45,451 nucleotides of DNA from Clostridiales bacterium (GTDB taxonomy: Bacteria > Bacillota > Clostridia > Lachnospirales > CAG-274), in NCBI GenBank assembly GCA_021201395.1, contig JAJQFB010000029.1, forward strand, positions 1 through 45,451, read 5' to 3'. Positions 1 through 45,451 of this stretch are shown here, piece by piece. The notes under the pieces were generated by a model that saw nothing but the letters and a program-made list of their open reading frames with translations, ran no database searches and was not told the DNA's origin. Within the stretch, counting starts at the first letter, position 1, and each line of letters begins with the position of its first letter. The position numbers were made by a program, and so were the translations under genes.

Positions 1-43
1 TGGTTACACCCTTAATTGAAAAATTGCCCCTTAAATTAAATAA

Positions 44-2074
44 ATGACATTGCCCTTTGAATATGACCTAAGCTGGTCAGGAAACGTAATTACATATGCG
101 GATTTGGCCTCTTCCGAAGATTCAGATGAAGAAGTCTCCTATAAATCGCTTCTTGCAAGCAGCGAGCAGAAAATATATGACGCTATAGACAGCAAATTAA
201 GCACCTCAGGCATAATGAAAAACATAACCTCAAAAACTTTCTCATTTTCCGACGGAACCTCTTTCAGCACTCCTATGCTTCAGGCGGATATATCCGCTTC
301 AAGTATAGGCGTAAGCATAACCGCCGACTCAGCCGGAAATTACTGGGACTATATTTCAGACGCAGGCTTAGCCTATATTTACGACAATCCGGATCAGGCA
401 TGGATATGCAACTTTACGGCAAGTATAAGCACCTCAGGCAGGAAAATTTCCACAATACACTATTATTTCTTTTCGACCTCCGACTACAGCGCGGTAACAA
501 GCGACTTATCCGCTTTAGAGGACTGGACGGACAGTATTCTCTCCGTAACAAATACATATTCCACAACCTACGGAAAGCTTAAATATATGCATGACAAGCT
601 TTGCGGCAAAACAAGCTATAATTACACTTCCCTTTCTCTCTATTTCGGAGATGAAGCCTTTCGCTATGCCCACGCAGCCTCGGGAATCGTAGCCCTTGAT
701 AATCAGGTGGTTTGTGAGGGCTATGCCAAAGCCTATAAGATTCTGTGCGATGAATCGGACATACCCTGTCTGCTTATGACAAGTACGGATCATATGTGGA
801 ATATAGTGCAGATGGACGACGGAGAGTGGTACGGCGTTGACACAACATGGGACGACGACACCACTATAGGCTATAACTATTTCCTTAAGGGGGAGTCAGT
901 CTTTCAGGATCACTCATACACAAGCCCTTTCAGCTTTGAACTTGCCTATGACGATTATGAAAACACCACAACAACAACCACAACTACCACTTCAACAACT
1001 ACAACTACTACAACGGAAGCAACTACGGAAACCACAACCGAAGTAATAACCGATGAAAACTATGTGGCACCCCCTGCCTTTACCGTTACAGGTGTTTTCG
1101 GCGGCAGGAACGTCACCTTTACAAGCGGCACAGCAGAGGCTGTAATTTACTATTCAGCAGATACATATATATTGACAACCGATGATACAATGGTATCAAA
1201 CGGCGAAACCGTATTATTTGAGGACTTTTACGGAACCATCTACGCAAGGGCTTATTATGACGGAAAGTGGAGCGATGTTTCACGGCTTATTTTGAAAATT
1301 CCCGTTACGGCGGCTCCCGAAATTACCGCAGACGGAAGCAGCGTTACCATTGCTTCGGGAACACCCTCAAGCTTTGTCTGCTACACTACCGACGGAACGG
1401 AGCCTGTTGTTGACACCGACGGCACGGCGGTAAACGGTACGTGGATTAGAAAAGACGGTGCAAGAGTGAATTCGGGAACAATAACAGTTGACCCCGGTGT
1501 AACCGTAAAAGCCATAGCCGTCAGAAGCTGCTTTACAAACAGTGTTTCGGCATCCGCCTATGTTCCCGTAGGTTCGCCCCAGTTTACGGTAGTTGGGGCT
1601 TACGGCGGCAGAAATGTTACGTTTACAAGCAGTACGGAAAGAGCCGTGATTTACTATTCAGCGGATGACTATGTATTATCAACAAATGATACAAAGGTTT
1701 CAAACGGTCAGACGGTTCTTTTTGAAGATTTTTACGGAACAATTTACGCAAGAGCATATTACAACGGAGTATGGAGCGATGTTTCAAGGCTTATTCTCAA
1801 AATACCTGTTGTAGATGCTCCCGAGGTAACCTATGAGGGCAACGTTGTAAGGCTTGTTTCCTCCACAAAGGACAGCTTTATCTGCTACACAACCGATGGT
1901 ACAGACCCGGTTGTTGAGCCTGACGGAACAGTAACAAACGGCACATGGATAAAAGTAAACGGAGCAAGAACCACAAAAGGCTCAATTACCGTCAGCTCCG
2001 GAACAACCGTAAAAGCCATAGCCGTAAGAAACTGCTTCACCAACAGCAGCGTTACAAGCTGCACTGTTTCATAA
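44..2074 (+). CDS. Transglutaminase-like surface protein with Thr-rich linker and two C-terminal repeats
   Basis: The protein of 676 residues has a transglutaminase-like (papain-fold) core at about residues 180-290. A catalytic triad is visible: Cys224 in VVCEGYAKAY, His250 in STDHMWN and Asp266 in GVDTTWDD. A low-complexity Thr-rich linker (about 308-333) follows, then two tandem repeats of about 165 residues (about 343-510 and 511-676). Each repeat has a FEDFYGTIYARAYY motif and a CYTTDGT(E/D)P motif like the chitobiase/hexosaminidase C-terminal (CHB_HEX) domain. This suggests an extracellular enzyme or adhesin, although no signal peptide is encoded. The upstream frame (bases 3-47) is open and ends in a stop overlapping this ATG. 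One added base near 40-44 would fuse the two frames, so the 5' end may be missing. Domain calls are firm; substrate and role are unknown. Confidence 0.8.
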   Translation: MTLPFEYDLSWSGNVITYADLASSEDSDEEVSYKSLLASSEQKIYDAIDSKLSTSGIMKNITSKTFSFSDGTSFSTPMLQADISASSIGVSITADSAGNYWDYISDAGLAYIYDNPDQAWICNFTASISTSGRKISTIHYYFFSTSDYSAVTSDLSALEDWTDSILSVTNTYSTTYGKLKYMHDKLCGKTSYNYTSLSLYFGDEAFRYAHAASGIVALDNQVVCEGYAKAYKILCDESDIPCLLMTSTDHMWNIVQMDDGEWYGVDTTWDDDTTIGYNYFLKGESVFQDHSYTSPFSFELAYDDYENTTTTTTTTTSTTTTTTTEATTETTTEVITDENYVAPPAFTVTGVFGGRNVTFTSGTAEAVIYYSADTYILTTDDTMVSNGETVLFEDFYGTIYARAYYDGKWSDVSRLILKIPVTAAPEITADGSSVTIASGTPSSFVCYTTDGTEPVVDTDGTAVNGTWIRKDGARVNSGTITVDPGVTVKAIAVRSCFTNSVSASAYVPVGSPQFTVVGAYGGRNVTFTSSTERAVIYYSADDYVLSTNDTKVSNGQTVLFEDFYGTIYARAYYNGVWSDVSRLILKIPVVDAPEVTYEGNVVRLVSSTKDSFICYTTDGTDPVVEPDGTVTNGTWIKVNGARTTKGSITVSSGTTVKAIAVRNCFTNSSVTSCTVS

Positions 2075-2092
2075 AAAGCAACGAAAAAACAG

Positions 2093-2134
2093 CGGTATTT
2101 GGAAAATTAATCTTCCGAATACCGTATTTTTATT
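2093..2134 (+). terminator. Rho-independent terminator after the transglutaminase-like gene
   Basis: A 12-bp stem pairs CGGTATTTGGAA (2093-2104) with TTCCGAATACCG (2113-2124), with one G-T wobble and an 8-base loop. It is followed by a T-rich run, TATTTTTATTTATAT. It lies 19 bases past the stop codon. Confidence 0.85.
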
Positions 2135-2199
2135 TATATAAATCCACAAAGCCGCAAAGACTTTAAATTGACAAAATAAACCGCTTTTCCTATTAAGGT

Positions 2200-2560
2200 T
2201 ATATAAAGCCTATGACGCAAGGTGGGGGCAGGTGTCGGTTTCTGTGTTTGAACCCACAGACTGTTATATGTCTGAAACACTTTTGTATTATTCCGTGATT
2301 TTGCAACAGAAAAAAATTAATCTGAACCCTTGACCTTTACCCTAATTATCGTGAATTATAACAACCATAACACCACCTCCTTGCACTCGGATTTTTGTAA
2401 TGCCTCGGCATCACCTCCTGCGTATTCAGATAAGTAAAATTTTTCAGAATTTTTGCTGCGGCAAAAACGGGCTTACGCCCACCCTATGTCTTTCGGGTTC
2501 TCAACCGCCCGTCGTCTCCCTCAAGGGTACAAGCAATCTGCTTATGGTAAAAATACAGTT
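2200..2560 (-). other. Hairpin-rich non-coding region, candidate structured RNA or element remnant
   Basis: No normal-size gene fits between 2135 and 2698. Several short hairpins are visible: TCTGTG/CACAGA (2241-2260), an overlapping and mutually exclusive CAGAC/GTCTG (2257-2274), TTTTTGC/GCAAAAA with a 4-base loop (2450-2467), GGGC/GCCC (2469-2480, GTAA loop on the minus strand) and GGTT/AACC (2496-2506). The minus strand also has two strong Shine-Dalgarno sequences, AGGAGGTG before an ATG at 2411 and AAGGAGGTGGTGTT before an ATG at 2368. They open ORFs of only 21 codons (2346-2411) and 8 codons (2342-2368). I recognise neither a named RNA family nor the peptides. The strand is inferred from those ribosome-binding sites. 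Confidence 0.4.
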
Positions 2561-2698
2561 ATAAATCAACATCTGTTTTTAATTTTCTTTAAAACTTAAA
2601 TTTGAAATAAAATTCGGCTTCGGGGAATAAAATTAAATAATGAAGATAAAATATGGTATATAAAAATTCGGGAGAGATTCCTATTAGGGAGTGAAGCT

Positions 2699-3241
2699 AT
2701 GACCTTTTATATCGACAGCAGGGACAGGAATGCGGCGGTTAAGGTTAAAAATACTTTAAAACTTATGATAAGAGAGAAAATAAGTGAATTTTCTCACATT
2801 GTGGTTTTGTGTATAGGCACCGACAGGGTGACAGGCGACAGCTTAGGCCCCTTTGTGGGGGACAAGCTTAAGGAGAGCTATGTCTGCAGTGTTTACGGAA
2901 CCATTCACCACCCTGTTCACGCCAAAAATTTAAGCTCTGTACTCAATATAATATCAAAAAGAGGAAAGCCCCTTGTTATTGCCGTTGACGCCGCTTTGGG
3001 AACCCACATAGGAAGCATTACCGTAGCCGACGAGGGCATAAAGCCGGGGACAGCTCTCAATAAAGACCTGCCTCTGTCAGGGGCAATAGGCATAACGGGC
3101 ATTGTAAATTCCGACGGGGGAGGAATGAGAGTTTTGCAGAACACACGGCTTTCCACGGTTATGGATATGTCGGAGGTTATAGCCCGGGGTCTTATAGGGG
3201 CGGTAGCCGAAACGGCTGAAGAAGATTTTTTGGCCGTGTAG
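2699..3241 (+). CDS. yyaC: Spore protease YyaC (DUF1256 family)
   Basis: The 180-residue protein matches the YyaC family in length and motifs: LCIGTDRVTGDSLGPFVGDK near residue 40, YGTIHHPVHAKNL near 70, AVDAALG near 100, and SGAIGITGIVNSDGG near 130. YyaC resembles germination protease (GPR) and the hydrogenase-maturation peptidase fold, and is found in endospore formers. A proteolytic role in sporulation or germination is known only by family. The start has a GGGAG ribosome-binding site 8 bases upstream. It is the strongest sign in the window that the organism forms spores. No convincing sporulation sigma-factor promoter was seen upstream. Confidence 0.9.
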   Translation: MTFYIDSRDRNAAVKVKNTLKLMIREKISEFSHIVVLCIGTDRVTGDSLGPFVGDKLKESYVCSVYGTIHHPVHAKNLSSVLNIISKRGKPLVIAVDAALGTHIGSITVADEGIKPGTALNKDLPLSGAIGITGIVNSDGGGMRVLQNTRLSTVMDMSEVIARGLIGAVAETAEEDFLAV

Positions 3242-3247
3242 AATTAT

Positions 3248-3284
3248 GCCCCGTCAATTTTTTGAGGGGCTTATTCTATTTTTA
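3248..3284 (+). terminator. Terminator after yyaC
   Basis: GCCCC-g-TCAA (3248-3257) pairs with TTGAGGGGC (3262-3270), with one bulged base and a T-rich loop. TTATTCTATTTTT follows. It begins 6 bases after the yyaC stop. Confidence 0.75.
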
Positions 3285-3337
3285 CCGGGGCTTGAATAGT
3301 ATAATAAAAAACAATTTATACTTACGGAGGGATTAAT

Positions 3338-3973
3338 GTGGTTCAGGATTTAACAAGCTCAAATCAAATATATATATCAGGCAGAATAGACACTGAGCCG
3401 GAGTTCAGCCACAGCTTTGGCAGCGAAACCTTCAATATTTTTTACTTAACCATACCCCGTCTTTCAAAAACCTGCGACAGACTTCCCGTTATAGTAAGCG
3501 AGAGAATTTTAGACAGGGAGGCTGTTAAAACAGGGGACAGGGCGGCCGTAAAGGGGCAGATAAGAACACATAACACAAGCTATGACGGAAGAACACACCT
3601 TATTATAAGCGTCTTTGCAAAAGAAGTTTACGAGCCGAAAACCGAGGATGAGGACAAAAACCCCAACTTTGTTGTTTTAAACGGCTTTATATGCAAACCG
3701 CCCTTTTACAGGGAAACCCCACTCAAGCGTCAGATTACGGACATACTTTTAGCCGTAAACAGACCTTTCGGCAGGTCTGACTACATACCCCTTATCGCTT
3801 GGGGAAGAACGGCGGAGGATGCGAAAAATCTCTCTGTGGGAGACCGCATCCGCATAGAGGGACGTATGCAGAGCAGGATTTATCAAAAAAAGATTACCAG
3901 TGAAAAAACGGTTGAAAAGACTGCCTTTGAAGTTTCTGTTTCAAAAATGGAGATTTTAAGGGAGGATTTTTAG
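3338..3973 (+). CDS. Single-stranded DNA-binding protein-like protein with two OB folds
   Basis: The 211-residue product has two successive OB-fold-like halves. The first (about 8-95) has YISGRIDTEPEFSHSFG, FYLTIPRLS and RAAVKGQIRTHNTSYDGR. The second (about 105-205) has VVLNGFICKPPFYRETPLKRQITDILLAVNR (about 108-138), SDYIPLIAWGR and DRIRIEGRMQSR. The second half carries the typical SSB strand pattern. Ordinary SSB has one OB fold and an acidic tail; this protein has neither a single domain nor an acidic tail, so it is probably an SSB paralogue rather than the replicative SSB. Translation starts at GTG 3338, behind CGGAGGG. A TATAAT-like hexamer at 3300-3305 may belong to its promoter. Confidence 0.75.
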   Translation: MVQDLTSSNQIYISGRIDTEPEFSHSFGSETFNIFYLTIPRLSKTCDRLPVIVSERILDREAVKTGDRAAVKGQIRTHNTSYDGRTHLIISVFAKEVYEPKTEDEDKNPNFVVLNGFICKPPFYRETPLKRQITDILLAVNRPFGRSDYIPLIAWGRTAEDAKNLSVGDRIRIEGRMQSRIYQKKITSEKTVEKTAFEVSVSKMEILREDF

Positions 3974-4042
3974 TCAATTTTAACAAAGCTTTTGATTTTT
4001 GATTAAAATTCAATGAAAAATCGCCGATATTTTAATATAAAC

Positions 4043-4071
4043 TTGACAAATCCCCAAAAATTGATTATTAT
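4043..4071 (+). promoter_or_regulatory. Sigma-A type promoter for the DUF6465-like gene
   Basis: A consensus -35 TTGACA (4043-4048) is separated by exactly 17 bases from a -10 TATTAT (4066-4071). It leaves a leader of about 90 bases before the ATG at 4167. Confidence 0.85.
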
Positions 4072-4166
4072 AATTATGCAAATGAAAATTTATAGTTCAA
4101 GTAATTTAAGGGGCTGTCGGTTAATAGGCTTTCGCTTCCTTAAAAAATTACGGGGGTATTATTAAA

Positions 4167-4379
4167 ATGACGAAAAGTGAATTTTATGTTGAATTTAACG
4201 GAAAGAAAGTTTCTCAGGACGATATAGCAAAAAAAGCTAAGGAAATCTGGAAAGACTCGGGCAACAAGGTTAAAGACCTTAAGACCGTAGAACTTTATTA
4301 TCAGCCCGAAGCCGAGAAGTGCTATTATGTTTTCAACGGCGAATCCAAAGACAGCGTAAACGGTGCCTTTGAAGTTTAA
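4167..4379 (+). CDS. Small DUF6465-like protein
   Basis: The 70-residue protein starts TKSEFYVEFNGKKVSQ. It continues through a helix rich in Lys (IAKKAKEIWKDSG) into VKDLKTVELYYQPEAEKCYY and a C-terminal VFNGES. This strand-helix-strand layout and the YYQPEA...YYVFNG pattern match what I know of the DUF6465 family of small Clostridia proteins, whose function is not established. It is a single-gene transcription unit with its own consensus promoter and a strong terminator, which suggests high expression. The leader (4078-4166) can form a stem between TAATTTAAGG and CCTTAAAAAATTA. The family call is from memory. Confidence 0.7.
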   Translation: MTKSEFYVEFNGKKVSQDDIAKKAKEIWKDSGNKVKDLKTVELYYQPEAEKCYYVFNGESKDSVNGAFEV

Positions 4380-4427
4380 TTCTTTAAGACTTAATAATCT
4401 TTTTGATTAAATTGTGATGTAAAAGAC

Positions 4428-4474
4428 AAGACCTGCAATTTTCCCCAGAGGAAAAACAGGTCTTTTATTTTTTC
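4428..4474 (+). terminator. Terminator after the DUF6465-like gene
   Basis: AAGACCTG (4428-4435) pairs with CAGGTCTT (4457-4464). An inner stem TTTTCC/GGAAAA lies between, and TTATTTTTTC follows. Confidence 0.9.
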
Positions 4475-4539
4475 ATTTTTATTATTCGGCGGTTTGTTTT
4501 TATTGTTTATAAATATATAAAGTTTAGAGGAAATTTATG

Positions 4540-4568
4540 TTGATTAGGAGGACGATTTAGGATATAAT
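4540..4568 (+). promoter_or_regulatory. Promoter of the folD-led folate operon
   Basis: TTGATT (4540-4545), a 17-base spacer and a perfect TATAAT (4563-4568) lie 44 bases upstream of the folD start codon. This is the only good promoter before the run of same-strand genes that ends at 11023. Confidence 0.8.
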
Positions 4569-4611
4569 TAAAGAATATTAAAAATTAAAAATTATTCGGG
4601 AGGATTTTATT

Positions 4612-5460
4612 ATGGCTGTTAGAATAGACGGAAAAGTTATTTCGGGAATTATAAAGGACGAGGTTAAGGCGGAGGTCAGTGTGCTTAAAGCAGAGGGAAC
4701 CGATGTTACACTGGCTGTTATTCAGGTGGGAGAGGACCCTGCTTCTACGGTTTATGTAGGCAACAAGAAAAAGGCCTGTGCTTACACGGGTATAATATCA
4801 AGAGCCTGCAATCTGCCTGAGGAGGTAAGTCAGGCGGAGCTTTTAAGCCTTATAGAGGAGTTAAACGCCGATGTAAGCGTAAACGGAATACTTGTTCAGC
4901 TTCCCCTGCCTAAGCACATTTCCGAGAGCAAGGTTATTGAAACAATATCCCCTAAAAAGGACGTGGACGGCTTCCACATTCAAAGTGCAGGGGCGCTGTT
5001 GACGGGAGAACCGGGCTTTCTCCCTTGTACGCCTGCCGGAATTATAGAGCTTATAAAGAGAACGGGTATCGACATAACAGGCAGGGAGTGCGTTGTTGTA
5101 GGCCGTTCCAATATTGTGGGCAAGCCTATGGCCGTTCTTCTTTTGAGAGAAAACGGAACCGTAACGGTTTGCCACTCCAAAACAAGGGATTTAAGAAGCA
5201 TTACAAAACGGGCGGACATACTTGTTGCGGCTATAGGAAAGCCCAAATTTATAGACGCTTCCTACGTTAAGGAGGGTGCCGTTGTTATAGACGTGGGAAT
5301 CCACAGAGGCGAAAATAAAAAACTCTGCGGAGATGTGGATTTTGAAAGTGTTGAGCCTTTGGCCTATGCCATCACGCCTGTTCCCGGAGGGGTCGGGCCT
5401 ATGACTATAGCCATGCTTATGAAAAACTGTCTTGAAGCGGCAAAAATGCAGAAAGGCTGA
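4612..5460 (+). CDS. folD: Bifunctional methylenetetrahydrofolate dehydrogenase/cyclohydrolase
   Basis: The 282-residue enzyme interconverts 5,10-methylene-THF and 10-formyl-THF in the cytoplasm using NADP. Signatures are QVGEDPASTVYVGNKKKAC with the catalytic Tyr48-x3-Lys52 motif, GILVQLPLP near 92, PKKDVDGFH near 114, PCTPAGIIELI, the Rossmann-type VVVGRSNIVGKPMAVLLL near 160, and the C-terminal signature TPVPGGVGPMTIAML. Length is normal for FolD. A CGGGAGGA ribosome-binding site precedes the ATG. It heads an operon of folate genes and would supply one-carbon units, including for the PurN reaction encoded further along the window. Confidence 0.96.
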   Translation: MAVRIDGKVISGIIKDEVKAEVSVLKAEGTDVTLAVIQVGEDPASTVYVGNKKKACAYTGIISRACNLPEEVSQAELLSLIEELNADVSVNGILVQLPLPKHISESKVIETISPKKDVDGFHIQSAGALLTGEPGFLPCTPAGIIELIKRTGIDITGRECVVVGRSNIVGKPMAVLLLRENGTVTVCHSKTRDLRSITKRADILVAAIGKPKFIDASYVKEGAVVIDVGIHRGENKKLCGDVDFESVEPLAYAITPVPGGVGPMTIAMLMKNCLEAAKMQKG

Positions 5461-5494
5461 GACGGTTCTTAAAAAACAGTAAGGGGGACAGCCT

Positions 5495-5962
5495 GTGAAA
5501 AAGGGAAGATATATTTTTATTTTTGTTTACAATATAGCCGTAATCGCTCTTTTTATAGTGCTTCTGTTTTTGGTAAACAGAGGAGTCGGAGCCTATAAGG
5601 AGGAATATTCAAGGTTTTCCGCCTCAAGGTCCGATATGGCGGCCAATTTCATAAGCAGCTATCTTACAAGCTACACAAACACTCTTTCGAGCCTGGCGGA
5701 TATGGAAATAACCAAACAGGGCATAAAAGGCTCTGAAACCGATATGTCGGAGCTTATAAGTATGATAAGAACGGGAAACCTGACAGGCGACTATGTGGAA
5801 AACGTGGTTTTTCTTACGGAGAATATGGAGGTTGTTTTTTCGGCAAGACCCTTAAACACGGGGCTTTCGGAAACCGACGGAGAGTGGATAAAAAGGCGGC
5901 TTTCGGTTCTCTTATTTCCGATACTATGGAGGGAGCCTATGAGGACGGGGAGTATTTTATAG
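5495..5962 (+). CDS. N-terminal part of a membrane sensor (split by a frameshift)
   Basis: This 155-residue frame has an N-terminal membrane segment (about residues 7-27, rich in Ile/Leu/Phe) followed by an extracytoplasmic helical stretch (RFSASRSDMAANFISSYL) typical of Cache-type sensor domains. The last 25 or so residues are out of frame: the family-like continuation lies in the overlapping frame that starts at GTG 5884. The switch point is a 5-A run at 5890-5894. One extra A would give ...GEWIKKAAFGSLISD and a single protein of about 637 residues. The start has a weak AAGGGGG ribosome-binding site. See the next entry for the rest of the protein. Confidence 0.75.
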   Translation: MKKGRYIFIFVYNIAVIALFIVLLFLVNRGVGAYKEEYSRFSASRSDMAANFISSYLTSYTNTLSSLADMEITKQGIKGSETDMSELISMIRTGNLTGDYVENVVFLTENMEVVFSARPLNTGLSETDGEWIKRRLSVLLFPILWREPMRTGSIL

Positions 5963-7407
5963 CGGCTGTTCCGGTTTTTGAGGACAGGATGCTTTTGGGC
6001 TACATTGCCTCTAAAATAAGCTGCCGTGTTTTTTCCGTAACTCAGGGGAATTTGACAAATAACAGCGACACCGGCTTCATACTTTTTGACAGCGCCGGAA
6101 ATTCCGTTAAGCTGAGTACGGGGGAAGCCTCGGAGTATACATACAGAGATTTAACAGCTGACGACGGTTCGGAAATTTCACACAGAAAATATTTTATAAG
6201 CGAAAGTAAAATATACTTAAACGGTTCTGATTCGGCCTGGAGAGTTTTCTATCTTCTTTCGGGAGAAAGTATGTACGGGGTGTTTAATACGCTTGCAGCT
6301 TCTCTTTTCGGAGCCTGTGTTTTTATGATTTTTATAGGCATAGGAGCCTTATTTACCTACAGAAAATATTTTTTGAAGCCGGCGAATATGATTTCCGAGG
6401 CTCTCGGTGATATGAACAAGAGCAAAAATTACCTGCCTATAGCCGTAAAGACAGGTCAAAAGCACTTTGACACAATTACGGACGGAATCAACAAAATGAT
6501 TGAATATACCGTAAACGGCGATACGGCCATTAATGTTGTGGCCAAAAAATATTCGGCTCTTTTCCGTGAAAAAAGGATTGTTTTCATAAAGTGGGATATT
6601 GTCAATTCCGTTTTTGAGGTAAGCCCCTTTTACAGGGAAATTTTTGGAAGAGAGTTTGTTTCCTATGTGGGCAGGGAATTTACTCCGGAGCTTATGAATA
6701 TACACCCGGAGGACGCCGAAAAATATACCCAATGGATAAAGGATATAAGGCTCGGAAGAAAAGCCCGGCCCCTTGTTTACAGGAGAAAGATTGCCGGAGG
6801 GAAGTACAAATATTTTGAACACACCTTTGTCATAAACAGCGATGAAATGGGAAATCCCGTTGAGGCCTTGGGCTTTATTACAGACGTTGACAGATTTGAA
6901 AGAAAGGAAATCGCCTTAAAGAGGGCGGCGGAGCTTGACCGCTATACAGGGGCTTACAATAAATATTCCTATATGGAGATTCTTAAGAAAAAATACGAAG
7001 AAGCTATGGCCGGAGGAGAGGGCTTCTGCGTAAGCCTTATTAAGCTTCATAATTTCTATGAGCTTGAGGATAAAAGGCTTGGGGCAGGAGAAGAGGGTCT
7101 TAGGTTTATAGTAAATGTCTTAAGCGAGAATATAGACTGCTCCGTGGGCAGGGTTCTTTCGGACGCCATAGGGGCTATAGGCTCTCCCAAAAACGTAAGC
7201 TTTTTTGCAGATGAAATAGCTAAGGAGCTTGATCTCGGCTTTACATTTTCCGAAACAGAGGAGCATTTTGACGTAAAAACAACGGCGGCTCTGTTCTTTA
7301 CAGATGATGAAAAGGACGGCTTTGAGGAATTTATAAAAAAATGCTGCCGTGAGTATGAAAGATTTGCCCAGGGGCCGGAAAATGACTATTTTTTTAATAA
7401 ACAATAA
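5884..7407 (+). CDS. C-terminal part of the sensor: Cache remainder, membrane helix, PAS and degenerate GGDEF-like domain
   Basis: The reading frame contains the rest of the extracytoplasmic domain (to about 120), a second membrane segment (about 128-158, LFGACVFMIFIGIGALF) and a short linker. A PAS domain follows (about 215-335, ending GFITDVDRFERKE), then a GGDEF-like domain (about 345-490). The latter starts with DRYTGAYNKYSY, like the DxLTGLYNR entry of diguanylate cyclases, but GRVLSDAIGAIG stands where RxGGDEF should be. It is therefore unlikely to make cyclic-di-GMP and may only bind or signal. The GTG at 5884 has no good ribosome-binding site, so it is probably not a true start. It lies between folD and folC with short gaps (34 and 27 bases), suggesting co-transcription with folate genes. 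Confidence 0.75.
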   Translation: MDKKAAFGSLISDTMEGAYEDGEYFIAAVPVFEDRMLLGYIASKISCRVFSVTQGNLTNNSDTGFILFDSAGNSVKLSTGEASEYTYRDLTADDGSEISHRKYFISESKIYLNGSDSAWRVFYLLSGESMYGVFNTLAASLFGACVFMIFIGIGALFTYRKYFLKPANMISEALGDMNKSKNYLPIAVKTGQKHFDTITDGINKMIEYTVNGDTAINVVAKKYSALFREKRIVFIKWDIVNSVFEVSPFYREIFGREFVSYVGREFTPELMNIHPEDAEKYTQWIKDIRLGRKARPLVYRRKIAGGKYKYFEHTFVINSDEMGNPVEALGFITDVDRFERKEIALKRAAELDRYTGAYNKYSYMEILKKKYEEAMAGGEGFCVSLIKLHNFYELEDKRLGAGEEGLRFIVNVLSENIDCSVGRVLSDAIGAIGSPKNVSFFADEIAKELDLGFTFSETEEHFDVKTTAALFFTDDEKDGFEEFIKKCCREYERFAQGPENDYFFNKQ

Positions 7408-7434
7408 ATAAAACAAGAGGAATAAGAGGCGGCT

Positions 7435-8712
7435 ATGAATAAAGACAGTATAAAAAAGGAAATTGAAATATTGGCAGGAAAAGGCTCTGTTTTCGGCCTT
7501 GACTCCGTCAGGGCTTTGACTCAGGCCGCAGGAAACCCTCAGGACTCTCTTAAATTTGTCCACATAGCCGGAACAAACGGCAAAGGCTCTGTTCTTGCCT
7601 ATATTTCAACTGTTTTAACGGCTTCCGGCTATAAAACAGGACGTTATATTTCCCCCTCCGTCACCTCATATTTTGAGAAATATCAAATAAACGGTACGAA
7701 GATAACCGAGGAAGAATATCTGTGCTTTGCGGAATATCTTTTGAAGCTGTCGAAAGAAAATAATCTTTCTCCCACTCTTTTTGAGCTTGAAACGGTTCTG
7801 GGCTTTTTGTGGTTTAAGGAAAAGGGCTGTGATATTGTGGTTTTGGAAACAGGTCTTGGAGGAGAGCTTGACGCCACAAATATTGTCAAAACAACCGTTC
7901 TTTCCGTCATAACCTCAATAGGCCTTGACCATAAGGATATTTTAGGGGGAAGCCTTAAGGAAATTGCCGCCGCAAAGGCAGGAATAATTAAAGAGGGGGT
8001 TCCCGTATGCACAGGGGAAGAGGGGGAGGCTTTTTCCGTTATAAAAGAAAAAGCGGCCGAAAAGAGGTCGTCTCTTTATACTGCCGATTCTGCTTCGGCT
8101 GTTATTAAGGCAAGGAGCATAAAAGGGACTGTTTTTGATTTTGAGAAACACAAGGGCATTGAGATAGGCCTTTTGGGGGATTTTCAGGTTAAAAATGCCT
8201 GTTTGGCTCTTAAGGCCTTGGATATTCTTAAGGGCTTGGGCTTTGATATAAGAGATGAAAAAATTGCCGAGGGTATGAAAAAAACGAAATGGCCGGGGAG
8301 AATGGAAATTATTTCCGAAAAACCTCTTTTTATCTGCGACGGAGCCCACAACCCTCAGGGGGCGAGGGCTTTGAGAGAGAGTATGGAGGGGCTTTTCGGT
8401 GACAGGAAATTTATTGTTATTTTGGGTATTCTCAAGGATAAGGACTATACGGGGATTTTAGAGGAAATTCTACCTATGGCGAAAAAGGTTTTTGCGGTTA
8501 CTCCCAAAAACAAAAGGGGTCTTAAGGGGGATATTCTTTGCAGTATAATAAGAGAAAAAGGTGTAAGCTGTGAAGAAACCGAGGTCTTAAAGGCAGGGAC
8601 GCTTGCCGCTGAAGAATCCGCCGAGGGAGACATTATACTTGCCTGCGGCTCATTATCCTATTTGGGAGATGTTATAAAATATGGAAAGAGTAAACAGAAT
8701 ATTGATAAATGA
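7435..8712 (+). CDS. folC: Folylpolyglutamate/dihydrofolate synthase, copy 1
   Basis: This 425-residue Mur-ligase-family enzyme adds glutamate to dihydropteroate or reduced folates using ATP. Visible motifs are the P-loop HIAGTNGKGSVLAYIS (about 43-58), LETGLGGELDATN near 140, GLDHKDILG near 163, and ICDGAHNPQGARALR near 300. The substrate-side loop reads RYISPSVTSYFEKYQINGT instead of the usual SPHL...ERI, so it belongs to a branch different from the second FolC at 32824-34116. It sits in the folate operon, which favours a role in de novo synthesis. The ribosome-binding site is weak (AGAGG). Confidence 0.92.
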   Translation: MNKDSIKKEIEILAGKGSVFGLDSVRALTQAAGNPQDSLKFVHIAGTNGKGSVLAYISTVLTASGYKTGRYISPSVTSYFEKYQINGTKITEEEYLCFAEYLLKLSKENNLSPTLFELETVLGFLWFKEKGCDIVVLETGLGGELDATNIVKTTVLSVITSIGLDHKDILGGSLKEIAAAKAGIIKEGVPVCTGEEGEAFSVIKEKAAEKRSSLYTADSASAVIKARSIKGTVFDFEKHKGIEIGLLGDFQVKNACLALKALDILKGLGFDIRDEKIAEGMKKTKWPGRMEIISEKPLFICDGAHNPQGARALRESMEGLFGDRKFIVILGILKDKDYTGILEEILPMAKKVFAVTPKNKRGLKGDILCSIIREKGVSCEETEVLKAGTLAAEESAEGDIILACGSLSYLGDVIKYGKSKQNIDK

Positions 8713-9145
8713 TAAATACAGGCAATATCAGTCTATGGTTGAAATAACCGAAAGGGACAGAATTTTCTGCCGCCACGATTTAAGACACTGTATAGACGTG
8801 GCAAGAATAACTATGCTTTTGTCCTATGAAGAGGGAGTGACCTTCGATAAGGAGCTTGTATATGCCGCCGCACTGCTCCACGACATAGGCCGGGCAAGGG
8901 ACAGCCATAACCACCACATAAAAAGTGCCGAAATGTCGGAGGAAATTTTGAGAAAAAGCGGCTTTTCCGCGGCAGAGGCTAAAACAATAACCGAGGTTAT
9001 TAAAAATCACGGAAACACGGATATTGCGGAAGAAAAAACTTTCAGCGGCCTTTTTACAGGGCGGACAAGCTTTCGAGGGACTGTCTTAACTGTAAAGCAA
9101 GGGGAGCCTGTTATTGGAGCGAGGATAATAAAAATTTGTCGCTGA
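8681..9145 (+). CDS. HD-domain phosphohydrolase of the folate operon (frameshifted near the 3' end)
   Basis: The HD metal-binding pattern is clear: CRHDLRHCIDVARI (about 28-41), AALLHDIGRARDSHNHH (about 64-80) and VIKNHG (about 108-113). The annotated frame ends in 38 residues that do not look like the family. One added T in the 5-T run at 9051-9055 restores GLFYRADKLSRDCLNCKARG and a Cys-rich tail ending at the TGA 9151-9153, giving about 157 residues. The start overlaps folC by 32 bases. HD proteins of this kind occur in Clostridia folate clusters. A role as the missing dihydroneopterin phosphate-removing enzyme is an inference from context, not shown by the sequence. Confidence 0.8.
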   Translation: MERVNRILINDKYRQYQSMVEITERDRIFCRHDLRHCIDVARITMLLSYEEGVTFDKELVYAAALLHDIGRARDSHNHHIKSAEMSEEILRKSGFSAAEAKTITEVIKNHGNTDIAEEKTFSGLFTGRTSFRGTVLTVKQGEPVIGARIIKICR

Positions 9146-9153
9146 CAATATGA

Positions 9154-9423
9154 GGCCTTGAGCCTGAACGGAGAAATGATGTTATGAATGATGTGAGACC
9201 GTACGGCAAACAATTTCAAAAAATTATCGATATTATAAAGTGTCAACACTGTTGACACAATTAAGCCGGTCAAACCATCTGAAAATTATGTCAGCTTGCA
9301 AGACAATGAATGAACGTATATTTTATATGAATATGTGTATTTAAGAACATCTTTCAAAACGTGAACCGAAGCAGCGGATGAAGCTTGATTTCCGCTTTAT
9401 GCGGCAAAAAGGAGAATGCAAAA
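9154..9423 (+). other. Non-coding gap between the HD gene and folP, with a 19-bp palindrome and leader hairpins
   Basis: The stretch has no supported gene. It contains a perfect palindrome, GTGTCAACACTGTTGACAC (9240-9258), of operator type without a T-run. Just before folP, AGCGGA (9374-9379) can pair with TCCGCT (9391-9396), or alternatively CCGC can pair with GCGG (9392-9404). The two choices exclude each other and lie next to the ribosome-binding site. A 23-codon ORF (9184-9255) covers part of it, but its ribosome-binding site is poor and it resembles nothing I know. No tetrahydrofolate riboswitch signature was recognised. Confidence 0.5.
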
Positions 9424-10239
9424 ATGAAAATAGGAAACAGGATATTTGATACGGAAAATAAGGGTTATATAATGGGGATTTTGAATGTTACTCCCGATTC
9501 GTTTTCCGACGGCGGAAGGTATAACAGCCTTGATAAGGCTCTTAAACACTGTGAAGAAATGATAGAGGAAGGGGCGGACATAATAGACATAGGGGGAAAG
9601 TCCACAAGACCCAACTATCAAAAAATAAGCGATGGAGAGGAAATTGAGCGTGTCTGCCCTGTTATAGAGGGGATTAAGGCGAGGTTTGATATTCCACTGT
9701 CGGTTGACACCTACAAATCGGCAGTGGCCGAGGCTGCTCTGTCAGCCGGAGCCGACCTGTTAAACGACATTTGGGGGCTTAAGTATGACGGTAAAATGGC
9801 AGGGGTTATAAGGAAGTTTGATGTTCCCTGCTGCCTTATGCACAACCGAGAAAAGGCGGTTTACGATAATTTTGTTGAAGATGTTATTTCCGATTTAAGG
9901 GAAAGCCTCGATATTGCCGAAAGAGCGGGGATTGAAAAGGATAAAATAATCCTCGACCCCGGTGTGGGCTTCGGAAAGGACTATAAGCAGAATTTGACGG
10001 TTATAAGAGAGCTTGACAGGCTTAAAGCTTTCGGTCTGCCCCTGCTTTTGGGCACTTCGAGGAAGTCGGTTATAGGGCTTACTCTTGACCTGCCCTCTGA
10101 TAAACGTGTTGAGGGAACCATAGCAACAACGGTTATAGGAGCTTTAAAAGGGGCGGCCCTTTTCCGGGTTCACGATGTAGCGGCAAACAGACGGGCTCTT
10201 ATTATGACGGAGGCAATAATTAAAAATGGACTTAATTAA
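9424..10239 (+). CDS. folP: Dihydropteroate synthase
   Basis: The 271-residue TIM-barrel enzyme condenses p-aminobenzoate with dihydropterin pyrophosphate. Motifs are MGILNVTPDSFSDGGRY near residue 16, DIIDIGGKSTRP near 50, LSVDTYKS near 86, NDIWGL near 110, LDPGVGFGKDYKQN near 180, LLLGTSRKSVIG near 207 and the C-terminal RVHDV. The normally conserved GGESTRPG reads GGKSTRPN, an acidic-to-basic change beside the pterin/pABA loops. The start is set at ATG 9424, behind AAAAAGGAG; an in-frame upstream TTG at 9385 lacks a ribosome-binding site. folP overlaps the next gene by 14 bases, indicating tight coupling. Confidence 0.94.
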   Translation: MKIGNRIFDTENKGYIMGILNVTPDSFSDGGRYNSLDKALKHCEEMIEEGADIIDIGGKSTRPNYQKISDGEEIERVCPVIEGIKARFDIPLSVDTYKSAVAEAALSAGADLLNDIWGLKYDGKMAGVIRKFDVPCCLMHNREKAVYDNFVEDVISDLRESLDIAERAGIEKDKIILDPGVGFGKDYKQNLTVIRELDRLKAFGLPLLLGTSRKSVIGLTLDLPSDKRVEGTIATTVIGALKGAALFRVHDVAANRRALIMTEAIIKNGLN

Positions 10240-11023
10240 AATAGACGATTTGGAGGTTTTTGCAAACCACGGTGTGTATCCCGAAGAAAACGAAAAAGGG
10301 CAGTATTTTTATGTAAGCATAAGGATATTGACCGACTTTAAGGCAGCCGCCGAAAGGGACGATTTGACAAAAACCGTAAATTACGGAGAAGTCTGCGACT
10401 TTGTTTGTAACTTTATGACTGAAAACACATTTAAGCTTATAGAAACGGCGGCGGACGGTTTGGCGGAGGAAATTCTTTTCCGTTTTTCGAGAGCGAGGGA
10501 TGTTATTATTGAAATAAAGAAGCCTCAGGCTCCCATAAACCATAAATTCGGCTGTGTTTCCGTTTGTACCGAAAGAAAGTGGCACAGGGTCTTTATTGCC
10601 TTAGGCTCCAATTTAGGAAACAAAAGAGAGAACATAGAAAGAGGCTTAAGGCATTTAAAAAGCGATGACTCCGTAAGAATTTTGAAAGTGTCGGAGCTTA
10701 TGGAAACAGCGCCTTACGGCTATACAGAACAGGACAGTTTCTTAAACGGTGCCGCCGAAATAGAAACCACTCTTGAACCCTTGGAACTTTTAAGTCTTCT
10801 TAAGGAAACGGAGGAGGCCTGCGGCAGAAAAAAAACTGTCCGCTGGGGACCCCGTACTCTCGACATAGACATAATTTTCTACGACGACCTTATAACCGAC
10901 AGCCCGAAGCTTACAATCCCCCACAGGGAGATGCACCTGAGAGATTTTGTGAAAATTCCCCTGTGTCAAATAGCACCGGATTTTGTCCACCCTGTGTTTA
11001 AGAAGAGACTTTGTAATTTGTAA
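10226..11023 (+). CDS. folK: FolB-FolK fusion: dihydroneopterin aldolase / HPPK
   Basis: The 265-residue fusion performs two consecutive steps before FolP. Residues 1-118 are dihydroneopterin aldolase (FolB): IKIDDLEVFANHGVYPEE, TVNYGEV and KLIETAADGLAEEI. Residues about 121-265 are 6-hydroxymethyl-dihydropterin pyrophosphokinase (FolK): VFIALGSNLGNKRENI, METAPYG, QDSFLNGAAEIET, and the signature RWGPRTLDIDIIFYDD followed by IPHREMHLRDFVKIPL. Both halves keep their signature residues. It ends the operon. Fusions of this type are known in Clostridia. GTP cyclohydrolase (folE), the first pathway enzyme, is not encoded in the window. Confidence 0.95.
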   Translation: MDLIKIDDLEVFANHGVYPEENEKGQYFYVSIRILTDFKAAAERDDLTKTVNYGEVCDFVCNFMTENTFKLIETAADGLAEEILFRFSRARDVIIEIKKPQAPINHKFGCVSVCTERKWHRVFIALGSNLGNKRENIERGLRHLKSDDSVRILKVSELMETAPYGYTEQDSFLNGAAEIETTLEPLELLSLLKETEEACGRKKTVRWGPRTLDIDIIFYDDLITDSPKLTIPHREMHLRDFVKIPLCQIAPDFVHPVFKKRLCNL

Positions 11024-11077
11024 TATTTCTAAAACAGAAACAACAGAATCACAAAAAACAGAATTTTGAAAAATTAT

Positions 11078-11106
11078 TTGACAGCCTTGTATAAATATGT
11101 TATAAT
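11078..11106 (+). promoter_or_regulatory. Consensus sigma-A promoter of putP
   Basis: A perfect -35 TTGACA (11078-11083), a 17-base spacer and a perfect TATAAT (11101-11106) lie 48 bases before the putP start. It is the best promoter in the window. Confidence 0.92.
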
Positions 11107-11153
11107 AATGAAAGTTTTTATTTTTATATCTTATTTACACAGGAGGAATCACT

Positions 11154-12695
11154 ATGACAGGTTCAACAATCGGAGTATTGGTTATAATTATTCTGTATCT
11201 TTTTATGATGCTTGTAATCGGCTACCGCTACTCCAAAACAAACAAAAGTATTGACGACTTTTATTTAGGCGGAAGAAAGTTAGGCCCCTTTGTTACGGCT
11301 ATGAGCACCGAGGCTTCCGATATGTCAAGCTGGCTGCTTATGGGGCTTCCCGGGCTTGCACTGGCTACCGGTATAGCGGAGCCGTTTTGGACGGCCTTGG
11401 GCTTAGGCGTAGGTACATACTTAAACTGGCTTATAGTAGCAAGAAAGTTAAGACGCTACAGCATGGAAACAAAGTCAATTACAATACCCGACTTTTTTGC
11501 AAACCGTTTTGACTCTAAAATTTTAGTAGGCATATCAGCTGTAATTATAGTAATTTTCTTCATACCCTATACGGCGTCGGGCTTCTCCGCCTGCGGCAAG
11601 CTGTTTTCAAGCCTTTTCGGTATGGGCTATCTTCCGGCTATGATTTTAAGTGCGGTTATAATAGTTACATACACAAGCCTGGGCGGCTTCCTTGCGGCAA
11701 GCACAACGGACCTTATACAAAGTATATTTATGTCTATAGCTCTTATAATAGTTGTTTTCTTCGGAATCAGCCTTGCAGGCGGCTTAGACATTGTTATGGC
11801 TAACGCAAAAGCCGAAGAGTGGATGCTTTCTATTACAAGCTGCTTAAGCGGAAACGAGGTTAAGCCCTACAGCCTTCTTGCTATTGTTTCAACCCTTGCT
11901 TGGGGCTTAGGCTATTTCGGTATGCCCCATATTCTTCTCAGATTTATGGCCTCGAAAAACGAAGAGCAGATTAAAAGCTGCCGAAGAATCGCCACTGTTT
12001 GGGTATTTATATCTATGGCGGTAGCTGTGTTTATAGGTGTTGTAGGCTACACTCTCTATAAAGACGGGACTCTTGCTTCTGTAGTTGAGGCGGAAAGCTT
12101 CGACTCGGAAAGAATACTTGTTTATCTTTCCGCAATTCTTAAGGACTACGGCTTTATTGCAATGATTTTCGCCGGAGTTGTTCTTTCCGGCATATTCGCC
12201 TGTACTATGTCAACGGCGGATTCTCAGCTTTTGGCGGCTTCCTCGTCTGTTTCGGAAAATATTCTTCACGAAATTTTAGGCATCAAACTCTCCGAAAAAG
12301 CTACCATTGCGGCCGCAAGAATCACCGTTGTATGTATCGCCCTTGCAGCCCTCGTTATAGCCTGGAATCCCGACAGCAAGGTATTCCAAATTGTTTCCTT
12401 TGCCTGGGCAGGCTTCGGTGCAACTTTCGGACCCCTTATGCTTATAGCCCTTTTCTGGAAAAGAGCAAACAAATACGGTGCCATTTCGGGTCTTGTTGCA
12501 GGCGGAGTTATGGTCTTTGTTTGGAAGTTTGTTGTAAGAGTCAAATTCGCAGGTTCAATCCTTGATATTTATGAGCTTCTTCCGGCTTTCATACTTGCCC
12601 TTATAGTAACTGTTGTTGTAAGCCTTCTTACCCCCGAGCCCTCAAATGAAATAACAGATACTTTCGACAAGGTAAATTCAGAGCTTAAGGCTTAA
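11154..12695 (+). CDS. putP: Sodium/proline symporter
   Basis: The 513-residue polytopic membrane protein belongs to the solute:sodium symporter family. It begins with a first membrane segment (VLVIIILYLFMMLVIGYRYS), then SIDDFYLGGRKLGPFVTAMSTEASDMSSW, the PutP-type motif (about 37-65). About 13 hydrophobic segments follow, including YTSLGGFLAASTTDLIQ, AWGLGYFGMPHILLRFMA and GIFACTMSTADSQLLAASS. It would import proline driven by sodium. The start has an ACAGGAGGA ribosome-binding site. It is a single-gene unit with its own consensus promoter and terminator; no proline-degradation gene is adjacent. Confidence 0.95.
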   Translation: MTGSTIGVLVIIILYLFMMLVIGYRYSKTNKSIDDFYLGGRKLGPFVTAMSTEASDMSSWLLMGLPGLALATGIAEPFWTALGLGVGTYLNWLIVARKLRRYSMETKSITIPDFFANRFDSKILVGISAVIIVIFFIPYTASGFSACGKLFSSLFGMGYLPAMILSAVIIVTYTSLGGFLAASTTDLIQSIFMSIALIIVVFFGISLAGGLDIVMANAKAEEWMLSITSCLSGNEVKPYSLLAIVSTLAWGLGYFGMPHILLRFMASKNEEQIKSCRRIATVWVFISMAVAVFIGVVGYTLYKDGTLASVVEAESFDSERILVYLSAILKDYGFIAMIFAGVVLSGIFACTMSTADSQLLAASSSVSENILHEILGIKLSEKATIAAARITVVCIALAALVIAWNPDSKVFQIVSFAWAGFGATFGPLMLIALFWKRANKYGAISGLVAGGVMVFVWKFVVRVKFAGSILDIYELLPAFILALIVTVVVSLLTPEPSNEITDTFDKVNSELKA

Positions 12696-12729
12696 TAATA
12701 CATTTTATAAAATTAATCAACATCAATTC

Positions 12730-12782
12730 GCCCGGCAGGAGCTGTTTATTACGTTATTAAAGCTCCTCCGGGCATTTTTTAT
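12730..12782 (+). terminator. Terminator after putP
   Basis: GCCCGGCAGGAGCT (12730-12743) pairs with AGCTCCTCCGGGC (12761-12773) with one mismatch, followed by ATTTTTTATT. Confidence 0.92.
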
Positions 12783-12829
12783 TCCTTTTTCGCATAAGCT
12801 GTTTATTATAAGGTTTGGAGAATGTTAAT

Positions 12830-13267
12830 ATGAACAATACAGTAAATGTAAATGAAGAAATAATAAATCTCATAACAGTGCAGTATGATATCACAAAAAA
12901 GGAAATATCCGATTACAAAGCTCTCAGGGGACAGCTTATAGACGAAAATGACAAAAATCTATTGGACAGCATACTTATTATCAAAAACAAACACCTTAAA
13001 ATGCTTGCCGATTTATATTACCGCTTTAAGGGCGAACGGCTTACAGCACTTAAGACAGACGATGAAATCGGCGATACAGCCTCAGAAAGCTGCCTTTCGG
13101 CTAAACTGAAAGAGGCTGTTTTGGCAGAACTTGAAAATGCCGAAACCTACAGAAGTCTTACGGCGGATTTTCTGAACCGGTCTGTAAGAGACACCTTCTC
13201 GGAAATAATGACAGACTGCCAAAACAACGCTCTCCGCTTTTCCCTTTTGCTTACAAAGTATTCTTAA
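12830..13267 (+). CDS. Small all-helical, ferritin-like protein
   Basis: The 145-residue product is predicted helical throughout: EEIINLITVQYDITKKEISDYKAL, LLDSILIIKNKHLKMLADLYYR, a spacer, KLKEAVLAELENAETYRSL, and FSEIMTDCQNNALRFSLLL. The four-helix layout and the AELENAETYRSL helix resemble rubrerythrin/ferritin-like proteins of Clostridia, but a full set of Glu/His diiron ligands is not obvious. A metal-free or structural role is possible. The start is placed at ATG 12830, because it has GGAG 9 bases upstream; an in-frame TTG lies 15 bases earlier. It is convergent with the htrA gene on the other strand. Confidence 0.6.
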   Translation: MNNTVNVNEEIINLITVQYDITKKEISDYKALRGQLIDENDKNLLDSILIIKNKHLKMLADLYYRFKGERLTALKTDDEIGDTASESCLSAKLKEAVLAELENAETYRSLTADFLNRSVRDTFSEIMTDCQNNALRFSLLLTKYS

Positions 13268-13319
13268 GAAAACCTTAAAATCATCAGTACAAAACAATTA
13301 TTTATAAAGTTTGTAAGCC

Positions 13320-13680
13320 TGTCCTGCGGCAAAGCTCTGAGAATCGCGGGGAAGCCGTCGGCCGTGCCTCGCGTGGCCGGTGGCCCCCCCGCCTGCCTTT
13401 TTGCTGCGTCAGGAGCAAAAAGGCAGGCAGCGGCTATGATTTAGTATATTTTATTGCAGTCCGCCTTTCAACCCCATCAGTTATAAGCTTTCTGTTCGGC
13501 AGGTTTTTTTAGGTGTGAGGTGCCGTCTGCCCTACCGATCGGCACCCGTGGGGTAGCACAAACCGAGGGAGATGTCAAGGGCTTCGCAAGTCCTCCGGAC
13601 CCTTGACATCTCCCTCGGTTTGTGCTGTTTAAAAGGTTTTGCGTTTGCCGTCGGGCAAACACCTCTTTTAACAATAGTTT
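13320..13680. repeat. GC-rich region of nested inverted repeats, including a 26-bp perfect palindrome arm
   Basis: This convergent intergenic stretch holds at least four hairpins. They are CCTGCCTTTTTGCT/AGCAAAAAGGCAGG (13392-13405/13414-13427, perfect 14 bp); GGTGCC/GGCACC (13519-13546), overlapping an alternative CTACC/GGTAG (13532-13556); a 26-bp perfect stem (13556-13581/13600-13625); and GTTTGCC/GGCAAAC (13643-13660) enclosed by TTAAAAG/CTTTTAA (13629-13671). The 18-base tip of the 26-bp stem divides into CTT-cgc-AAG and TCC-tcc-GGA, so the whole can fold as a T shape. The stretch is visibly richer in G+C than its neighbours. It is not a plain terminator, because no T-run adjoins the long stem. 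A mobile palindromic element or a structured RNA are the main possibilities. Confidence 0.7.
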
Positions 13681-13755
13681 ATCCTCAGCCCCAAAACTTT
13701 TTCGCCGAATTTCAGTCTGAAAAACACATCATAAATCCATTTTCGGAAATTGAAA

Positions 13756-13800
13756 GGACTGCCTGCACAAATTGAAAATATCAATTCCGCAGCAGCCCCG
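13756..13800 (-). terminator. Hairpin downstream of htrA, related to the one after purD
   Basis: CTGCCTGC (13759-13766) pairs with GCAGCAG (13789-13795) with a bulge, and an inner AATTGA/TCAATT stem is present. The 18-base core AAATTGAAAATATCAATT (13769-13786) recurs exactly at 26951-26968 after purD. It lacks a strong T-run on the minus strand, so termination is likely but not certain. Confidence 0.5.
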
Positions 13801-13853
13801 TTTTATTTGTTTTATTTATTTTTATTTTATCTTATCTTATATGTTTTATGGTT

Positions 13854-15155
13854 TTAATATGTTTCGGGAGGATAGAGAGTTACGCTGAGTGTAAACTGTT
13901 TTCCGTTTCTCAGTCCCGATACTTCAACAACCTGGTTTGCACTGCACTCCTTAACCTGTTCCACAAGCTGATCGGGGCCGAATATGGACTCTCCGTTAAA
14001 GGAGGTTATTATGTCCCCTGTCTGAATCCCCGCAAGGTAAGCGTTTCCGCCCTCGGTTACGTCTACAACGTATGCCCCTGCCGATGTTCCGAGCTGCGAA
14101 ACATATTCCTCAGGCACAGCCTGAACCGTTACGCCGAGAGTAGGCGTACTTTCACCTGTGGCAAGCTTCTCAAAAATAGGCGCCGCAACATTTGAGGTTA
14201 TGCTGTAGCCTATTCCCTCAACCGTTTCGCTTGAAAACTTCGCTGTGTTTATACCTATAACCTCGCCCTTAGAGTTAAAGAGGGGGCCGCCGGAGTTGCC
14301 TGCATTTATGGCTGCGTCTGTCTGTATTACCGTCAGGGTCTTCCCCTGTATGTTTATCTTCTTTGAAATAGCACTTACAATACCCGATGTAGCCGTTATT
14401 CCCTCGCCTAAAGCGTTGCCTATGGCTATAACCGGGTCTCCGCTTGAAACCGAATCGGAATCTCCGAAAGTTGCTACTACAACCTCATTTATACCTGCCG
14501 CCTTAAGGTCTGCCGCCGACACTGAAACAACCGCCAAATCGGCATTTTGATCCGTTCCCACAACAACTCCTGCAAGAGGCGTATCCTCGTTAAATGAAAC
14601 AGTAATGTCCGTAGCTCCGCTTATAACATGGTTATTTGTGGCTATATAGACATTGTATGCGTCCTTTGCGAATATGAAGCCGGAACCGCTTCCGTCAACC
14701 TCCTGAGTGCCGAAAAACCAGTCCTGAGTGTAGGCCACAGTGCTTATGGCTACTACAGAGGGTTTAACCGCCTTTATAATGGCAATCCTGTTGAGAGAGG
14801 CCTCATAAATACTCTCCGCCGACATAGACATTGCGTCCGCTTCTTCGCCCTTGTCAAACAGACCGCCGTCCTCTGAACCGTAATCTTCCGTTTCGTCCCC
14901 GCCCTCGGCTCCTGTGCTTGCGGGAACAAAATCCTCTGCTTTAATACCGCTTACAACCCCTGAGGCCGTAAGCCCGAAGCTTATGGAACCCAAACAAAGT
15001 GAAAAAATAAGTATACAGATAATAAAATTTCTGTAATAATGGCTCTTTTTAACGGGTGCTGCTTCCTGTGCTCCTGTGTTTGTTTCAGAGCTGTCAAAAT
15101 ATCTGTTTATGGTTTCGTCGGGAGTTCTGTTTTCATTCGTTTCAAATTCATTCAT
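13854..15155 (-). CDS. Membrane-anchored HtrA-type serine protease (second of two)
   Basis: The 433-residue protein has a cytoplasmic N-terminus, one membrane segment (about 43-65) and a trypsin-like domain with the full triad: His176 in ATNNHVISG, Asp206 in NADLAVV and Ser288 in NAGNSGGPLF. One PDZ domain follows (about 340-433, with AGIQTGDIITSFNG). It acts outside the membrane in protein quality control. The start is set at ATG 15155, with GAGGGTGGAG upstream; a TTG 24 bases earlier overlaps the preceding gene. It lies 20 bases behind the other HtrA and is probably co-transcribed. The linker between membrane and protease is strongly acidic. Confidence 0.93.
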   Translation of the reverse strand: MNEFETNENRTPDETINRYFDSSETNTGAQEAAPVKKSHYYRNFIICILIFSLCLGSISFGLTASGVVSGIKAEDFVPASTGAEGGDETEDYGSEDGGLFDKGEEADAMSMSAESIYEASLNRIAIIKAVKPSVVAISTVAYTQDWFFGTQEVDGSGSGFIFAKDAYNVYIATNNHVISGATDITVSFNEDTPLAGVVVGTDQNADLAVVSVSAADLKAAGINEVVVATFGDSDSVSSGDPVIAIGNALGEGITATSGIVSAISKKINIQGKTLTVIQTDAAINAGNSGGPLFNSKGEVIGINTAKFSSETVEGIGYSITSNVAAPIFEKLATGESTPTLGVTVQAVPEEYVSQLGTSAGAYVVDVTEGGNAYLAGIQTGDIITSFNGESIFGPDQLVEQVKECSANQVVEVSGLRNGKQFTLSVTLYPPETY

Positions 15156-15175
15156 TTTCACTCCACCCTCTTTTA

Positions 15176-16654
15176 TCAAAATTCATTATAGTTTTCAAGA
15201 ACAGCCGTTACCGACATTGCTTCCCTGCCGTTTCTTACAAAATCTATAGTTACGGAATCACCAACGCTTAAGCCTGAAATTATGTTCTGTAAATCAGCCT
15301 GAGTGGCAACAGTTGTTCCGTTTACGGCGGTTATAATATCAGTTGCTCTTAAGCCTGCCTTTTCAGCGGCGCTTCCCGAGCTTACCTCCTGAATAAATAC
15401 GCCTGTTATGTCGATGTTATACATCTGTCTGAAATTGTCGGTGATTGTAAAACACACAACTCCCAAATAGGGCTTTTCAACTGTTCCGTTTTCAATAAGC
15501 TGGTCTATTACGGAAACGGCCACATATGAGGGAATAGCGTAGCCCATACCCTCAATGCTCTCGGAACCTGTCTTAGCCGTGTTAATTCCTATAACCTGTC
15601 CGTCTAAGTTTACAAGGGCGCCGCCGGAGTTGCCGGGATTAATTGCCGCGTCTGTCTGGAGAACGGTTAAGCTGCTTCCGTCTACGCTTATGTCCTTGTT
15701 TTTGGCACTTATAATGCCCATTGTTACGGTCTTGCCCTCGCCTAAGGCGTTTCCTATGGCAAGAACGGTTTCGCCTATTTCCGTTGAATCCGTTGATACA
15801 AATTCAGCCGCCTTAACCTCGCTTATGCCTGCGTCAAGGAGAGCCTGTTTGCTTACCTTTATAACCGCAAGATCGTTTTCCGCGTCCTTGCCTACAAGAG
15901 TGGCGAAAACCTGTTCCTCTCCCGTAATGGAAATTGAAACTGAGGTGGCTCCGTCAACAACGTGGTTGTTTGTGGCAACATATACGTCGTCCCCGTCTAT
16001 TTTATAAATTATGCCTGAGCCCGAGCCCGATGTTTCATAGGTCTGGTTCCACATATTCGTTGTGTTGGCGGTCATACTTATGTTTACAACGGAAGCCTCA
16101 ACCGACTTGAAAACCTCTGAGATACTGTTGAAGTTTGTTGTGTAGACAATGGGAAGCACATCGTCGCTGCCGCCGCTGCCGAGACTTATGTCTCCTCCGC
16201 TTGCCGCAGCAACACCGCCGTTTTCATATAAATAGCTTCCTGCCATTGAGCCGCCGCTTATAGCACAGAACACAACCAAAACCCCTGCCGCAAAAGCCGC
16301 AAACCTCTTTAAGCCGCTTTTCTTCTTTGCAGGCTTTTCGTTTTTCAAAAGAGCCGCCGATTTTTCATCATAATAAATACCTCTGTCGATGTTTTCGGCA
16401 TGAAGATTTCCCATATGCGCTTCCCCGCTCGGCTGAGCTTCGGCCTGTTTAACTTCCGGCTGCTCCGAAACAGGCTCGGCTGCCTCCGCCTCAAAATCGG
16501 GAGATGCAAATGTATCTTCTATATCATTATCATAATTGTGATCGAATTCGGAAAAAGCTTCCTCAGCCTCATTCTCGACAAAATTATCGGCTGTTTCTTC
16601 CGGCAAATTATTGTTTTTAATATTTTCGTTATTAAATTCGTTCATATTATTCAT
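15176..16654 (-). CDS. Membrane-anchored HtrA-type serine protease (first of two)
   Basis: The 492-residue protein has a long acidic cytoplasmic N-terminus (about 110 residues, Asn/Glu-rich), a membrane segment (about 118-140) and a trypsin-like domain with His231 (NNHVVDG), Asp261 (ENDLAVI) and Ser343 (NPGNSGGAL). A C-terminal PDZ domain (about 390-492) contains AGLRATDIITAVNG. Its family (HtrA/DegP-like) degrades misfolded exported proteins. It differs from its downstream paralogue mainly in the longer acidic tail. AAAGGA precedes the start; a second ATG at 16645 is also possible. An extended -10 promoter lies upstream. Confidence 0.93.
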   Translation of the reverse strand: MNNMNEFNNENIKNNNLPEETADNFVENEAEEAFSEFDHNYDNDIEDTFASPDFEAEAAEPVSEQPEVKQAEAQPSGEAHMGNLHAENIDRGIYYDEKSAALLKNEKPAKKKSGLKRFAAFAAGVLVVFCAISGGSMAGSYLYENGGVAAASGGDISLGSGGSDDVLPIVYTTNFNSISEVFKSVEASVVNISMTANTTNMWNQTYETSGSGSGIIYKIDGDDVYVATNNHVVDGATSVSISITGEEQVFATLVGKDAENDLAVIKVSKQALLDAGISEVKAAEFVSTDSTEIGETVLAIGNALGEGKTVTMGIISAKNKDISVDGSSLTVLQTDAAINPGNSGGALVNLDGQVIGINTAKTGSESIEGMGYAIPSYVAVSVIDQLIENGTVEKPYLGVVCFTITDNFRQMYNIDITGVFIQEVSSGSAAEKAGLRATDIITAVNGTTVATQADLQNIISGLSVGDSVTIDFVRNGREAMSVTAVLENYNEF

Positions 16655-16726
16655 TCCTTTCTTTTTTTAAATAAAGATTCCTAAATATTGTTTGTAAAGC
16701 TGACTTTGAATCCTTTTACAATAAAA

Positions 16727-16754
16727 AGTATATCACAAATGCGGAAAAAAGCAA
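16727..16754 (-). promoter_or_regulatory. Promoter of the htrA pair
   Basis: On the minus strand, TTGCTT (16749-16754) is followed by a 16-base spacer and TATACT (16727-16732), with a TG one base upstream of the -10 (extended -10). Confidence 0.7.
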
Positions 16755-16822
16755 TTACAAAACGATTAAATTTTTTTAATTTTTTATTTCACAATCTTTA
16801 ACAATTTCAGCCAAAAATTAAG

Positions 16823-16990
16823 TTAAGGAAACGATGATTAATTCGCCGAAGCAGATTTGCCGCCGAGCGTTTCGAGTGTGAGGAAAGCATTTGAGGGCGT
16901 AGCCGGAGCCTACGTTGAAAATGCGTGACGAAGCAATCGGAACGCTCTGCGGTGAAGCTGCGATGAGCTAATTAATCAGCGGTTCCTTAA
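16823..16990 (+). mobile_element. 168-bp MITE-like palindromic repeat, copy 1
   Basis: The element starts TTAAGGAAACGATGATTAATT and its other end is the near-perfect inverse, AATTAATCAGCGGTTCCTTAA. The two halves pair along most of their length, so it folds as one long hairpin. It encodes no protein. A copy in the opposite orientation, also exactly 168 bp and about 88% identical, lies at 23395-23562. If the element proper is GGAA...TTCC, the flanking TTAA on both sides would be a 4-base target duplication. Its right end lies 5 bases past the stop codon of the UPF0210 gene. Confidence 0.85.
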
Positions 16991-16995
16991 GAGCT

Positions 16996-18354
16996 TTAAT
17001 TTTTAAAGCTGTGAACAGGTGCGGGGATTCTTCCTCCCCTTCTTATAAACCTCTCGCAGGAATAGCCGTTTACGGGCATAACGGGAGCCGTCCCCAAAAG
17101 GCCGCCGAATTCCACGCTTTCCCCTACTTTCTTGCCGTAGGCCGGAATAATCCTTACCGCCGTAGTCTTATTGTTAATCATTCCTATGGCCATCTCATCG
17201 GCAATTATACCCGAAATTGTGGCCGCAGATGTGTCCCCCGGCACAGCTATCATATCAAGCCCGACAGAACAGACACAGGTCATAGCCTCAAGCTTTTCAA
17301 GGGTTAAGGCTCCGTTTCTTACCGCCTCTATCATACCGTGATCCTCGCTGACGGGAATAAAAGCACCGCTTAAACCCCCTACATAGGAGGAAGCCATAAG
17401 GCCGCCCTTTTTTACATTGTCGTTTAATATTGCAAGAGCCGCCGTGGTTCCGGGGGCGCCTGCTGCTTCAAGCCCCATCTCGTTAAAAATCTCGGCTATG
17501 CTGTCGCCTATAGCCGGAGTGGGTGCAAGAGACAAATCGATTATTCCGAAAGGCACATCAAGCCTTTTAGAGGCCTCCTGAGCCACAAGCTGACCGGCTC
17601 TGGTAATTTTAAAGGCAGTCCTTTTAACCGTTTCGCAAAGGGTCTCAAAATCCGCCTCTCTTACACTTTGAAGAGCATGTTTAACAACACCGGGACCGCT
17701 GACGCCCACGTTTATAACCCTGTCCCTTTCTCCTACGCCGTGAAAAGCCCCTGCCATAAATGGATTGTCCTCAACGGCGTTGCAGAAAACAACAAACTTA
17801 GCACAGGCCATAGACCCCTCGTTCCTCGTAAGATAGGCCATTTCCTTTACAATCTCCCCCATTTTCTTAATGGCATTCATATTTATGCCGTTTCGGGAGC
17901 TGCCTACGTTTACCGATGAACAAACTCTCTCCGTGGAGGAAAGGGCTTCGGGTATGCTCCTTACCAAATTTACATCGCTTTTGGTAGAGCCTTTCTGAAC
18001 AAGGGCGGAATAGCCCCCTATGAAGTTTACGCCTACGTTAATAGCCGCCCTGTCAAGAGTCTTTGCTATTTTAACGCAGGTTTCCTGACTGTGGCCGTTT
18101 GCAACAAGAGCCACGGGTGTAACGGAAATACGCTTGTTTACAACGGGTATGCCGTATTCCGCGGCTATTTCGTCTCCCGTTTTAACAAGGTTTTCCGCGC
18201 TTTCGGTTATTTTGTCATATATCTTGTCGCAGAGCTTATTCGGCTCCGAATCCGCACAGTCCAAAAGATTTATTCCCATTGTAATGGTGCGGACGTCTAA
18301 ATTTTCCTCGCTTATCATTTTGTTGGTTTCCAAAGCCTCACTGCGGCTAATCAT
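16996..18354 (-). CDS. UPF0210 (PFL/DUF711 family) protein
   Basis: The 452-residue protein matches the UPF0210 family in length and content: [25 protein letters not shown] at the start (about 9-33), [62 protein letters not shown] and [20 protein letters not shown]. Its biochemical function is not established. The start is set at ATG 18354, with GGAGG 10 bases upstream, which gives the usual family length; a longer frame begins at 18435. It follows the ACT-domain gene, the usual genomic partner, suggesting ligand-responsive joint function. A MITE-like repeat begins 5 bases after its stop. Confidence 0.88.
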
Positions 18355-18456
18355 ATAAACCAATCCTCCGTAAATAGTAACAGTATTTAACAATATCCAA
18401 CGGGTATGCAACAGTTTAACCTGTTCACTCACCAAACAACTGCCACATTAAAATCA

Positions 18457-18726
18457 TTATATCCTGTGCATATTATTAAAAATATCCTCTCTTTGAAGCT
18501 TTATTTCAAGCCCAAGCTCCTCTCCTATGCCCTTAAGGGACTTTGAAACAGCCTCAAACTTATGTGTATTGTCGGATAAATCTACAATCATCATCATATT
18601 GAAAAAGCCGCCCACAATAGTCTGTGAAATATCAAGTATGTTAATTTCCTCATTGGCTAAATAACTGCAAACCTTTGCAATAATTCCAACCCTGTCTTTA
18701 CCTAAAACAGTAATAATTCCTCTCAT
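18457..18726 (-). CDS. ACT-domain protein (UPF0237 family)
   Basis: The 89-residue protein consists of one ACT domain: RGIITVLGKDRVGIIAKVCSYL, ANEEINILDISQTIVGGFF and MMMIVDLS. ACT domains bind amino acids or similar small ligands. The gene overlaps trmD by the ATGA junction and precedes the UPF0210 gene, its standard neighbour in Firmicutes and archaea. It is probably the regulatory partner of UPF0210; the ligand is unknown. Confidence 0.88.
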   Translation of the reverse strand: MRGIITVLGKDRVGIIAKVCSYLANEEINILDISQTIVGGFFNMMMIVDLSDNTHKFEAVSKSLKGIGEELGLEIKLQREDIFNNMHRI

Positions 18727-19475
18727 TTATAAAATCCTCCGTGCTGATTATTTTTAAGTTCTTCAATCAGTTGTCTTTCCTCCTCCGAAAGCTCCGCCCT
18801 CTTAAGAAGCTCCGGACGCTTATTGAAAGTATTTATTATCTTCTGCCGCTGTCTCCACTTCTCCACATTTTCGTGGTGGCCGCTTAAAAGCACATCCGGC
18901 ACACACCTTCCCATAAATTCATATGGTCTTGTATACTGGGGATATTCCAAAAGCCCATCTGAAAAGGACTCGTCCTCAAAGCTTTCTTCCTTGTTTAAAA
19001 CACCGGGAACAAGCCTTGAAACGGCGTCTATTAAAACCATAGCCCCAAGCTCTCCCCCCGTAAGAACAAAATCCCCTATGGAAATTTCCTCAGGCTCAAG
19101 CTCGTCTATGACCCTCTGGTCTATCCCCTCATAGTGTCCGCAGAGAATTATAATATCCTCCGCTTTTGAAAGCTCTTCCGCCTTTTTCTGGTTAAAAACG
19201 GCTCCCTGAGGGGACATATATATAAGCCTTGCCCCGTCCTTAACCCTGTTTTTTACGCTCATATAAGCGTCATAAACGGGCTGTGCCTGCATAATCATCC
19301 CCGCTCCGCCGCCGTAGCCGTAGTCGTCTACCCGCCTGTGCTTATCCTCTGTGAAATTCCTTATGTCAACGGCTTCTACGCTTAAAAGCCCCTTTTCAAT
19401 GCCCCTGCCTATTACGGAGTGGCTTAAACCCTGCTCTATCATCTCCGTAAAAAGCGTAAGTACATAAAACCTCAT
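18723..19475 (-). CDS. trmD: tRNA (guanine-37-N1)-methyltransferase
   Basis: The 250-residue SPOUT enzyme methylates G37 next to the anticodon using S-adenosylmethionine. Signatures are FYVLTLFTEMI at the start, DDYGYGGGAGMIMQAQPVYDA (about 50-70), the knot motifs ILCGHYEGIDQRV near 111 and SIGDFVLTGGELGAMVLIDAV near 131, and PQYTRPYEFMG near 178. Length is normal. Its ATG overlaps the rimM stop by one base. The usual rpsP and rplS neighbours are absent here, so the ribosomal operon is split. Confidence 0.96.
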   Translation of the reverse strand: MRFYVLTLFTEMIEQGLSHSVIGRGIEKGLLSVEAVDIRNFTEDKHRRVDDYGYGGGAGMIMQAQPVYDAYMSVKNRVKDGARLIYMSPQGAVFNQKKAEELSKAEDIIILCGHYEGIDQRVIDELEPEEISIGDFVLTGGELGAMVLIDAVSRLVPGVLNKEESFEDESFSDGLLEYPQYTRPYEFMGRCVPDVLLSGHHENVEKWRQRQKIINTFNKRPELLKRAELSEEERQLIEELKNNQHGGFYK

Positions 19476-19975
19476 TATCTCAGCCCCTCTAAAAGCCTGA
19501 CGGTCATTTTCCCCTCGGAAAGGTCAACCTTTAAAATACACTGTTTAACAGCGGGAATCAAAATATCCTTCCCCTCTGTCTTAACAACGTAAACATCGTT
19601 TGCCCCGGTAAACAGAATATCATAAAGCTCCCCTAAACTCTCCCCCTTTTCCGTAACAACCTCCATACCGTAAAGGTCCTTTACAAAATATTCGTCCTCG
19701 CCGCAGGGCTCCGCCATATCCCTCGTTATTTTGAGAACACAGCCCTTAAGAGCCTCGGCCTCGGTCATATTTTTAACCCCCTCAAGGCTTAAAAGTGCCA
19801 TACCCTTGTGAAACCTTGCTCCCAAAACCTTTTTCTCCTCAATCTCCCCCTTTTTCTCAACAAAGACCCTTTCAAGTCCTAAAATTTCGTTTAAATCGTC
19901 AACATAAGGATAAACCTTAACCTCACCCTTTATGCCGTGAGTGTTGACAATCTTCCCAACGCTGAAATAATCCAT
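19475..19975 (-). CDS. rimM: Ribosome maturation factor RimM
   Basis: The 166-residue protein assists 30S subunit maturation by binding ribosomal protein S19. The N-terminal RimM domain has VGKIVNTHGIKGEVKVYPY. The C-terminal PRC-barrel has EDEYFVKDLYGMEVVTEKGE, GANDVYVVKTEGKDILIPAV and L at the family positions. AGGAG precedes the start. It heads the rimM-trmD-ACT-UPF0210 unit. Confidence 0.95.
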   Translation of the reverse strand: MDYFSVGKIVNTHGIKGEVKVYPYVDDLNEILGLERVFVEKKGEIEEKKVLGARFHKGMALLSLEGVKNMTEAEALKGCVLKITRDMAEPCGEDEYFVKDLYGMEVVTEKGESLGELYDILFTGANDVYVVKTEGKDILIPAVKQCILKVDLSEGKMTVRLLEGLR

Positions 19976-20138
19976 TTTTAATCTCCTAAAAGTGTTAATA
20001 ATATATATGTTACCTCAAATGCCTCTTTTTTTCAAGTATTTTTTCATCAAGTTTTTAAATATGCCGAAGCCTTTTTTACCTTTTATAACATTGTGACAAT
20101 TAAATCCCGAAAAATTATAATAAATATAGTTATTTTGC

Positions 20139-20168
20139 TTGACTTTCGGGGTGCATATGAGGTAAAAT
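20139..20168 (+). promoter_or_regulatory. Probable pyk promoter with a palindromic leader
   Basis: TTGACT (20139-20144), an 18-base spacer and TAAAAT (20163-20168) lie about 130 bases before the pyk ATG. The leader contains the perfect palindrome AGGTTTATAAACCT (20205-20218). The rest of the 19976-20297 gap holds no supported gene. Confidence 0.55.
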
Positions 20169-20297
20169 AATATAAGGGTTATATTTTTCATATAAGGAAA
20201 TAATAGGTTTATAAACCTGTTAAAATCTACTGGCCGAGAGCCGTAAAGCAATTATAATTTATTTATCCTGTGTTTAAGAATAAGGAGGACGGAAAAA

Positions 20298-21731
20298 ATG
20301 AGAAAAACAAAAATCATCGCAACTATCGGCCCTGCCAGCAATTCCAAGGAAAAGCTGAGAGAATTAATGTCAACGGGTATAAACGCCTGCCGTTTAAATT
20401 TTTCCCACGGCACCCACGAGTCACACCTGCCTGTTATTGAAAACATAAAGGCGGTAAGAGAAGAGCTTGATCTGCCCATTCCCCTTATTCTCGATACAAA
20501 GGGTCCCGAAATGAGAACGGGAAACCTTGAGCAGGAAAACATTCAGCTTAAAAAGGGTCAGACATTTATTTTTACAACAGACGATATAGTGGGAAACAGC
20601 GAAAGAGTTTCCGTTACCTATGAGGGTTTCCCCGAGGATCTTAAGGTAGGGGCAAGGGTTCTGGTTGACGACGGTCTTATTGAGCTTATAGTAACTGGAA
20701 TTAAAGACACAGACGTAATCTGTACGGTTAAAAACGACGGCGTTTTAGGCTCCCACAAGGGCATAAACCTCCCCGATGTAAAGGTAAATCTCCCCGCTCT
20801 TACGGAAAAAGACCTTTCTGACATCAAATTCGGTATCGAACAGGGCTTCGACTATATCGCCGCTTCTTTCATTCGTTCCGCAAAAGACGTTTTGGCAATT
20901 AAACGTGCCCTTAAGCAGAACGGCGGCCAGACAATAAAGATTATCTCTAAGATTGAGTCCCGTGAGGGCGTTAGAAATCTTAACGAAATACTTTCCGTAA
21001 CAGACGCCATTATGGTAGCAAGAGGCGACTTAGGCGTTGAAATTCCCTTTGAAGAGGTTCCCATTGTTCAGAAGCAGATGATCCATAAATGTATCGACAA
21101 GGGCATACCCGTTATAACGGCGACCCAGATGCTCGAGTCTATGGTTCACAATCCCCGTCCCACAAGAGCCGAGGCTTCCGACGTAGCAAACGCAATCTAT
21201 GACGGAACAGACGCAATTATGCTCTCAGGGGAATCGGCAAAGGGCGAATATCCCGTTCAGGCCGTTCAGGCAATGGTAAACATAGCCGAAAGTATAGAAA
21301 GCTCTATAGACTATACTTCACGCTTCAAGGGCAAAGGCTCCGCAAAGCTTACGGATATCACAAACGCAATGTGTCACGCCGTTGTTACCTCCTCTTCAGA
21401 CCTGAGTTCAAAGGGTATCATAGCCGTTTCAAATTCGGGCTTTACGATTTTCAAGCTTGCCAAATTCCGTCCTGCCGTTGAGCTTTACGGCTACACGGCC
21501 AACCCTGCCGTTGCCCGTCAGCTTAATATAGTTTGGGGAACGACCCCCGGCCTTATTCCTTTCGTAAGGACGAATTTCGCCGACCTCTTTAATGTATCCG
21601 TTGAAAAGTGCAAGAAAGACGGCTACATAAAAGACGGCGACATAGTTATGCTTGTAGGCGGAACCCCCGTAGGCAAAACAGGCAACACAAACACAATAAA
21701 GGCTCACGTTGTAGGTGAGGGCTTCTTATAA
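20298..21731 (+). CDS. pyk: Pyruvate kinase
   Basis: The 477-residue glycolytic enzyme transfers phosphate from PEP to ADP. It begins KTKIIATIGPASNS. It contains CRLNFSHGTHESH, ILDTKGPEMRTG, IISKIESREGVRNL with the active-site Lys, MVARGDLGVEIPFEEVP, TATQMLESMVHNPRPTRAE and AIMLSGESAKGEYP. It ends with the regulatory C domain and lacks the extra PEP-utiliser domain found in many Bacillus-type enzymes. An AAGGAGG ribosome-binding site is present. It is a single-gene unit. Confidence 0.97.
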   Translation: MRKTKIIATIGPASNSKEKLRELMSTGINACRLNFSHGTHESHLPVIENIKAVREELDLPIPLILDTKGPEMRTGNLEQENIQLKKGQTFIFTTDDIVGNSERVSVTYEGFPEDLKVGARVLVDDGLIELIVTGIKDTDVICTVKNDGVLGSHKGINLPDVKVNLPALTEKDLSDIKFGIEQGFDYIAASFIRSAKDVLAIKRALKQNGGQTIKIISKIESREGVRNLNEILSVTDAIMVARGDLGVEIPFEEVPIVQKQMIHKCIDKGIPVITATQMLESMVHNPRPTRAEASDVANAIYDGTDAIMLSGESAKGEYPVQAVQAMVNIAESIESSIDYTSRFKGKGSAKLTDITNAMCHAVVTSSSDLSSKGIIAVSNSGFTIFKLAKFRPAVELYGYTANPAVARQLNIVWGTTPGLIPFVRTNFADLFNVSVEKCKKDGYIKDGDIVMLVGGTPVGKTGNTNTIKAHVVGEGFL

Positions 21732-21772
21732 TAACCGATTTATTATAATATTTTTACCGATATAATACAGGG

Positions 21773-21810
21773 AAGTCTCCCGTCTGTAAGGGCAGGAGAC
21801 TTTCTTTGTC
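21773..21810 (+). terminator. Terminator after pyk
   Basis: AAGTCTCC (21773-21780) pairs with GGAGACTT (21795-21802); the T-tract (TTTCTTTG) is moderate. Confidence 0.65.
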
Positions 21811-21839
21811 AGGCAGGTCTGAATTAAGGAGCGGACATT

Positions 21840-23339
21840 ATGAAAAAAGCAATTTTTACAGGAACAGCCTCAGTTTTGGCGGCAGGTTTATTGACAATAG
21901 GCATAATAAACCTTTCAGGCGGCTCAGAAGCTGCGGAAGCTTCCGTTAAAGAGGATTTTACGGAAGATGCTCTTCCCCTTTCCTGCGAAACCTCTTCGGC
22001 TTCCTCAAGCGCTTTAAACGTGCCTGTCAGTGTAAAAACAAACAGCAAATGGCAGGAGAACTCCTCTTACTGTTACAGCTATGAAATTACGGCGGACAAC
22101 AATTCAAGCAAAACAATTTCCGACTGGCAAATGAAACTTACATTCAGCGGCAGCACGGAAATTATGCAGCTTTGGAACGGAAGCTATAATCTTGAGGGCA
22201 ATGCCCTTAAAATATCCCCTGCCAATTACAACAAAAATCTGACCGCAGGCTCCTCCCTAAGTGTAGGCTTTAACTGCAAGTCCTCCGCACAAACCGAAAT
22301 CATATCCGTAAAGCTGTATGAAAAGGGCAAAATCATAGGAGAATATACAAAAAACAACTCCTATACCGCCGAAACGGAAACCGAAGCCGTTACGGAAAAT
22401 GCGCCTAAAGCCTCAGGCGGCGAATATGGTGGAGATACGCCCCTTGAAAAATACGGAAAGCTTTCGGTGTCGGGTAAAAATCTTGTGGACAGCAGCGGAG
22501 AGCCTGTTGTTTTACAGGGAGTAAGTACCCACGGTCTGGCTTGGTACCCTCAGTACATAGACAAAGAAGGCTTCCGATGGCTTAGGGATTATATGAATAC
22601 CGATGTTGTAAGGCTGGCGGTTTATTCAAGCGAAAACGAGGGCTACAGCAGGGAGCTTTATACAAAGGTTGACGAGGGAGTAGCCTACGCCTCGGAGCTT
22701 GGTATGTATGTCATGATCGACTGGCACATTTTGGAACAGGGCAACCCCAACACAAACAAAGGGGAAGCGGCTGAATTTTTTACCTATATGGCCGAAAAAT
22801 ACCGTGACTGCGACAATGTGATATACGAAATATGCAACGAGCCCAACGGCGATGTACAGTGGGAAAGAGACATAAAGCCCTATGCCGCCGAGATTATAGA
22901 AATTATAAGGAGCTATGACGAAGACGGAATTATTATCGTAGGAACCCCTACATGGTCTCAGGACGTCGACACAGCGGCTCTAAGCCCCATTGAAAATCAG
23001 ACAAACATTATGTACGCCCTCCACTTCTACGCCGGAACCCACGGCCAAGCCTTAAGAGACAAGCTCTCTTATGCCTTAAGCTTAAACCTGCCTGTTTTTG
23101 TTACGGAATTCGGCATAAGCGAAGCCTCAGGCGGCGGCAGCATAAACACCGATGAGGGAGATTTATGGATAAATTTTCTCCGTGAAAACAATATAAGCTA
23201 TGTCTGTTGGAATTTATCAAACAAGGCGGAAGCCTGCGCAATTTTAAACCCCGACTGTAATAAAACCTCCGCTTGGGAACAGGCCGACCTTTCGGAATCG
23301 GGAAAATGGCTTTTTAATACTTATAACACCTATAAATAA
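21840..23339 (+). CDS. Secreted CBM2-GH5 endoglucanase
   Basis: The 499-residue protein has an N-terminal signal or anchor (about 5-28) and a CBM2-like carbohydrate-binding domain (about 60-165, with SDWQMKLTFSG and QLWNGSYNLEGN). A short Thr/Glu linker (176-200) leads to a GH5 catalytic domain (about 203-490). The acid/base is Glu334 in YEICNEPNG and the nucleophile is Glu423 in VFVTEFGIS; HGLAWYPQYI and MIDWHI also fit GH5 subfamily 2. It would hydrolyse beta-1,4-glucans such as cellulose outside the cell. AAGGAG precedes the ATG. No dockerin is present, so it is not an obvious cellulosome subunit. No other polysaccharide genes flank it. Confidence 0.92.
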   Translation: MKKAIFTGTASVLAAGLLTIGIINLSGGSEAAEASVKEDFTEDALPLSCETSSASSSALNVPVSVKTNSKWQENSSYCYSYEITADNNSSKTISDWQMKLTFSGSTEIMQLWNGSYNLEGNALKISPANYNKNLTAGSSLSVGFNCKSSAQTEIISVKLYEKGKIIGEYTKNNSYTAETETEAVTENAPKASGGEYGGDTPLEKYGKLSVSGKNLVDSSGEPVVLQGVSTHGLAWYPQYIDKEGFRWLRDYMNTDVVRLAVYSSENEGYSRELYTKVDEGVAYASELGMYVMIDWHILEQGNPNTNKGEAAEFFTYMAEKYRDCDNVIYEICNEPNGDVQWERDIKPYAAEIIEIIRSYDEDGIIIVGTPTWSQDVDTAALSPIENQTNIMYALHFYAGTHGQALRDKLSYALSLNLPVFVTEFGISEASGGGSINTDEGDLWINFLRENNISYVCWNLSNKAEACAILNPDCNKTSAWEQADLSESGKWLFNTYNTYK

Positions 23340-23350
23340 TACACATAACA

Positions 23351-23392
23351 GGGACTTAAGCTTTTCCGCCTAAGACCCTTTAATAATTTTGT
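23351..23392 (+). terminator. Weak terminator after the endoglucanase
   Basis: GGGaCTTA and TAAGaCCC can pair around a loop of about 12 bases, followed by a T-rich stretch. The stem is short and mismatched. Confidence 0.4.
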
Positions 23393-23394
23393 TA

Positions 23395-23562
23395 TTAAGG
23401 AATCGCTGATTAATTAGCTCATCGCAGCTTCGCCACCGATTTTTCCGATTGCTTCGTCACGCATTTTCAACGTAGGCTACGGCTACGCCCTCAAATGCCT
23501 TCCTCACACTCGAAAAAATCTGCGGCAAATCTGCTTCGGCGAATTAATCATCGCTTCCTTAA
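23395..23562 (-). mobile_element. 168-bp MITE-like palindromic repeat, copy 2 (inverted)
   Basis: Read on the minus strand, this copy matches copy 1 (16823-16990) end to end at the same length. Differences cluster in one stem section: copy 1 has GCG opposite CGC (16867-16869/16943-16945), while copy 2 has TTT opposite AAA on its own strand (23516-23518/23440-23442). Pairing is kept in both. The repeat enters the 3' end of the phosphoesterase gene, supplying its last codons and stop. The flanks end in TTAA on both sides. Confidence 0.85.
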
Positions 23563-24217
23563 CCTCTGTTTTATTCATTATCCCCTCAGCGTCCACACCC
23601 GGGTGAGTAACAATTATCCTTGCGGTTTGCTCAACAAAATCGGAGTCAAGCCCTGTTTTTTTGCATATTGCCTCTATGCTATAGCCTTTATCCATAAGCT
23701 TCATGATAAACTCTATGTTTTTAAGAAGATTTTTATCGGGCTTTTCTGTGGAAAACTCTTTTAAAAGCTCAATCCTCTTTACGGAATACTCCCCTTTATT
23801 TATATCCATTACCGCCATAGTAACAGGCAGGTTAAACCGCCTCCTGCCGCAGCTTCCCGGATTCAGCCAAAGCCGATTATCTCTAATCTCCTCATAATAT
23901 TTGTGAGAATGGCCGAAAACCACAACATCAGCCTTTAAATCTTCGGGAATATCTTTCTTATTGTGAACAAGAAAAAACCTGACCCCCGAAAGCTCAAACT
24001 CAAGCTTTAAGGGTATTTCCTCCACCCACAGGCCGCTGTCGCAGTTTCCCCTAACCGCAAACAAGGGTGCGCCCTTTTTCATAACCGCCCTTATTTCCTC
24101 CAAAATTTTCGGGGAACAAATATCTCCCCCGTGAATTACGGCACCGCAGTCTCTTATAATTTCGGCTGCCTCCTGTCTTAACAAATTGTGTGTGTCCGAT
24201 ATAACCGCCGTTTTCAT
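23504..24217 (-). CDS. YfcE-type metallophosphoesterase with C-terminal extension
   Basis: The first 160 residues or so are the YfcE/MJ0936 phosphodiesterase domain, with metal ligands visible in AVISDTHN (Asp8, His10), VIHGGDIC, AVRGNCD, FFLVHN and VVFGHSHKYYEE plus LNPGSCG. Members hydrolyse phosphodiesters or cyclic nucleotides in the cytoplasm. A C-terminal helical extension (about 165-218) contains GYSIEAICKKTGLDSDFVEQ and VTHPGVDAEGIM, a helix-turn-helix-like form seen in Clostridia homologues. The final 19 residues, from VKEAMINS onward, are encoded by the inserted MITE-like repeat, so the native C-terminus probably ended near Asn-Lys-Thr-Glu. Substrate is unknown. Confidence 0.85.
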   Translation of the reverse strand: MKTAVISDTHNLLRQEAAEIIRDCGAVIHGGDICSPKILEEIRAVMKKGAPLFAVRGNCDSGLWVEEIPLKLEFELSGVRFFLVHNKKDIPEDLKADVVVFGHSHKYYEEIRDNRLWLNPGSCGRRRFNLPVTMAVMDINKGEYSVKRIELLKEFSTEKPDKNLLKNIEFIMKLMDKGYSIEAICKKTGLDSDFVEQTARIIVTHPGVDAEGIMNKTEVKEAMINSPKQICRRFFRV

Positions 24218-24271
24218 AGCTGTTTTAAGCGTCCTCCTTAAATATACGGAATCTTTTAAGCCCTGACATAA

Positions 24272-25267
24272 TTATTTAAGACGGGCACTGTAAATTTGAT
24301 CGGGTTCAGGCTCGCTCAAAACCTCTTTTTTATCCTTGTATATTATACATTTATCCTTTTCCTCGGTCATTTTTCCTATTATCGCTGCCTTTATGCCTGC
24401 CTTTTCGAGGGCTGCCGCAAGCTTTTCCCCCTCATAAGCGGCAATAACCATTGAACCGCTTGAAATAAGCCTCAGGGGATTAACGCCGAAAAGACGGCAG
24501 ATTGTCTTTGTTTCTTCCAATATGGGAATCCTGTCGGCATAGACCTCTATGCCTAAGCCGGAACCCTCGGCAATTTCATAGCAGGCTCCCAAAATTCCCC
24601 CCTCTGTTACGTCGTGCATAGCCGCAGCACCGTATTCGGAAGCAATAAGACCCTCTGTTTTAACGGAAAGAAAGTCTGACAGGCTTTTTGCTTTTTCGAT
24701 TACGGTTTTCGGAAGAAGCCTTAGCAGCTTTTCCTCGTTGTCGGCGGCTAAAACAGAGGTTCCCTCCAAAGCGGCATATTTGGTCATAATTACGTCCTGT
24801 CCCGGTTTGGCTCCTCCTGTTTTTATAAATTTCCTGTTTACGGATTTTCCCACAACCGTTGCCGAAACAACCGGGCGGTTTACGGCGTCTGTAATTTCCG
24901 TATGACCCCCTAAAACCTCAAGCCCTGCCTTTTCCGTTTCGGAAAAAATATCTTCGCTTAAACGGGACAGCTCCGCCTCGTTAAAATCGGGAGGCAGCAG
25001 CAGAGTTATAAGCAGCCCCACAGGTTCACAGCCGTTTGAATATATGTCGTTTGCGTTTATATTCACAAGAAGCTTTCCTATGTTTTCACAGGCTCCCGTA
25101 ATGGGGTCCGTGGAAAGTATCAAAAGCTCCTGCCCCATATCCAAAACAGCACAGTCCTCCCCTATGGAAGGACGCACTCTTACTTCTTTTCTTTTTACAC
25201 TGTTTAATTCGGCTTTTTTGAAAATATATTTGTCAAGCAAATCGGAGGGCAGCTTTCCCACTTCCAT
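24272..25267 (-). CDS. AIR-synthase-related (HypE/ThiL-like) ATP-binding protein
   Basis: The 331-residue protein has the AIRS fold. Its N-terminal half contains RPSIGEDCAVLDMG, LLILSTDPITG, VNINANDIYSNGCEPVGLLITLLLPP (about 68-93) and LEVLGGHTEI. Its C-terminal half contains AMHDVTEGGILGACYEIAEG, LRLISSGSMVIAA and IIGKMTE. This is the pattern of HypE-like proteins, but no hydrogenase-maturation genes accompany it. Many Clostridia carry such a stand-alone paralogue of unknown substrate. AGGAGC precedes the ATG. It lies in the same direction as the phosphoesterase, 54 bases apart. Confidence 0.85.
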   Translation of the reverse strand: MEVGKLPSDLLDKYIFKKAELNSVKRKEVRVRPSIGEDCAVLDMGQELLILSTDPITGACENIGKLLVNINANDIYSNGCEPVGLLITLLLPPDFNEAELSRLSEDIFSETEKAGLEVLGGHTEITDAVNRPVVSATVVGKSVNRKFIKTGGAKPGQDVIMTKYAALEGTSVLAADNEEKLLRLLPKTVIEKAKSLSDFLSVKTEGLIASEYGAAAMHDVTEGGILGACYEIAEGSGLGIEVYADRIPILEETKTICRLFGVNPLRLISSGSMVIAAYEGEKLAAALEKAGIKAAIIGKMTEEKDKCIIYKDKKEVLSEPEPDQIYSARLK

Positions 25268-25299
25268 ATTATCTGCTCCTTAATCAATATTAATCAGTA

Positions 25300-26667
25300 T
25301 TAATTTGTATTATATGTACTCTTGTTTACCTTAACCGTATCCACAAGCTCTCCGTTTTCATAGACCCTCTTATAAAGCTCATAGGTTACGGTTGTGTCGG
25401 TTTCGCCTGTTTTTGCGTTGTAAAATTCTAAGGTTCTGCCGCTGTTGTGAAGCTCATAGCCCTCTATTGTGACAACAACATTGTTGTTTTCGAGGGCAGC
25501 CTTTATTATAAGAGGGTAGCCTGTGTTATTTGTAATCTTAAGGTCTTTAACATCTCCGGCAAGAGTGGCGTCATAGGCGTAGTCCATATAGCCCACTTTT
25601 TTTGAGTGGTTATATCTTTCCGTAATTTCAAGCTCCGCAAGCAGAGCCGCATTGTATAGAGCGGAGGAAACCTGACACACACCGCCGCCTATATCCTCGG
25701 TTAATTCTCCGTTTACATAGGCTCCGGCATATTTGTAGCCGCTGGCCTCGTCATAGGGGGCAAAACAGTCGTTTGTTGAAAATGTTTCCCCCGGAAGAAT
25801 GGTCTGACCGTTAAGCTTAGAAGCCGCAACGCTTAAGTTTGTAACCCTTGCCTCGTCCCCCGTTGTATAGGAGCTTGAATATGTACCTATTGTCGAAGAC
25901 GTAAACTCAAAATCCTCTTTTGTATATTCCGGCGCAATTTGGTCTATGACAATCATAACGTCGGCGGAACGCTTTATGGGAAGAAGCTCCATAGCCATTT
26001 CAGCCGTTCTTTCCTTGTTTACTTTCCAACCGGGAGAGGAATCCGTTACCGTTATAACTCCGTCCTCATATAAATATTCAGAATTTACGGGGTCTTTGTC
26101 TAAATCGTCGCAGACAAGCTGAACACATTTCTCTAACTCGGTGTTGTCATAAATCCACTCGGAGTCAAGATATTTGCCTCTGTCCTTGTTTTCCATAACC
26201 TCGGCATACCTCTGCTTCATATCCGGGTTTTCCCTGCCGAAATTATAAGCCTCGTCAACAGAGGATTCAAAGTCATAGCTAACCCCTAACTCTTCAAATG
26301 TAAACTCACGGCTGTAGCCGAAACTGTCATAGCGGAAAGTTACAGTCAATTCCGTAAGGTTTGTGGAAATTTGGGACTCAAGTGTTTCAAGAGCCTGTTC
26401 CTTTGTAAGACCGCCCACGTTAATATCGTTTACATACACATTAGAATATATGGTATCAACGTCAAGAACAGCCTTTATCTCGGCTTCTTCCCTTTCGGAA
26501 GCCATCCTTTCCGCCAGCTCGTCCCTCATAATTATAAAAGCGGCAATAAGCAGGGCAAGCAGAACAAGAGCGGCGGAACAAATAATTACGGTTCCCCTCT
26601 GTTTCTTTTGGGCACTTGTCAGCTTAGGCTTAGCTGTTTCCTGAATATTTTCTTCCAATTTACTCAT
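25300..26667 (-). CDS. VanW-family membrane protein with peptidoglycan-binding-like domain
   Basis: The protein of about 455 residues has a short cytoplasmic N-terminus and one membrane segment (about 27-48). An extracytoplasmic repeat-like region of the YoaR/PG_binding_4 type follows (about 70-260, VYVNDINVGGLTKEQALETL). The VanW domain (about 275-405) has NGQTILPGETFSTNDC and EDIGGGVCQVSSALYNAAL, and a G5-like C-terminus has VTYELYKRVYENGELVD. VanW proteins are associated with the cell wall; their activity is not established. The start is set at ATG 26667 behind GGAGG. A 33-base longer frame begins at 26700. It follows the 40-codon membrane ORF. Confidence 0.88.
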   Translation of the reverse strand: MSKLEENIQETAKPKLTSAQKKQRGTVIICSAALVLLALLIAAFIIMRDELAERMASEREEAEIKAVLDVDTIYSNVYVNDINVGGLTKEQALETLESQISTNLTELTVTFRYDSFGYSREFTFEELGVSYDFESSVDEAYNFGRENPDMKQRYAEVMENKDRGKYLDSEWIYDNTELEKCVQLVCDDLDKDPVNSEYLYEDGVITVTDSSPGWKVNKERTAEMAMELLPIKRSADVMIVIDQIAPEYTKEDFEFTSSTIGTYSSSYTTGDEARVTNLSVAASKLNGQTILPGETFSTNDCFAPYDEASGYKYAGAYVNGELTEDIGGGVCQVSSALYNAALLAELEITERYNHSKKVGYMDYAYDATLAGDVKDLKITNNTGYPLIIKAALENNNVVVTIEGYELHNSGRTLEFYNAKTGETDTTVTYELYKRVYENGELVDTVKVNKSTYNTN

Positions 26668-26689
26668 ATCTGCCTCCGTAAAGCCTTTA

Positions 26690-26812
26690 TCAGACCGCAT
26701 TTAAAAAGCTTGCCGCAAAAGGTGCAGCCACGCTTAATATCATAACAATTATAACAACAGCGGCAATAATCCTTGCCAGTTTTTGTCTTTGCTGAGAAGT
26801 CATTCTTTTCAT
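26690..26812 (-). CDS. Small 40-residue single-pass membrane protein
   Basis: The ORF starts with basic, polar residues (MKRMTSQQRQKLAR) and continues as one hydrophobic helix (IIAAVVIIVMILSVAA), ending PFAASFLNAV. GGGGGAT lies about 9 bases upstream of the ATG, and a good promoter precedes it. The stop is 22 bases before the VanW start, so the two are probably co-transcribed. I recognise no family. The charge distribution suggests the N-terminus is inside. Confidence 0.65.
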   Translation of the reverse strand: MKRMTSQQRQKLARIIAAVVIIVMILSVAAPFAASFLNAV

Positions 26813-26860
26813 ATTTTCATATCCCCCAAATATATATATTTATATTTTCGCTTATCCTAA

Positions 26861-26889
26861 ATTATATCACAGAGGTTATAAAAGTGCAA
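26861..26889 (-). promoter_or_regulatory. Promoter of the small membrane ORF and VanW gene
   Basis: On the minus strand, TTGCAC (26884-26889) is followed by a 17-base spacer and a perfect TATAAT (26861-26866), with a TG one base upstream. Confidence 0.8.
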
Positions 26890-26933
26890 TAACCAAATTA
26901 AAACAAAAATTTGATGCCGGGCGGAGAAAACCG

Positions 26934-26981
26934 AAAAAAGCCGCCTGTATAAATTGAAAATATCAATTTTGCAGGCAGCCC
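26934..26981 (-). terminator. Terminator after purD
   Basis: On the minus strand, GCTGCCTG (26972-26979) pairs with CAGGCGGC (26940-26947) and is followed by six T. The loop contains the AAATTGAAAATATCAATT core shared with 13769-13786. Confidence 0.85.
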
Positions 26982-27000
26982 TCTGTGTATATTGTATGTA

Positions 27001-28272
27001 TCAGAAATTATATTTTTTAACGCCGATGTCTTTTCGGAAATGCTTGTCTTTAAAGTCGATTTTGTCAACGGCTTTGTAGGCTGTCTTTATGGCCTCGTCA
27101 AGAGAGGAGCCTGTGGCGGTTACGCCTATGACCCTGCCGCCGTTTGTGTAATATTTTCCGTCCTTAAGGGCTGTTCCGGCGTGGTAAACCTTAACAGAGG
27201 GGTCTTTCTCCGCCTCATCTATGCCTGTTATTTCATAGCCTTTCTTATAGCTTACGGGGTAGCCTCCCGAGGCCATAACAACGCAGGCCGCTCCGCCCTC
27301 GTCCCATTCTATGTTTAATTTATCCAAGGTTCCGTCAACGCAGGCCTCGAATATCTCCAAAAGGTCTGATTTTAAACGGGGAAGAACTACCTGTGTTTCA
27401 GGGTCGCCGAAGCGGCAGTTATACTCTATAACCTTAGGCCCCTCTTTAGTCAGCATAAGCCCGAAATAGATTATGCCCTTAAAGGTTCTGCCCTCTTTGT
27501 TTAAAGCCTCAACCGTAGGTATGCAGATTTTCTCCATAACCTCTTTTGCTTCCTTTTCGCCGTAGACCCTGCTGGGGGAGAAGGTACCCATGCCCCCTGT
27601 GTTAAGACCCTCGTCGTTGTCGTAGGCCCTCTTGTGATCCTGTGCGGAAACCATAGGCACAACAGTCTTTCCGTCGCAGAAAGAGAGAACGGAAACCTCA
27701 GGACCTGTCAAAAATTCCTCTATAACAACGGTAGTGCCGCTTTTGCCGAATTTTTGATCTATCATCATTTCCCTAAGCCCGGAAAGAGCCTCTTCCTCGG
27801 ACTGACAGATTAAAACACCCTTGCCTAAAGCCAAACCGTCTGCTTTTAAAACAACGGGAGGAGTAAGGGTTTTGACATATTCGGAAGCCTTATCGAAGTT
27901 ATCAAAGGTTTCATACCTTGCCGTTGGAATATTATATTTCTTCATAAGCTCCTTAGAGAAAGCCTTAGAACCTTCAATTATCGCCGCATTCTTTCGGGGG
28001 CCGAAAACACGAAGCCCCTGAGCCTCAAAGGCGTCAACCACACCCATAACAAGGGGGTCGTCCATACCTACAACAGTAAAGTCTACGGCCTTTTCTTTAG
28101 CAAATTTAACAAGACCCTCAATGTCTGTTGCCCCTATGGGAACGCACTCCGCCTCTGCCGAAATTCCGCCGTTTCCGGGTGCGCAGTATATTTTTTCAAT
28201 TTTCTTTGATTCAAGCAGCTTGTGAATTATGGCGTGTTCACGTCCGCCGCTTCCTATAACAAGTATCTTCAT
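27001..28272 (-). CDS. purD: Phosphoribosylamine-glycine ligase
   Basis: The 423-residue ATP-grasp enzyme makes GAR in purine synthesis. It starts MKILVIGSGGREHAI, and shows VGMDDPLVMGVVD, KADGLALGKGV, EEFLTGPEVSVLSF, MVSAQDHKRAYD, TGGMGTFSP and EYNCRFGDPETQVVLPRL. Length and all signatures are normal. GCAGGAGG precedes the start. It is the last gene of purM-purN-purD; purN ends 4 bases upstream of it. Confidence 0.97.
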   Translation of the reverse strand: MKILVIGSGGREHAIIHKLLESKKIEKIYCAPGNGGISAEAECVPIGATDIEGLVKFAKEKAVDFTVVGMDDPLVMGVVDAFEAQGLRVFGPRKNAAIIEGSKAFSKELMKKYNIPTARYETFDNFDKASEYVKTLTPPVVLKADGLALGKGVLICQSEEEALSGLREMMIDQKFGKSGTTVVIEEFLTGPEVSVLSFCDGKTVVPMVSAQDHKRAYDNDEGLNTGGMGTFSPSRVYGEKEAKEVMEKICIPTVEALNKEGRTFKGIIYFGLMLTKEGPKVIEYNCRFGDPETQVVLPRLKSDLLEIFEACVDGTLDKLNIEWDEGGAACVVMASGGYPVSYKKGYEITGIDEAEKDPSVKVYHAGTALKDGKYYTNGGRVIGVTATGSSLDEAIKTAYKAVDKIDFKDKHFRKDIGVKKYNF

Positions 28273-28276
28273 TTGC

Positions 28277-28906
28277 TTATTCTCCTCCTGCTCTTATTAC
28301 TTTGTTTCCCTCTACTTTAAGATGTCCCTCGGCAAAGAGAGCTACGGCTTCGGGGAAGATTTTCCACTCGGCCTCTTCCATTACTCTTCTTTGAAGAATC
28401 TCCGCCGTATCATCGTCCCTTACCTCCACGGCTTTTTGCAAAATTATGGGGCCGTTGTCGGCTTTGCCGTCCACAAAATGAACCGTAGCCCCCGTTACCT
28501 TAACTCCCTTTTCAAGAGCCGCCTCGTGGACGTGAAGCCCGTAGAAGCCCTCACCGCAGAATGAGGGAATAAGAGCCGGGTGAATATTCATAATTTTATT
28601 GGGAAAAGCCTCCGTAAAAACAGGGTCTAAAATCACCATAAAGCCCGCAAGAAGTATAAGGTCAACCCGTTTTTCCTTAAAGTGTTCTATAAGAGCCTCT
28701 GAATAGGCCTTTCTGTCGGGATAGTCCTTTACTTTTATAACCCTGCCCTCTATGCCGTATTTTGCGGCTCTCTCCAGTGCATAGGCTCCCGGCTTATTGC
28801 TTACTGCGGTTACTATTTTTCCGTCGATTCTGCCCTCGTTTATGCTGTCTATAATTGCCTGCAGGTTCGTGCCTCCGCCGGAGACTAAAGCTCCTATTCT
28901 AATCAT
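28277..28906 (-). CDS. purN: Phosphoribosylglycinamide formyltransferase
   Basis: The 209-residue enzyme transfers formyl from 10-formyl-THF to GAR. It shows GALVSGGGTNLQAIID at the start, LAGFMVIL, the catalytic Asn/His in KIMNIHPALIPSF, and the catalytic Asp in GATVHFVDGKADNGPII. Its cofactor is a product of FolD (4612-5460). GGGGAGGG precedes the ATG, 16 bases after purM. Confidence 0.96.
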   Translation of the reverse strand: MIRIGALVSGGGTNLQAIIDSINEGRIDGKIVTAVSNKPGAYALERAAKYGIEGRVIKVKDYPDRKAYSEALIEHFKEKRVDLILLAGFMVILDPVFTEAFPNKIMNIHPALIPSFCGEGFYGLHVHEAALEKGVKVTGATVHFVDGKADNGPIILQKAVEVRDDDTAEILQRRVMEEAEWKIFPEAVALFAEGHLKVEGNKVIRAGGE

Positions 28907-28921
28907 ATAAAGGCCCTCCCC

Positions 28922-29947
28922 TTATTTTAAAATAATATCAATTCCGTCTCCGTCCGCAATATAGCCTATCTTATAAGCCCTCTCGCCGTTTTCGGAAAGT
29001 ATGTCCATAGCCCTCCGGCAGTTTTCAGAGGCAACGCAGACAACCATACCTATACCCATATTAAAGGTGTTGTACATAGACATTCTCTCAATATGGCCTT
29101 TCTTCTCCAAAAGCGTAAATATTGCCGGAATTTCATAGGCTCCCTCTTCTATAACCGCCTTTGTTCCCTCAGGCAGTATTCGGGGTATGTTTTCGATAAA
29201 GCCGCCTCCTGTTATATGACTTATGCCCTTAACCTCAACCCTTGAGATAAGGTCTAAAATCTGTTTAACGTAAATTTTGGTAGGTGTCAAAAGAGCCTCG
29301 CCTAAGGTTTTTCCCAGTTCGGGAACATAGTCGTTTATGTTTTCCTTTGTGGGGTTTAAAACCTTTCTTACAAGAGAAAAGCCGTTCGAGTGGAGGCCGC
29401 TTGAGGCTATGCCTATTAAAACGTCTCCCGGCTTTATTTTTGAGTCGTCTATGGTGTTTTTGCTGTCAAGAATACCTACAGTAAAGCCCGCAAGGTCGTA
29501 TTCGTCCTCAGGCATAAGCCCCGGGTGTTCTGCGGTTTCGCCCCCTATAAGGGAACAGCCCGCCTGACGGCAGCCCTCTGAAACGCCCTTAACTATTTCC
29601 GCAATCTTCTCGGGATAGTTTTTGCCGCAGGCGATGTAGTCAAGGAAGAAAAGACATTCCGCTCCGCTGCAAACAACATCGTTTACACACATGGCCACAG
29701 CGTCAATGCCCACTGTGTCGTGTTTATCCGTAAGAAAAGCAATTTTAATCTTCGTTCCTACGCCGTCCGTTCCCGAAACAAGAACGGGCTTCTCCATATT
29801 TTTGGCCTTTGATATGTCGAAAAGGCCGCCGAAGCCCCCAAGCTCCGCCAATACCTCAGGGCGAAAGGTGGATTTTACACTTTCTTTCATAAGCTCAACA
29901 GACCTATAGCCTGCGTTTACGTCTACACCTGCCTGTTTGTAGTCCAT
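28922..29947 (-). CDS. purM: Phosphoribosylformylglycinamidine cyclo-ligase (AIR synthase)
   Basis: The 341-residue enzyme closes the imidazole ring using ATP. Signatures are [41 protein letters not shown] (about 80-104), [30 protein letters not shown] and [15 protein letters not shown]. Length is normal. CGGAGGA precedes the ATG. It begins the pur trio 51 bases after the zinc-ribbon/TPR gene; no purine riboswitch or PurR box was recognised in that short gap. Confidence 0.96.
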
Positions 29948-29998
29948 TTTTTGTCCTCCGTTAATGTTTTTTTGCTATGTTTATATATTTCTATTTCA

Positions 29999-31381
29999 TT
30001 ACAAACTGTTTAAATACCCCTCGGCATAGCTTTGATATCTTCTGTCGGGATGGTTTTCCTTTACCTGTTCAAAAAGCTCCCTTGCGGTGTCGTTTTCCTG
30101 CCTGTCCATAGCTATCCTGCCCAAATAAAACAGGGCTGTGTACTTCGTTTTCAAAAGCTCCTCATCGTCCCCTGCTTCATCGGAGTATGTAAGGGCTTTG
30201 TTGAAAAATATTTCGGCACTTTCGCTGTCCCCCTCGTTATAGGACTTTCGGCCCAAATCCACAAGGCCGTTTGCACCGTTTAGGGTTACATTATATATTA
30301 TGGAATTGTATATTTCAAGGCTTTCCGAAGAAATTCCCCTTGTGTCCATTCCGAAAATCAAGCCGCAGGCGTCTATATAGTAAAATGCATCGTAAAGCTC
30401 TTTAGCTCTTTTAATGTCCGCTTCCCTTGCGGCAATGTCGGCACTGAGGTTCCCACTGCTTGCCCCCTCGGAACCTGCCTCGGATACGGCGGAGCCTGAA
30501 ACGGCAGCTTCCCCCGAGCCGGAGGAACCGGCACCGCCGCTCTGCCTTATGCCGGGAATAATGAGAAAAACGAAAACCGCCGCACAGGCCAGCACTCCTA
30601 TAAGAAAAGCCGCGGCTTCCATAAACATCATTGAAGTAAACGGCCCCTGTTCCTCCATAGGCGGCGGCTGAACCTCAGTTGTTTTCTTTTTCTGCTCTAT
30701 ATTGCCCGTTATTTTGATGGGTGGTCTTGTCCTGTCGGGGCAGAGAATATTATAGTGAAGAGAGGCCTGAGGGTTGGCCGTGTCTGTATAAAGCACGGAT
30801 TTTGTAAGCTCCAAAGCCTTGCTCCTCTCCCCTATTATAATATAGCAAAGCGTCATTAAATTGACTGCCTTTAAAAGACGGGGGTTAAAATCCAAAGCTC
30901 CCTTAAGCTTATTTATAACCGTATCTATATAACGGCGGATTTTTTCCGTATCGTCGCTTTTTATATTTACGGTTTTAAGCATAGCTAAAGCCTCGTTATA
31001 CATCTTCACTCCCATATCCATTTTGTCAAATTCCACAATATTTTCCTTTGAATATTCCATGTATTCAAGGGCTTTATTGTCGGTTTTTTTATATGAGGCG
31101 CTCAAAAGCCAGTGTTTAAAGGCTTCTCCCGTCTCTCCCATTTCAAGGTAGACAAGACCTATAAGATTTCTTGCGTTTATGTTTTTCTTATTGCAGGCTA
31201 TAGACTGCTTCAGACAGTAAAGCGCCGCCGTAAGATTTGAAAACTTTATTAAATCTATTGCCCGATTGTAATATTTGTCGGATATACCTTTAAGCTTAAT
31301 CATAACCGCCGCATCGCTTCCGCAGCTGCGGCAAAGGCGGTCGTTCCTATGTATTTCACCGCCGCACCGGAGACATTTCAA
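29999..31381 (-). CDS. Zinc-ribbon, TPR-repeat membrane protein
   Basis: The 460-residue protein begins with a four-Cys zinc ribbon (Cys3, Cys6, Cys17, Cys20). A cytoplasmic TPR-like helical region follows (about 35-205, with ALYCLKQSIACNKKNINARN and LIGLVYLEMGETGEAFKHW). A single membrane segment (about 255-278) leads to a Gly/Ser/Ala-rich linker (about 280-315) and a second TPR-like region outside (about 320-460, AEIFFNKALTYSDEAG). The start is TTG 31381, with GGAGG 9 bases upstream; no in-frame ATG suits the ribbon. Function is unknown. TPRs on both faces suggest a scaffold linking inside and outside. Confidence 0.75.
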   Translation of the reverse strand: MKCLRCGGEIHRNDRLCRSCGSDAAVMIKLKGISDKYYNRAIDLIKFSNLTAALYCLKQSIACNKKNINARNLIGLVYLEMGETGEAFKHWLLSASYKKTDNKALEYMEYSKENIVEFDKMDMGVKMYNEALAMLKTVNIKSDDTEKIRRYIDTVINKLKGALDFNPRLLKAVNLMTLCYIIIGERSKALELTKSVLYTDTANPQASLHYNILCPDRTRPPIKITGNIEQKKKTTEVQPPPMEEQGPFTSMMFMEAAAFLIGVLACAAVFVFLIIPGIRQSGGAGSSGSGEAAVSGSAVSEAGSEGASSGNLSADIAAREADIKRAKELYDAFYYIDACGLIFGMDTRGISSESLEIYNSIIYNVTLNGANGLVDLGRKSYNEGDSESAEIFFNKALTYSDEAGDDEELLKTKYTALFYLGRIAMDRQENDTARELFEQVKENHPDRRYQSYAEGYLNSL

Positions 31382-31547
31382 AGTCTTATACCTCCATAAA
31401 ATTAGTTTTTATCTTTTTACATTTTCCTTGATATTAAAGAGCGGCCTGTTAATCGGTGTTTCTTTAACTAAAGCCCAGCCCCAACCCTTTATTTTGTGAC
31501 TGAGCTTTGTGTATAGTCATATAGCTTTATATTTTTTCACAATGCCC

Positions 31548-32300
31548 TCAGGCACTTTTTCCCAGCATATACTCTCTTGCTTCCTCCTCGGAAATCTCAA
31601 ACTTGCCCATTATTTTCCTTTCAATATCAGCCTCCGCCATATCGAACTCACGGCAGGTTTCTATCGTAGTCAAAATTGCAGCCTCCCACGAAGCTTTGAT
31701 CGCAGCTTCCTCTGCGGCCTCTTTTACTAATACTTCAAACGCATAACACATATCCGTTACCTCCTCTCTTTTCGGTAAATGATATTCAAAATTCATTACC
31801 TCGCTCAGCAATATACCTGTTTCACTTTCAAGACTTCTGTATCTGTCATCGGTTATCATTTTCTTAATTTCCGATGGGTTTCTCATATTCTTAATATACA
31901 TAAGAGCTTTCCCCAAATCGGAGCTGAATTTTTCAATTTCTTCATCATTCAGCTCGTTTGGAATTATTAGGTTTATTTCATAATTGCTTATAAACCTGAG
32001 AGCTGTCTTATTTTTTATATTCATCATATCGTGGAGACACCGAGGCCCCATCCATTCTCCGTCGCCCCAGTATATCACAAGAGTAATAACAGGCAAAAGC
32101 CTGTCGTCCTTATGGAAGCCCGACAAAAACTCGGCGCCGCTGCCGTAATTTTTTGCCTTGCTGTGGGCTCTTGCCGCTTCCTGAATCTGTGACACATATT
32201 CCATAGCGTCATAGAGCATAGTCTTTACAGGCATAGCATAGTGTACTTCCCTTTGATTTTCAATACCTAAAAGCATATACACCATATCGTCATCGGCCAT
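31548..32300 (-). CDS. Rpn-family nuclease, C-terminal part (frameshifted)
   Basis: The frame contains the body of an Rpn recombination-promoting nuclease (PD-(D/E)XK fold): LLGIENQREVHYAMPVKTML near residue 11, LPVITLVIYWGDGEW near 70, SNYEINLIIPNELNDEEI near 105 and a helical C-terminus. The true start is in the next entry. The two frames join at a 7-A run on the minus strand (32324-32330 on plus); six A would give QPIQKIRDTF and one protein of about 322 residues. Rpn proteins are related to transposase-like PD-(D/E)XK nucleases and are often multicopy in Clostridia. Phase variation, decay and sequencing error are all possible. Confidence 0.75.
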   Translation of the reverse strand: MADDDMVYMLLGIENQREVHYAMPVKTMLYDAMEYVSQIQEAARAHSKAKNYGSGAEFLSGFHKDDRLLPVITLVIYWGDGEWMGPRCLHDMMNIKNKTALRFISNYEINLIIPNELNDEEIEKFSSDLGKALMYIKNMRNPSEIKKMITDDRYRSLESETGILLSEVMNFEYHLPKREEVTDMCYAFEVLVKEAAEEAAIKASWEAAILTTIETCREFDMAEADIERKIMGKFEISEEEAREYMLGKSA

Positions 32301-32517
32301 AACGGAACAAAAGGTGTCTCTTATTTTTTTGTATTGGCTGTGTCTTTATACCCGTTTCGTCCTCGCCATAGGGAACCGTAACCGCTGACGCGTCCACTTT
32401 CCGAAGCTTATTCGGGTCAATCACCTGTTCGCCGTCATACACATAGTAATTAAACGCATCGGCAAACACCCTTTTATTTTTCATATAATTCTTTGTCAGA
32501 ACATCAACTCTGCCCAC
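32290..32517 (-). CDS. Rpn-family nuclease, N-terminal part (frameshifted)
   Basis: This 75-residue frame begins at GTG 32517 behind GAGGTGAG with the typical Rpn opening MGRVDVLTKNYMKNKRVFAD, then AFNYYVYDGEQVIDPNKLRK. It contains the first acidic residues expected in the PD-(D/E)XK fold. After GIKTQPIQK the frame leaves the family pattern and stops. The continuation is the preceding entry. Confidence 0.75.
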   Translation of the reverse strand: MGRVDVLTKNYMKNKRVFADAFNYYVYDGEQVIDPNKLRKVDASAVTVPYGEDETGIKTQPIQKNKRHLLFRYGR

Positions 32518-32699
32518 AGCCGCTCACCTCTTTCCGCTTTACCTGTAATTATAATATACCATACAGCCGCAAAATTTTCAAGCACCTCAAACATTTTTAC
32601 GTAAAATACATAAACAAAATATTTTTCTGTTCGGGTAAATCCAAAAATATCACGGTTTCCTCAGCACTCCCTTTGCCGTTAAAAATCAAATAAATGCCC

Positions 32700-32831
32700 T
32701 TATCTCCTGCTCTCTAGCATTTCAAGCAAATCCATAATATCCTCAACATCGTTATTGTTAATATCGTCCTCAATGCCGTCTATTTCCAAAACCGGCTTAT
32801 ATTTTTCAATTTCTTTCTTTAAATCAATCAT
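32700..32831 (-). CDS. Small acidic 43-residue protein coupled to folC
   Basis: The ORF begins at ATG 32831, which overlaps the last codons of the second folC; GGAAG lies just upstream. The product starts MIDLKKEIEKYKPVLEIDG and ends in an acidic helix with EDIMDLLEMLESRR. I do not recognise a family. It continues the hisS-aspS-folC transcription unit. The rest of the 32518-32699 gap holds no supported gene. Confidence 0.55.
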   Translation of the reverse strand: MIDLKKEIEKYKPVLEIDGIEDDINNNDVEDIMDLLEMLESRR

Positions 32832-34116
32832 TCCAATCTTCCTTTCCGTTGCTTATAAGCTCTAAGACCTCCCCTATTAAATAGAGGGAGCCTGTTACAA
32901 AAATTATTCCGTCCTTAAAGCTTACCGCTTTTTTAAGGGCAGCTTCCGGCTCGTTTATATAATATGTTTCTTTGTCAAGTTTAATTCCCGTAGGGTCAAA
33001 GGCTCTTTTTGACGGGGGCATTGTCAGTATGACCCTGTGGGCATTTTCCGAGAGCTTCTTAATAAGGGGAACAGGCCTTTTATCGGCCAAAACCCCTGTC
33101 ACAAGGGTGATTTTCCCCTCGGTCTCTCCGAGAGCCTTAAGATAGGCCGAAAACTCCTCCGCGGCGTTTAAATTGTGGGCGCCGTCAAGAACAATCAGGG
33201 GCTTGCGGCAGACAACGTCCATTCTGCCCCTTATTTTGGCTTTTTTAACACCCCCGTAAACAGCCCCCTCGGATATATGATAACCTAAACCCCGAAGAAT
33301 TTCAGTCCCCGTTAAAACGGCGGAAATATTATATGGCTGGTAAAGCCCTGCCATTTGTGAGCAAAGGCCTTTATATTCAAAATATTCCGTTTCAATATCA
33401 AAAGCCGTACCCTCGCTGCCGGAGCTTATGACATTTAAGCTTAAGTCCTCGCTGTAGTAAAGCTCCACCCCTTTCTTCTCGGCAATCTTATTTATAACCT
33501 CATAGGCCTCCGGCTGCTCGGGATAGAGTACACAGGGACAGCCCTCCTTTATAATGCCGCCCTTTTCCGCTGCAATTTCTTCAAGGGTATTCCCCAAAAA
33601 CTCCGTATGGTCAAGGGCGATTTTCGTAATCGCCGTATAAAGGGGAGCCTTAACAATATTAGTAGAGTCAAGCCTGCCACCGAGGCCTGTTTCAAGAATA
33701 AGAAAATCGGGCTTCTTTTCGGCAAAGTATGAAAAGCAGACGGCGGTTATAAGCTCGAAAAAGGAAAACCATTCGCCTCTTTCGCCGAAGTATTTTTCCG
33801 ACATCTCCTTAACATAGCTCACCTCTGCGGCAAAATCCTCATCCGATATATTTTCGCCGTTTAAACTGATTCTTTCGTTATATTTTATAAGATGGGGAGA
33901 GGTAAAAACTCCCACACTGAAGCCTGCCTCCCTCAAAATGCTCTCCATATAGGCACAAAATGAGCCTTTTCCGTTTGTGCCTGCAATGTGGATAATTTTA
34001 AGCCCCTTTTCGGGGTTTCCCATAAGATTAAGCAGACCCTCAAGGTCGGAAAGGCCGTGTTTTGAGCCTAAAACCGCCGAATTTTCAAGATACTTTACAG
34101 CTTCACCGTATGTCAA
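32824..34116 (-). CDS. folC: Folylpolyglutamate/dihydrofolate synthase, copy 2
   Basis: The 430-residue enzyme has the full standard FolC set: IIHIAGTNGKGSFCAYME (about 41-58), VGVFTSPHLIKYNERISLNG (about 69-88), LETGLGGRLDSTN near 141, ALDHTEFLGNT near 167, and VLDGAHNLNAAEEF near 308. Unlike copy 1 it keeps the classic SPHL...NERI loop. Its ATG overlaps the aspS stop by 4 bases, so it is translated with tRNA-synthetase genes. It is probably the general polyglutamylating enzyme; the division of labour with copy 1 is not provable from sequence. Confidence 0.94.
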   Translation of the reverse strand: MTYGEAVKYLENSAVLGSKHGLSDLEGLLNLMGNPEKGLKIIHIAGTNGKGSFCAYMESILREAGFSVGVFTSPHLIKYNERISLNGENISDEDFAAEVSYVKEMSEKYFGERGEWFSFFELITAVCFSYFAEKKPDFLILETGLGGRLDSTNIVKAPLYTAITKIALDHTEFLGNTLEEIAAEKGGIIKEGCPCVLYPEQPEAYEVINKIAEKKGVELYYSEDLSLNVISSGSEGTAFDIETEYFEYKGLCSQMAGLYQPYNISAVLTGTEILRGLGYHISEGAVYGGVKKAKIRGRMDVVCRKPLIVLDGAHNLNAAEEFSAYLKALGETEGKITLVTGVLADKRPVPLIKKLSENAHRVILTMPPSKRAFDPTGIKLDKETYYINEPEAALKKAVSFKDGIIFVTGSLYLIGEVLELISNGKEDWND

Positions 34117-35906
34117 TTTTCCGAATCCTCAATATTTAAGATAAGCCCAAGCTCGTCAAGCTGCTTCTGTTCCGCAACATTGGGGGCGTCTGTCAGCAGA
34201 CAGGAAGCGTCCTTTACCTTAGGAAAGGCTATAACGTCCCTTATGCTCTCGGCTCCGGTCATAAGCATAATAAGCCTGTCAAGGCCGAAAGCCAAGCCCC
34301 CGTGAGGCGGAGCGCCGTACTTAAAGGCGTCAAGCAGGAAGCCGAAACGCTCCTGTGCGTCCTCCTCGGTAAAGCCCAAACACTTAAACATAGTGTTTTG
34401 AATATCTCTCGAATATATCCTTATAGAGCCGCCTCCCAGCTCACAGCCGTTTAAAACCATATCATAGGCCTTAGCCCTTACGTTTTGGGGCTCTGTTTCA
34501 AGCTTATTAAGATCCTCGTCCATAGGAGAGGTAAATGGGTGGTGCATAGCCACATAACGCTGTTCCTCTTCGGAATATTCAAAAAGAGGAAATTCCGTTA
34601 CCCAGAGGAATTTATATTCATTATTGTTAAGCAGACCGTTTTTCTCGGCCACTTCAAGACGGAGAGCCCCTAAAGCGTCCCAAACAACCTTATTTTTGTC
34701 GGCGCATATAAGAATCAAATCTCCCGTCTTTGCTCCGGCGAAATCGGCTATTTCCTTAATCTGCTCTTCTGTGAAAAATTTTGAAATAGTGGTCTTAAAG
34801 CCCTTTTCCTGAACGTTTATCCATGCAAGCCCCTTTGCGCCGTAGGTCTTTGCCGCATCAACAAGACCGTCAATCTTCTTTCTCGGCAAAGAGCCGCAGC
34901 CCTCGGCCACTATACACCTGACGGAACCACCCTTTTCAATCGCACCCTTAAACACCATAAAATCAGTGTCTTTAACAAGCTCCGTTATGTCCTTAAGCTC
35001 CATACCGAAGCGAATGTCCGGCTTATCGGAGCCGAAGCGGTCCATAGCCTCCTGCCAGGGCATACGCAGGAAAGGCGTTTCAAGGTCTATTCCCTTAAGC
35101 TCCTTAAATACTCTCTTAATAAGCCTTTCGTTTACGCTCATAACGTCCTCGGCTTCCACAAAGCTAAGCTCCATATCTATCTGAGTAAACTCGGGCTGTC
35201 TGTCGGCTCTTAAGTCCTCGTCTCTGAAGCACTTAACAATCTGGAAATATTTATCGAAGCCCGACACCATAAGAAGCTGTTTAAAAAGCTGGGGCGACTG
35301 GGGCAGGGCATAGAAATTCCCCGGGTGAACCCTGCTGGGAACGAGATAGTCCCGTGCTCCCTCGGGGGTGGATTTTGTAAGCATAGGCGTTTCAATCTCT
35401 ATAAAGCCCTCTTCGCTCAGAAAATTTCTGACCGCCTGAGCGGTTTTGTGCCTTAAAATAAGGTTTTCGGCCACATTGGGGCGGCGTAAATCCAAATATC
35501 TGTATTTAAGACGCAGCTCCGTGCTTACGTTTACACTTTCTTCAATCTGGAAAGGCGGCGTCTCAGATTCATTTAAAATTCTCATCTCCGAAACGGCGAT
35601 TTCAACCTTACCCGTTTTCATCTTTTTGTTTATATTGTTCTCCGTCCTTAAATTGACGGTACCTACAATACCCAAAACATATTCGCCCTTTACTTCCTTT
35701 GTTTTTGCTATGATTTCGGAGGAACAGCTCTCGTCAACCACTGCCTGAACGATTCCCGTTCTGTCTCTCAAAAGTATAAAGGTAAAGGGACCCATCTCTC
35801 TCTTACGCTGAACCCAGCCCATAACCGTTACCGTTTTTCCTGCCAAGGCCTCTGTTACCTCACCGCAGTATACCGTTCTTTTAATCCCCTGCATTAATTC
35901 TGCCAT
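34113..35906 (-). CDS. aspS: Aspartyl-tRNA synthetase
   Basis: The 597-residue class II synthetase has the N-terminal OB anticodon-binding domain (VTVMGWVQRKREMGPFTFILLRDR, about 25-48) and motif 2 in CFRDEDLRADRQPEFTQIDM near 220. The bacterial GAD insertion (about 290-420) is present, and motif 3 is GGLAFGLDRLIMLM near 545. Length is typical of the bacterial type. AAAGGAG precedes the start, and hisS is directly upstream with a gap of about 1 base. Confidence 0.97.
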   Translation of the reverse strand: MAELMQGIKRTVYCGEVTEALAGKTVTVMGWVQRKREMGPFTFILLRDRTGIVQAVVDESCSSEIIAKTKEVKGEYVLGIVGTVNLRTENNINKKMKTGKVEIAVSEMRILNESETPPFQIEESVNVSTELRLKYRYLDLRRPNVAENLILRHKTAQAVRNFLSEEGFIEIETPMLTKSTPEGARDYLVPSRVHPGNFYALPQSPQLFKQLLMVSGFDKYFQIVKCFRDEDLRADRQPEFTQIDMELSFVEAEDVMSVNERLIKRVFKELKGIDLETPFLRMPWQEAMDRFGSDKPDIRFGMELKDITELVKDTDFMVFKGAIEKGGSVRCIVAEGCGSLPRKKIDGLVDAAKTYGAKGLAWINVQEKGFKTTISKFFTEEQIKEIADFAGAKTGDLILICADKNKVVWDALGALRLEVAEKNGLLNNNEYKFLWVTEFPLFEYSEEEQRYVAMHHPFTSPMDEDLNKLETEPQNVRAKAYDMVLNGCELGGGSIRIYSRDIQNTMFKCLGFTEEDAQERFGFLLDAFKYGAPPHGGLAFGLDRLIMLMTGAESIRDVIAFPKVKDASCLLTDAPNVAEQKQLDELGLILNIEDSEN

Positions 35907-35907
35907 T

Positions 35908-37230
35908 TTATTTATCTCCTTTTATAATATCTGCGGCCTCCTCGGCAGGGAGTGCCTGCTGAGTGCCTGTGTTCATATTCTTAAGTGTAACTTTCCCCTC
36001 TTTAACCTCGTTTTCTCCTATAATAACCACATAGGGAATGCCGCAGCGGTTGGCATATTTCATCTTCTGCTTCATACCCTTTCCGCCGTAGCAGACGTCA
36101 GAGGGGATACCCTCGGCTCTTATAAGCCCTGCCGCCTTTACGGCAAACTCAACGCAGGTCTCGTCCATAGGCAGAACAAGAGCCTTAACAAGGGTCTTTG
36201 AAGCCGTTTCTATTATTCTGTTTTCCCGAAGCTGAGAGAAAAGCCTTGTTAAGCCTATTGAAACCCCTACCCCGGGAAGCTTCTGTTTTGTGTAATATTC
36301 GGCCAAATTTTCATATCTTCCGCCGCTGCAAACGCTTCCCAAAGAGGGATAGTCATTCAAAACAGTTTCATAAACCGTGCCCGTGTAATAGTCAAGGCCT
36401 CTCGCTATAGTAAGCTCAATTTGAAAAGCCTCTTCCTCCACACCGAACATACGTATATACTCGGTAACTTTTTCAAGCTCCTCTATGCCCTCATAATATT
36501 TTTCGCTTTTGACATCGAGAGCTTTAAGTCTTTCAAGCTTTTCACGGTTATTTCCCCTTGTTCCCACAAAGCCCATAATTTTATCAACGGAAACAGCATC
36601 AGCCCCAAGCTTTAAAAGCTCGGCTCTTACGTTTTCCTCCCCTATTTTTTCGATTTTGTCTATTATCCTCAAAACCTCGGCGGTCTTTTCCTTAAGGCCT
36701 ATAGCCTCGAAAAAGCCGTTTAAAATTTTCCTGTTGTTGAGCTTTATTGTAAAGCCCCCAATTTCAAGCCTTTTGAAAACATTGTAAATAACAGCGGGCA
36801 TCTCGGCATCGTAAATAAGGTTAAGGCTTTCGTTTCCTATTATGTCTATGTCGCACTGGTAAAATTCCCTGAATCTGCCCTTTTGGGGGCGCTCCCCTCT
36901 GAACACCTTGCTTATTTGATAGCGTTTAAAGGGAAAAACAAGGTCGTTATAATGCTGTGCAACATACCTTGCCAAAGGGACGGTTAAGTCAAAACATAAA
37001 GACAGGTCGTTATCCCCCTTGTTAAAGCGGTAAATCTGCTTTTCCGTTTCCCCTCCTGCCTTAGCTAGAAGCACCTCTGAATATTCTATAGTGGCCGTAT
37101 CGAGAGGCAAAAAGCCGAAGCTTTCATAAACCTCTCTTACAGTATTCTTTATTTTGTTAAAAAGTATCTGATCCTCCGGCAAAAGCTCCATAAATCCCGG
37201 CAGAATCTTAGGCGTAATCTTATTGTTCAT
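35908..37230 (-). CDS. hisS: Histidyl-tRNA synthetase
   Basis: The 440-residue class II synthetase shows CFDLTVPLARYVAQH near residue 78, motif 2 in VFRGERPQKGRFREFYQCDID near 112, the histidine signatures ARGLDYYTGTVYE near 275 and SVCSGGRYENLAEYY near 297, motif 3 in LPGVGVSIGLTRL near 318, and a C-terminal anticodon-binding domain (from about 345). CAGGAGG precedes the ATG. It forms a unit with aspS and folC downstream and hemZ upstream. Confidence 0.96.
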   Translation of the reverse strand: MNNKITPKILPGFMELLPEDQILFNKIKNTVREVYESFGFLPLDTATIEYSEVLLAKAGGETEKQIYRFNKGDNDLSLCFDLTVPLARYVAQHYNDLVFPFKRYQISKVFRGERPQKGRFREFYQCDIDIIGNESLNLIYDAEMPAVIYNVFKRLEIGGFTIKLNNRKILNGFFEAIGLKEKTAEVLRIIDKIEKIGEENVRAELLKLGADAVSVDKIMGFVGTRGNNREKLERLKALDVKSEKYYEGIEELEKVTEYIRMFGVEEEAFQIELTIARGLDYYTGTVYETVLNDYPSLGSVCSGGRYENLAEYYTKQKLPGVGVSIGLTRLFSQLRENRIIETASKTLVKALVLPMDETCVEFAVKAAGLIRAEGIPSDVCYGGKGMKQKMKYANRCGIPYVVIIGENEVKEGKVTLKNMNTGTQQALPAEEAADIIKGDK

Positions 37231-37256
37231 CGTTATCCTCCTGTGTCGGGTTTAAA

Positions 37257-38690
37257 TCATTTTATAAACTCTTTTAAACCCTTTTTCTTCCTGTCAATCA
37301 TTTCATCGATTCTTGCTATATAGTCGTCAACGCTCTTTACATTGAAAATTCTTTCTATCCTGTTTTGACCTTTGTCAACTGTCTTTGTAGAGCCGCCGCA
37401 GCCCATAGCAATTATGGTCTGTGTTTCTTCCATAATCTGTATATTGTAAATACACTCGTGGTTAGGCTTACAGCAGCTTACGTTTTCAAAATTCCCCACC
37501 ATATTCTTCTGGCGGTACATATAATAGGGGCTTAAGCCCATTTCCGCTGTATATTCCCCCGAAAGAGAAAGAAGCCTGTCCATAAGGTTAAAATCCGCAA
37601 GGCGAAAGCTTTCGAGAGTCTCTTTAAGCCGTGAAGCTCTCTTTACCGCCAAGGTATGAACCGTCAGGCTCTCAGGCGACAGTCTCTTAATACCCTCGAA
37701 AGTGTTTATAACCTCTTCTTCCCCCTCGCCGGGAAGCCCTAAAATTATATCGCAGTTTATGTGGCCTATTCCGGCGGCTCTCGCCAGCTCAAAGGCTCTG
37801 TAAAAATCCTCTGTTTTATGGTGCCTGCCTATAAGTTCTAAGGTTTTGTCGTTTAAAGTCTGGGGATTTATGGATATTCTGTCAATGCTGAAGTCCTTTA
37901 AAATTTCAAGCTTCTCTTTTGTAATGGTGTCCGGCCTGCCTGCTTCAACGGTAAATTCAGAGGGAGTGTTAAAATTCTTTAAAACAGCCGTAAGAAGCCT
38001 TTTAAGCCGCCTTTCATCTAAGGATGTAGGTGTTCCGCCGCCTATATAAACAGATTCAACGGGAACATCTTTAAGTATTCCGCCGCAAAACTCCATTTCT
38101 TTCTCAAGGCAGTCAAGATAGCTGTCTATCTTATCCTTATATTTATCCAAAGGATAAGAGGTAAAGGAACAGTAAAGACAGCGTGTGGGGCAGAAAGGAA
38201 TACCAACATACAAGCCCACAGCATTGGGGTCGCTGTTTTTAAGGATTTTCTCCTCTCTGTCTGAAACTTCCATACACAGCCTTATTTTATCATCTCTTAC
38301 AAAATATTCCTCTTTGAGTATTTTAACAATTTCCCGGGGGGAATGCCCTTCTCCCTTAAGCTTGGAAACAAGCTTCGCAGGCCTGACCCCCGTTAAGGCA
38401 CCCCAGGGCAGAGGAATTTTATAATATCCCATAAGCAGCTTAAAAAGCGTAAGCTTAAGCCTCTTTTTAACCTCGGCCTCATCTTTGGGCAGCGGCTCCT
38501 CGATATAGCCTATCTTTCCGCCGTTCAAAATCAAAACCGCATATATATTATCATATAAAACAGCCGACATAACGCAGTTTCCCGTAGGAATATCGACCCT
38601 TTTATATGTCCCGTTAGGATAAAAAAGCTGTAGGATAGAAATTATGTCGTCCCCGTAGCTGTGGCCTTTTATAAAATAATCCATATTCAT
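37257..38690 (-). CDS. hemZ: HemZ-type radical SAM coproporphyrinogen dehydrogenase-like protein
   Basis: The 477-residue protein has a central radical SAM domain (about 160-400) with the 4Fe-4S cysteines in CPTRCLYCSF (CxxxCxxC). SVYIGGGTPTSLDERRL, RISINPQTLND and HINCDIILGLPGEGEEEV are characteristic of the HemN/HemZ superfamily. The N-terminal about 150 residues (GALTGVRPAKLVSK) mark it as HemZ. The family is named for coproporphyrinogen oxidation, but no other heme genes are nearby and anaerobic Clostridia often keep it without full heme synthesis, so the true substrate is uncertain. The start (ATG 38690) has AAAGGA. Confidence 0.88.
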   Translation of the reverse strand: MNMDYFIKGHSYGDDIISILQLFYPNGTYKRVDIPTGNCVMSAVLYDNIYAVLILNGGKIGYIEEPLPKDEAEVKKRLKLTLFKLLMGYYKIPLPWGALTGVRPAKLVSKLKGEGHSPREIVKILKEEYFVRDDKIRLCMEVSDREEKILKNSDPNAVGLYVGIPFCPTRCLYCSFTSYPLDKYKDKIDSYLDCLEKEMEFCGGILKDVPVESVYIGGGTPTSLDERRLKRLLTAVLKNFNTPSEFTVEAGRPDTITKEKLEILKDFSIDRISINPQTLNDKTLELIGRHHKTEDFYRAFELARAAGIGHINCDIILGLPGEGEEEVINTFEGIKRLSPESLTVHTLAVKRASRLKETLESFRLADFNLMDRLLSLSGEYTAEMGLSPYYMYRQKNMVGNFENVSCCKPNHECIYNIQIMEETQTIIAMGCGGSTKTVDKGQNRIERIFNVKSVDDYIARIDEMIDRKKKGLKEFIK

Positions 38691-38703
38691 TATTCATTTT
38701 CCT

Positions 38704-39327
38704 TTACACATAGGGGTTATATCTCTTTTCCGCCGCAACAGAGGTCTTAGGCCCGTGGCCGGGATAAACAACCGTTTCATCGGGCAGAACCATAAGCCGT
38801 GTTTTAAGGCTGTTTATAAGGGTTCTGTAATCTCCTCCGGGGAAGTCCGTCCTGCCTATTGACATAGCGAAAAGAGAATCACCGCTTATTAAAAGGCTCT
38901 GCGCCTCAAAATAAAGGCAAATTCCCCCCTGAGTATGGCCGGGGGTGAAAATTGTTTTAAATTTAAGCTCTCCGAAAGAAAATTCCTCATTGTCCTCTAA
39001 GAGCCTGTCGGCGGTTACGGATATGGGCGGCACGCCGAACATAGGGCTTAAATTAAGGCTCGGGGAAGCTAAAACCGAAGCCTCGTCCTTTCCGCAGACC
39101 ACAGGTGCCTGAGTTTCTTCCTTAAGCCTTTCAAGGCCGCCTATGTGGTCATAGTGGGCATGGGTCAAAACAATGGCTTCAACGGTTATATCCTCGTCCT
39201 TTATAAAATCATAAAGCTCCTGCATAACTGCCCCCGGGTCAATGACTATGGCCTTTTTTGTTTCACTGCAAATTATAACGTAACAGTTTTCTTCCATACC
39301 CGGTGTTACAAAAATTTTGATTCTCAT
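38704..39327 (-). CDS. Metallo-beta-lactamase-fold hydrolase (glyoxalase II-like)
   Basis: The 207-residue protein has the MBL metal motif LTHAHYDHIGG (about 54-64), AIVIDPG near 26, FTPGHTQGGICLYF near 130, ISGDSLF near 148 and YPGHGPKT near 187. Members hydrolyse thioesters such as S-lactoylglutathione, but the substrate of the Clostridia group is unknown. Its ATG overlaps the dtd stop. It occupies the usual place between dtd and hemZ. Confidence 0.88.
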   Translation of the reverse strand: MRIKIFVTPGMEENCYVIICSETKKAIVIDPGAVMQELYDFIKDEDITVEAIVLTHAHYDHIGGLERLKEETQAPVVCGKDEASVLASPSLNLSPMFGVPPISVTADRLLEDNEEFSFGELKFKTIFTPGHTQGGICLYFEAQSLLISGDSLFAMSIGRTDFPGGDYRTLINSLKTRLMVLPDETVVYPGHGPKTSVAAEKRYNPYV

Positions 39328-39785
39328 ACCTTTCCTCCCATAAGCTCATCGCTGTCAAGAATAATGGTTACGGGGCCGTCGTTTAAAAGCTCAACCTGCA
39401 TATCCGCCCCGAAAACTCCCGTTTCCGTATTTGGGAAGGAAGCCTTCAAAAGCTCCGTAAACTCTTCAAAGGTTCTTTTTGCCTCCTCAGGCCTTGCCCC
39501 CGCCGCAAAGTCGGGCCGCCTGCCGTGACGGCAGTTTGAATAAAGCGTGAAATTGGGAACAAGCAAAATTCCGCCCTCTATATCCCTGACGGATAAATTC
39601 ATCTTCCCCCTGCCGTCCTCAAAAATACGGAGGTTCGTTATCTTGTCAATCATTTTATCGAAAACCGCTCTGTTATCTCCGCTGTTCATACCGACAAGAG
39701 CAAGAAGTCCCCTTTCGGTTTTCCCTGCAACCTCTCCCTGAATCCTAACGGAGGAATATTTAACTCTCTGTAAAATAACTCTCAT
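39324..39785 (-). CDS. dtd: D-aminoacyl-tRNA deacylase
   Basis: The 153-residue enzyme removes D-amino acids mischarged on tRNA. It begins MRVILQRVKYSSVRIQGE, and contains GLLALVGMNSGD, NLRIFEDGRGKMNLSV, the active-site strand PNFTLYSNCRHGRRPDF and the C-terminal LLNDGPVTIILDS. The usual SQFTLY reads PNFTLY, keeping the Thr. It lies 12 bases after rel, the classical Clostridia arrangement. Confidence 0.95.
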   Translation of the reverse strand: MRVILQRVKYSSVRIQGEVAGKTERGLLALVGMNSGDNRAVFDKMIDKITNLRIFEDGRGKMNLSVRDIEGGILLVPNFTLYSNCRHGRRPDFAAGARPEEAKRTFEEFTELLKASFPNTETGVFGADMQVELLNDGPVTIILDSDELMGGKV

Positions 39786-39797
39786 ATAATCGCCTCA

Positions 39798-42083
39798 TCA
39801 CGTACTCGTACGGTCAATCTCATAAACTCCCTGAATCTGCTTTATTTTCTTACATATATTCTCAAGCTGGTCTTTATTTTTAACCATAAAGGCCAAATCA
39901 ACTATAGCATCGTCCCTCACGACACGAAGATTGACTGTTTTTGTGGCTATGTCCTCGGAAAAGAGAACCTGCAAAATATTGGAGAGGAAGTCCATACTGT
40001 ACATACCCACAACCTTAATCTCAACCTGAAAGGCCGCCGTTTCGCTCTTAGGCACGTTCCACTCTGCGTCTATAAGCCTTGACCTTTCCGATTCGTCTAA
40101 ATTTATTATGTTTATGCAGTCCGTCCTGTGGATTGAAACCCCTCTGCCTCTTGTTACAAAGCCCACAATTTCGTCCCCGGGAACCGGCGAACAGCACTTG
40201 CTGAATCTTACGGAAATGTCCCCTACTCCCTTTACGACTACGCCGCTTCGGTTTTTGTAGTTGGGGTCTGACTTTATCTTGGCCTCCTCTTCGGGAGAAA
40301 CAACCACATCGGAAATCTCGTATTTTTTATTTTTCTCTGCTTCCTTTTTATATTCCTCCACAAGGCGGTTTATAACCTGACCCTCTTTAAGGCCGCCGTG
40401 GCCTATAGTGGCACACATAGAGTCCCAGTCTTTAAAGGCATAGCGGTTAAGAACGATTTTCATTCTTTCGGGGCTGCAAAGAACACCCAAATCATAGCCT
40501 CTCTTTTTAGACTCCTTATCCAAAAGGTCCTTGCCTTTTATTGTGTTTTCTACCTTATTTATCTTTTTATACCACTGATTTATTTTGTTTCTGGCCTGAG
40601 AGCTTTTTACAAACTTAAGCCAGTCCCTTGAGGGGCCTCTTGAATTTTGGCTCGTTACAATATCCACCCTGTCGCCGTTTTGAAGCTCATATTCAAAGGG
40701 TATAATTTTGCCGTTTACTCTCGCCCCTACCATAGTGTTGCCTATGGCGGAGTGTATAGCGTAGGCAAAGTCAACGGGTGTAGAGCCTGCCGGAAGGGTT
40801 TTTAAATCTCCCAACGGTGTGAAAACATAGACATTATCGCTATAGGCATCAAGATCGGTCTTTACGGCTTCCATAAATTCACTGTTATCCGACATATCGC
40901 TTTGCCATTCCAAAATTTGGTTAAGCCATGAAACGGTTTCCCTGTCCTCATTTTTAACGTCTGCCAAACCAATCTTATATTTCCAGTGAGCCGCAACGCC
41001 GTATTCCGCTATTCTGTGCATCTCCCATGTTCTTATTTGAACCTCAAAGGGCATACCCCTGTCGTCCAAAACCGTGGTATGTAAAGAACGGTATTTATTC
41101 GGTTTGGGCATACCTATATAGTCTTTAAATCTTCCGGGAACGGGCTTATATTTGTCGTGAACAAGCCCCAAAACGTTATAACAGTCCCTTACGGTGTCCA
41201 CAATGACCCTTACGGCAAAAAGGTCGTAAATCTGGTCTATGGTTTTGTTTTGATTCACCATTTTCTTATAGATTGAGAAATAGTGCTTAGGTCTGCCCGT
41301 AACCTCACAGTTTATGCCGGCACGGCTGCAAAGCCCGTCAACCGTCTTTACCATAGCGTCTATATATTTAACTCTTTCCGACTGCTTAGCGTCTACCTTG
41401 TCCACAAGGTCAAAATAGGCGTCGGGCTGAAGATACCTGAGGGAAATGTCCTCAAGCTCCGATTTTAAAGAAGCAACGCCAAGCCTGTCGGCCAGAGGGG
41501 CATATATGCTTAAGGTTTCCTGGGCGATTTCAACCTGCTTTGCCGGGGGCTGAAATTCAAGTGTTCTCATATTGTGAAGCCTGTCGGCCACCTTTATGAG
41601 AATAACCCTCATATCCTTAGCCATAGAAATAAACATCTTCCTGTAGTTTTCCGCCTGCTGTTCAACCTTGTCGCTGTATTTTATTTTTTTAAGCTTCGTA
41701 ACGCCGTCCACAAGCAGAGCTACCTTAGGGCTGAAAAGCCTTTTTAAGTCCTCCTTTGAATAGACAGTATCCTCCACCACATCATGAAGAAGCCCGGCGG
41801 CGATGGACTCCATATCCATCTCCATATCCGCCAAAATAAGGGCAACGGAAATAGGGTGAATTATATAAGGCTCTCCCGATTTCCTGAACTGCTCCTTGTG
41901 GGCGTCATAGGCTGTTTCATAGGCTCTCTCCACCATTGAAATATCCTTTGAATAATATTTCTTTATTCTCTCTATAAGCTGTCTGTAAAGCTCCCCGAAA
42001 GAAATCGGAGGCTCGCCGTAGGGCATACCTATTTCTCCAACGCTTCCGGGAACCTTTTTAATCGTCTTTTTAACCTCTGCCAT
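39798..42083 (-). CDS. rel: Bifunctional (p)ppGpp synthetase/hydrolase
   Basis: The 761-residue stringent-response enzyme has an N-terminal HD hydrolase domain (about 40-190, AAGLLHDVVEDT and KVADRLHNMRTLE). The synthetase domain (about 235-350) has RPKHYFSIYKKM, RFKDYIGMPKPNKYRSLHT and VQIRTWEMHRIAEYG. TGS (about 400-460, VFTPLGDLKTLPAG), a helical region and a C-terminal ACT domain follow. The RFKD motif is that of bifunctional Gram-positive Rel rather than RelA. The start is ATG 42083 behind GGGAGG; a 9-base longer TTG frame exists. It controls growth in response to amino-acid starvation. Confidence 0.96.
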   Translation of the reverse strand: MAEVKKTIKKVPGSVGEIGMPYGEPPISFGELYRQLIERIKKYYSKDISMVERAYETAYDAHKEQFRKSGEPYIIHPISVALILADMEMDMESIAAGLLHDVVEDTVYSKEDLKRLFSPKVALLVDGVTKLKKIKYSDKVEQQAENYRKMFISMAKDMRVILIKVADRLHNMRTLEFQPPAKQVEIAQETLSIYAPLADRLGVASLKSELEDISLRYLQPDAYFDLVDKVDAKQSERVKYIDAMVKTVDGLCSRAGINCEVTGRPKHYFSIYKKMVNQNKTIDQIYDLFAVRVIVDTVRDCYNVLGLVHDKYKPVPGRFKDYIGMPKPNKYRSLHTTVLDDRGMPFEVQIRTWEMHRIAEYGVAAHWKYKIGLADVKNEDRETVSWLNQILEWQSDMSDNSEFMEAVKTDLDAYSDNVYVFTPLGDLKTLPAGSTPVDFAYAIHSAIGNTMVGARVNGKIIPFEYELQNGDRVDIVTSQNSRGPSRDWLKFVKSSQARNKINQWYKKINKVENTIKGKDLLDKESKKRGYDLGVLCSPERMKIVLNRYAFKDWDSMCATIGHGGLKEGQVINRLVEEYKKEAEKNKKYEISDVVVSPEEEAKIKSDPNYKNRSGVVVKGVGDISVRFSKCCSPVPGDEIVGFVTRGRGVSIHRTDCINIINLDESERSRLIDAEWNVPKSETAAFQVEIKVVGMYSMDFLSNILQVLFSEDIATKTVNLRVVRDDAIVDLAFMVKNKDQLENICKKIKQIQGVYEIDRTST

Positions 42084-42153
42084 AAAGCCCAACCTCCCTC
42101 ATTCTGTAATAATCAACATAAACAACACGTCAAAAAACTGATTCCTATTTTAT

Positions 42154-42181
42154 ATTATAATACAAATTGAGGATAAATCAA
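42154..42181 (-). promoter_or_regulatory. Promoter of rel
   Basis: On the minus strand, TTGATT (42176-42181) is followed by a 16-base spacer and a perfect TATAAT (42154-42159), about 70 bases before the rel start. Confidence 0.75.
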
Positions 42182-42214
42182 CAAAAAATTTTAAAATTTT
42201 TCATATCTTTATAT

Positions 42215-42835
42215 TTAATCAAATACAGTTTTGTGGTGAGGGTCTTTATAGAGGTCGAAACAGGCTTTAAGCTGTCTTTCGTTTGTCTTTTTCTCCTCTA
42301 AGGGCGGCAGAGTGGTAATAGGGAAAAACCCTGCCTCAGTTGTTTCCGAGTTGGGCTTAAAAGAGCCCGAAATATATTTGCACTCCACAAAGAATTTTAT
42401 ATGGCCGTAGGGGGTTATGGGCTTGTTGTGTTTGTTTCTGTCCTGTATCATTAAAATTCTCTCTGCTTTAACTACCATTCCGGCCTCCTCCAAAACCTCC
42501 TTAACAGTATTGGAGCCTACGGACTGATCCACATCGCACCACCCTCCCGGCAGAGTCCACAGACCGCTGTTTTCTTTCACAAGCAAAACGGCGTCCCCCT
42601 TAAACACAACCCCTCTTGTGGAAACCTTAGGGGTCTGATAGCCTGTTTCGTTACAGAAAAGCTCCCTTACCTTTTCAACGGGCATATCGCACTGACAGCT
42701 TAACATCTCGGCGGAAATTTCCCTTATTCTCTCATAACGCTCTCTTTCATATATATTCTCCGTATAGGTGAGCCCGTTTTGGCTTAAGGCCTGAAGCTCT
42801 ACCGCCCAGCTTAACCAAGGTTCTGTTAATGACAT
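42215..42835 (-). CDS. Nudix hydrolase with N-terminal NUDIX_N-like domain
   Basis: The 206-residue protein has a helical N-terminal domain (about 1-70, with GLTYTENIYERERYERIREI) followed by a Nudix domain (about 72-185). The Nudix box GGWCDVDQSVGSNTVKEVLE continues EAGM. Relative to the consensus Gx5Ex7REUxEExGU, the first Glu is Gln and the Arg is Lys, while the core E..EE residues are kept. The two-domain form resembles the YjhB/ADP-ribose-type hydrolases. The substrate would be a nucleoside diphosphate derivative. It is preceded 27 bases upstream by the rRNA methyltransferase gene and probably shares its promoter. Confidence 0.85.
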   Translation of the reverse strand: MSLTEPWLSWAVELQALSQNGLTYTENIYERERYERIREISAEMLSCQCDMPVEKVRELFCNETGYQTPKVSTRGVVFKGDAVLLVKENSGLWTLPGGWCDVDQSVGSNTVKEVLEEAGMVVKAERILMIQDRNKHNKPITPYGHIKFFVECKYISGSFKPNSETTEAGFFPITTLPPLEEKKTNERQLKACFDLYKDPHHKTVFD

Positions 42836-42862
42836 AATAATACCTCCGTTTTATCCTAAATT

Positions 42863-44218
42863 TTATTGCATAACCCATCCGCTTAAATATTTATTCTTCA
42901 TTCTTCCCTTTTGAACTTTCCCCCAACCCAAGGGGTATTTATCGATACAGACAAGGCTCCAGCCCTCGCCGCCCCCTGTTACAAAGCTTTCCCCTTTTAA
43001 ATAGCTTATTATTCTCTTATCTCCTATGGGAAAGGATATTACATTTTTTACCATATCGGGGGTAAGCGTCATAGCAAAGGCCTGAGAAGGCTCAAAGCGG
43101 TTTTTCTTAAGCTCTCCCAAATAAAGGCCGCTTCTTTTAAGCCTTATTCCGCCGAAATCCACTCCCAATGGAATTTTAAAAAGGCTTGTTCCGTGAATTT
43201 CAAAATATCCCTCTATGCTGCATTTAAGATATTCTCCGCAAAAATCGTAAAAATCCGCAAGCTGCTTTTTATTCGGGGATTTTATGGGAACAATCTCACT
43301 CGGAACCTCTCCGCGGGTTTTGTGAAGCAGAGCCAAAAAATGCCCCTCGCCCTTAACCTTATGGGGGAAAAGTCTGCCGCATTTTTCAAGCTCCCGTCCT
43401 CCTTTTACGGCCTCCGCCCTGCCATTTTCAAAGCCTAAGCTCTTGTCAACTTCAAAAAGCTCAAACTCAGGGTGAGACTCTAAAAACTCCTTTATAATGC
43501 CCTCGTTTTCTTCGGGAGAAAAGGTGCAGGTTGAATAGGACATAATTCCGTCCTCGGCAAGGAGCTTCGCCCCGTTTTTCAGTATATCCCTTTGGAGGGA
43601 AGTGCAAACCTCGCTTTTATACCCTGTCCAGCTTTTAACGGCCTCAGGGTCTTTTCTGAACATTCCCTCTCCCGAACAGGGTGCATCTATTATTATTTTT
43701 GTGAAAAATCCCGGAAATTTCTCCGCAAGCCTTTCGGGGGTCTCATTTGCAACAACTGCGTTAGGCACACCGCAAAGCTCTGTATTTTTAACCAAAGCAC
43801 GGCATCGGCTTGCGCTTATGTCGTTTGAAACAATAATCCCCTGCCCTTTAAGCTTTGCCGCCGCCTGGGTAGACTTTCCTCCCGGTGCGGCGCAGAGATC
43901 CAAAACCCTGTCCCCGGGATAAAGGGGAAGAAGCCCTGCGGCGCACATAGCCGACGGCTCCTGTATATAGTAAAGCCCTGCATAATAAAGAGGATTTTTC
44001 CCGGGCCTCTCCTCAGGGCTGTAGTAAAACCCCGTATCGCACCACCTGACCTCTTCAAGCTCAATATCCATTATATTCTTAAGCTCTTCGGGAGATATTT
44101 TCAGAGTGTTCGCCCTTAAACCGCAGGCTCTGGGCAAATCAAGGCTTTTTTCATAGGCCTCATACTCCTCCCCCAAAAGCTTTTTCATTTTATTAATATA
44201 TTCATCAGGCAGCTTCAT
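42863..44218 (-). CDS. rRNA (cytosine-C5) methyltransferase, RsmF/NOL1-NOP2-Sun family
   Basis: The 451-residue protein has an N-terminal pre-domain, then the SAM-binding core: VLDLCAAPGGKSTQAAAKLKG near 110, VSNDISASR near 132, IIDAPCSGEGMFRKDP near 175 with the first conserved Cys, and YSTCTFSPEENE near 225 with the second. The C-terminal part (about 285-451), with DFGGIRLKRSGLYLGELKKNRFEPSQAF (about 350-377), is the RsmF-type/PUA-like extension. It would methylate C5 of a cytosine in 16S rRNA. The start is ATG 44218, behind GAGGAGG; a longer frame to 44284 lacks a ribosome-binding site. Confidence 0.92.
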   Translation of the reverse strand: MKLPDEYINKMKKLLGEEYEAYEKSLDLPRACGLRANTLKISPEELKNIMDIELEEVRWCDTGFYYSPEERPGKNPLYYAGLYYIQEPSAMCAAGLLPLYPGDRVLDLCAAPGGKSTQAAAKLKGQGIIVSNDISASRCRALVKNTELCGVPNAVVANETPERLAEKFPGFFTKIIIDAPCSGEGMFRKDPEAVKSWTGYKSEVCTSLQRDILKNGAKLLAEDGIMSYSTCTFSPEENEGIIKEFLESHPEFELFEVDKSLGFENGRAEAVKGGRELEKCGRLFPHKVKGEGHFLALLHKTRGEVPSEIVPIKSPNKKQLADFYDFCGEYLKCSIEGYFEIHGTSLFKIPLGVDFGGIRLKRSGLYLGELKKNRFEPSQAFAMTLTPDMVKNVISFPIGDKRIISYLKGESFVTGGGEGWSLVCIDKYPLGWGKVQKGRMKNKYLSGWVMQ

Positions 44219-44255
44219 TGCTTTCCTCCTCAAAATAAAATTTTTCCGTACATTA

Positions 44256-44284
44256 ATAATACCACCCAAAAGGGAGACCGTCAA
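44256..44284 (-). promoter_or_regulatory. Promoter of the rRNA methyltransferase-Nudix pair
   Basis: On the minus strand, TTGACG (44279-44284), a 17-base spacer and TATTAT (44256-44261) lie about 40 bases before the methyltransferase start. The divergent FMN reductase has only a weak candidate promoter (TTTGAA at 44295-44300, TATGCT at 44319-44324). Confidence 0.8.
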
Positions 44285-44342
44285 TAAAGTTTTGTTTGAA
44301 AAAAAAGATATAATATGCTATGCTGTTATAGGGTGATTAATA

Positions 44343-44882
44343 ATGAATATAATAATTGTAAACGGTTCGCCAAAAAGAGGCGGACAGTGTGAAAAGCTTA
44401 TTAAAATGTTTAACGAGGGAATAAACGCTGAAATTATTGACGTTTTTTTTGAAAATATATCTCCCTGCACAGACTGCGGCGGCTGTAGGGATAGCGGGAA
44501 ATGTGTTATTGAGGACGATATGACGAAGCATTACGGCGAAATAGCGGAGATGGATATTATTGTTTTTGCCTCTCCCTTATATTTTTCCTCCTTAACCGGA
44601 ATAATGATGAATTTTTTATCACGTTTTCAGGTTTTCTTTTATAACGGCGAATTAATCAAAAAGGAAAAAAGGGCAATTCTCCTTTTAACAGGCGGCGGAA
44701 CCACCAAAAAAACAGATATTTCCGAAAGACAGCTTAAAATAGCCCTGACCGCAATTAAGGGAAAGCTTATGGACACAATAGCCTTTACGGAAACGGACAG
44801 AAAGAGCGTTGAAGAATCTCAGGGAACAAAAGAAAAAATCGACAGAGTTAAGGCCAAGCTTATTTATAATAAAATTTCATAA
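44343..44882 (+). CDS. NADPH-dependent FMN reductase/flavodoxin-like protein with Cys cluster
   Basis: The 179-residue protein starts with IIIVNGSPKRGGQCEKLI, the FMN phosphate-binding loop of the reductase family, and has IVFASPLYFSSLTGIMMNFLSR (about 72-93) for the flavin contact. Between them lies PCTDCGGCRDSGKCVIEDDM with Cys42, Cys45, Cys48 and Cys54. This is like iron-sulfur flavoproteins, which bind a 4Fe-4S cluster with a compact Cys motif. It probably reduces a flavin or acts in electron transfer in the cytoplasm. It is divergent from the methyltransferase; the ribosome-binding site is poor (AGGGTG). Confidence 0.82.
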   Translation: MNIIIVNGSPKRGGQCEKLIKMFNEGINAEIIDVFFENISPCTDCGGCRDSGKCVIEDDMTKHYGEIAEMDIIVFASPLYFSSLTGIMMNFLSRFQVFFYNGELIKKEKRAILLLTGGGTTKKTDISERQLKIALTAIKGKLMDTIAFTETDRKSVEESQGTKEKIDRVKAKLIYNKIS

Positions 44883-45022
44883 AAATTTTAATTTTTTGCT
44901 TTAATTTTTAGTTAATGTGATGTATAATATAATTATGAAGCAAATAATTACGGGTGTGTGTAAGAATATTTTATGTACCTTTGGAATATATTGGATAAAA
45001 GTATGTATTTGAGCGTGATTTT

Positions 45023-45412
45023 ATGGGGCGTATATGTTTCAGAGTGCTTTTATTTTTTGTGCCTGTGACTGTTGTTTTCATAGGTATATTTTTTTGCCTG
45101 CGGGGCTGTCAAAGAGCTTCCGTTCCGAAAGAAAATTTTGAAGGCTTTAAAATTTCCTATGAGGCTTTGGCTGAAATAATAGAGATTTCGGAGCTTCGTC
45201 AAACGGATTTCGGCGAGGCCGTAGGCGTTTATATGCTTGAAAACAATTTTTTTGAGGAAAAAGAGGACTGCAGCGAGGAGGAAATCCGGAAATTTTTCAG
45301 TGAATACGACAATATAAAATCGGGTTTAAACGAAAAAGAGCTTAGTGCCTTCAGCGGTTTAATAAATAAAATATTCGAGGATTTAAAGACCTTTCCCCTA
45401 AGGAAACGATGA
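45023..45412 (+). CDS. Membrane-anchored protein of unknown function, truncated at a repeat end
   Basis: The 129-residue frame has an N-terminal membrane segment (about 6-27, ending FFCLRGCQ) followed by an acidic helical domain with FGEAVGVYMLENNFFEEKED and LSAFSGLINKIFEDLKTF. The last residues, Arg-Lys-Arg, and the stop are contributed by TAAGGAAACGATGATTAAT (45399-45417), identical to the terminus of the MITE-like repeat. The original protein was probably longer. The N-terminal part recalls membrane-anchored cell-wall peptidases of Lachnospiraceae, but no catalytic domain is present here, so this is only a guess. Confidence 0.6.
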   Translation: MGRICFRVLLFFVPVTVVFIGIFFCLRGCQRASVPKENFEGFKISYEALAEIIEISELRQTDFGEAVGVYMLENNFFEEKEDCSEEEIRKFFSEYDNIKSGLNEKELSAFSGLINKIFEDLKTFPLRKR

Positions 45413-45417
45413 TTAAT
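45399..45417 (+). repeat. Isolated terminus of the MITE-like repeat
   Basis: TAAGGAAACGATGATTAAT is identical over 19 bases to the left end of copy 1 (16824-16842). The bases beyond it, GAGGATTTTCAGGCG, do not match the inside of either full copy. It may be a shortened or related element extending past the window edge. Confidence 0.7.
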
Positions 45418-45451
45418 GAGGATTTTCAGGCGATGTAAATGGTGATACACA

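Follow-up and report, generated by a model that had tools for sequence, protein, structure and literature searches.

Compensatory changes in the hairpin of a putative IS5-type MITE family from Clostridiales point to a selected fold, probably acting as RNA

Bacterial MITEs with stable hairpin transcripts are already known (PMC2229807, PMC10969869). Correia/NEMIS and ERIC, for example, are MITEs of 100-200 bp, often intergenic, whose transcripts fold into long hairpins; some of these transcripts are RNase III substrates or affect the stability of mRNA (PMC2229807, PMC10969869). Conservation of RNA secondary structure between genera has been reported for the CIR repeats of Caulobacter and Brucella (PMC2229807), and IStrons unite a group I intron and an IS, i.e., a DNA transposon with a structured RNA (PMC4227781). 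Regarding target sites, E. coli IS5 duplicates YTAR (PMC10359306). The hairpins of bacterial MITEs are usually regarded as a by-product of their inverted repeats, and the family described here, with hundreds of copies in many species, provides enough independent substitutions to test this view.

The window (the whole stretch of DNA analysed, 45,451 nucleotides) is contig C16 of a fragmented Clostridiales assembly of 2.32 Mb in 138 contigs. It contains two inverted copies of a repeat, at 16823-16990 (+) and 23395-23562 (−), of equal length and 92% identical by blast, located as in the original prediction, which had put their identity at about 88%; the inverted repeat I1 covering both copies is 90% identical over 178 nt. 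Both stretches do measure 168 nt, as predicted, but the element itself is 160 bp (GGAANCGNTGATTAATT...TTCC, i.e., GGAA...TTCC), the outer 4 nt on each side being a direct target-site duplication (168 = 160 + 4 + 4). Terminal inverted repeats GGAANCG[AC]TGATTAATT are found at both ends, and the element is too short for a transposase gene and carries none. The end pattern occurs with 0 mismatches at exactly four places in the window, which are both ends of both copies (chance expectation 0.08); a fifth match, with 2 mismatches, lies at 45398. The fold spans nearly the whole length of both copies, with −45.7 kcal/mol for copy 1 folded as DNA vs −22.6 ± 3.3 for shuffles (z −7.0) and −76.8 kcal/mol for copy 2 folded as RNA vs −44.7 ± 4.3 (z −7.6), which, together with the end-pattern matches, confirms the common ends and the near full-length fold-back that had been noticed at the outset. 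The paired change that had also been noticed, GCG opposite CGC in copy 1 and TTT opposite AAA in copy 2, is exact (Table 1). Since GCG/CGC is found in the copies at C72:20750 and C89:19977 as well, and GCA/CGC in that at C94:13346, it is a subfamily change and not an isolated accident; taken alone, it is weak evidence, as a single block event could produce all three pairs.

Table 1. Coordinates of the two element copies and of the putative helper end in the window.
Feature	Position	Strand	Remark
Target-site duplication TTAA, 4 bp, left of copy 1	16823..16826	.	
MITE copy 1, 160 bp, GGAAACGATGATTAATT...AATTAATCAGCGGTTCC	16827..16986	+	Covariance model R1 147.1 bits on +
Target-site duplication TTAA, 4 bp, right of copy 1	16987..16990	.	
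Structured core of copy 1 without terminal repeats	16843..16970	+	R1 model
GCG, 5' arm of triple compensatory change	16867..16869	+	TTT in most copies
CGC, 3' arm of triple compensatory change	16943..16945	+	AAA in most copies
Target-site duplication TTAA, 4 bp, of copy 2	23395..23398	.	
MITE copy 2, 160 bp, orientation opposite to copy 1	23399..23558	−	R1 149.2 bits on −, only 31.7 on +
Target-site duplication TTAA, 4 bp, of copy 2	23559..23562	.	
CTAA, target-like tetramer adjoining helper IS end	45398..45401	.	
Right end of putative helper IS5-family element	45402..45451	+	50 nt identical to C101 end; contig stops inside

Copy 2 provides the last codons and the stop of an ORF (23504-24217, − strand) that enters it over 23504-23562, and several further copies of the MITE likewise provide gene ends, at fixed offsets. 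Elsewhere in the window, two direct repeats of 278 nt (1079-1356 and 1583-1860), 72% alike and 504 nt apart, lie inside ORF 44-2074.

In the genome as a whole, the end pattern TTAAGGAANCGNTGATTAATT gives 161 forward and 164 reverse matches vs 0 for a reversed-pattern control (3 mismatches allowed), and we estimate the number of copies at about 160; 65 near-full copies were extracted from the stretches around these matches. Flanking tetramers match within one copy and vary between copies (TTAA, CTAA, TTAG, CTAG, ATAG, TATG, CAAG). Among 86 copies from the genus, the duplication is perfect in 58 (TTAA 44, CTAA/TTAG 8, CTAG 1) and agrees at three of four positions in 20 more, with TTAA/YTAR as a consensus; both window copies have TTAA, itself palindromic, which makes them poorer evidence of duplication than the other copies are. 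Shortened versions of 53, 55, 73, 86, and 157 nt (duplications included) also exist, as do enlarged ones of 224-274 and about 450 nt, which result from a nested second repeat. This second repeat (CAGAAGTTTTGC...GCAAAACCGGGCTTGAAGCCCG...) was seen inside the copies at C22:21736-21960, C49:17723-17949, C57:3612-3838, C52:485-934, and C99:16674 of this genome, and is in tandem in C52. A pair of ends 3,063 nt apart on C49 was considered as one element and discarded, as these seem to be unrelated ends with host genes between them.

The joined flanks of ten copies were then searched in eight congeners for empty sites. Three sites are unoccupied there, namely C96:20852 (in G003, G004, and others), C124:3012 (in G003), and C48:23510 (in several), where the alignment crosses the insertion point without the element, the tetramer having diverged in some congeners; this shows that the element moves rather than sitting at fixed, shared positions. 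For either window copy, a strict empty site was not found among the eight congeners; the right flank of copy 1 is present in 8/8 of them without the element, beside the same gene, and its left flank is not syntenic. Fixed sites common to all relatives, which the original prediction had named as a finding that would speak against it, are contradicted by this absence, and two of its proposals, a MITE-like mobile repeat and TTAA as the target duplication, are borne out by the ends, the copy number, the matching but variable tetramers, and the unoccupied sites. In the intergenic region of C96:20852, congener G002 has a MITE copy of its own (G002:C114:53515-53681, L221), apparently on the opposite strand.

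Short (less than about 500 bp), devoid of a transposase gene, bounded by terminal inverted repeats, flanked by a target-site duplication, and dispersed in many copies, the two window repeats are, on these sequence features, copies of an IS5-type MITE. REP/REPIN sequences with their RAYT (palindromes of about 20-40 bp, no target duplication, Y1 transposase) were ruled out by the 160-bp length, the 4-bp duplications, and the DDE-type partner. Phages, plasmids, and viral contigs searched for the element gave no match, the viral search pattern being strict. Genus g7 has other MITEs of ~160 bp (also 235 and 262; L283, L277, L294, L286, L292). These share the IS5-type ends and also fold into long hairpins, but their interiors are apparently unrelated and they have no clear strand asymmetry.

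As for the source of the transposase, contig C101 of this genome encodes a truncated DDE transposase of 195 aa (NF033581 transpos_IS5_4, 181 bits for a cut-off of 140; also PF01609), and adjoining it is an IS right end, GGAAACGATGATTAATGAGGATTTTCAGG, whose first 16 bp are common to the MITE end. The same right end is found at the start of contig C113 and at the end of the window, a pattern that a multicopy IS would leave in an assembly unable to resolve it. The full-length transposase element with the same ends that the original prediction proposed to look for is intact among relatives in public genomes, as elements of 1.2 kb (L117, L120, L125, L126, L133, L135), but truncated in this genome, where no intact helper is assembled and only the C101 transposase and the IS ends at the C16 and C113 contig ends are found. 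Scored against NF033581 (cut-off 140), the L117 and L126 transposases reach 285 and 297 bits; the intact elements end in GGAAAC[AG]CTGATTAATT, with duplications CTAG, TTAG, CTAA, and TTAA. Another IS5 transposase, L103 in G018, is truncated, with ends that are not readable. An IS5-family element is the likely helper, and from the common ends we infer that the MITE is mobilised in trans by its transposase. IS1182, first suspected as the helper from contig C115, was displaced by the IS5 evidence. The IS1182-like copy on C115 (L093, G000:C115 about 13400-14165) is decayed, with a similar left end, GGAAACACTGATTTAATTGC, and has a 73-nt deletion derivative of the MITE inserted in it; a PF13751 search revealed no intact IS1182.

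Compensatory change was assessed on alignment A1, made with MAFFT from 55 copies of the genus, terminal repeats left out. The structure is paired in 97.0% of the cells vs 37-46% for slid structures, 22/37 stem pairs change on both sides, and there are 116 double-change cells vs 27.9 ± 4.5 when shuffled. As related copies inflate such counts, an R-scape-like tree test was applied, whose null reassigns each branch's substitutions among the columns; the tree was built on 126-128 columns, with parsimony used for ancestral states. For the genus, it counts 32 pair-keeping double changes on one branch vs a null mean of 2.75 (maximum 9), and a fraction paired of 0.970 vs 0.782 (maximum 0.822). When neighbouring pairs are merged, 25-26 events are left vs 2.5-2.7 expected (maximum 9); 20-21 of them are single pairs, along with two blocks of three and three of two. 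Over all column pairs of the genus alignment alone, no pair reaches E<0.05, and restricting the test to the stated structure gives 3/37 significant pairs. Alignment A3, which spans seven genera and, being fitted to the covariance model, is biased towards its structure, has 71 double changes vs 3.9 and 14/35 individually significant pairs. The compensatory changes are not a coincidence: the pairing is selected. The initial proposal that the hairpin itself is under selection thus holds above a null that preserves phylogeny, and the covariation check suggested with it gave pooled counts above that null but no significant single pairs in the all-pairs genus test.

The covariance model R1 was built on A1, i.e., on one genus, and contains no terminal repeat. 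It matches (E<=0.001) in at least 20/48 genomes and at least 7/11 genera of the bacterial family, these counts being lower bounds with 72 candidates scored per genome; matches in other genera go down to E 1e-20, on one strand. The terminal sequence is GGCAATACCGCATAATT in copies from G018, G065, and G025 and GGAAACACCGCATAATT, or a close variant of it, in copies from G010 and G032, again flanked by 4-bp duplications; copies in genus g10 (G024, G031) and in G029 have ends like those of the window copies. The core (~128 nt) is a long, interrupted hairpin whose asymmetric internal loop (5' AAGGAA, 3' TTGAC) is near-invariant: helix columns turn over, with the commonest base at 0.33-0.79, beside loop columns at 0.90-1.00 (A41.97, G43.90, G44.95, A45 1.0, A46 1.0; T95 1.0, G96.97, A97.98, C98.92). 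These comparisons show that compensatory change has preserved the core in no fewer than seven genera, whereas the terminal repeats have changed. By way of suggestion only, the antiparallel GA/GA in the loop could form tandem sheared G.A pairs. No Rfam 15 covariance model matches above its gathering score, and within the two copies of the window there is no match on the element at all. Many G024 copies (L189, L191, L193) have a 68-nt apical insertion with TTGTAACTTTGC...GCAAAGTTACAA, and many G024 contigs begin or end at this MITE.

The two strands of the element are not equivalent. The + strand is the more stable in 81/82 copies of the genus (−66 vs −50 kcal/mol) and in 59/61 copies across all seven groups; copies share ancestry, so that these are not independent tests, and more weight attaches to the fact that all seven groups agree. 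The window copies score 147-149 bits with R1 on the + strand of the element and 28-32 on the other. On internal branches of the tree, Watson-Crick pairs became G.U 16 times vs A.C 2 times (p 0.0013), and on terminal branches 32 vs 19 times (p 0.09), two ratios that differ only marginally (Fisher p 0.043). The strand bias and the excess of G.U over A.C point to RNA rather than to a symmetric DNA palindrome, a choice that the original prediction had left open, without proving it; single-stranded DNA also tolerates G.T, which counts against the RNA reading. Pairing is selected strand-specifically, and apparently more strongly on internal branches, i.e., in the lineages leaving copies, than on terminal ones; marginal as it is, this pattern is what one would expect from selection on a + strand RNA, relaxed after insertion. 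With genes called by a simple ORF rule, 64/65 copies are intergenic, and no orientation bias relative to genes is found (22 plus vs 20 minus codirectional, 9 and 8 in the two mixed arrangements). Because this bias is absent, the data do not support an effect in cis on the mRNA at each insertion site, and selection would probably act via the propagation or the tolerance of the element.

The best explanation, to which we assign a probability of roughly 0.7, is a MITE mobilised by an IS5 transposase and endowed with a selected structured core, the + strand fold of which would act as RNA. The MITE would be moved in trans by the IS5-family transposase; transcripts reading through a copy would contain the + strand fold, its internal loop probably being bound, or processed, by a protein, and the folded RNA would favour the element's spread or tolerance. 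The hairpin would probably be of no service to each host locus, since orientation bias is absent and private mutations break pairs more freely. We put forward only tentatively, well short of even odds, the bolder idea of a class of mobile structured RNAs on IS5-type MITEs, whose core would be a functional RNA required for spread and preserved through several changes of terminal repeats, its internal loop binding a protein or acting on the transposase or on the transposase mRNA.

Selection of the palindrome as DNA, for recognition by the transposase or a host factor or as a one-strand hairpin during replication, survives best among the alternatives and is, in our opinion, unlikely. It would suit a mobile element whose copies lie in both orientations without bias and whose ends and core fold jointly as one palindrome. 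A DNA cruciform is symmetric, however, a G.T on one strand being an A.C on the other, yet G.U is favoured on internal branches, the + strand is the more stable in all seven groups, and most of the fixed mismatches are G.U or, as judged by inspection, purine.purine on that strand. Furthermore, we know of no requirement for single-stranded hairpins in IS5, which has a DDE transposase.

Quite improbable is a mutational artefact without selection, in which one arm is copied onto the other, through arm conversion or through template switching at the quasipalindrome. Quasipalindromes are well known to undergo such copying, and adjacent pairs do sometimes change together here, as in the GCG/CGC triple, but most change blocks are single pairs. 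Such copying would, moreover, erase G.U and other mismatches alike, whereas the 47 changes from G.U to Watson-Crick balance the 48 in the other direction, so that nothing drives the palindrome towards perfection; A.C is avoided on internal branches, and one and the same loop is retained from genus to genus. We give hardly any credence to a short peptide as the cause of conservation: a frame of ~21 codons ending at the TGA of TTTGAC (MIFFSTRKKLANIVGAYVKRF in G018, ..IFSSVRKAFEGIAGAYVENA in G000) is open in several genera, but it was rejected on codon-position entropy (0.39, 0.57, and 0.48 for positions 1, 2, and 3, the second being the most variable), and conservation runs past the stop while substitutions follow pairing. 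Just as implausible is an ordinary MITE with a hairpin merely inherited from one ancestor and unselected pairing, for, usual as stable stem-loops are in bacterial MITE transcripts (PMC2229807, PMC10969869), the double changes and the fraction paired both lie far above the tree-preserving null.

The by-product view thus does not account for this family: the fold is selected, on one strand and apparently in propagating lineages. This opens the question of what an RNA structure does for a DNA transposon, and the covariance model can be used to recognise a repeat family at which assemblies of these genomes break.

Literature searches yielded no description of this MITE family. With the IS5 family (IS5 subgroup, NF033581), it has in common the like terminal repeat GGAA.C.CTGATTAATT and a 4-bp YTAR-like duplication, and a transposase and right end of that family are present in this genome; it differs in having no transposase and, as seen here, only about 16 bp in common with the IS right end. 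IStrons differ from this MITE, which has no ribozyme match (Rfam) and no transposase inside. CIR repeats have two arms, a linker, and a GANTC motif, whereas this MITE is a single long hairpin with target duplications. Correia/NEMIS and ERIC are unrelated to it in sequence and ends. As far as literature searches and Rfam show, what is new is the MITE family itself, the tree-tested covariation over seven genera, and the conserved core with its changing terminal repeats; compared with Correia/NEMIS and ERIC, this MITE stands out by its covariation across genera, its near-invariant internal loop, and its strand asymmetry, the last two new in the same sense.
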